The notes under the pieces were generated by a model that ran no database searches, was not told the origin of the DNA, and saw nothing but the letters and a program-made list of their open reading frames with translations. This document shows positions 1 to 40,650 of a stretch of DNA of 40,650 bases, piece by piece. Each line of letters starts with the position of its first letter. The stretch's first letter is position 1. A program made the position numbers and the translations under genes. The stretch is from Myxococcales bacterium (GTDB lineage: Bacteria; Myxococcota_A; Polyangia; Polyangiales; Polyangiaceae): positions 1-40,650 of the forward strand of contig JAUVCD010000002.1 of NCBI GenBank assembly GCA_030590865.1, written 5' to 3'.

Positions 1-3000
1 GTCCGGCTCGAGGGTGATGCGTTGCTGATCGGCGCCCCGCAGCTCGAGGCCCTTCAGCCTGACCCCGACCAGCACCGACTTGGATCGTGGCGTGCTCGCG
101 CCCTCGCGGGTCCCTCCGGTCGACGGTCCCGGGCTGAACGATACGATGGCCGCCAGCTTGAAACGGTCGCCAGCTCGTATGACCGCAGGCAGCTTGGCCC
201 GGACCATCAGGGGCTTGCTGGTCGTGACCGTGGCCTCAGTGGCCCCGGAGCGATCGTCCTCGCCCATGGCGACGGCCATGAACCGATAGGTCGTGAGCCC
301 ATCGGGCAGCTTCACCCGCTGGCGCACCCAACCCCTGGCATCGGTGACCAGCTCAGGCTCGAACATCACTGTTTGTCGAAAGTCACCACGAATGTCTCCG
401 CTCCCCACGTTGGTCGCTCCCATGCGCACTCGCGGCGGGCGGGATCGATGGCTGCGTCCCCAGGTGATGGGATGAAAGAGGCTCTTGCGCCCATCGGTGG
501 CACGCACGCTGGACCACTGACTCTGGAGGAGCGCCCAGAATGGGTCAGGCAGCTGGTAGCTGGCGACCCACAGGGTAGCTTCGTCTGCACCGAAGAGCGT
601 GACCTCGGCTCGTACCGGCTTGCCTTGCTGGTCCTTGACGCGGACAGCGATCTCGATCTCCTGGCCAGGGAGCGCCTGGCTGGTCGAGGGCTCGAGCTCG
701 ACGTCCAACCTGCGATGCGCTGCCGATACTTCGAAATAGCCATCGGCCAGCTGGGACCGCTCTCCATTAATGGTCACCGCGGTCAGCTCGGCACCAGGAA
801 CCATCAGCTCGGTGATCGGAATGCGCAGGCCCGCACCTTGGGGAGGCAATGCGATTCGCTGCTGCCACAGCACGACGTCCCGGGCCACCATCACCAGCGC
901 GGTGGCGGGCACCATCCAGGGGGACCGGACCGAGACGCTCAGCATTTGCCCAACCCGCCGAGTGCTCTGGGGTGTCTGGAGCTCGAAGGTCCGCAGGTCG
1001 TCAGGCGTGGGTTCGGGCTTCGAATCAATCTTGGGTTTGGGTTTGGCTGCTTCGGGTACCAGCTCGAACGAGGCGCCGATCCGGTTGCCGCGGCGGTCGG
1101 TGGCCCGGGCCCGCACGATCAGGAACCGTCGCCCCCAGCGGTAGCTGTCCTCGGGGGCCAAGAAGCTGCAGCTGGCGCGGCCTCCCTTCATCGTCACCTG
1201 GCAGCGCTCGAGCACCTCGTCGGAGGACGCGCTCTTCTTGGGATCGACGACCCGTCGGATGAGCTCGACCGCGACGGGTAGGGCGACCGGTCGGCCCGCG
1301 AGATCTACGGCCCGCAGCGGGGTGGAAAAGCGCTCGCCAGGCGCAACTTGGTGCGCGAGGTTCTTCAGGCCGAGGTAGATCTCGCTGGCGTGGACCAGCG
1401 CGCTGTTGCTGGCCGAAAGCGATCGGGCGTCTAGGTCTGAGCCATAGGCGTTGCAGCTGACTCTCTCGGGCCCCCGCATGGCTGGGAGCACGAGCTTGGC
1501 CGCGAAACGGTGTTGGCCTCGGTCGTCGAATGCGCCTCGAGTCAGCCCAGCGCCAGTGGGGGGCTCGGGCAGCGTCCGATCCTGAGTATGGTAGCCCACC
1601 ATGCTGGCAGGATCGCGGTAGGCCTCCGAGCGAGTCAGCTCGACGCGCACTTTGGCTCGAGCCATTGGGCCGCCGTGCAGGTACTGACCTGAGGTCTGGC
1701 ACAGGATGGTATCGCCGCGCACATAGGAGGTTCGCTGGGGGCTGGTTTCAATGGTGAAGTCGACCGGCTCGTAGGCGGCTACCGTGAACCGAGTGCCCGT
1801 GATGCGGTCGTCGTCACTGACCTCCACGACGTAGCGCCCGAGCTTGGCCGCGTCGCTGAGGCGCAGGCTGCGATGCCAAGTCCCAAAGCGTGACAGCCCG
1901 GGCTGGAAGCGCCGTACCTCTTGACCGTCGTAGTCGCGGACGACGACGGTGAGGCGCTCTCCTTGGGGGGTGACGAGCCGTCCGGCCTCAGGACGGCGCA
2001 CGATACCCTTGAGGTGGACCGTCTCGCCCGGTCGGTACAGTCCCCGTTCGGTGAAGACCACGCCTCTTGCTCGTCGGCGCGCCACCGCCTCGAGCTCCTG
2101 ATAGGCCCAGTCGTTGGTGGTGCGCACGAAGGCCACCCAGCGCGGCAGGTCGTCCCCGTGACCGAGGCGATCCGATAGGGCGTCAGGCAGGGTGAGACGC
2201 ACCAACCCGTCGCTGTCGGTGGTGCCTTGGGCGTGGATCGTGTTGGGATCCCCCACCCGGCGTAACCCCACCGTGGCGCTCCGGACCGGCTTTCCCGACG
2301 ACAGCTCGGTGACCCATAGCTGGACGGCTTTGGCCGAGACCGTGGCGAAGAGCCCGAGGTTGGTCAGCTGCAGCTCCTGCACTCGGACGTGGGTCTTGGC
2401 AGGTCGGTGGGCCGTGGCTGGGACGTGATACTGCGCCCGCAACAGCACTGCGCCACGGGCACCGGCGCCGAACACGTCAGCGACCTTGAAGGCCGCCCGG
2501 GTCGGGCGGTTGCGCGGCGGGTCGGTCAGCCGCTGGGCTGCCCGGAACGACACCGTCGCCGGCACGCGCTGGTCGTCCTTGTCGGCCAGCCGCGCCATCA
2601 CCGCCCCAGCGTCGAGCCGCGCGCCGCTGAGCTCGATGCCCGTCACGTTGGTGCCCCCAATGGGAATGGATTGGGCCCGTTTTACTGGCCAATAGGTGCC
2701 CCTTCCGCCGAAACGCAGCGATGGGGCCAGGTCGCCGAAGCGGAAGGTCTGCTGGTGAGCGGCCACCAGGGGGCGCCCGTCCCGGTCGGTGACCGGCGAG
2801 CCGTTGACGGTCCGGCTCACCTGCAGTCGATAGGTCTTGGTCGGCTCGAATGCACCGTGGATCGCGTAGCTGGCCCCAGCCGCTTGGCTGGAATACTCCT
2901 CCCAAAGCCTGACCTCGATAGGCGGCGTGATGGAGATGGCCTGCTTCAGCTGGTCCGAGTCCACCGAGTGGGTCAGCCGGAGCCGGACGGGCCCAGACAC

Positions 3001-3918
3001 CAGGCAGCGGGGTGCCCCCTCGGCGACTGGCGTGCATAGGGCTTCGATGACCCGCAGCGGGCCGGCGGTCTCGAAGGTCAGCCGATGGGCCTTGGCGGTC
3101 GGCAACGGTCCGGCGGCTCCGCGAAGCGTCTTGGCGATCTCAACGACGATCTGTTGTTCTTCAGGCAGCGCCACCGCAGGCTGAAGGACTAGACTCGTCG
3201 GCCGATTCTCGGCGCCTCGAGAGGCGGTGAAAGGCAGCGGTTTCTCGGCGCCCACCACGCGTAGCGTGATGCTCTGCGCGGCCACGGTAGGATCGATCGG
3301 CTGGTCGAACTCGAGCTCGATGACCGCGTCGAGCGGCACGTTGCGTGCCTTGGCCTCCGGTTCGCTGAAGAGCAGCACCGGTCGCGGCGTTTCGAAGCTG
3401 AACTGGTGCGGCTGAGCCATGGCGCGCCCGGGCAGCGCCGGCGTGTCGGCCGGTACGGTGACCACGAAGCGGGTCGCTTTCGGCAGCGGCGCGGCGGCGG
3501 CGAAACGCAACGCCGAGGTGCCCACCCATTCCCACTGGCCTGGTACCGATGGCGTCAGGGTTGCGCCGATGGCGGGCTCGTTCGAGTCCAGGCCCAAGGG
3601 GCGCACCGGGCCGTCGAAGACCACCGAGACCTCGGCGCCTCGTGGCGCTAGGCCGGTAGGCGTCGAAAAGACGACTTCGGTGGGTCCCGTCGGGGCAGCG
3701 GCTGACGCGGTCAGCGTGGCGAGCTGCAGGGTCGATCGGAGCGGGGCGAGTGGCGGTCGCACCACCGGCGCGCAGCTCGGTAGGACGACGATGCCCAACA
3801 GTGTCACCACCAGGGCAAGCAGCCTTCGATCAGGCCGCTCAGGGGCCGCCAGTGGTGCTCCGCAGCCGTGCTTCTGCAGGCGCACCACGGCGCCAGCTTC
3901 TACCGTCTCTCGGGGCAC
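1..3918 (-). CDS. Alpha-2-macroglobulin family lipoprotein, partial (C-terminus beyond window start)
   Basis: Reverse-strand frame read manually at both ends: N-terminal lipobox-like LLALVVTLLGIVVLPSCAP, MG2-like RGLYRPGETVHLKGIVRRPEAGRL, A2M-domain-like GDIRGDFRQTVMFEPELVTDARGWVRQRVKLPDGLTTYRFMAVAMG. No stop in the window so it is absent from the ORF track. Start codon (GTG near 3918) uncertain. Confidence 0.85.
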   Translation of the reverse strand, partial: MPRETVEAGAVVRLQKHGCGAPLAAPERPDRRLLALVVTLLGIVVLPSCAPVVRPPLAPLRSTLQLATLTASAAAPTGPTEVVFSTPTGLAPRGAEVSVVFDGPVRPLGLDSNEPAIGATLTPSVPGQWEWVGTSALRFAAAAPLPKATRFVVTVPADTPALPGRAMAQPHQFSFETPRPVLLFSEPEAKARNVPLDAVIELEFDQPIDPTVAAQSITLRVVGAEKPLPFTASRGAENRPTSLVLQPAVALPEEQQIVVEIAKTLRGAAGPLPTAKAHRLTFETAGPLRVIEALCTPVAEGAPRCLVSGPVRLRLTHSVDSDQLKQAISITPPIEVRLWEEYSSQAAGASYAIHGAFEPTKTYRLQVSRTVNGSPVTDRDGRPLVAAHQQTFRFGDLAPSLRFGGRGTYWPVKRAQSIPIGGTNVTGIELSGARLDAGAVMARLADKDDQRVPATVSFRAAQRLTDPPRNRPTRAAFKVADVFGAGARGAVLLRAQYHVPATAHRPAKTHVRVQELQLTNLGLFATVSAKAVQLWVTELSSGKPVRSATVGLRRVGDPNTIHAQGTTDSDGLVRLTLPDALSDRLGHGDDLPRWVAFVRTTNDWAYQELEAVARRRARGVVFTERGLYRPGETVHLKGIVRRPEAGRLVTPQGERLTVVVRDYDGQEVRRFQPGLSRFGTWHRSLRLSDAAKLGRYVVEVSDDDRITGTRFTVAAYEPVDFTIETSPQRTSYVRGDTILCQTSGQYLHGGPMARAKVRVELTRSEAYRDPASMVGYHTQDRTLPEPPTGAGLTRGAFDDRGQHRFAAKLVLPAMRGPERVSCNAYGSDLDARSLSASNSALVHASEIYLGLKNLAHQVAPGERFSTPLRAVDLAGRPVALPVAVELIRRVVDPKKSASSDEVLERCQVTMKGGRASCSFLAPEDSYRWGRRFLIVRARATDRRGNRIGASFELVPEAAKPKPKIDSKPEPTPDDLRTFELQTPQSTRRVGQMLSVSVRSPWMVPATALVMVARDVVLWQQRIALPPQGAGLRIPITELMVPGAELTAVTINGERSQLADGYFEVSAAHRRLDVELEPSTSQALPGQEIEIAVRVKDQQGKPVRAEVTLFGADEATLWVASYQLPDPFWALLQSQWSSVRATDGRKSLFHPITWGRSHRSRPPRVRMGATNVGSGDIRGDFRQTVMFEPELVTDARGWVRQRVKLPDGLTTYRFMAVAMGEDDRSGATEATVTTSKPLMVRAKLPAVIRAGDRFKLAAIVSFSPGPSTGGTREGASTPRSKSVLVGVRLKGLELRGADQQRITLEPD

Positions 3919-3987
3919 GTCAGGTAGGACACCACCACACCGCCGTCTGTTCCAGCGATTTGCACAGCCCCTTCCTTCAGCTGCGCA

Positions 3988-5535
3988 TCAACCTGGCCGC
4001 CGTCGCGGACGCCTCATCATCCAAGCACCGGCGAGTAAGCACAAAACCGCCGGGCCGGGGGCGGAGCGACCGCCGGTCCGGCAGCCGCAACCGCTCGCCT
4101 CGTTGTTCGCTCCGGTCGCCGCCGGGCCTGGTGCGCCACCGCCGTCGCCAGGTCCCGGCGCGCCGCCATCGGGTCGTGGCCCGTCGGTGTATTCATAGGC
4201 CCCCACATCCGGTGCATCGTCACGTTCCACGCCGTCCCGATCGAGCGGCACGGTGAAGCCAGGAACGACGACGCCCTGGTCGCGGGCGACCGAGTCAGCC
4301 TGCAGGTGAAAGTCCAGGGCGCTGGGATCCTCGAAGCCTGCCTCGGCGACGGTGGTCAGCTCCAGGTTGCCCTGCTGCTGGGCGTCGACATCATGTCCCA
4401 CTCCAAGCGGCGCACCCCCGCTGGCGACGAGTAGATTGTTGATGATGGCGTTTCCGCTAGTGAGGCCGCCGAAGATGGACAACGCCGTGTCGCCGGCGCG
4501 CACCACCGTATTGTGCAGGAACACGTAGCTGGCACCAGCGATGGCGTCGTTCTGCTGGTCGTTGGCGTAGATCCCGTCTTCGGCGAAATCGACGACGACG
4601 TTGTTCTGCACCACCGTGTCCCCGGCCCCCTGCACGAAGATGCCGATGGTGGGGCCATCGGCCAGGTAGTTGTCGTAGATCGCGCAGGCCGATGCCCCGC
4701 CGATTTGAATGCCCCGCGTCTGCACCGGGTCGGGAGCGTCGCGACCCACGCCGATGATGGCGTTGCGGTACACCTCGCAATCGCTGGGCGTCACCCCCAC
4801 CTGCAGGCCGTCCCAGCCGGTGTCCTCGATGCGGTTGTCGTGGAGCCACACGCCGTGGTGCTCGTGGGGAAAGAGGGTGACCGTCTGGCCATCGCAGTCG
4901 AAGTCCCGCCCGCCGTAGCCCGTACTGCCGACGTAGAAAGCTTCCCCACCGGTATCGTGTACGTAGGTATGGTGTACCCGGGTGTTGCGCTGGACGAAGT
5001 TGTCCAGGTTGGCTGAGCCGTCGCAGCGAGATTCGGTCTTCAGCACGAAACCAGCGAAACCGGTATGGTGTACCTCCAGGTGGTCCAGCTCGTAGTCGGT
5101 GCTCAGACCGCCCACGGGCACGCCTGATCCCGCGTAATCGGGGCCGGTCCGTGAAGCGCTGACGTCGAAGCCGAACCGGATCTCCGGATCCCCTGTCCCC
5201 GTGAGGTGGAAGAAGGAAGAGCCGTTGATGCGAATGCCGTAGCCGCGGTCCGAGTTGGCGATCCGTACCTGGCCGCCACAGTTGATGATGGTGATAGGTG
5301 CCGACTCAGTGCCCGTGAAATCGTCGATGGTCAGAAAGGGGCGCTCGCCGGCCTCGACACAGACCACATCGCCTGGCTGAACGCCGAGGTCGGCCCCGGT
5401 GGCGCCATCTTGTCCCAGCGGGATGGTGTGGTCACATTGGCAGTCCTGGGCAGCGCCGCGGGTTGCGACACTCATGGTGAGTGCCAGGCTGGACAGGAAG
5501 GTCAGGCTTGGGGTTTTTGCGCGAAAGCTGACCAT
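3988..5535 (-). CDS. Right-handed parallel beta-helix repeat protein with MYXO-CTERM-like C-terminal sorting signal
   Basis: 515 aa ORF; signal peptide; repeated VHHT/YVHDTGG/LHDNRIEDTGWDG/VQNNVVVDFAEDGIYAND rungs; C-term SGCGCRTGGRSAPGPAVLCLLAGAWMMRRPRRRPG (Cys motif, hydrophobic stretch, Arg cluster). Confidence 0.85.
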   Translation of the reverse strand: MVSFRAKTPSLTFLSSLALTMSVATRGAAQDCQCDHTIPLGQDGATGADLGVQPGDVVCVEAGERPFLTIDDFTGTESAPITIINCGGQVRIANSDRGYGIRINGSSFFHLTGTGDPEIRFGFDVSASRTGPDYAGSGVPVGGLSTDYELDHLEVHHTGFAGFVLKTESRCDGSANLDNFVQRNTRVHHTYVHDTGGEAFYVGSTGYGGRDFDCDGQTVTLFPHEHHGVWLHDNRIEDTGWDGLQVGVTPSDCEVYRNAIIGVGRDAPDPVQTRGIQIGGASACAIYDNYLADGPTIGIFVQGAGDTVVQNNVVVDFAEDGIYANDQQNDAIAGASYVFLHNTVVRAGDTALSIFGGLTSGNAIINNLLVASGGAPLGVGHDVDAQQQGNLELTTVAEAGFEDPSALDFHLQADSVARDQGVVVPGFTVPLDRDGVERDDAPDVGAYEYTDGPRPDGGAPGPGDGGGAPGPAATGANNEASGCGCRTGGRSAPGPAVLCLLAGAWMMRRPRRRPG

Positions 5536-5606
5536 GGCATCAAGCTATAGCATTAGTGCCCCTCCAGGCGCGTGCCGCGACGTGCGGTAGCTGCTACAGA
5601 CCGACG

Positions 5607-6272
5607 ATGCATGACGACGGCGCGCGGCGCTTGGTTCTGGCGATCACCATGACGATCACGGCGGTGGTCGGCGGTTGCAACGACGAAGCTCGGGATGGCA
5701 CGGGTCGCGCGTCGGGGGGTACGGCTACGGCACCTGGGTCAGGGACCACGGGATCCGTCCCGCGTGACAAGGGTAAGTCGCCCATTCAGTCAGACGCCGA
5801 TTGCCGCAAGGCGCCGGTGTGCAAGGACTTCGGCGCCTGTACCCACAAAGGGGGCAAGTGCACGGTGACCTCGGACGGCGACTGTGTCGCTTCGAGCTTC
5901 TGCAAGATGACGGGCAAGTGCGTGGCTCACGACGGGCAGTGCCGGATCGGTGCCGCCAAGGACCAGGACTGCAACACGCCCCACGGCGTTTCGGGACTCA
6001 ATCCTTGCGAGTCCAAGGGGCATTGCACCGCCAAGGACCGCGTCTGCGTGGCGACCAAGGACGAGGACTGTGGCAAGACCCGAGGGTGCCGGGAGACGGG
6101 CCAGTGCACCGCCAAAGATGGACGCTGCGTGGTGGGCTCAGAGAAGGACTGTCGGCGGTCGATGGCCTGCGCCCAGCTCAAGGCCTGCGAGTTTCTGCCA
6201 GGCAAAGATGGCCGGGGGGGCCTCTGTGCGCCGCCCGAAGGATCGGACGGCCACGAAGGGCACAACCACTGA
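5607..6272 (+). CDS. Cysteine-repeat lipoprotein (about five 4-Cys modules)
   Basis: ORF frame 5556..6272; ATG at 5607 gives signal peptide with lipobox VVGGC; repeats DxDCxxxxxCxxxGxCxxxxGxC. Confidence 0.75.
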   Translation: MHDDGARRLVLAITMTITAVVGGCNDEARDGTGRASGGTATAPGSGTTGSVPRDKGKSPIQSDADCRKAPVCKDFGACTHKGGKCTVTSDGDCVASSFCKMTGKCVAHDGQCRIGAAKDQDCNTPHGVSGLNPCESKGHCTAKDRVCVATKDEDCGKTRGCRETGQCTAKDGRCVVGSEKDCRRSMACAQLKACEFLPGKDGRGGLCAPPEGSDGHEGHNH

Positions 6273-6354
6273 GTCACCGGGCTGGGTGACGGGCTGGCCT
6301 CGAAGGCTCAAGACCGGAGCCGCTGCTCGAGCCGTTCTGCCGAGCGCCAACAGG

Positions 6355-7980
6355 TCAATCGTTGTCGCGGCGGACTTTGAACCTCACCCCGTTGGGTATG
6401 GGGTGGGTGGCAGTGATCTCCGCCTCGAGTCGACGTTCGCTGCCTTGCAGAGCGTTGGCGATTGCTTTGAGCAGCTCGGGTCCGCTCCAAGGTTTGCGAA
6501 GAAACCCCAGTGCCCCATCGGCCCGGAAGGACCGCTCCCGAGCAGCGTCGCGGTGTCCTGATATGCCCAGGACGCGAACGGTCGGCGCGATGGCTCGCAG
6601 TCCCCGCTGAGTGTCCTCGCCGCAGAGCTTGGGCATGTCTAGATCCAAGAGCACCAAATCAGGGGCGGGCGACTCATTGGTGTAGACGGCGAGGGCCTCC
6701 TCGCCGTCTCTCGCCTCGACGACCTGATAGCCCGCCAGCTTCAGCATTCTCGCCAGACTCCGGCGGACGATCGGCTCGTCATCCACCACCAAGATGACTT
6801 TGTCACGCTTTCTGACTTCGGTGACCGCTTGGGGTGGGTCGGTCGCCGAGGTTGCAGGTGCTCTCTGGGTCCCGGCGGCATCGGGCAGGAAGACCTGGAA
6901 GGTACTGCCCTTGCCCCGGTCAGACTGCACTTCTACCCGTCCGCCATGGGCGGCGACCATCTCAGCCACGGTGGCCAGGCCCAGACCGATCCCAGCACTC
7001 TCGTCTTTGGTCGTGAAGAAGGGCTCGAAGATATGCTCGCAGGTGTCGGGATCCATTCCGGCACCGGTGTCACGAACGGTCACTAATATCTCGCGCGTCT
7101 TCCCGCCCGCCTGCCGCGCCAGCACCCGGGCGACGCGGATGGTGAGCTTTCCACCGTCGGGCATGGCATCCCGGGCGTTGAGGCACAGGTTCATGAAGGT
7201 CTGATGAAGCTGGGTGCTGCTGCCGAGCACCGACAGGCCGGGCTCGATGTCGCAGTTGAGGCGAATCAGGCGACCGAAGGTGCGCTCTGCCAGACGCCCG
7301 ACCTCGGCGCAGATCTCCGAGATGTCCACGAGATCGTGGCCGTGCTCTGCCCGGGCGAAATCGAGCAGTCTGGGGGTGAGCTCCGAGGCACGCTGGGCGG
7401 CTACGAAGGCATCGTCGATGCTCTCGCTGACATTCGCCTCTCCCACGCGGCTCTCAGGGAAACGACGGACATAGTCGAGGCTTGCGATCACTGCGCCCAA
7501 CAGGTTGTTGAAGTCGTGGGCGATGCCCGCGGCCAACCGTCCCAGGGCCTCGAGGCGCTGCCGCCGCAGCATCTCCTCGGCCACCGAATCGTACTTAGTG
7601 AACAGGAGCAGGACCCGCCCACCGAGTCGCAACCTATCCCCAAAGCAAAGGGCTGCGCGCTCGATGCCCACGTCGTTGAGGAAGGTGCCGTTACGGCTGT
7701 CTAGATCCTCGACGACGAAGCCGCTGGCCGGGCTCCCCTCGATGCGCACGTGGACTCTGGACACCTCCGGATCGTCGATCTGGATGGTCACGTCGCTGCC
7801 CCGCCCGATGGTGGCGCCGGTCTCGACGATGTGTTTCTGGCCGACGCGCCCTCCGGCCAGGACGACGATCTGGGATCGTAGGCCGAGTTTCTCCTTGGAG
7901 GTCACCGCCCCACGGCGCGGCGCACGGTCTCCCTTCCCAGCATTTGGGCGTGCTCGTCTGCGCTCCACAACCCACCACAA
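6355..7980 (-). CDS. FHA domain - histidine kinase - response regulator receiver hybrid protein
   Basis: 541 aa: FHA (TIGRGSDVTIQIDDPEVSRVHVRI...DLDSRNGTFLND), H-box AAGIAHDFNNLLGAV, HATPase (NLCLNARDAMPDGG, DTGAGMDP, GIGLGLATV), REC (ILVVDDEPIVRRSL...DLVLLDLDMP). True start may be downstream of 7980. Confidence 0.9.
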   Translation of the reverse strand: MWWVVERRRARPNAGKGDRAPRRGAVTSKEKLGLRSQIVVLAGGRVGQKHIVETGATIGRGSDVTIQIDDPEVSRVHVRIEGSPASGFVVEDLDSRNGTFLNDVGIERAALCFGDRLRLGGRVLLLFTKYDSVAEEMLRRQRLEALGRLAAGIAHDFNNLLGAVIASLDYVRRFPESRVGEANVSESIDDAFVAAQRASELTPRLLDFARAEHGHDLVDISEICAEVGRLAERTFGRLIRLNCDIEPGLSVLGSSTQLHQTFMNLCLNARDAMPDGGKLTIRVARVLARQAGGKTREILVTVRDTGAGMDPDTCEHIFEPFFTTKDESAGIGLGLATVAEMVAAHGGRVEVQSDRGKGSTFQVFLPDAAGTQRAPATSATDPPQAVTEVRKRDKVILVVDDEPIVRRSLARMLKLAGYQVVEARDGEEALAVYTNESPAPDLVLLDLDMPKLCGEDTQRGLRAIAPTVRVLGISGHRDAARERSFRADGALGFLRKPWSGPELLKAIANALQGSERRLEAEITATHPIPNGVRFKVRRDND

Positions 7981-8043
7981 TATCGAACGAAGTCTGCGCG
8001 ACCAAGCGCTACCTTGGTGCGGTTCAGCGTGGGTCCGCCAGCG

Positions 8044-9837
8044 TCAGAGCTGTTGGACCAGCGCGACGAGCTGGGCGATCGCCTTGGCCTGTTCGCCTGG
8101 CACATCGGTGGTGAGGTGGATGACGCCATCCTTCTGGCCGGCGCTGAAACACAGCCCGGTCTTCGAGGCCGGGGCATCGGCGAGCTTGGCGACCAGCGGG
8201 TTCTTGCCCCCTAGATCGATGCCCTTGGCGATGTCCAGTGGCGCACCGCACATCAGGAAGAAGGCGTTCGGGGCGGCGTGTTTGAGCGCTCGCACCGTGG
8301 CAGGTGCTTTGTCTAGGCCACTGCCGAGCTTGCCGCCGATGAGTGCCTCGAGCGTGGCTTTGCCATCCTTGCCGTAGGCGACGTAGCCCATGTCTTTGCC
8401 CGTGCCCGTGTGGGTGGTCAACAGGTCCTGGATCATCGGTCCCACTGGCCCGAGCTCGGCCATCGGCTGGGCCATCTTGACCTGCATGGTGGCCACCGTG
8501 ACGTCACCGATCTTGTAGGCCTCAGGTTTGAAGTTCATCGTCAGGCCGAGCTCTTTGTAGCCCTTGGCGATGGCCGGATCTTGGTACATCTCGGCCAGTA
8601 GCTTCATCATCGAGCGAGCCTTTTCGGCGTCTCGCAGGCCCATCAGACCGGTCAGTGCTAGCCCTTTGCCGTCCACTGCCGGGTGGACCGCCACCACGAA
8701 CTCGCCGGTCGTGGCTTTCCAGTAGTCGCTCATCGCGGTGATGTATTTTTCGGGCACCTCGGCGCCGCCAATGCCCATGGTCAGTGACCAGGTGACCAAC
8801 CGTCGAGTCAGCTCACTGGCCCCGTCGGGATCAAGGCTGCCGCCGAAGAAGGCCGATGAATTGGCAGGCAATTTGGAGAGCAAGGTAAGGGGTCGCTTGC
8901 CCAGCATCTTGAAGGTCTTCTCGACCTCTGTGCCCTTCTTGGGGTGCAACTGGAGTGAGAGCAGGCCGCCATCGGCCGAGAGATCGGTCTCGATGACGAC
9001 TTTCTCGAGGTCCTTCACCGTCGCGGCGGCCCAGTCCAACATGGCGTTGAAGCCCTCGACCTGACCCGCCTTGATGCCAGCGGGGCCGGCCGGTCCTGCC
9101 GGGTCGCGCTTGGCGATCTGCTCGAGGCCCGCCTTGGCCTGCTGCAAGCCCTGGTCGATTTCGGTGCCGTAGAGGGTCACCATGTTGACCACCGAGCCCA
9201 CTACGGTGATGCCGCCGGGCAGCTTGGTGTGGACCAGCTCGGTCAGGAATGTCTGGTGAGCGGCGAAGCTACCTGAGTCGGAGCTGATGACGGCCGTGTC
9301 GTCGATGAAGTTCAGATAGGCCGTCTTGTTGCCCTCCGCCTTCCAGGAAAAGGCGTTGCCGCCATCGTCCTTCTTCTTGTCTGCCGGCAGCGCCGCGATG
9401 AGCTTGTCCTTGCCCTTGGTGCCGATCACGATGGTGAGCGGCTCCGGGTGTTTCTTGGGATCGACCACTATGAACCGTGCCGGCTTGGCCAGATCGATTG
9501 CCTCGGCGGTGGTCAACTTGAGCATTCCTTGCAGCCCGGCGGCGGCGACGGCTGGGGATACTGCGTCAGGTGGAATCAGCCCGCCGGACACGCCTTGTGC
9601 TTTGCCCAAGATTTGCTGGAGGTTGTCGACGCCGCCGAAGGCGATCACATTGGCCGGTGCTTTCAGGTCAATCAGCTGCTTGGCGGCCACGGGTGCTGTC
9701 GGCTTGGCAGCCGATGCGCTGCCTTTGGCACCTGGCTGCTTCTTGGCGGTGTCGTCACAGCCTGCGGTCAGCCCCAGCAGCGCGAGCAAGAAGAGCAGGA
9801 ATCGGATTGGGCTCCGGTAGCTTCGTTCGCAGTGCAT
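8044..9837 (-). CDS. Uncharacterised lipoprotein (DUF3352-like overall character, tentative)
   Basis: ORF 8044..9885; start MHCERSYRSPIRFLLFLLALLGLTAGCDD at 9837 gives a lipoprotein signal. Confidence 0.65.
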   Translation of the reverse strand: MHCERSYRSPIRFLLFLLALLGLTAGCDDTAKKQPGAKGSASAAKPTAPVAAKQLIDLKAPANVIAFGGVDNLQQILGKAQGVSGGLIPPDAVSPAVAAAGLQGMLKLTTAEAIDLAKPARFIVVDPKKHPEPLTIVIGTKGKDKLIAALPADKKKDDGGNAFSWKAEGNKTAYLNFIDDTAVISSDSGSFAAHQTFLTELVHTKLPGGITVVGSVVNMVTLYGTEIDQGLQQAKAGLEQIAKRDPAGPAGPAGIKAGQVEGFNAMLDWAAATVKDLEKVVIETDLSADGGLLSLQLHPKKGTEVEKTFKMLGKRPLTLLSKLPANSSAFFGGSLDPDGASELTRRLVTWSLTMGIGGAEVPEKYITAMSDYWKATTGEFVVAVHPAVDGKGLALTGLMGLRDAEKARSMMKLLAEMYQDPAIAKGYKELGLTMNFKPEAYKIGDVTVATMQVKMAQPMAELGPVGPMIQDLLTTHTGTGKDMGYVAYGKDGKATLEALIGGKLGSGLDKAPATVRALKHAAPNAFFLMCGAPLDIAKGIDLGGKNPLVAKLADAPASKTGLCFSAGQKDGVIHLTTDVPGEQAKAIAQLVALVQQL

Positions 9838-10030
9838 GACCTGTGCAGCTCCTTTGGCATTGCGGCAACCACGGGACCCGCGCATCCCTCGAGCGCAGGT
9901 GGGTGCTGCCGTTTCGCGGGCATAAGCGATCAGTGAGACAGCGCCAAGCCGTAGGAAGGTCAGCGTGGTCGTCTCGGACAGCTCTAGTGGGCGACGACTC
10001 GGCTCGCCGGCACCGGCGGTGCCTCGCCAA

Positions 10031-10678
10031 TCAGATGCACAGCACCGGGCGGATGGCCTCGGCGGCGTCGACCATTCGGTCCGCGAGGTCCCTCACGACA
10101 TGTGCTTTGAGGAATTGGGTTCCGTGAGTGCGGTGCTCGATCCCGTTGTCGTCCACCTCGAAGTCGTCTGAGTGACGAAACAGGTCCAGGAGTGCCAGCT
10201 GGAGATCCGGTTCCTCCATCATGCGGCGAGCACGGCCCTCATCCTGGGCCTTGATCATCACCAAGGGGTCGAGCTCGGCGTTGCCGCTCTGAATGTCTTG
10301 GGCGCCGAGGAACTTGCCGACTTTGCTCCAGAACCGTTCACGGTAGATCGACAGCCCCAGCTCGGCTGGCTCGGGGAAGAACAGCTGTACGTGAACCGAA
10401 TAGCTGGCCGAGGGGGTCGACGAGTTGCTGCGGTTGTTTCGGTAAACGTAGAGCTCGTAGTCACGGTAGTTGCCGATGGCCACGCCGAGGAACACCTTCT
10501 CGAGCACCGCCATTAGGAGCCCGTTGTTCATCACAGCGGCCAATTGGTCGGGGTCCTGTCCCTGCTGGCGGGCGATGCGGTCTGCCAGCTTCGACTCGAG
10601 CATGCCACGCACCCCTGGCTTGAACGTGAGGCCCAGCTCTTCGGCAAGGTCAGACCAGCGCTGTCGGGTTGTGCTCAT
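10031..10678 (-). CDS. Uncharacterised cytosolic protein
   Basis: ORF 10031..10738; probable start MSTTRQRWSDLAEELGL at 10678; coding-like composition, no recognised domain. Confidence 0.6.
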   Translation of the reverse strand: MSTTRQRWSDLAEELGLTFKPGVRGMLESKLADRIARQQGQDPDQLAAVMNNGLLMAVLEKVFLGVAIGNYRDYELYVYRNNRSNSSTPSASYSVHVQLFFPEPAELGLSIYRERFWSKVGKFLGAQDIQSGNAELDPLVMIKAQDEGRARRMMEEPDLQLALLDLFRHSDDFEVDDNGIEHRTHGTQFLKAHVVRDLADRMVDAAEAIRPVLCI

Positions 10679-10792
10679 GGCCCCAACGAAGCACGTTGGC
10701 GGGGACGTCACAAGCCCGGACAGAGGCAGGGGCGTCACCAGTCACCGGTGGGCTGCAGCGGGTCCAGCAATAGGTCGAGGCGGGAGAGCTAG

Positions 10793-12457
10793 ATGCACGG
10801 CATGGCAGCGCAGGGTTGGATGGTTGGGTTGGTCTCGAGCCTGATGGTTGGCTGCTCGAGCCCGGCGCCTCCGACGGGACGGGGTGCCGAGTTGCTGGGC
10901 GACGGAGCTTCAGGGGAGCCGGCGCCGGCAGACAGCGAGGCCTCCTCGGCAGCCCCTTCCACCGCCGCCACGGCCGTGCCTGCTAGCTCAGGCGCCACCG
11001 GCGTTGGGACTCAGAGTCACGGCCAAGCTGGTGCCTCAGGGGACTCGGTAGAGTCGTTTTACGTGGTGGCCAGCTTGCCTGGGGCTGGGCACTTCATGCC
11101 CGTCGACGGTCGGGCCTTCTTGGTGAGTGATGGCCCCACGCTGATCGACATTGCTGAGGATGGAGTTCGGGTCGACGGGAACAAAGTGGCGGGCATGGAG
11201 AAGCCCTTCGACGCTCTCCGGCGAGGCGAAATCGCCACCCTTGCCGGACGTTGGCCCGACGACATCTGGTTGGCGCTCAACGGACGCCAACCGATGGGCG
11301 GCGGGACGTGGCTCTATCGCTGGGCTGGCGACCGGTGGGCTGAGCAGAAGAAGCTCGGGCTTTATGCCACAGGGTCGACCAGCTGGGTCGGGGCGAGCTC
11401 ATTGGTGCTGCTCGAAGCCACCGACGGGAGCCGCAGCGAGCTGCTCCAGGTTCCCATTGGGTCTCCCCAGGTGGTGCCGCGCTTCACCGACGATAGTGGC
11501 GCTTGTCGGATGATCGCCAAGCGGCTCCAGGGGTTTGGGTCCGGTGAGCTCGTCGTCCAGGGGTTGCCCTGTGCCAGCGGGGGTGTCAGCGGAGCCGCCC
11601 GCCGCGGTGGCCTGATCGGCTATTGGCCCGCTGGCGGGACTGACGGCGTGATCGAGCAACTACCGGACATCGATGGAGACCTGTTTGGCATTGCAGCGAT
11701 GGCGGTTCAGTCACCCAAGGTCGCCTACGTTGCCGGTTGGTCTGGTCCAGACGCCAATCATCCCAAGGCCGCCTATCTGGCGCGCTTCGACGGCAACCAG
11801 GCTTACCTCGAGAAGCCGCCCATGAAGGGTCCGCTGATCGATCTGACGATTCATGCCGGTTCGGTGCTCTGGGCCATCGAGGGGAACAAAACGGGTGGGC
11901 AGCAGCTCTGGCGCCGCGGTGCCGACGACCATTGGTTCAAGGTTGTGCTGCCTAGTCATGAGGGGCGGCCGTTGCAGCCCGCGCGCATCTGGGCGCGGGG
12001 GCCAGGCGATCTGTGGCTCGTGGCGAAGGCGGGCCGTCGCTACTGGTTGCTTCATACCCAACAGGCGGACCAGGTGGTCGAGCTGTTGGCGACCCAGGCG
12101 AGCGAGTATCAGTCGCTTGGTGTCGCTACGGCCAGCTGTAGTCCGTTGTTGGTGATTTTGGACGAAGCCAGCGAGGGTGAGCCGCGTCGAGTCACCGCAG
12201 GCCGGGCGCGTGGTGCGCTGGGTGGAGCCGGTGGCCGGGTGTTGCTGGTCGAATACCGGCGGCGAGGAAAGTTGTGCCTCGGCGTGGTGGCCTACACGCT
12301 CACTCAGGCGCGTAGCTATGCCGAGCTCGCCAAGCAGAAGCTGTCCAATGCCGATCCCCGAATCGTGTGTCACGAGCCTCGGAATCGCTTGCGCATGTTC
12401 GTCTACGACCCGGCGACCGGGCAATGGCAGGCGGGCCTGCCTGGTGCGAGTCGGTGA
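10793..12457 (+). CDS. Uncharacterised lipoprotein, possible beta-propeller-like repeats
   Basis: 554 aa; N-term MHGMAAQGWMVGLVSSLMVGCSSPAPP lipobox; Ala/Pro/Ser linker; recurrent W-containing motifs (DDIWLALNG, GDLWLVAKAG, VLWAIEGNK). Confidence 0.7.
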   Translation: MHGMAAQGWMVGLVSSLMVGCSSPAPPTGRGAELLGDGASGEPAPADSEASSAAPSTAATAVPASSGATGVGTQSHGQAGASGDSVESFYVVASLPGAGHFMPVDGRAFLVSDGPTLIDIAEDGVRVDGNKVAGMEKPFDALRRGEIATLAGRWPDDIWLALNGRQPMGGGTWLYRWAGDRWAEQKKLGLYATGSTSWVGASSLVLLEATDGSRSELLQVPIGSPQVVPRFTDDSGACRMIAKRLQGFGSGELVVQGLPCASGGVSGAARRGGLIGYWPAGGTDGVIEQLPDIDGDLFGIAAMAVQSPKVAYVAGWSGPDANHPKAAYLARFDGNQAYLEKPPMKGPLIDLTIHAGSVLWAIEGNKTGGQQLWRRGADDHWFKVVLPSHEGRPLQPARIWARGPGDLWLVAKAGRRYWLLHTQQADQVVELLATQASEYQSLGVATASCSPLLVILDEASEGEPRRVTAGRARGALGGAGGRVLLVEYRRRGKLCLGVVAYTLTQARSYAELAKQKLSNADPRIVCHEPRNRLRMFVYDPATGQWQAGLPGASR

Positions 12458-12479
12458 GCTGTTCGAAGCCGCGACTCGG

Positions 12480-13865
12480 TCACCGTCGGCGCAGGTCACT
12501 GCCTCTGCCCCAGAAGCGTTCCGGATTCACTTTGGTGCCATAGCGCAGCAGGTCGTCGAGCTTGACCAGGAGCTTGTCCACTGGCCTGCTACAGCCTCGA
12601 ATGACCGCCCGGGCCGTCTCGTGGAGCCACCCCTCGGCCTTGTTGAAGGGACAGCAGCGAATGCAGTTGCCGCAGTCGGTGAAGCCGTAACGCTGCCAGA
12701 TTTCGAGGCACCGGTCGGCCTTGACCGGCCACTTGAGCACCGCCGGGTTGTTGCTGACACTCAGCCTCTCGCGGTGCCGCTTGTCGTAGGAGATGGCCTG
12801 ACCTGGGCATTGCTGCGCGCATTTCATGCAGACGTCGCAGAACTCGGTGACCCCAAAGCTGATGGGCCGGTCGGGCTCCAGGGGCAGGTCGGTGATGATT
12901 TTGGCTAGCCGCACTCGGGGGCCGTATTTCGGTGTGATCAGGATGCCCTGGCGGCCCAACTCACCGAGGCCGGCGTCGATGGCCATGGGGATGCTCAGGC
13001 CGGTGTGGTTGGCGCAAGGGATGGCGTTGAAGCCGAGGCCGCGGATGAACTCGGCCAAGCTGGCGGTGGTGAAGGCCATCTGGGAGTAGCCTGCTCCGGT
13101 AGCCGCTGCGCCTACCGCCGAGGGGTAGGCCGAGACGGCTTCCAGATCCATCTCGAAGGCCAGCACGACTACGCGGTTCATGGTTTCGGGAATCACCAGC
13201 GTGCCGTCGTCGCGATACTGCGGCCTGGCCGATCCCGTCGGATCGACTTTCGCGGTCTTCACTTGCCCAGTAGGCAGCGGGACCTCCTCGGTCTTGGTGA
13301 ACAGGATGTTGCCCTGCCCGCCGCTGCCCCTGAAGTCGAAGTAGCGCGAATAGATCCAGCGCTGATCGAGGGTGGCGATACCGACCAGCGAGGCGCCGAG
13401 AAAGTGGCCAGCTTTCTTCACCATCTGGGTGATGTCGCCGTCCGAGAGGTGATCCCGGTCCCAGGGCCCTTCGAGGGCGTCGCGACCGACCATGGCAAAG
13501 AAGGGCTCGAGGCGCAGCAGACCCTGGTGGTCGCCATGGCCGCCAGACCTGGTCTTGAAGGCGCTGGCCACGGTCCAAGAGGCCCCCATCAAGGCGAAGT
13601 CCTCACGACGGAACCCCCGCTTCTGCGTCGCGATTACCTCGGCATAGGAGCGCATCGAACCTGCGAAGCGCTCCTGCATTTCAGCGTCCCAGACCATCCG
13701 ACCGAAGGCACTGTTCTTGGCGTCGAAGCGCTGGTAGGTCGAGTCGTCGACGTCATAGGGGGCTTCGCCCGCAGGGTGTCGTTGGACTTGGACGCCGACC
13801 GCTCGCCTGAGGGAGGAAAAGAGGCCTTCGCCGCCGCTGGTCGCCGGACCCATCGTGACGCGCAT
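12480..13865 (-). CDS. Reductive dehalogenase catalytic-subunit-like protein (corrinoid + two [4Fe-4S] binding type), no Tat signal
   Basis: 461 aa; VKKAGHFLGASLVGIATLD; first cluster FCDVCMKCAQQCPGQAIS (CX2CX2CX3CP); second cluster CLEIWQRYGFTDCGNCIRCCPFNK (CX11CX2CX3CP-like) followed by W-H; N-terminus has no twin-Arg/hydrophobic signal. Confidence 0.75.
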   Translation of the reverse strand: MRVTMGPATSGGEGLFSSLRRAVGVQVQRHPAGEAPYDVDDSTYQRFDAKNSAFGRMVWDAEMQERFAGSMRSYAEVIATQKRGFRREDFALMGASWTVASAFKTRSGGHGDHQGLLRLEPFFAMVGRDALEGPWDRDHLSDGDITQMVKKAGHFLGASLVGIATLDQRWIYSRYFDFRGSGGQGNILFTKTEEVPLPTGQVKTAKVDPTGSARPQYRDDGTLVIPETMNRVVVLAFEMDLEAVSAYPSAVGAAATGAGYSQMAFTTASLAEFIRGLGFNAIPCANHTGLSIPMAIDAGLGELGRQGILITPKYGPRVRLAKIITDLPLEPDRPISFGVTEFCDVCMKCAQQCPGQAISYDKRHRERLSVSNNPAVLKWPVKADRCLEIWQRYGFTDCGNCIRCCPFNKAEGWLHETARAVIRGCSRPVDKLLVKLDDLLRYGTKVNPERFWGRGSDLRRR

Positions 13866-13933
13866 CTGCCCATTGTCGCCTCGCTCGGGCGCTGAGTCAC
13901 GAGCCGTCAGACAGCCCCGCGGTACGGGCCTGG

Positions 13934-14311
13934 TCAGTCTCCGCCGGCGCCGCCATTGCCCCCGGCACCGCCAATGCCCCCGGCGCCTGCAATGCCGCCA
14001 GCACCACCGTCACCAGCGGTGCCGCCGTCGCCGCCCCAGCCCCCGACGTAACCGCCTGCGACGCCATAGGCCATTTGTCCGCCCCAGCCGCTGCTGCTGC
14101 TGCTGCTGCTGCTGACGCCGTAAGCACCTCCGGCGCCACCGGTGCCGTCCGAGCCCCCGTCATCGCAGGCGCCTGTCGAGAGGCCGGCGCTGACTAGCAA
14201 CATGGGAATGACGAGCGCGCCCTTCAACCCTGGCGCCGCGGTGCGCTCTGCCAGCTGGTCTAGGTTTGCACAGAGGCGCTGCAGCTTTTCGCGAATACCT
14301 TGCTCGGACAT
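13934..14311 (-). CDS. Small Gly-rich lipoprotein with poly-Ser tract
   Basis: 125 aa; hydrophobic segment ending STGACDDGG; SSSSSSSSGWGG and GGAGG-type repeats. Confidence 0.55.
   Translation of the reverse strand: MSEQGIREKLQRLCANLDQLAERTAAPGLKGALVIPMLLVSAGLSTGACDDGGSDGTGGAGGAYGVSSSSSSSSGWGGQMAYGVAGGYVGGWGGDGGTAGDGGAGGIAGAGGIGGAGGNGGAGGD
14091..14114. repeat. (CTG)8 trinucleotide microsatellite
   Basis: ctgctgctgctgctgctgctgctg read directly; encodes the Ser8 tract on the minus strand. Confidence 0.95.
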
Positions 14312-14493
14312 GAAACCCTCAGAAGCAGCCTATCATGGGGGGGCTGACCGGGGTTCGATCCGTGGGGATCCAGACCGGGCGGCGGCGAGACGGATGATGG
14401 TCAGTCGTGATCTGGTTGACTGGCCCAATCCGAATTGTCGGTCCCAGACGCCTCTTGACCGGCCCCCCCAGGGACTGCCACGCTGCGTTTGCG

Positions 14494-15798
14494 ATGGGTC
14501 CCAACGACGACGAAAAGCGCAATACTTTGGAGCGAACGGGGCCTTGGCGTCCTGCGTGGGCTGTGACCGGCGGCGGGCGCGAGGCGGGTCACCGCCCCTC
14601 CGTGGTCTTGGGCATGTCAGGGAGCATTGCGGCCTTCAAGGCCGTCGAGGTGGTTCGGCTGCTAGTGAAAGCGGGGGTGCGGGTCGTCCCGGTGATGACC
14701 GAGTCGGCCAAGGAATTCATCGGCCCGTCGACGCTTGCTGGGCTCTGTAGCGAGCCAGTGGTCACCGAGATGTTCGATCCGACTTGCCCAGGTGAGCGCC
14801 ACGTGTCGCTTACCGCGGGTGCGGAAGTCTTGGCGCTGGTGCCGAGCACTGCCGAGCTGATCGCGGCCCTGGCCCAGGGGCGGGCCAACGATTTGCTGCG
14901 CGCCACGGCGCTCTGCGCGCGCTGCCCGGTGGTGATGGCCCCGGCGATGCATCCGCGGATGTGGGAGCATCCGGCGACGCAGCGCAACGTGGCTACCGTG
15001 TTGAGCGACAACCGGATCGAGATGATCGGTCCGGTGAGAGGGGAAGTAGCCACCGGCGAGGTGGGCGTTGGGCGGATGGCAGAGCCCGAGGAGATTGCCG
15101 CCAAGCTGCTCAGCTACTGCGTACCTCAGGATCTGGTGGGGCTGCGGATCGTAGTCACTGCCGGTCCCACGGCCGAGGATCTCGATCCGGCGCGCTATTT
15201 GTCGAACCGGTCGAGCGGCAAGATGGGTTTCGCCGTCGCCGAACGAGCCGCTGCGCGGGGCGCCACGGTGATCCTGATCGCTGGTCCGGTGAGCCTGCCT
15301 ACGCCCCAACGGGTCAAACGAGTCGACGTGCGCAGCGCGACCAACATGCAGAAGGCGCTCTGGGAGGTGATGGGCGCTGATCTGGGCCATGCGGACGCCT
15401 TGGTGATGACTGCCGCGGTCGCCGACTATCGGCCCGAGGAGCGCTTCGAATACAAGATGAAGCGCGCCAAAGTTGGCAAGACCACGACCCTCGGTCTGGT
15501 GGCCAATCCCGATCTGCTCGCCGAGGTGGGGGCTGTGCGCACCGGCGTTCGCCCCGTGTTGGTAGGCTTTGCACTCGAGACGCTGGTGGATGACGAGCTG
15601 GTGGCGGCGGCGCGCGACAAGCTGCGGGCCAAAGGGGTGGATCTGGTCGTGGCCAATCACGCCGCTGATGCCTTCGATCGGGACGACAACCGCGCCACTT
15701 TGGTGACCCTATCGGGCGCCGATCCGCTGCCGCGCATGCCGAAGACCGAGTTGGCCGATCACGTGCTCGACGCCATCGTCGCGTCCTGCGCTGGCTGA
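14494..15798 (+). CDS. coaBC: Bifunctional phosphopantothenoylcysteine decarboxylase / phosphopantothenate-cysteine ligase
   Basis: VVLGMSGSIAAFKAVEVVRLL, APAMHPRMWEHPATQRNV, TAGPTAEDLDPARYLSNRSSGKMGFAVAERAAARGA, MTAAVADYRP. Start within ORF 14407..15798 uncertain. Confidence 0.92.
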   Translation: MGPNDDEKRNTLERTGPWRPAWAVTGGGREAGHRPSVVLGMSGSIAAFKAVEVVRLLVKAGVRVVPVMTESAKEFIGPSTLAGLCSEPVVTEMFDPTCPGERHVSLTAGAEVLALVPSTAELIAALAQGRANDLLRATALCARCPVVMAPAMHPRMWEHPATQRNVATVLSDNRIEMIGPVRGEVATGEVGVGRMAEPEEIAAKLLSYCVPQDLVGLRIVVTAGPTAEDLDPARYLSNRSSGKMGFAVAERAAARGATVILIAGPVSLPTPQRVKRVDVRSATNMQKALWEVMGADLGHADALVMTAAVADYRPEERFEYKMKRAKVGKTTTLGLVANPDLLAEVGAVRTGVRPVLVGFALETLVDDELVAAARDKLRAKGVDLVVANHAADAFDRDDNRATLVTLSGADPLPRMPKTELADHVLDAIVASCAG

Positions 15799-15820
15799 GC
15801 TGTCAAGGAGTTGACGAATC

Positions 15821-16636
15821 GTGAGCTCAGTGCCGCCTTCCGACCCGTCCTCCGAGCCGTCTGACTGCCTCGACCCAGAGCCTTCTGGTGAGGACGCAGC
15901 GGTGTCATCCCCATCGTCGGCTCAGGACGAGCAACCGCCGGCGTCCGCGTCCCCGGTGCCCAAGCACTGGGCCTGGTTGATGGCACTTCTCGTGGCCGCC
16001 GCTGGCGGCACTGCCGTCTCGCTAGCCTGCGCGCCCGCGCGGGCCGGGCGGCCGGATATCTTGGCGCTGGTCGGCGGCACCTACGGCTTGCTCTTGGTCG
16101 GCACGGTGGTCTGGCTAGCACGGCGCGGCGAGCTGCGGCGACAGCTCACGCCGTCACGAGGTGATATCAGCATCGGTGCGCTGCTGGCCGTCGGCATGTA
16201 CATGCTCGCCACGCTGGGTCACCACTTGCTCACCCCCCAGGGGTCGCCTCGCGAGCCCTGGATCCTCCGGCTCTACCTGCAGGTGGGCGACCCGGTGGTG
16301 ACGGCCGCCTGGCAGGTGGGACTGGCGGTGATGGCGATCGCTGCCATTGAAGAGATTGTCTGGCGCGGCTGGGTTCAAGGTGCTCTGTCCGCTGCCTATG
16401 GCGACCGCCGAGGGTGGCTCTTGGCGAGCGTGCTCTATGGGCTGGCCCACCTACCGACTGCCATGTTGCTTGGCGATCCGTCAGCGGGTCTCAATCCTCT
16501 GCTGCCCCTGGCGGCATTGGGTGGCGGCTTGATCTGGGGGCTGTTGGCCTGGCGCTTCGGTCGCCTCGCTCCCAGCGTTTTCGCCCACATGCTGCTGTCC
16601 TGGGCGGTAGTCGAATACCCAATCTGGCGCATGTAG
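15821..16636 (+). CDS. CPBP family intramembrane glutamic endopeptidase
   Basis: 271 aa membrane protein with EEIVWRGWVQGAL (EExxxR), VLYGLAHLP (YxxxH) and SVFAHMLLSW; GTG start at 15821. Confidence 0.85.
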   Translation: MSSVPPSDPSSEPSDCLDPEPSGEDAAVSSPSSAQDEQPPASASPVPKHWAWLMALLVAAAGGTAVSLACAPARAGRPDILALVGGTYGLLLVGTVVWLARRGELRRQLTPSRGDISIGALLAVGMYMLATLGHHLLTPQGSPREPWILRLYLQVGDPVVTAAWQVGLAVMAIAAIEEIVWRGWVQGALSAAYGDRRGWLLASVLYGLAHLPTAMLLGDPSAGLNPLLPLAALGGGLIWGLLAWRFGRLAPSVFAHMLLSWAVVEYPIWRM

Positions 16637-16640
16637 CCTC

Positions 16641-17516
16641 ATGGATTACGTCGGTCGCATCTACCGTCCGCCAAGCGAAGCCTACAGCCTGCTGTTGCAG
16701 GTGACCGAGGGCTGCAGTCACAACCGCTGCATCTATTGCGGCATGTACCGAGACAAGCCGTTTCGCACCAAGTCCTGGCCGATCATCGAGGCTGATCTGG
16801 TCGAGGCGGCAGCGGCTGGCGAAGTCAGTCGGCGGGTGTTTCTCTGCGATGGCGACGCGCTGGTTCTGTCCCAGCGCCGTCTCTTGCAGATCCTCGAGGG
16901 CATTCGGAAGCGCTTGCCCTGGGTCGAGCGAGTGGGTGTCTACGGTGACACCCGCAGTGTCAACCGCAAGACCGTGGCAGAGCTGCGGCAGCTGCGACAG
17001 CTCGGTCTTGAAATCGTCTATCACGGCGTCGAGTCAGGGAATGACGAGGTGCTCCGCTTCGCGGACAAAGGCGGCACGGCCGCAGAATGCGTCGACACCG
17101 CCGATCGGTTGCGTGAGGCGGAGATTACTCACTCGGTCATTGTCTTGCTCGGCGTCGGTGGCGTGGCGCTGAGCAAGAGGCACGCCCAGGGGACCGGGGC
17201 GCTACTCACCAAGATGGATCCACCTTTCGTTGCGGCGCTGACCACGACGGTGATCCCCGAAACACCACTGGGGCAGCTACAAGAGAAGGGCGCCTTTGAG
17301 CTTCCGAGCAAGTTCGGTCTGCTCGAAGAGCTGCACACCATCGTTGCGGAGAGCGAGCTGACTGGCTGCCGCTTCTCGTCCAATCACGCCAGCAATTACC
17401 TGCCTGTACGCGCGGACTTGCCTCAGGATAAGGCCAAGCTGCTGACGGCTATCCGGGCGGTGATCGACGCTGGTGACGAAGGGGTGCTGCGGCCTGAGTG
17501 GATGCGGGGGCTGTAG
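16641..17516 (+). CDS. Radical SAM protein with CX4CX2C cysteine motif
   Basis: LQVTEGCSHNRCIYCGMYRDKPFR; starts 4 nt after the CPBP stop codon. Confidence 0.85.
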   Translation: MDYVGRIYRPPSEAYSLLLQVTEGCSHNRCIYCGMYRDKPFRTKSWPIIEADLVEAAAAGEVSRRVFLCDGDALVLSQRRLLQILEGIRKRLPWVERVGVYGDTRSVNRKTVAELRQLRQLGLEIVYHGVESGNDEVLRFADKGGTAAECVDTADRLREAEITHSVIVLLGVGGVALSKRHAQGTGALLTKMDPPFVAALTTTVIPETPLGQLQEKGAFELPSKFGLLEELHTIVAESELTGCRFSSNHASNYLPVRADLPQDKAKLLTAIRAVIDAGDEGVLRPEWMRGL

Positions 17517-17613
17517 TGTGGGCCCCTTCCGCCTGAGTGCAGGCCACGGATTCTCGATTCTCTGCCCGCTTCCGCCTCGCGCACGAACCCCCGCACGACC
17601 CCGCTTCCGACCG

Positions 17614-17690
17614 AAGCCGAGCTCGATTCTCGAGTTCGGTTCTCGAGCTCGATGGCTCGATTCTCGATTCTCGGCTCTCGGCCCTCGGCT
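17614..17690. repeat. Low-complexity ATTCTCG / CTCGAG-rich tract
   Basis: gccgagctcgattctcgagttcggttctcgagctcgatggctcgattctcgattctcggctctcggccctcgg. Confidence 0.75.
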
Positions 17691-17692
17691 CC

Positions 17693-17802
17693 GCGGGCGA
17701 GTGCTGCGCGGTCCTCGACTGCGTCTCGCTCTCGGGCAGCATCGAGCAGCACAAGACAAGCTCCGGCGCATCGGCGCCATGCTCTTCAAGCTGAGCAACT
17801 GA
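17693..17802 (+). pseudogene. Probable frameshifted C-terminal remnant of a four-helix-bundle (S23/avd-type) protein
   Basis: Frame 1: AGECCAVLDCVSLSGSIEQHK; continues in another frame DKLRRIGAMLFKLSN*. Together resembles the C-terminal helices of small four-helix-bundle proteins; a frameshift lies near 17750-17765. Confidence 0.4.
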
Positions 17803-18022
17803 CGTCCTGCGGGCTGCAGGCCGCGAGCCGGCAGCCCGCCCGGGGGTCTGATGTGGCCCGTGGGCCTACCGGCTGCACCGCCGGATGAGGCCGCTTCCCT
17901 CACCCTTCCGACCCCGATTTCGAGCAACAAATCGGGCTCGGGGTCGTGCTCGGAGCGCGAGCGCGGGGCGGAAGAGGAAGCGACAACCCGAGCGCTTCCC
18001 TCACGCTGCCGGCCTGTCCCTG

Positions 18023-18055
18023 AGGTTGGACCAACAACTTCGCGAAACGCGAAGT
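18023..18055. repeat. Short dispersed hairpin repeat, copy 1 (aggttggaccaacaacttcgcgaaacgcgaagt)
   Basis: Contains perfect inverted repeat cttcgcg-aaa-cgcgaag (18038-18054) and the ttggaccaa mini-palindrome. Confidence 0.85.
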
Positions 18056-18074
18056 CCCATCATCGACCTCCGGC

Positions 18075-18109
18075 AGGTTGGACCAACAAGTTCGCGTTTC
18101 GCGAAGTTG
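18075..18109. repeat. Short dispersed hairpin repeat, copy 2 (aggttggaccaacaagttcgcgtttcgcgaagttg)
   Basis: Shares 15 nt aggttggaccaacaa with copy 1; hairpin ttcgcg-ttt-cgcgaa at 18091-18105. Confidence 0.85.
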
Positions 18110-18208
18110 CGCCCACGACCTAGCGGAGCAGTGGGGTCCGCAACCCGCTGCTGTACCTCGGCACCCCTCTTCAGCATGGAAATGCGACAACTTGATTTGC
18201 TCCCAGCC

Positions 18209-18335
18209 CTTCCCCCACGCGCACGCCCCCCCCGCTCGCCCCCGCTTCCCTACCGCTTCCGACCCCGACCTAGACCAACCGATCGGGCTCGGGACGGGAT
18301 CGGGGTCGCGCTCGGACCCGTGCGCGTGGGGGAAG
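18209..18335. repeat. Long inverted repeat (17-bp perfect arms) enclosing further complementary GC-rich segments
   Basis: cttcccccacgcgcacg (18209-18225) is the exact reverse complement of cgtgcgcgtgggggaag (18319-18335); inner cgaccccga / tcggggtcg also pair. Confidence 0.85.
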
Positions 18336-18419
18336 CGGAAGCGAAATTGAGCTCGAGGCGCCCTGTTCTTTTTGGGGACCTTGTTGTCCACCTGAGCGTC
18401 CTTGGGGGAGAATGTGGGC

Positions 18420-20288
18420 GTGGGCAGCGACAAGCCCGAATGGGATGCAGAAGGCCTCGAATGGGGCGGTGACGACCTCGAATCTGAGGTCAACGAGCCC
18501 GCGCGCAGCGAGTTCGAGGAGCTGGTGGAGATCGAGCGCGCCACCGCCATGTTGCGGGGGCTCGATCCAGACCAGGCTGAGGACATCGTCGCTGCTCGAT
18601 TTGCGGCCGGTTCGGAGCAGCTCGCCCGGGCGGAGCACACCGATGAGATCCGGACGGAAATCGAGAAGAAGACGCGCCGTCGGCGGCGGCTCATCATCAT
18701 GGCCGTGGCCGGTGTGTTGGTTGTCGGTGCGGCCGCTGTCCCGGTCAGTCGCGCCATCAGGGCCGCGCTCGCTCAGGCCGAAGTGTTCCGTCTTGCCCTG
18801 TCCAAGGCAGGTGCGCCTTTGGCAGACTCTGGGTTCCAGCAGCAGGATGAGTGGCTAGATCTCTCCGAGTCCGGGGCGAGCTTCGATGTGTCTGGGGGCA
18901 CCTGCTCGGCGGTGATTGGCCTGGGTGCGGATGGCACCAAGGCAGGTCCCATCCGGATCGAGCGCCCAAGCGCTGTGATGGAGGGAGCGGAGGGGCAGAT
19001 CTGGTGTTCCTGCAGCGATGAGCGGGTGGTGGTACGGCCCGCACCAGGCACCGAGGGGCGCGTCGCAGCGCGCTGGTGGACTGTGGGAGCTGACGGGGTG
19101 GGCGGCGTTGAGGTGTTGCGAGCCGCTGCCATTGCAGGCTTCTCGGTGAATGTCGATCAGATTGATCTTGCCTGTGCTGACCCCTCTTTTGCGAAGTGGA
19201 CCAGCTCCGAAGGCCGCGGAAGCCCACCGCCGCTGCCGCCCAAGCCAACCGGAGTGACGGCCAAGCTCCTGGCCGCCGGGTTCGAGCCGGTGGGAGGCTT
19301 CCCCACCAGTCGCACCTTCGTCGTGCTCAGGCTTGAGGCCAAGCGGTGCGTGCTGGCCGTGCCCCAAGGGGCGCCTGGCACGCTCTCGCTGCGGGCGGCG
19401 GATGGGACGAGGTTGATTACCGATACTGCGGCTGCGCCAGCCTGGTGTTCCTATGGGAAAGAGGGGCTCTTCTCCTTGTGGCGCAGTGGCGCGGGAGCTG
19501 GAGATGGCGGCGAGAGCGGCGACTACGCCGTCCTCTCCATCCCGGCCGAGCGAGTGGGCGGGATGGCTGGGCTGCGGGAGCTCACCGGCAGTCAAGGGCT
19601 CGAGTCACTGGCCACGGTGCTAGGGGGGGCGGACCTGACCGCCGATGCCCTCGCGGCCCTGGAGGCCAGCACCGTTCCCATCGCGTCGAGTGTCCGTGCG
19701 GTGAACGGCAGCCTGGCCAAGAAGCTAGGTCACCGAGTGGTTGCCTTCTCCCAGCTAGAGGCGGGCGCCTTCGTCGTAGACACCTCCCCCGAGGCTCGGC
19801 TGGCCTGCTCGCCCAAGCAGGACACCCGTGCGACGGTCAATGCCTTCGTCTGCGTCCAGGCCCAGGCTCAGGGGTGGCGCGGTGGTGGCACCGAAGCGGT
19901 GCAGGCGGCCGCTTCAGGCCCGTTGCCCGCCTGGCTGAAGTTGCTTGCCGACGTGCGGGATCCGGAGGTCGTCGACGTGATGGCCCCGTTGCTCCGATTG
20001 GCACGGCACATGGCGGCTCGGGGCAGTGAGCCCACGACGACCGATGGCGTCGAGGAGAGCGTGAGGGGTGCCACCATCAGCGGCCGGCCCCACAAGACCG
20101 AGGTCGTAGCTGTTGGCTTGACCAAGACGCGGCCCTGGGTCCATCCCCTCACCGACGACCAGCCGTGGACGCTCGATGGGCCTGTGCATGCCGTGAAGGT
20201 CACGCCGGGCGGTTACGTCAAGCTCAAGGCCAGGCACTCGCTGGGGTATAACGCCGCGTCACGGCGCGTCGTGGTCTGGCGGCGCTGA
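18420..20288 (+). CDS. Uncharacterised single-pass membrane protein with internally duplicated extracytoplasmic modules
   Basis: ORF 18402..20288; acidic N-term, TM RRRRLIIMAVAGVLVVGAAAVPVS, then modules with C-AV-GA-GT-DG-WCS pattern. Exact start uncertain. Confidence 0.7.
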   Translation: MGSDKPEWDAEGLEWGGDDLESEVNEPARSEFEELVEIERATAMLRGLDPDQAEDIVAARFAAGSEQLARAEHTDEIRTEIEKKTRRRRRLIIMAVAGVLVVGAAAVPVSRAIRAALAQAEVFRLALSKAGAPLADSGFQQQDEWLDLSESGASFDVSGGTCSAVIGLGADGTKAGPIRIERPSAVMEGAEGQIWCSCSDERVVVRPAPGTEGRVAARWWTVGADGVGGVEVLRAAAIAGFSVNVDQIDLACADPSFAKWTSSEGRGSPPPLPPKPTGVTAKLLAAGFEPVGGFPTSRTFVVLRLEAKRCVLAVPQGAPGTLSLRAADGTRLITDTAAAPAWCSYGKEGLFSLWRSGAGAGDGGESGDYAVLSIPAERVGGMAGLRELTGSQGLESLATVLGGADLTADALAALEASTVPIASSVRAVNGSLAKKLGHRVVAFSQLEAGAFVVDTSPEARLACSPKQDTRATVNAFVCVQAQAQGWRGGGTEAVQAAASGPLPAWLKLLADVRDPEVVDVMAPLLRLARHMAARGSEPTTTDGVEESVRGATISGRPHKTEVVAVGLTKTRPWVHPLTDDQPWTLDGPVHAVKVTPGGYVKLKARHSLGYNAASRRVVVWRR

Positions 20289-20332
20289 GACTCGGCGCCA
20301 CCTGCAGCGGACTCGCCACACGGGCGCCCAGC

Positions 20333-21085
20333 TCAGTCAGCCAGGATCCGAGCCAGCTCCTCATCCGAGACATCGAAGTCGCCGAAGGCAGCTTGGGTGT
20401 CGTCGTGGTCATCCAGAGTCTCGTAGAGACTGAGGCAGCGTTCGGCTTTTTTGCCCTCCTGGGGCTTCTTGGCCTTGGGGATGTAGCCGACGGTGCTGCT
20501 CTCGACTTCGATGTTGGCTTTCTCGAGGGCCGTAGTCACCGGGTCCAGATCGCTGACGTCGGTGAGGATCTGCCAGCGTTCGTCTTCCTCCGAGTAGTCC
20601 TCGGCGCCGGCGTCCATGGTCAGCTCCATCAGCTTCTCTTCATCCGCGGCAGCCAGTGGAACGACGATGATGCCCTTGCGATCGAAGGCCCAGGCGGCGC
20701 TGCCGCCCGCGCCGATCGCGCCGGTGTGTTTTTCGAATACCTTGCGCAGCTCGGCCACCGTGCGGTTTCGGTTGTCCGTTAGCGTTTGGACCAACCACAA
20801 GGTGCCGCCAGGGCCGGTGCCTTCGTAGAGCACTTCCTCGTAGTTGATGCCCTCGAGCTCACCGGTGCCGCGCTTGACCGCCCGCTCGATGGTCTCGTTG
20901 GGCATCTGACTGCCTTTGGCGGTCGAGATGGCCTTGCGGAGCGGGGCGTTGCCCGTCGGATCGCCGCCGCCCATGCGGGCCGCAACCTGAATTTCTTTTA
21001 TGAGCCTGCTGAAGAGCTTGCCGCGCTTGGCGTCGGTAGCGCCCTTCTTGTGTTTGATGCTTGCCCACTTGGAATGGCCGCTCAT
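20333..21085 (-). CDS. yebC: YebC/PmpR family DNA-binding transcriptional regulator / translation factor
   Basis: MSGHSKWASIKHKKGATDAKRGKLFSRLIKEIQVAAR...GGDPTGNAPLRKAI, canonical YebC N-terminus. Confidence 0.96.
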   Translation of the reverse strand: MSGHSKWASIKHKKGATDAKRGKLFSRLIKEIQVAARMGGGDPTGNAPLRKAISTAKGSQMPNETIERAVKRGTGELEGINYEEVLYEGTGPGGTLWLVQTLTDNRNRTVAELRKVFEKHTGAIGAGGSAAWAFDRKGIIVVPLAAADEEKLMELTMDAGAEDYSEEDERWQILTDVSDLDPVTTALEKANIEVESSTVGYIPKAKKPQEGKKAERCLSLYETLDDHDDTQAAFGDFDVSDEELARILAD

Positions 21086-21223
21086 GATTCTTCCACCTGG
21101 CGATGCGGGGCGCTCGGCCCCAGGTCGCGATGTAGGGTCCTAACCAGGGCGTAGCTTCAGCCGCCATGGGACGCAACCAGGCTGCGCGAAGGGTGGCTCG
21201 GAGGACCGGGGGCCGAGCGGCTC

Positions 21224-22213
21224 TCAGCGCTGCTCATCTTGCAGCTCACCCTGCAACTCTATGGGCGGTGGCGCGATCTGCCAGGCGACGAAGCCGAGCA
21301 ACACTGGCGTGAGGTACAACACGGCGAAGACCACCAAGCCGAAAGCGACTCCCTGCGAGGCGGCAAGCCCGAGGGCGGGAAACAGCAGGGCTAGCACCAG
21401 CTCTCGCACGCCAACGCCAGAGATGGAGATCGGCATGAGCCCCAGCAGGCTGGTCACCGCCAGCATGCTCATCACGTCGACGAAGGACAGGCCCAGTCCG
21501 AGCGATCCGCTCGCCAGCCAACCCTGGGCGTAGTTGCACAGGAAGCTGGCCACGGTCAGCGGTACGGTGACGAGCAGCGCCTTGCCCACCAGGGAGCGCA
21601 GCGCTTCGAGAAAGCGGTCGAGACCGCGCCGCTCTGGATCCCGGGCGATCCGGCCGTAGATGCGCCCCATCAGTCGCTCTGCCAGTCCCGGCAGCAGCAG
21701 AACGAGTGGGGAGAGCGCGATGACGGCCATGCTCGCCCAGGCAATGGCCATCACTTGGCCTGTCAACACCGTGGCGAAGTGGGCCACGCCAAAAGCCACG
21801 AAAGCGAGCAGCCCGTAGACGTCACAGAGCCGATCCATGACCGAGATAGCGAGCCCTTCCGAGTAGGGCATATCCATGTCGTGGCGCAGGTACTGCACCC
21901 GCAGTGCGTCACCGACTCGCCCTGGTGTGAGCATGCCCAGGTAGACCGATGCGAGAAAGGCCTGGTAGGCGCGGGTCAGCGGATAGCGGTGTCCCCGGGC
22001 TCGCAGCAGCATCCGCCAGCGCTCCACCTTCAAGTGGATGACCGGCAGGATGAGCAGGACTGCGGCCAGCAGCGAGCCGAGCCTGGCATTCTTCAAGCTC
22101 TCCCACAGTTGCTCGGGATCGCCGATCTTCAGCACCACGACGGCGAGCAGCAGCGGGCCGAGCAGGCGGATGCTCAGTCGGAGCCACCTGCGGCGAGTCG
22201 CAGGGTGTTTCAC
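21224..22213 (-). CDS. Flippase-like / lysylphosphatidylglycerol synthase TM-region family protein
   Basis: Multi-TM; LKVERWRMLLRARGHRYPLTRAYQAFLASVYLGMLTPGRVGDALRVQYLR; GTG start at 22213 overlaps the upstream stop as GTGA. ORF track extends to 22387. Confidence 0.8.
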   Translation of the reverse strand: MKHPATRRRWLRLSIRLLGPLLLAVVVLKIGDPEQLWESLKNARLGSLLAAVLLILPVIHLKVERWRMLLRARGHRYPLTRAYQAFLASVYLGMLTPGRVGDALRVQYLRHDMDMPYSEGLAISVMDRLCDVYGLLAFVAFGVAHFATVLTGQVMAIAWASMAVIALSPLVLLLPGLAERLMGRIYGRIARDPERRGLDRFLEALRSLVGKALLVTVPLTVASFLCNYAQGWLASGSLGLGLSFVDVMSMLAVTSLLGLMPISISGVGVRELVLALLFPALGLAASQGVAFGLVVFAVLYLTPVLLGFVAWQIAPPPIELQGELQDEQR

Positions 22214-22818
22214 TTCGGAGCCAGCAGGGTGAGCAGCCACGGATAGGAGGTGGTCATCTGTCGGATGTCGAAGCGCGACTCGAGCAGCTTGCGGAACGAC
22301 CGCGGCCCCCACTGGTTGACGTGTTCGATGTCGTTTCCCAGGCGGCTGATGTTCTTTCCTCGCAGCAGGTTGCTCAGCCGAAACCACGGTTCGTGGGGCA
22401 CGGTCAGCAGCACGTGAGCCGGCTCGAACTGGAGCACCTCGTCTAGCGCCCGTTCAGGCGTATCGAGGTGCTCGAGGATCTCGGCGCAGATCACCAGATC
22501 GAAGGGGCCGGACAGGAAGCTGAGGTCGTAGGCGCTGCCTTGGTGGGCCTCGACGCGGCTGAATTTCTCCTGGAGCAGTTGCAGGTCGTCAGGGTCCAAG
22601 TCGACGCCGGTGAAGCGAATGTCGGGCATGATTTCAGACAGGTAGCCCGACAGAAACCCCTCACCGACGCCAACCTCGAGGACTGATTTCACCGGCTCGG
22701 CTTGATGAAACAGATGGCGGACTCGGTCGACGAAGCGCCGGATCAATACCCGCTGCAGCGGATTGCGGCTTCGGTACTTGGGCGTGCTGAAACGATCGAA
22801 GTAGCTGTCCGGGACCAC
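22210..22818 (-). CDS. Class I SAM-dependent methyltransferase
   Basis: VKSVLEVGVGEGFLSGYLSEIMPDIRFTGVDLDPDDL, FDLVICAEILEHL; GTG start at 22818 preceded by GGAGGTGA-type SD. Confidence 0.85.
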   Translation of the reverse strand: MVPDSYFDRFSTPKYRSRNPLQRVLIRRFVDRVRHLFHQAEPVKSVLEVGVGEGFLSGYLSEIMPDIRFTGVDLDPDDLQLLQEKFSRVEAHQGSAYDLSFLSGPFDLVICAEILEHLDTPERALDEVLQFEPAHVLLTVPHEPWFRLSNLLRGKNISRLGNDIEHVNQWGPRSFRKLLESRFDIRQMTTSYPWLLTLLAPK

Positions 22819-23036
22819 CGACTCACCTCCGCTCGCGCCAGCCGGCGCAGGGGCGACGGTGACAATAGCATGACCGACGAGTCTGGGAGCCGAGCACGTT
22901 GCGGCGGCCAATTCATGAGGTAAAGCTGGTAATGTGTGCGCTGCCAGGGCTGCCGGGCGTCCCAGTGAGCGTGGGCCCAGCCGCCACGGGCAGCAGCGCA
23001 GCGGCAGAACTCGGGGCGGGATAGCCAGCGAGCGGG

Positions 23037-25520
23037 ATGACCGAAAACGGCAAGCCAGAACCCCCAGCCCATCGGTCAGAGCCACCGGCCCCGGTGACTG
23101 AGTTGCGGGACGAGCTTGCCGGCGAGCCAGGCCCCAGCGGCGCGCCAGGCCCCAGCGGCGAGCCAGGCCTCACCGGCGAGCCAGGCCCCAGCGTCGCACC
23201 GGGCTCCACCGCCGAGGCCACAGTGAAGGCGGAGCCCAGTGGGCGGCCTTCCGCCTGGGCCATCATCCGCGCCAGCGTGGTGCTATCGCTCGTCACGGCG
23301 GCTCTCGCCGGATTTGGCGAAGGTGTGGTCGCGGCGGCCAAGGGCGGAACGAGCGTGCTGGCCGCCGCGCTCGGCATTGCCCTGTGTGGGGCCTTGCTGG
23401 CGGTCGTCGCTCCGGTCCTCGGACTGGTGCAAGGCGTCGCGGCGTGGCTCGTCGGCAATGCCGTTCGGCGGCTCGGGCTGACCGACTGGCTATTCCGTCA
23501 CACCACCGCCGACCGGGCGGCTCCGCGAGGGCCGGTCATCGGGTTCCAAGCCGCTCTGCTCGTCGTGCTGCCCACCACGGCAGCACTGCTGGTTGGACTG
23601 TGGGTGGTCCAAAAGGCGGTGGCTACCGTCCAAGATCCAGATCTTCGGGCCTGGCTCATCGTGGTCGCCGTGGCCATGCTGCTCGCCGGCGGTACGCTCG
23701 CCGGCGCGCTCGTCGGGCGCATCCTGCTCCGCCCGCTCGGCTGGATTGATCGTCGCTGGGGGCTGCCATGGCCGCGCCAGGCCGTGGCGCGCTACCTGCT
23801 GTTCGTCCTCCTGCCGGTGGTGGCTTTGCTGGTTCCGCTCATCCTGCGACATGGCGCTGTCCTGGGCAGGATCACCCTCTACCTGTGGCTCCTGTTGTTT
23901 CTGCTCGCCGAGGGCCTGCTGTGGCTGTTGTGGTCTTGGCTCGGTGCGAGGCGGCTGCGGCGACCCCGCCGTATCCGGCGAGTGCTGGTCGGGCTCTGGG
24001 CGTTGGCTATCGTCGGTGCTGGTGCGGCATTCGAGCTAGCGCCGTTCAGCGCAGGTATCTCGGTCAGCCGGACTATGGTGGCCCGGCAGAGCCTCGACCT
24101 GCTGCGTCATGGGACAGATGTCGACCGGGATGGTGCGTCTAGCCTGTTTGGCGGCGGCGACTGTGGACCCTTTGATGGTGCGGTCTCGCCAGCGGCTCGT
24201 GACGTTCCCGGCAATGGTGTGGACGAGAATTGCGATGGTAGGGACTCGGACCGTGGGGCGGGCAAGCAGATTGACATCGGCCCTTGGCGATCGGACCAGG
24301 CGCTCCTTGCGAGCAAGCTCAAGCCACGGAAGTACAACATCGTTTGGGTGATATCCGAAGCAACCCGAGCGGACCGGTGCAGCGTGACCGGTTATCGCAA
24401 GCGCACCACGCCGTACTTGGAGGGAATTGCCAAGGAGTCGCTGGTCTTCACCCGCGCCTACGCCAATGCGCCGGCGACGATGCTCTCGTTTCCCAGTCAG
24501 TTCACCGGACTGCGGCCGGGATCCATCACCTGGAAGCTTGGGCCCAAGAAGAGCACGAAGCCGCGGCTGCAGCTCACCGAGAAGCACCTGACCATCGCCG
24601 AGCGGCTCCGGGAGGTGGGATACCGCACCGGCATCGTTACCGGCCGTTACTCCAAGCGGGTGCTCTACGGCATGATGCAGGGCTTCGACAAGATCGCCGA
24701 TACCTGGCTCGATGGCCGCCGTATGCCTTGGTACGCTCGCAATGCCGCGGTGGCCGCAACCTTGGCGCTGTCCTTCATCGAGCAGGGGCTGTTGGTGGCC
24801 CATTCGAAGAAACCGTTCTTCTTGGTGGTCTACACGGCTGACGGGCACGACCCGTACCTGAGGCACAAAGAGGGCTTCCCGAATTTCGGGCGCAGTGCCT
24901 CGGATCGTTACGATGGTGAGATCGCTTTCACCGATCGCTACATGGGCATGCTCATCGACTACCTTCGCTATCGGCGCCCCTTGTGGGACAACACGGTGTT
25001 CATATTCACCGGTGACCACGGCGAGGAGTTTGGCGAGCACGGTGGCCATAAGCACGCCAAGACCTGCTATTGGGAGAGCCTTCGGGTGCCGCTGGTGGTG
25101 CGAATACCGGGGCTGGTGGGCAAGCGCATCGATCGCCGGGTGCCGCTAATCGACATCGTGCCGACGCTGCTCGACCTGCTCGCTGTGGATCCAGGGGGCA
25201 TGACGCTTGATGGGCAGAGTCTGCTCATTCCCGCTTTCGCCCCAGAAGAGGCCTCGAAGGAGCGACCGGTGACTTGCTCCGTGACGAGTCAGAAGCCAGC
25301 GGACGGTCGTTTCATGCGGCGAGCCATCCGACTCGGCGACCGGCTGTTGATCCACAACATGCTCGAAGGTCGCTACGAGTTCTACGACACCAAATCCGAT
25401 CCTCGCGAGCTGAACGACATCGTCGGCGCCCATTGGCAATCGGCCGAGGTAAGCGAACTCAGAGAGCTGCTCGCCGCAAGTCTGACCGGCAATCTAACCA
25501 CCCTCGAGATCCCCTACTGA
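23037..25520 (+). CDS. Alkaline-phosphatase-superfamily (sulfatase/LTA-synthase-like) membrane enzyme with N-terminal collagen-like tract and MopE-type metal-binding motif
   Basis: 827 aa; GEPGPSGAPGPSGEPGLTGEPGPS; multi-TM; DRDGASSLFGGGDCGPFDGAVSPAARDVPGNGVDENCDGRDSD; NIVWVISEATRADRCSVTGY, APATMLSFPSQFTGLRPGS, FTGDHGEEFGEHGGHKHAKTCYWESLRVPLVVRIPG. Confidence 0.88.
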   Translation: MTENGKPEPPAHRSEPPAPVTELRDELAGEPGPSGAPGPSGEPGLTGEPGPSVAPGSTAEATVKAEPSGRPSAWAIIRASVVLSLVTAALAGFGEGVVAAAKGGTSVLAAALGIALCGALLAVVAPVLGLVQGVAAWLVGNAVRRLGLTDWLFRHTTADRAAPRGPVIGFQAALLVVLPTTAALLVGLWVVQKAVATVQDPDLRAWLIVVAVAMLLAGGTLAGALVGRILLRPLGWIDRRWGLPWPRQAVARYLLFVLLPVVALLVPLILRHGAVLGRITLYLWLLLFLLAEGLLWLLWSWLGARRLRRPRRIRRVLVGLWALAIVGAGAAFELAPFSAGISVSRTMVARQSLDLLRHGTDVDRDGASSLFGGGDCGPFDGAVSPAARDVPGNGVDENCDGRDSDRGAGKQIDIGPWRSDQALLASKLKPRKYNIVWVISEATRADRCSVTGYRKRTTPYLEGIAKESLVFTRAYANAPATMLSFPSQFTGLRPGSITWKLGPKKSTKPRLQLTEKHLTIAERLREVGYRTGIVTGRYSKRVLYGMMQGFDKIADTWLDGRRMPWYARNAAVAATLALSFIEQGLLVAHSKKPFFLVVYTADGHDPYLRHKEGFPNFGRSASDRYDGEIAFTDRYMGMLIDYLRYRRPLWDNTVFIFTGDHGEEFGEHGGHKHAKTCYWESLRVPLVVRIPGLVGKRIDRRVPLIDIVPTLLDLLAVDPGGMTLDGQSLLIPAFAPEEASKERPVTCSVTSQKPADGRFMRRAIRLGDRLLIHNMLEGRYEFYDTKSDPRELNDIVGAHWQSAEVSELRELLAASLTGNLTTLEIPY
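23121..23192 (+). repeat. Four tandem 18-bp repeats encoding collagen-like GEPGPS units
   Basis: ggcgagccaggccccagc / ggcgcgccaggccccagc / ggcgagccaggcctcacc / ggcgagccaggccccagc. Confidence 0.95.
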
Positions 25521-25586
25521 CTGGCGAGAGCTTGGTGAGCCTCGTGAGGGGTGCCGCGGCGACCGGTCCCGCCCAGCACCCAGGGA

Positions 25587-26654
25587 TCAATAGATCTCGA
25601 CTTCTTCGAGATGGAGGGTGGAGGTCTTGTCGACGGTCAGGCGCACGTGGCGCGCCCACTGGGGCTCGAAGCGGAGGGTCCAGGTGCTGAAGGGCTCGGT
25701 GTGCCGTGCGATCTCGCGGTACTCGCGGTCGTCTGAGCTCACCTCGACAATCAGCGGGATGGCGCGATCTCGAAACTCTCCAGGCCGGTTGGTCACCACG
25801 ATCCGCCGAATTTGGTAGAGCTGCATCAGGTCGATGCTGACCCAGGGCGAGGATTGCTCGCGGGTATGGCAGCCAATGCGGTCCTTGAGCCCGTCGGTCA
25901 GGCCTTCCTTGGGGAATCGGCGCGCCGAGTAGTGGCTACTGGCCTCGACGGGCTTGTAGAGAGCCAGATTGGGCGCGCGCCTCGAGTGCCTGAGCAGCAA
26001 GGAGCCACCGCGGCTGATGACGAGTGACAGCAACACCAGCAGTGCCCATCGTAGAATCCGTTGCGCCGTCACGGCCGCAGGGGTGTCCGCTTCTCGGTGC
26101 GCGGTGGCCAGTAGCCGACGCACGAATAGGGCGAGTGCCCGCCGGCGCTCTCGCCGATCGCGCCGATGGGCTACGTTCCATCCATCCTCTGGATTCCCTT
26201 CTTCCCACAGCTGCTGCACGAGATCCCGTGTCCGAGGAGGCAGAGCGGCAATCACCGTGGCGCCGGTGGGAAGCTCGGAGAGTCTCTTCCACAACGCCTG
26301 GGGTGACGCTGGAAACACCGTGTCCCCGGCGGCGGCGCTGAGGGCCGTCATGCCATGATGGGCGGCGCGAGCAAGCAGCACGAAACCGGCGCGCTCTCGC
26401 CCGGGCAAGTCCAACAGGAAGCGTGCCGCACGGGCCATTTCGTCGGCTCCGCGCAGGGCCGTCCAGCCCTCGCTGCCCCGCCGGAGGGGGGCCCGTCGCG
26501 CCTGCTTCATGCGATCGTTCAGCAGCAGGGGTTCGAGCCAGTCGGCGGCCAGCTTCTGTCTCGGAGGCCCCGACGACGGGGTAGGCTCATCGTCAGGCGA
26601 AAGCTCGTCCGTGTCCGGTTCTGTGGCGGCTGGCCCAGGTGTCTCGCTGGTCAC
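25587..26654 (-). CDS. Single-pass membrane protein with C-terminal discoidin (F5/8 type C-like) domain
   Basis: TM then NLALYKPVEASSHYSARRFPKEGLTDGLKDRIGCHTREQSSPWVSIDLMQLYQIRRIVVTNR...HVRLTVDKTSTLHLEEVEIY; GTG start at 26654 overlaps the upstream stop. Confidence 0.8.
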   Translation of the reverse strand: MTSETPGPAATEPDTDELSPDDEPTPSSGPPRQKLAADWLEPLLLNDRMKQARRAPLRRGSEGWTALRGADEMARAARFLLDLPGRERAGFVLLARAAHHGMTALSAAAGDTVFPASPQALWKRLSELPTGATVIAALPPRTRDLVQQLWEEGNPEDGWNVAHRRDRRERRRALALFVRRLLATAHREADTPAAVTAQRILRWALLVLLSLVISRGGSLLLRHSRRAPNLALYKPVEASSHYSARRFPKEGLTDGLKDRIGCHTREQSSPWVSIDLMQLYQIRRIVVTNRPGEFRDRAIPLIVEVSSDDREYREIARHTEPFSTWTLRFEPQWARHVRLTVDKTSTLHLEEVEIY

Positions 26655-28288
26655 AGCGGTTGCTCCAATTCGTACAGCTTGACCCGGTGCCTGCCCCAGC
26701 CCTGCCAATCATAACTGGCCTTGAGCTTCTCGACTCGTGGGAAGCGGCGCCGCACCACTTTGTGGGTCCATCCGTTAGGGGTCTTCCAAAGTAGATGGGT
26801 GACGCCGAAGCTCTGAATGGTTGACTTGGTCGAGTTGAATTTGCGCTTCACGAAGTAGGCGCGGTATTTGGTGTCGAAGGTTAATGGAACGGCCCAAGCA
26901 CCGATTACGACGGCGGCGCGGGGCCCAATGATTGTGGCTATTCTGCGGTTCAGCTCAACTGTCGTGTAAGATGGTTCTCGTAGCCAGTCGTAATAAGAGC
27001 GCCCATGGACGGAGGCGTAAGCGAAGGCCAATATGATGAGGGCCGCCTCACGACAACGTGGCCGCTCGCGTAGACGCAGCCTTGCCCCGATGCGGTAGAT
27101 CAGATGGGCAGCCAGGAGTATGACCGGCGGGAAGAGAATCATGTAGAAGCGTAGCTGCGACTGGGCGCTGACTTGCATGGCGCCGAAGGCTGCGATGAAC
27201 CAAGTGGCTACCAATAACTCCCAGCCGTCCACTCGACGATGCCTCAGGCTGGCGACGGCCATGCGAACCAGTTCGATGAGCGCCAAGGGGAACGTCACTG
27301 GGAAGATGCCGAGGTAGCCTTTCTCCCAGCGCTCGTCGTCTGATAGCCGGTTCCATACCTCCCCCCAAGGTGTCGTGCTGAGATCGACCTCGGCGGCGAA
27401 CTGATCTTCGTCGTGAATGACGTGAGCGAAGTTCCATTGGACGGTGCGCCAGTATTCATCGGTCAGCACGACCTGGAGGGCCATCCAAGCGAGCAATACA
27501 CCGTGGGCGAGCACCAGCAAGTGAAGCCAAGGGCGCGAGCGGGTCCGCAGCACAGCCATGAGCCAACCGAGCAACAGGACGGGTGCGAATATCAAAGCGG
27601 ACTGCTTCGTGAAGAACGCTGCCGCGAATGCCCATTGAGCGCCGAACAGCCAGTGCGGCTTGGTGCGTGCGAGCAGCAGGCAGAGCAGGCTGAGGGCGAG
27701 CAGACCATTGACTTGAGGCTCGAGCAGACCCGCCCGGCTCGCAAAGATATCATAGACGTTGGTGGCCACGAGTAGGCCACAGAGCAATAGGGGCCACCCC
27801 CGCATGCGGCGTGACGCAACGGCGAGCAGCACGCACAGTCCGCCGGTGGCCACGATGATGGAGTACAGTCGGAGCTGGAGCATGCCGGCGCCGAACAGGC
27901 GAAAGACGCCGGCTATGGGATAGACCCAACATGGACTCTGGACGCGCCAGAATTGGTAGCCGTCTTCGGGGTGGGTTTGCCAAATCCCGAACACGCCCCA
28001 GTTTCGTGCCTCGTGGGCTTTGGCCGTTCCCTCGGTGATGAGCTCATAGCCCTTCATCTCGTTGGGCAGCATGAGCGGTGGATCGGCTTCGAGAAAGATC
28101 AGTCGCAATGCCAAAAAGACGGCCACCGCCAGCACCGGTGCCGCCCATTGGCTGGTCGCTTGTTCCTCGAGGTGCGCCTTGGCCTTGGTGCACCAGGCCT
28201 GGAGGTGCTGTCTCGTTGCCATCCCCACGTCAGCACCGTGCATAGCTGATTGCAGAATGCGCCGCCAGGACCGCAGAAGACCCCGCAC
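26651..28288 (-). CDS. GT39/ArnT-like GT-C glycosyltransferase, integral membrane
   Basis: 545 aa polytopic protein with periplasmic C-terminal domain; ELITEGTAKAHEARNWGVFGIWQTHPEDGYQFWRVQSPCWVYPIAGVFRLFGAG. Confidence 0.7.
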   Translation of the reverse strand: MRGLLRSWRRILQSAMHGADVGMATRQHLQAWCTKAKAHLEEQATSQWAAPVLAVAVFLALRLIFLEADPPLMLPNEMKGYELITEGTAKAHEARNWGVFGIWQTHPEDGYQFWRVQSPCWVYPIAGVFRLFGAGMLQLRLYSIIVATGGLCVLLAVASRRMRGWPLLLCGLLVATNVYDIFASRAGLLEPQVNGLLALSLLCLLLARTKPHWLFGAQWAFAAAFFTKQSALIFAPVLLLGWLMAVLRTRSRPWLHLLVLAHGVLLAWMALQVVLTDEYWRTVQWNFAHVIHDEDQFAAEVDLSTTPWGEVWNRLSDDERWEKGYLGIFPVTFPLALIELVRMAVASLRHRRVDGWELLVATWFIAAFGAMQVSAQSQLRFYMILFPPVILLAAHLIYRIGARLRLRERPRCREAALIILAFAYASVHGRSYYDWLREPSYTTVELNRRIATIIGPRAAVVIGAWAVPLTFDTKYRAYFVKRKFNSTKSTIQSFGVTHLLWKTPNGWTHKVVRRRFPRVEKLKASYDWQGWGRHRVKLYELEQPL

Positions 28289-28339
28289 TCGAGCGGGCGT
28301 GTTGTTTCCGAGCGGGGCACCAACTCGTGGGCAGCTGGT

Positions 28340-30742
28340 CTAGTCGGTGCGGAGGTAAAGTAGCCAGTTTGCTTTCCCTTTGCGCCGGCGCCCCGAGTTG
28401 ACGAGCTTGCGGCTGGCTGCGAGGGAGAACGCGCCATTCTGCTTCACTTTCTTCTCGGCGTGGCGCCCGCACCTGGGGTCGATGACCACATAGGACGCCT
28501 GGTCGATCAGCGCTTGCTCTTGCCCCTTTTTGGCCTGCTCCTCGGGCTTGGGGAAGTGTCGTCGGTCCGGGCCGAACACCGGCGTCGTCATGCCCTCGAG
28601 CGGGTAGAGCCCGGGCTTGTACATGTCTTTGCACCCGAAAAAAGCGACCTTGCCGAAAGGCTCATCGGTAGGCGGCTTGCCGGGCATGGTGGCGATCCAC
28701 GTCGAGCCGACTTTCTTTCGCCCGGTGCTTCGGCGGGTGGCGAAATCGAAGAACACGAGATCGCCGGCCACCGAGTCCCAGCCCTTGGACACCCGATCGC
28801 GCCACACTAGGTGAGTCACGCCCAGTTCGCGGTAAAGCTCCCAGACTTGCCTTGGCGACTTCAGTCGCCCGTAGCTGATCCCAAATTGCCAACCGCCCCA
28901 GTCTGAGGTGGTGCGCCGCGCCAGTCCCAGGTGGGTGTGGTTGTCGTGAAGCATCACGTGGGCGCGCTTCGGGAGCGCGGCCCGCACTTTCTGCCAGCCG
29001 GCACAGACGCTGAGCCGCGCGCCGTAGCGCTTCTTGTGACCTGCAGCCAAGAGGTCGAGACTCTTCTTGACCGGCGACTTGATCATGGCGTGGCTGGGAA
29101 TGAAGTAGACGTTTCCCCCGATGATGATCTGAGTGGCGACGAGGCTGCCCAAGAGGATGCGTGCGACGACGTGGGTGCGCCACAGATGGATCATGATCGC
29201 GGCGGTTACCGCCGCCATCCACGGGACGAGCGTCTGCAGATAGCGGTCCTGATGGTGGATCCAGAACCAGAGGAAGATCGCCAAGTGCGTCATTCCGGCG
29301 AGGGCCCAGATGCGCTTCGTCTTGCGCAAGAAGGGCAGGCAGAGGACCAGCAGCGTGAAGAGTGACCCGAAGACCGGCACCTTGCCGTGGTACCGGGCGT
29401 AGTCGTGGGGGATGAACGAGAAAGTGAACAGGGTCTCGACGGTCTCCTGCAGTCCGGCCCAGTCCCGACTGGGCCGCCAGAACTGGAAATCCTTGTAGCC
29501 CCATTCGAAGAGGGCCGCTGCGTCCTGGCTCCAGGGTCGCAGCGCGAGGTGCTCGTGCAGCGAGGGATAGAGCGGGTCGCCGTACCAAACCCAGTTGCGG
29601 AGCCAGAAAGGGCTGGTGGCCGCTAGGGCGACCGCTGCCGCCGCGAGCGGCCCCTGCCATTGAAAACGCCGCTGGGTTCTCCAGCCGATGGCCCGCCACA
29701 CCACGGTGCCCGCTACAGCGAGGATCGCGACCGGTGCCAGTAGCACGCCGGCGGTGAGCTTGGGCATTGCGGCGCCGGCCATCATGAGGGCCAAGAGCGC
29801 GCAGCGACCTGGCGGGAGATGGCGCAACGCTCGCAGCATGCAGATGAACACTGGCAGGGCGAAGAGCGCAGCAATGTGGTCGGCCCCGCAGGCGAGGCTC
29901 GAGTCGTAGAGCAGCACGCCGGGAAACAGCAGGCGCGCAACCCAGGTCGCGCTAGCGCGACTGTTGGGTACCAGCAGCCGCACCGCTGCCGGGATGGTTG
30001 CCAGCGTCCACAAGAAGCAGGTGAACTCCATGTGTGCCGCAAGCTCAATCTGGTCGAAGAGCGTCGCCTTCGGCAGGAGGAACGCCCAGGTGAAGAGGAT
30101 GCTCGCGAGGTGGGGGTTGGTGGCGACCGTCCACCCTTCGCCGAATCGAGGGATGGTGCCCACGTGGGCGTATTGCTCGGCCAGTGCCAGGTGTTTCCAG
30201 CGCGCGTCGAACTGGGCATTCTCTGGCGTCAGGATCTTGAAGTAGATCATCGCCACCACGGCGATGCCGAAGATCCAGATCACGAGCTCGAGGCGGCTAC
30301 GTGGTTGGCGCTCTTTCGCGCGGTGGCGCAGATGTCGCCGGTAGCGGCTCACTAGCCGGTAGAGCGGGGTCAGACCGACAGCGATCATGAACGCAGGCAA
30401 CAGGAAGAACAGCGGCCAGCGAAATGCCCCCACCATGGCGAGGGCGTTCATGCTCACGTAGAAGAGCACCACCCCAGCCGCAAAGCTCAGGCATAGCGTC
30501 TCGGCCAAAGGCAAGGGCGAGCCCCGCAATCGGCGGACCAGGGCATAGCCAGAGCTGACGCAGCCGAGGCTCCAGAAGGCGCAGCTGATCCAATAGCCGG
30601 CGTAGCGCCAGAACAACCACTCTTCGATGGGGTAGTGCTCGCCGTAGTGGCGGGCGAAAAATACCGTCGAAAGCAGAATGACAATCGGCGGGCCGATCTT
30701 CGTGGCTCGCTCTCGCCAGCGTGCTTTCCAGGACGTCGTCAC
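28340..30742 (-). CDS. Large GT-C-like polytopic membrane protein (putative glycosyltransferase)
   Basis: 800 aa, multiple TMs, NAQFDARWKHLALAEQYAHVGTIPRFGEGW luminal loop, soluble C-terminal domain with LGVTHLVWRDR resembling FGVTHLLWKTP of the neighbouring GT39-like protein. Confidence 0.65.
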   Translation of the reverse strand: MTTSWKARWRERATKIGPPIVILLSTVFFARHYGEHYPIEEWLFWRYAGYWISCAFWSLGCVSSGYALVRRLRGSPLPLAETLCLSFAAGVVLFYVSMNALAMVGAFRWPLFFLLPAFMIAVGLTPLYRLVSRYRRHLRHRAKERQPRSRLELVIWIFGIAVVAMIYFKILTPENAQFDARWKHLALAEQYAHVGTIPRFGEGWTVATNPHLASILFTWAFLLPKATLFDQIELAAHMEFTCFLWTLATIPAAVRLLVPNSRASATWVARLLFPGVLLYDSSLACGADHIAALFALPVFICMLRALRHLPPGRCALLALMMAGAAMPKLTAGVLLAPVAILAVAGTVVWRAIGWRTQRRFQWQGPLAAAAVALAATSPFWLRNWVWYGDPLYPSLHEHLALRPWSQDAAALFEWGYKDFQFWRPSRDWAGLQETVETLFTFSFIPHDYARYHGKVPVFGSLFTLLVLCLPFLRKTKRIWALAGMTHLAIFLWFWIHHQDRYLQTLVPWMAAVTAAIMIHLWRTHVVARILLGSLVATQIIIGGNVYFIPSHAMIKSPVKKSLDLLAAGHKKRYGARLSVCAGWQKVRAALPKRAHVMLHDNHTHLGLARRTTSDWGGWQFGISYGRLKSPRQVWELYRELGVTHLVWRDRVSKGWDSVAGDLVFFDFATRRSTGRKKVGSTWIATMPGKPPTDEPFGKVAFFGCKDMYKPGLYPLEGMTTPVFGPDRRHFPKPEEQAKKGQEQALIDQASYVVIDPRCGRHAEKKVKQNGAFSLAASRKLVNSGRRRKGKANWLLYLRTD

Positions 30743-30811
30743 GTGTTCAGCTCAGAGAGGATAGTGGCCCATGTCGCGGTTCGCAACGGAGCACCGAGAG
30801 GCTCGCCAGCC

Positions 30812-31849
30812 ATGCCCAGCGCCGGCAGCGGGCCGTGCGAGCCGCGCTTTGGGAGACCTGCTATAAGCCGGCCCGTGGCTGACGATGGCGGTAAGCGAGA
30901 CGATGAGGCTGCGCCCGAGGTGTTTCTGGTGGTGCCTGGGCTCAATGAGGCCGAGAGCCTGCCCGAGTTGGCCGAGCGCATCCACGAGGCGCTGGACGGG
31001 TTGCGGCGCTACGAGCTGATTTTCGTGGACGACGGCAGCACCGACGATACCTGGAAGGTCATCGGCCAGCTCAACCGAGAAAACCCCGCTGTGCGAGGCA
31101 TTCGCCTGCGGGCTAATTTCGGCAAGGCGATGGCCCTGACGGCGGGCTTCGATCAGGCCCAGGCCGATCTGGTCGTGATGATGGATGCCGATTTGCAGGA
31201 TGACCCGTCTGATCTGCCCAACTTCCTGGACAAGATCGCCGAGGGACTCGACGTGGTCGTCGGTTGGAAAGTCGATCGCCGCGATCCCCTGAACCGGAAG
31301 GTGCTGTCCCGCATCTTCAACGGCACCGTGGGAATCGTGACCGGGGTCAAGCTGCACGACATGAACTGCGGGTTCAAAGCCCTCCGCAAAGAAGTGCTGG
31401 CTGCCATTCCCATCTACGGAGATTTGTTCCGCTTCATCCCGGTGCTGGCCAAGTGGCAGGGATTCCGAATCGCCGAGGTCCCGGTCAAGCACCACGCTCG
31501 CAAGCACGGCCGCTCGCGTTATGGGCTCGAGCGTATCCTGCGCGGCCTTTTCGACCTGGCCAGCATCGTTTTTCTCACTCGCTACTCGCGCAAACCGATG
31601 CACCTGTTCGGGCTCATCGGCCTGCTTGCAGCGGGCGTGGGCTTCGGGGTTTGCGTCTACCTGACGGTTCTCTGGGCGCTGGGCCAGAGCATCGGCACCC
31701 GGCCGCTCTTGATGCTAGGCGTGCTGCTCATCATGTTGGGGATGCAGTTCTTCTCGCTAGGCCTGATCGGTGAGTTCCTGACCTTTCAGCACCAGCGTCG
31801 CCACGAGCGGGACCTGCCTCCGATCCGGGCGATCATCGGCGACCGGTAA
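30812..31849 (+). CDS. Glycosyltransferase family 2 (polyprenyl-phosphate sugar synthase-like, two C-terminal TMs)
   Basis: VFLVVPGLNEAESLPELAERI, ELIFVDDGSTDDTW, NFGKAMALTAGFDQAQADLVVMMDADLQDDPSDLP, KHHARKHGRSRYGLERI; start uncertain (30812 ATG or 30877 region GTG). Confidence 0.9.
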   Translation: MPSAGSGPCEPRFGRPAISRPVADDGGKRDDEAAPEVFLVVPGLNEAESLPELAERIHEALDGLRRYELIFVDDGSTDDTWKVIGQLNRENPAVRGIRLRANFGKAMALTAGFDQAQADLVVMMDADLQDDPSDLPNFLDKIAEGLDVVVGWKVDRRDPLNRKVLSRIFNGTVGIVTGVKLHDMNCGFKALRKEVLAAIPIYGDLFRFIPVLAKWQGFRIAEVPVKHHARKHGRSRYGLERILRGLFDLASIVFLTRYSRKPMHLFGLIGLLAAGVGFGVCVYLTVLWALGQSIGTRPLLMLGVLLIMLGMQFFSLGLIGEFLTFQHQRRHERDLPPIRAIIGDR

Positions 31850-31953
31850 CGCCTTCCTGTCGCCGGCTCCTCGCGCTATGGCCTCAGTCGTGGTGTGCCT
31901 ACCAGCCTCAGACAACCCACAGGCGACGCCGGCTGTCGTCGTCGCGACCGGCA

Positions 31954-34191
31954 ATGCGTGAGCTGTTAGCCAAGGCACGGCAGCTGCTCCGTCGCGGGTT
32001 GGCCGCTATCGACGGCACCGTGTCTCGGGTGGCGATCCAGTCCCAGCGGCTGCTGATCATGCCGCTGCTGATCGCCGTGGCCCTAGCCGCCACGGCCTGG
32101 CCGCTGCTGCACCGCGATCGACTGGCCCAGCTGGCGGGCAACAAGCTCGCCAAGCCCGAGCGGAGCGAGGCGCTGCTCTACCTCGGTGTCGCCGCTGGGG
32201 GCCTTTTAGTTCTCTATGGCTTGGCCATCTTGGTCGTGCGCCTCTGGGCCCATCGGTGGCGCACCGCTGCCGTCGTGGCCACCCTCAACCGCTGGCTCTC
32301 GTTCTTGCTGGCGGCTCCTTTCGTCGTCTGGATGCTCACGCCCAAGGTAGAAACCAAGAGCCCTCGGCTCACCCTGATATTCGCCTTGATTGCCGCGCTG
32401 GCCTGTCTGCCGACGTTCATGGCCATGGTGGGTTCCAAAGGACAAGAGGGCCCGCTCTCCAGGGAAGATCGCTGGGGCCGATTGCGCGAATGGTTGCGCG
32501 GTACAGGCCGTTACCTCGCCCCCTTGGCCGTCTTGGCGCTGCTGGTCGCCTACGCCTACTTCTTCTCGAAGCTGGCGATCACCAACCACCACGGGCTGGC
32601 GTCCCGGACGACCGATCTGGGCTACTACGACAACATCTTCTACCAGTCGATTCACGGGCGGCCGCTGGACTGTACCTTCCTCAAGACGGGCAACCACAGC
32701 TCAGCCCATTTCGATCCGATCCTGGTCGTCTTGTCGCCTCTCTATCTGCTCTACCCGCGGGCCGAGGGGATCCTGGTGTTGCAGTCGGTGTGGCTCGCCA
32801 TCGGCGTGCTGCCGGCCTACCTGATCGGCAAGCACCACCTGGGCAGCCGTACCGCAGGAGTGATCTTGGCGGCCGTCTATGCGCTCTACCCGGCGCTACA
32901 CGGCGCCAACATGTACGAGTTTCACTCGCTGACCTTGCTGGTCATGCCCTTCATGTGGGCCATCTATTTCATCGAGGTGGGCCACTTCAAGCGGTACTAC
33001 CTGCTGCTCCCGATCTTGCTGTTGATCCGGGAAGACGTGTCGCTGGTGATGTGCTTCGTGGGGGGCTACGCCATCCTCACCCGCCGGCCGGGTCGAGTGC
33101 GACTCGGTTGGATCACCATCTTGGTCAGCTTGATCTACCTGGTGGTCGTCAAGACGGTCTTCATGACCTCCCCCGACATCTTGCAGGCAGGCAAGAACTC
33201 CTACTCTTTCGCCTACTACTACCGAGATCTGATTCCCAAAGGTGAGAGCATCGGTGGGCTGCTGACGTCCCTGTTCACTAACCCAACCTTCCTGTTCGAC
33301 CTGGTGCTGCGGGAGGGCAAGCTCACTTTCGCCGGAAAGCTGCTCGTACCCCTGCTGTTCCTGCCGCTGTTCGCCAAGCGGGGCCGCTTCATCTTGATCT
33401 ACGGCGCCATCTTCTTGCTGCTGGCGACCCGCAAGGCGGTCTACGAGATCCACTTCCAGTACACCGCGGTCGCCTTCCCGGCGATGATCATGTTGGTGCC
33501 CGCAGCGTTGCGACGGCTGCGCGACGGAGGCGGAGATCGCTACTTCGGCTTGGACACTCGACGGCTGAGCCGCGCCCTCTTGGGCAGCGTGTTGGTCGCA
33601 ACCGCCCTGTGTTCCTGGAAGTTCGGCGCCATCGCCAAGAATGCCAGCTTCCGGGGCGGTTTTCAGCGGGTGGTGCGGGAGCTCAACGAGGAGCAAGCCA
33701 AACGGTACGCCAAGATCAGCGAGATGGTCGCCCGAATCGAGCCTGGGGCCAGTGTGAGTACGACCAACCAGGTCGGTCCCCATGTGTCCAACCGCAAAGA
33801 GGTGTACTTCAACCGCCAGCGCAAGCGCACCCACTACGTCTTCGTCAACGAGAAGGAAATCAAGGGCAAACGGCGGACCCACCACCAGCGCCGCATTGCC
33901 CGCGGAGAGCTCGAGCTGCTCGACAGCTACAAGCAGTTCAAGCTGTTTCGGGTGCACGCGGACAAGCGGAATGCTCCAGTGCCCGAAGGGGCGGTCAAGC
34001 CGGAGCGGACGAAGAAGAAGCGCGACAAACCCCGGTCCAAAGCCAACCGTCGGAAGCTCGGGGCTGCCCAAGGCGGAGCTGGCCAGGATGGCGGAGCACC
34101 CCAGCGGCCCAAGCTGCGAGGTGGGAAATTGGGCCCGAAGCCTGACGACGTGGACATCGATCGGGCGCTGCGCGACGAGCTACCACGATAG
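31954..34191 (+). CDS. DUF2079-type polytopic membrane protein with long basic C-terminal tail
   Basis: TTDLGYYDNIFYQSIHGRPLDCTFLKTGNHSSAHFDPILVVLSPLYLLYP; GANMYEFHSLTLLVMPFMWAIYF; C-term KPERTKKKRDKPRSKANRRKLG.... Confidence 0.82.
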   Translation: MRELLAKARQLLRRGLAAIDGTVSRVAIQSQRLLIMPLLIAVALAATAWPLLHRDRLAQLAGNKLAKPERSEALLYLGVAAGGLLVLYGLAILVVRLWAHRWRTAAVVATLNRWLSFLLAAPFVVWMLTPKVETKSPRLTLIFALIAALACLPTFMAMVGSKGQEGPLSREDRWGRLREWLRGTGRYLAPLAVLALLVAYAYFFSKLAITNHHGLASRTTDLGYYDNIFYQSIHGRPLDCTFLKTGNHSSAHFDPILVVLSPLYLLYPRAEGILVLQSVWLAIGVLPAYLIGKHHLGSRTAGVILAAVYALYPALHGANMYEFHSLTLLVMPFMWAIYFIEVGHFKRYYLLLPILLLIREDVSLVMCFVGGYAILTRRPGRVRLGWITILVSLIYLVVVKTVFMTSPDILQAGKNSYSFAYYYRDLIPKGESIGGLLTSLFTNPTFLFDLVLREGKLTFAGKLLVPLLFLPLFAKRGRFILIYGAIFLLLATRKAVYEIHFQYTAVAFPAMIMLVPAALRRLRDGGGDRYFGLDTRRLSRALLGSVLVATALCSWKFGAIAKNASFRGGFQRVVRELNEEQAKRYAKISEMVARIEPGASVSTTNQVGPHVSNRKEVYFNRQRKRTHYVFVNEKEIKGKRRTHHQRRIARGELELLDSYKQFKLFRVHADKRNAPVPEGAVKPERTKKKRDKPRSKANRRKLGAAQGGAGQDGGAPQRPKLRGGKLGPKPDDVDIDRALRDELPR

Positions 34192-34233
34192 CCGGGCCGG
34201 CGATGATGCGCGCCGGCGGCTACTCGATAGTGG

Positions 34234-35355
34234 TCAGCGACAGGTGCGGAGCGCGGTGCGTTGGCGGTGCCGGTCGAGCGCCAGCTCGATGAGGCGGCTG
34301 ACGAGCTGGGTTGGCTTCAGGCCGCTCTTGTCCCACAGCTGGGGGTACATCGAGATGGCGGTGAAGCCTGGGATCGTATTGATCTCGTTGAGATAAACGT
34401 CTCGTTCGGCGGTGACGAACAGATCCACCCGCGCCATGCCGGCACCGTCCAGGGCGCGGTAGGCCCTGAGGGCCAGGTGCTGAATCGCGGCCACCTCGGC
34501 ATGGGTCAGCTCGGCAGGGACGCAGAGCTTGGCGCCGGTGGCGTCGATGTATTTGGCTTCATAGGAGTAGAACCCGTCGGCGTGGTCGACCACGATTTCT
34601 CCGGGCAAGGACACCTGAGGATCGTCATTGCCCAGCACTGAGCATTCGATCTCCCGTGCCCCGACCAACCCTTCTTCGATCACCAGCTTGGTGTCGAACT
34701 GCAAGGCGTGCACCACGGCGTCGCAGAGCTCGGTGCGTTGCCTCGCCATACCGATGCCTAGCGAGGAGCCCAGGTTTGCCGGCTTGATGAACAGCGGGTA
34801 GCCAAGCGCTTCGCACTCTTCGATTGCCTCGTCTCGTGCTTGGTCCCAGCGGTGACGCGGCAAGCCGAGGTAGGGCACCACCGGAACGCCCGCGGTCTCG
34901 AGAATCTGCTTCTGGATCAGCTTGTCCATCCCGACTGCCGAGCCCGTCACCCCTGCGCCGACGAAGGGCACGCCGGCCAGCTCGAACAAGCCTTGCATGC
35001 AGCCGTCTTCGCCCATCGGGCCATGAAGCACTGGGAAAGCCACGTCGAAAGGCTGAGGTGCAGCGCCTGAGACATTGAGCAAGCCGACTCGCTCCGCCTC
35101 CACCGGCATGGGGCGGATGAACGCGGCCGGTCCGGCTGGATCGATGTGCACGGTCCGTGGGTCACTGGTCGTGGGAAGAGCAGGCTCCCGCTGCAGGTGC
35201 CAGCGGCCCTGGCGATCGATGCCTACTAAGAGCGGCTCGAAGCGCTCGCGGTCGAGCGAGTCGACGATGAAGCGGGCCGACAAGATGGATATCTCATGCT
35301 CTGCGGAGCGGCCGCCGTAGAGCACCAGCACTCGTGTCCTGCTTGGCTTGGCCAT
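34234..35355 (-). CDS. ddl: D-alanine--D-alanine ligase
   Basis: RVLVLYGGRSAEHEISILSARFI, FPVLHGPMGEDGCMQGLFELAGVPFVGAGVTGSAVGMDK, YLNEINTIPGFTAISMYPQLW. Confidence 0.95.
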   Translation of the reverse strand: MAKPSRTRVLVLYGGRSAEHEISILSARFIVDSLDRERFEPLLVGIDRQGRWHLQREPALPTTSDPRTVHIDPAGPAAFIRPMPVEAERVGLLNVSGAAPQPFDVAFPVLHGPMGEDGCMQGLFELAGVPFVGAGVTGSAVGMDKLIQKQILETAGVPVVPYLGLPRHRWDQARDEAIEECEALGYPLFIKPANLGSSLGIGMARQRTELCDAVVHALQFDTKLVIEEGLVGAREIECSVLGNDDPQVSLPGEIVVDHADGFYSYEAKYIDATGAKLCVPAELTHAEVAAIQHLALRAYRALDGAGMARVDLFVTAERDVYLNEINTIPGFTAISMYPQLWDKSGLKPTQLVSRLIELALDRHRQRTALRTCR

Positions 35356-35397
35356 TTGGAGGAGCCGTCTGGGAGATGCGGTCCGTGCCGCCGTCGC

Positions 35398-35709
35398 TCA
35401 GCGTTTCGCTTGACGGAAGTTGTCGGTGATCTTGCGGTAAGCCACGCCGCGCAGCACGTGCCCGTCTTTCAGCTCCAGGTGGAGCGCTACCGGCTTGCCG
35501 GCTTGCTTGGCGATGTGCACCACCGTCACGTGGGATCCCTTGACCAGCTTTGCCTGTCGAAGCGTGACGTCCCGGACCGCGACCAACTCGCTGCCTACCT
35601 TCAGATCTGGCGAGGCAGCTGGTCTAGGGGGGCCAGCCTCTGCGCTACTAGCGGGCAGGGTCAGCGCTAGTCCCAAGCCTAGGAGCACCGCTGTGAAGGT
35701 TCGAGTCAT
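35398..35709 (-). CDS. Small secreted uncharacterised protein
   Basis: 103 aa with signal peptide MTRTFTAVLLGLGLALTLPASSAEAGPP. Confidence 0.55.
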   Translation of the reverse strand: MTRTFTAVLLGLGLALTLPASSAEAGPPRPAASPDLKVGSELVAVRDVTLRQAKLVKGSHVTVVHIAKQAGKPVALHLELKDGHVLRGVAYRKITDNFRQAKR

Positions 35710-35846
35710 ATGCAGGGCAGTCCTCCCCCCCGCAAATCATACCGCAGATCGTTCCGTTGGACGCCTGTCGCCCTAGGGTTGTTCACCTCATTGTTTCAGA
35801 TCTCGTGACGATTGTGGAGCCGCTCGATTTCCGCTTTACTTTCCGA

Positions 35847-36893
35847 ATGATGACCAGACAGCGACAAACTCTCGGCCTGGCGATCTTCGGAATCCTTGCT
35901 GGCACCGGGCTCACGCTGGCGGCCGGTCAGGGGTGCTCGTCCGAGCCCTCGACCGATCCAGGCACTACTCAGTCGAGCACGAGCAGCGGTGGGGGCAGTG
36001 GAGGCTCGTCGACCAGCACCGGCCAGGCTGGCAGTGGGGGCGTCGCAGGCAGTGGGGGCGTCGCCGGCGGTGGCGGCTCGCCGGCTGGTGGAGCGGGCGG
36101 CAGCGGCGGCAGCGGCGGGGCAGGGGGTAGCGGTGGCTCCGGTGGGTCGGCTGGTGGCTGGCCCACCTGTGACAGCCAACCGCCAGGCGTGGATGGCAAG
36201 ACCATCCCCCAAGTGTGGCAAGACGATCCAGTCCAGCCGGCAGAGGTCTGGGTTTCCGGCGTGGTGGTGACCGCCGTCAGTCGTGGGGACTGCCAAGCGG
36301 GCCAGGCGTGCCAGATCTTCCTACAGCAGCAGCCGACCTATGGGACCTTCGCGGCCGGCGCTCAGCAGGGCATCAAGCTCTTCGCCTCGGCTTCCACGGC
36401 CCAGGTCTTCGACACCATCGCCGTCGGTGATGTCGTCGACGTCTTGGCTCACGCCTGGCGCTACAATCTCAATGCCCAGAACGAGCTGCTGTTGCAGGTC
36501 AACCTGCAGCTGCCGGGCTGCGCCAAAGCCACGGGCAGCGCCACGCCAAGCCCGATCACCGGCGTCACGTTGAGTGATCTGACGGTCCAGGCCTACGAGG
36601 TCACCCACGGTCCCCTCTTGGTCCAGCTGTCCGATCTGTCCGGCACGCCTGGGCAGATGACCGAGACCTTCGGGCTGTGGGAGACCGGTGTCTTCACCGA
36701 TGCTGGCATCGAGTCGGTGACCAGTCTGAGCCCCTTCTTTCTGCTCGGCGCTGCCTTCACCGGGCTCCAGCAGGGCCAGACCACCGATTTCGCCACAGTG
36801 ACCGGCGTGTTTGGACTGTTCGTGCCGCCGCCCAACGGGCCCAAGTACAAGATGATCTACCCGCGCACGATGGCTGACGTCGTCTTGAAATGA
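35847..36893 (+). CDS. Uncharacterised lipoprotein with Ser/Gly-rich linker
   Basis: ORF 35757..36893; start MMTRQRQTLGLAIFGILAGTGLTLAAGQGCSSEP at 35847; linker GGGSGGSSTSTGQAGSGGVAGSGG...; WVSGVVVTAV fold-like region. Confidence 0.7.
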   Translation: MMTRQRQTLGLAIFGILAGTGLTLAAGQGCSSEPSTDPGTTQSSTSSGGGSGGSSTSTGQAGSGGVAGSGGVAGGGGSPAGGAGGSGGSGGAGGSGGSGGSAGGWPTCDSQPPGVDGKTIPQVWQDDPVQPAEVWVSGVVVTAVSRGDCQAGQACQIFLQQQPTYGTFAAGAQQGIKLFASASTAQVFDTIAVGDVVDVLAHAWRYNLNAQNELLLQVNLQLPGCAKATGSATPSPITGVTLSDLTVQAYEVTHGPLLVQLSDLSGTPGQMTETFGLWETGVFTDAGIESVTSLSPFFLLGAAFTGLQQGQTTDFATVTGVFGLFVPPPNGPKYKMIYPRTMADVVLK

Positions 36894-36941
36894 CGTCCGT
36901 CGGCCTCGGTCCTCGAGGTCATCAGACCTGGTCGTCCCCGA

Positions 36942-38513
36942 TCAGTGGATCGCTCGGACCTTGACGCGGCCGGACTTGAGGTCCCCGCTCAGCTCGACCT
37001 CGAAGCGATTGGAGTCGACGCTCTGGTCGGTGAAGATGGCCAGAATCTTGGCGGCCCGGTCGTTGGTGAGCTTCTTCCGGGCGCCCTTGGTGCCAATCGA
37101 GAGGCTCACCTGCTCGATCTTGGGATTGGCTCGCATGGTGCGGATCACCTCGATGAGCGCCTCCCGTGACTTGGCCGGGAGCTTGGCACTGCGTTTCGGG
37201 AACCGAATCGGCGGGGTGATCACGAAGTCATCGCCCTCGAGGCGGGCATACTTCGGGCAACCGTCGCTGGTCGGGCCTGGCTCAGTCGGGCAGGGATCGA
37301 CCGGATCGGCAAAGTGATCGTTGTCCTGGTCTGGGCAGCCGTTGGCGTCGGGATCATCGTATTTGGCGCCCGGCTCGTCAGGACAGGCGTCGTCCTCGAT
37401 GATGCCATCGCCATCCAGATCCTGAGGGTCTGGGCAGCCCCGGCGTTCCTTGGGCCCAGCCTCTTCCGGGCAGGCGTCGTATTCATCTTCGATGCCGTCT
37501 AGATCCGCGTCTTGGACCACCTCTACGATGACTCGTTCGCCCTTCGCGGCGTAGCCGACGGTGAGCATTCCGCGAGCCGAGGCGGTGCCTGGTGCGGTGC
37601 CCATTCCGGGGCCGGCGGCGAAGCCGATGCTGAAGTCGCCGAAGCGAACCTGGGCCACGGCGAGGGGCTCGAATTGGGCGACGATGCCGCCGTTGCCGAG
37701 CCCCGCTACCTGTCGGTTCAGGTCCTCCTCTTCCTCCGCCTCGAGGTCGGAGCGGACGTAGTTGAACAGGGCGAAGTGAGGCTCGAGCCCCACTGAGATG
37801 GCTGGGGCCAGCGCAAAGTGGGCGGCACAAGAGGCGGCTATTCGGTCGCCGTCTCCGCCGGCGAAGAACAGCGGTGCCAGGCCCAGGGTGCACCCGTAGG
37901 TCACCAGGTCGATCTCGCCAGCCACCGAGCCCACTAGCTCGAGGCGAATGAAATGGTGCTTCCCACCGAGGTAGGCCTTGGTGCTCCCCGTGGGAGCCCA
38001 GACCCGGGCGCCCAGCGCCAGGTCGAGGTCTTCGCCGGTGATCGGTCGCCCGAAGGCGCCGATGCGCAGATCACCCTGACCGGGCTCACCGGCGGGGAAG
38101 GACTCGGAGGAGACGCGGGTCTCGTCGTCTCCGCCCTCGAAGACCGCGAAAGGGAAGTTGAGCTCGAAGTTGAGCCAGTACAGGGGGCTGAGCGAGGCGC
38201 CCAAATGGAACAGGAGTGCGTGGGCCACCGGTGCCAAGTTATCGGTTGTCATCGTGGGTGTTGGGTTCAACACCGTGCTCTGCAGGGGCATGAAGGCGTA
38301 GTCGCCGGTGAGCCGAAAGGCGTAGGCGACGCCCTCGTCGAACTCCTCGTGTGGCCCTTCGGCTCGCGTAAACGGGCTACCCGCTGAGGCGGGCTGCATC
38401 TGGTCGATGCGGATCTCAGAGCCGTGACCCTGTGCCAGGGCCGATGTGGGGGTCAGCAACACTCCCGTCGCTACGACAGCTGCTACTCGGGGCCTTAGAG
38501 CAGTCACACGCAC
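36942..38513 (-). CDS. Outer-membrane beta-barrel-like protein with thrombospondin type 3 repeats and divergent OmpA-like C-terminus
   Basis: DADLDGIEDEYDACPEEAGPKERRGCPDPQDLDGDGIIEDDACPDEPGAKYDDPDANGCPDQDNDHFADPVDPCP; C-term LIEVIRTMRANPKIEQVSLSIGTKGARKKLTNDRAAKI. Confidence 0.8.
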   Translation of the reverse strand: MRVTALRPRVAAVVATGVLLTPTSALAQGHGSEIRIDQMQPASAGSPFTRAEGPHEEFDEGVAYAFRLTGDYAFMPLQSTVLNPTPTMTTDNLAPVAHALLFHLGASLSPLYWLNFELNFPFAVFEGGDDETRVSSESFPAGEPGQGDLRIGAFGRPITGEDLDLALGARVWAPTGSTKAYLGGKHHFIRLELVGSVAGEIDLVTYGCTLGLAPLFFAGGDGDRIAASCAAHFALAPAISVGLEPHFALFNYVRSDLEAEEEEDLNRQVAGLGNGGIVAQFEPLAVAQVRFGDFSIGFAAGPGMGTAPGTASARGMLTVGYAAKGERVIVEVVQDADLDGIEDEYDACPEEAGPKERRGCPDPQDLDGDGIIEDDACPDEPGAKYDDPDANGCPDQDNDHFADPVDPCPTEPGPTSDGCPKYARLEGDDFVITPPIRFPKRSAKLPAKSREALIEVIRTMRANPKIEQVSLSIGTKGARKKLTNDRAAKILAIFTDQSVDSNRFEVELSGDLKSGRVKVRAIH

Positions 38514-38713
38514 ACCTTAGCAGCGATGGGCCCGGGGGTTGAACCTTCGGGGGAATCTTGCTCTCCGAAGAGTCCATGGCGGAGACTCGGTCCAAGCAAA
38601 AACAGGCATTTCTGCGACTTTTTTTCGGGTGCCTCCGTCCAACCTCTGGAGGACGCGCGCGCCCCTGGCTCGGCTCAGGCGGTTCACACTGGCACGGGAG
38701 GCGACAAAGTCGC

Positions 38714-40189
38714 ATGATGTTCAACATGAAGGCTCTTTCGGAAGCAATCGCGAGGCCTGGTGCCAAGAGCACCAAACCGAGACGGTTTTGTAGCCCTCGG
38801 CACTCTTGTAGCCCTCGGTACTCTGTTCGCGCCTTGCTGGTCGTGGCCATGGCCGCTTTGGTTCTGCTGATTCCGGCGGTCGCGGCGGCCCAAGACGAGG
38901 CCGACTACGAGTACGACTACGCTGCCGACACCGATCCGGCGGCGGTGTCAGACTTCGAAGACCAACTGGCGCCTTACGGCACCTGGGTCCAAGACTCCCG
39001 CTACGGCTACGTTTGGGTGCCCGACTCGGTGGTCGTCGGCCGCGATTTCGCGCCCTACCGAACGGCCGGCCGCTGGGCTGTCACCGATGACGGTGATTGG
39101 GTCTGGATCAGCGACTATGACTGGGGCTACATCCCCTTCCACTACGGGCGCTGGGTGTGGATCCCTGCCCGCGGTTGGGGCTGGGTTCCGGGCCGCGTTT
39201 ACGCGCCCGCTTGGGTCGAGTGGCGGGTGGGTCAGCCTGGCTATGCCTACATCGGTTGGGCACCAGCGCCGCCGACCTATATTTGGATGAACGGCATGGC
39301 CGTGGGCTACTTTGCCCTGGTCACTTTGCCCTGGTGGTACTGCTCGAGCTCGTGGTTCTTCCATCCTCATTGGAACCACCACATCGTGGTGAACCACTAT
39401 CACGCCCGGTCGATACACCACCACACCAGTCATTATCACGGCTCCGGCCACCACAGTGGTCACCAGCCCGCCAGTGCCTCGGCCCATGCGAAGGGCGGGA
39501 CTCCGCGGAGCGGCTCGGCGGGTGCTACCGCCGCCAAGGTGGAACCCAAGAGCTACTCCCGGGCTAGCATTCCCCGTTCTCCCTCCTTCAAAGAGGCTCA
39601 GGTTCCCAAGCGGGCCATTCCGACCGATCGGGTGAGCCCCGACCGACGGGCCTTGTCGCTTCGCAAGCCCAACAGCTCGAAAGCGAAGCGCGGGGCGGTC
39701 AGCAAGCGCGCCAGCTCTCGATCCGCGCGCACAGGCCAGCGACGGAGTACCAATGTGCGGCGCACGGGTCGGGCGTCGAGCCCCCGTTCGACGACTTATT
39801 CTCGTTCACGTCCCAGTCGAGCCTCGCGCAGCTCGACGATCCCGAACCAACCGCGGACTCGAAGCTTCCGGCAGCCACGCAGGCAGTCCACCACTAGGAC
39901 CAGCCCCGGTTACCGCCCAGCCCCCCGGACTCGGACTGCGCCGCAACGTTCTTGGGAGCCGTCGCAGCGCACCCGCAGGCCCGCGACCCGCTCGAGTAGG
40001 TCGCCGAGCCGCGCCGGGTCGCACCGTAGCTACTCGCGGCCGAGCCGGTCCTCCGGACCGAGCCGTTACTCAGCGCCGACCCGCCCCTCGACATCCAAGA
40101 AGTCAAGCCGGTCGAAGTCCTCCAAGAAGTCTCGCTCCAGTAGCAAGAGTCGCAAGAGTACCAAGAGTCGCAAGAGCCGCAGGAGGTAG
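38714..40189 (+). CDS. DUF6600-like secreted protein with His-rich segment and long Arg/Ser/Lys-rich C-terminal tail
   Basis: ORF 38558..40189; signal VRALLVVAMAALVLLIPAVAAAQ; YGTWVQDSRYGYVWVPDSVV...WVWISDYDWGYIPFHYGRWVWIPARGWGWVPGRVYAPAWVEWR; tail SKKSSRSKSSKKSRSSSKSRKSTKSRKSRRR. Start 38714 chosen for an SD-like gggagg upstream; uncertain. Confidence 0.75.
   Translation: MMFNMKALSEAIARPGAKSTKPRRFCSPRHSCSPRYSVRALLVVAMAALVLLIPAVAAAQDEADYEYDYAADTDPAAVSDFEDQLAPYGTWVQDSRYGYVWVPDSVVVGRDFAPYRTAGRWAVTDDGDWVWISDYDWGYIPFHYGRWVWIPARGWGWVPGRVYAPAWVEWRVGQPGYAYIGWAPAPPTYIWMNGMAVGYFALVTLPWWYCSSSWFFHPHWNHHIVVNHYHARSIHHHTSHYHGSGHHSGHQPASASAHAKGGTPRSGSAGATAAKVEPKSYSRASIPRSPSFKEAQVPKRAIPTDRVSPDRRALSLRKPNSSKAKRGAVSKRASSRSARTGQRRSTNVRRTGRASSPRSTTYSRSRPSRASRSSTIPNQPRTRSFRQPRRQSTTRTSPGYRPAPRTRTAPQRSWEPSQRTRRPATRSSRSPSRAGSHRSYSRPSRSSGPSRYSAPTRPSTSKKSSRSKSSKKSRSSSKSRKSTKSRKSRRR
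38788..38823 (+). repeat. Two tandem 18-bp direct repeats (ttgtagccctcgg[c/t]actc)
   Basis: Copies 38788-38805 and 38806-38823 differ at one base; encode CSPRHS-CSPRYS. Confidence 0.9.
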
Positions 40190-40192
40190 CCG

Positions 40193-40650
40193 GTGAAACG
40201 AGCGCTCCAGACAACAGTGGTGGGCGTGGCCGTTGCTGCGGGCAGCTTGGTTTCGACCGGTTGCCACTACAACGACGACTATTACGACGACTATTACAAC
40301 GACCCCTATTACAACGAATACTACACCACCGTCGACGCTGACTACGTGCTGGAGACCGACCTCGGCTATGGAGCAGGGTTGTTCGTCGAGTATTCGATTG
40401 GCGGGCTTTGGTATCTATGGACCAGCTGCGATACCAGCCTCGACGGTGGCCACTGCGTCTACGATGTCCACGTGATCGCCCATTCGCCGATTGATTTCAT
40501 CGCCGGATACGATCTCGAGGATTGGGACAACGTGGACCAATACGCGGCGGACGCCTTCTCCTTCTATGCGGATACCGCCTACTACAGCGATGCGGTGGAG
40601 TTCTCCACCAACCCGGGAGCGCTCGTCGAGATTGAGCTGGTGCTCGATGG
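40193..40650 (+). CDS. Lipoprotein with N-terminal Asn/Asp/Tyr repeats, partial (runs off window)
   Basis: GTG at 40193 with AGGAGG just upstream; VKRALQTTVVGVAVAAGSLVSTGCHYNDDYYDDYYNDPYYNEYYTTVDADYVLETDLGYG..., open to the window end; absent from the ORF track. Confidence 0.75.
   Translation, partial: MKRALQTTVVGVAVAAGSLVSTGCHYNDDYYDDYYNDPYYNEYYTTVDADYVLETDLGYGAGLFVEYSIGGLWYLWTSCDTSLDGGHCVYDVHVIAHSPIDFIAGYDLEDWDNVDQYAADAFSFYADTAYYSDAVEFSTNPGALVEIELVLD

Follow-up and report, generated by a model that had tools for sequence, protein, structure and literature searches.

Reductive dehalogenases (RdhA) usually possess an export signal and membrane partners. The respiratory enzyme PceA of Sulfurospirillum multivorans (4uqu; 8q4h is the catalytic subunit of a menaquinol:organohalide oxidoreductase complex) is Tat-exported and has a membrane partner, and the roles of its residues Tyr246, Asn272, Arg305 and Trp376 have been described (PMC5500849). 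The catabolic enzymes NpRdhA and BhbA likewise belong to the RdhA family and, according to the literature, have neither a Tat signal nor RdhB, and they carry a fused electron-transfer module. Both Tat signal and rdhB are also missing in hybrid RdhAs, which usually have three N-terminal membrane helices (PMC6797604). One survey detected a Tat signal in only 16 of 35 RdhAs from Deltaproteobacteria (PMC6299228). The signal is missing from the RdhAs of DEH-C11 and Desulfobacula toluolica (PMC4959651), from those of the Smkt1 cluster and of Anaeromyxobacter dehalogenans 2CP-C (PMC3939436), and from those of Loki- and Thorarchaeota, which resemble PceA most and retain Tyr246/Asn272/Arg305 (PMC6737245). 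Deltaproteobacteria, Chloroflexi and Asgard archaea have all yielded orphan RdhAs without a signal before, and what these enzymes do is posed as an open question in PMC6797604 and PMC4959651.

We analyzed an rdhA-like gene in a stretch of 40,650 nucleotides, hereafter the window, which is contig C741 of its host assembly. The following features were assigned to the gene and its 461-aa product:

12480..13865, minus strand: rdhA-like gene, ORF with ATG start, 461 aa, signal-less reductive dehalogenase catalytic subunit (TIGR02486; PF13486)
13797..13865, minus strand: residues 1-23, in place of a signal peptide; without homology to the Tat-bearing relative L052, no Tat features, mostly pLDDT <50
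13374..13421, minus strand: residues 149-164, VKKAGHFLGASLVGIA, where the conserved match to the corrinoid domain begins; alignable with PceA VKFAARMAGADLVGVA and with Tat-bearing relatives
13086..13088, minus strand: Tyr260, equivalent of PceA Tyr246, the proposed proton donor (4uqu alignment; role PMC5500849); invariant in a 20-row alignment
13008..13010, minus strand: Asn286, equivalent of PceA Asn272 (4uqu alignment)
12909..12911, minus strand: Arg319, equivalent of PceA Arg305 (4uqu alignment); nearly invariant in the 20-row alignment
12804..12839, minus strand: residues 343-354, FeS1 motif CDVCMKCAQQCP; cysteines invariant in the 20-row alignment
12696..12698, minus strand: Trp390, equivalent of PceA Trp376, a wall of the substrate pocket (4uqu alignment; role PMC5500849)
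12648..12710, minus strand: residues 386-406, FeS2 motif C386-X11-CGNCIRCCP; cysteines invariant in the 20-row alignment

Judged by its sequence, the product of 12480-13865 is a genuine RdhA. The sequence-only reading had come to this identity from two ferredoxin-like motifs with RdhA-type spacing and a corrinoid-domain-like segment, and all three were recovered. Both cluster patterns, CX2CX2CX3CP (residues 343-354) and CX2CX3CP (within residues 386-406), are present, and the segment VKKAGHFLGASLVGIA aligns with its PceA counterpart. Because shuffling the protein 20,000 times never produced the double motif and the match to the NCBIfam reductive dehalogenase family TIGR02486 reached 231 bits (cut-off 160.35), chance can be excluded as the source of the motif pair. 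In the Pfam profile search the protein scored 29.8 bits with PF13486 (cut-off 24.3), and two 4Fe-4S dicluster models were also above their cut-offs. The NCBIfam QueG model TIGR00276 reached only 54.6 bits, far below its own cut-off of 200. In the host genome this is the single RdhA above cut-off.

By sequence, the best solved chains were 8q4h (1.5e-64) and 4uqu (7.2e-62), followed at a distance by NpRdhA (1.5e-25) and QueG (6.5e-9). The AlphaFold model (pTM 0.81, mean pLDDT 75, low confidence at residues 1-14 and 20-28) gave the same order in Foldseek, with PceA structures matching best (8q4h, 7e-30; 4ur3, 2e-27) and weaker matches to NpRdhA (about 4e-19) and then QueG (2e-8). TM-scores of 0.60-0.69 between the predicted model and the PceA structures support a PceA-like fold. 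In the 4uqu sequence alignment, the catalytic Tyr, Asn and Arg are kept (Tyr260, Asn286, Arg319). The protein is like PceA in keeping this Tyr/Asn/Arg set, the Trp376 equivalent and both cluster motifs; it has no Tat signal and no recognised membrane partner nearby, and shares about 27-29% identity with PceA in the fold alignment.

A maximum-likelihood tree of 23 rows, from which the signal-less clades of the literature (DEH-C11, Smkt, Asgard) were left out, grouped the protein with L052, L005, two PceAs, Oceanirhabdus enzymes and two further myxobacterial proteins. The opposite side of the split (88/100) contained NpRdhA and the hybrids with membrane helices, so that the PceA grouping has moderate bootstrap support. 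Unlike NpRdhA and BhbA, which are on this other branch, our protein ends after the RdhA part, and Pfam detected no C-terminal flavin/NAD and ferredoxin reductase domains. It also differs from the hybrid RdhAs, likewise on the other branch, in having no membrane helix. QueG has a related corrinoid and 4Fe-4S fold, but its fold similarity to our protein is much lower than that of PceA, and the sequence similarity is weak and confined to the cluster domain region. Sequence, tree and fold all place the protein with PceA, the respiratory type, and not with the cytosolic catabolic RdhAs or QueG, whose lack of a Tat signal the sequence-only reading had cited. Assignments to QueG (profile score, sequence and fold), to a plain ferredoxin (scores and fold) and to the NpRdhA type (sequence scores and fold) were ruled out. 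Plasmid records held distant RdhAs only, the best being from Sulfurospirillum (31%), and a peptide-pattern scan of genome contigs yielded only two relatives because the patterns were strict.

The absence of a Tat signal, one of the claims made from the bare sequence, was confirmed for every start and frame. The listed ATG is the earliest possible start in the rdhA frame, and neither the codons back to the upstream stop nor the other two frames contain an RRxFxK ahead of a hydrophobic run; three-frame inspection ruled out a signal hidden by another start or by a frameshift. The N-terminal hydrophobicity maximum was 0.43-1.04 (15-aa windows over the first 80-90 positions, with the 1.04 window at residue 89), as compared with 1.56-1.87 near the RR motif of Tat-bearing relatives, and no hydrophobic segment that could form an N-terminal transmembrane helix was seen. 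The nearest relative found, L052 from another Polyangia genome (41% identity), has the Tat signal RRHFFK, and 10 bases downstream of it lies a gene for a PceC-like membrane protein in which FMN-binding and Fer4_5 domains are combined. Since the local alignment with L052 begins at our residue 24, which is the start of the mature part of L052, only the signal is missing and the remainder is kept. On this sequence comparison, the export signal was apparently lost from a respiratory-type ancestor. L005, from a Poribacteria assembly (38% identity), is also signal-less; no rdhB was seen on its short contig, and the adjoining gene reads as putatively undecaprenyl-diphosphatase-like.

The orphan setting described by the sequence-only reading was found as well. 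Of the window neighbours profiled, which are part of the ORFs of the 40-kb stretch, none was recognisable as rdhB, rdhC, a regulator or a B12-transport gene, and one Clostridiaceae rdhB query found no match genome-wide in a search that is insensitive. The window contains no cobalamin riboswitch, and promoter and terminator scans returned nothing. The lipoprotein neighbours mentioned earlier do read so from the sequence itself (8044-9885 and 10793-12457), and a small protein with a lipobox-like segment is encoded at 13934-14311 (minus strand), 68 bases upstream of rdhA. Taken together, neither a closer QueG or ferredoxin match, nor a fold other than that of PceA, nor a concealed Tat signal or rdhB came to light.

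The small protein of 13934-14311 has five paralogues in its own genome (L083, L084, L085, L086 and L087). The family shares about 50-63 N-terminal residues (MSE..IR.KL..IC..LD..A) with a lipobox-like AC, and its tails are Gly-rich with units of the AYG[VIM]P/GGW type. One paralogue (G000:C569) is followed after 65 bases by a radical SAM/SPASM protein with kinship to peptide maturases. No NCBIfam family fits, and the proteins could be precursors of peptides or else unusual lipoproteins. The idea that the 13934-14311 product is a peptide tailored by RdhA is unsupported, because the five paralogues have no enzyme gene in common among their neighbours.

The host assembly is of the metagenome type (9.5 Mb, 96% complete, 7% contamination, 1123 contigs). 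A contaminant contig was ruled out: CoaBC of the window is 59-65% identical to the copies in two congeners, several members of the family also have the Rce1-like and YebC genes behind CoaBC in this order, a D-Ala-D-Ala ligase gene is likewise syntenic, and the composition is uniform, rdhA itself fitting the window (GC 0.646, GC3 0.83). Because of this synteny and uniformity, the contig belongs to the host genome. RdhA was not found at 1e-30 in the other sampled genomes of the family; it occurs in 9 of 318 genomes of the class, own genome included, and in 6 of 379 genomes of the phylum sample at 1e-25. This patchy presence suggests that rdhA was probably gained horizontally, with loss elsewhere as the alternative. 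No orthologue close enough for a selection test was found, so that decay of rdhA is conceivable, although the functional residues compared are all intact.

Other RdhA-like proteins were noted in the same sampling. Three from Polyangia (L018, L020, L027) and one from elsewhere in the phylum (L043) have hydrophobic N-terminal helices, comparable to the hybrid RdhAs (PMC6797604). Two others (L017 and L023, from genomes G144 and G142) are NpRdhA-related, signal-less and about 410-430 aa long without a fused reductase domain, and these two genomes encode three to four RdhAs each.

With respect to cofactor supply, the host genome encodes many B12-binding domains, one of which is a methylmalonyl-CoA mutase domain. 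CobS was not found in it at 1e-3, while ten control genomes gave matches; at 96% completeness, this suggests that the host may take up cobamide from outside. TonB-B12 receptor searches gave only matches below the cut-off, with BtuB-related TonB-dependent receptors among them.

These observations lead us to propose, with a probability of about 0.7, that the gene encodes a cytosolic, non-respiratory, corrinoid-dependent dehalogenase of the PceA type, which would use scavenged B12. The gene would stem from an exported, respiratory-type lineage, probably by horizontal transfer, with the signal peptide lost afterwards. A soluble low-potential donor, presumably ferredoxin or flavodoxin, would pass electrons singly through the two [4Fe-4S] clusters to a bound cobamide obtained from outside the cell, and the reduced cobalt would take the halogen off a putative organohalide substrate. 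Tyr260 could donate the proton, and the reaction would probably not be coupled to respiration. The earlier proposal of a cytosolic B12/[4Fe-4S] reductase, active either in dehalogenation or in a new reductive chemistry, stands in so far as the protein is a signal-less orphan RdhA; the new chemistry finds no backing, since all compared PceA catalytic residues are kept and ordinary dehalogenation is the default.

The same residues bear on the idea of a B12/[4Fe-4S] reductase with a PceA fold whose physiological substrate is not halogenated, comparable to QueG and epoxyqueuosine. The orphan setting, with no halogen-linked gene, and the other reduction carried out by a related fold in QueG would fit this idea, but with every compared catalytic residue of PceA conserved and the QueG similarity low and restricted to the region of the cluster domain, we regard it as improbable. 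It is comparably hard to believe that the enzyme leaves the cytoplasm or attaches to the membrane by a route that escaped recognition, and serves respiration together with partners from other loci of the genome. Its closest relatives are indeed exported respiratory-type enzymes, an absent motif is no proof of a cytosolic place (PMC3939436), and partners could lie on missing contigs because the assembly is of the metagenome type (96% complete, 1123 contigs). However, the N-terminus shows neither an RR motif nor a hydrophobic segment, the single, insensitive rdhB query found nothing genome-wide, and no PceC-like gene is present among the profiled neighbours.

A clean loss of the signal exactly at the mature start, together with the patchy presence in the family, would also be expected of a horizontally acquired remnant, whose signal disappeared when the 5' end was rearranged or joined wrongly in assembly, and which is of no further use. 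Against this, the frame is full-length without stops, the invariant residues are kept, the composition is host-like (GC 0.646, GC3 0.83) and a second signal-less relative exists in Poribacteria, so that a remnant appears a poor prospect. Returning to a functional cytosolic dehalogenase, it is conceivable, if rather doubtful, that a respiratory-type enzyme made cytosolic by signal loss now dehalogenates metabolites of prey or competitors, or reduces a non-halogenated substrate.

The novelty implied by the sequence-only reading is smaller than it seemed, because signal-less orphan RdhAs have already been published. Those of DEH-C11, D. toluolica, Smkt1, 2CP-C and the Asgard archaea are like ours in having no Tat signal and often no rdhB; they belong to other lineages, and the likeness is one of published description only. 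In the literature surveyed, no earlier RdhA report from this host group was found. The gene adds one Polyangia family, a rare host for rdhA, to the known hosts, and it represents a compact, unfused case of the PceA type; as its class also contains a relative that bears a Tat signal, the pair would allow a direct test of export loss.

Two further features of the window were noted. A short radical SAM protein of 291 aa is encoded at 16641-17516 (plus strand), after coaBC and the Rce1-like protease gene, and its matches to radical SAM families of NCBIfam all scored far under the respective cut-offs. Diverged direct repeats (52 nt and 47 nt) lie in the intergenic region at 17400-18450, as does an inverted repeat at 18035-18109, whose two 19-nt arms match perfectly and are 37 nt apart.
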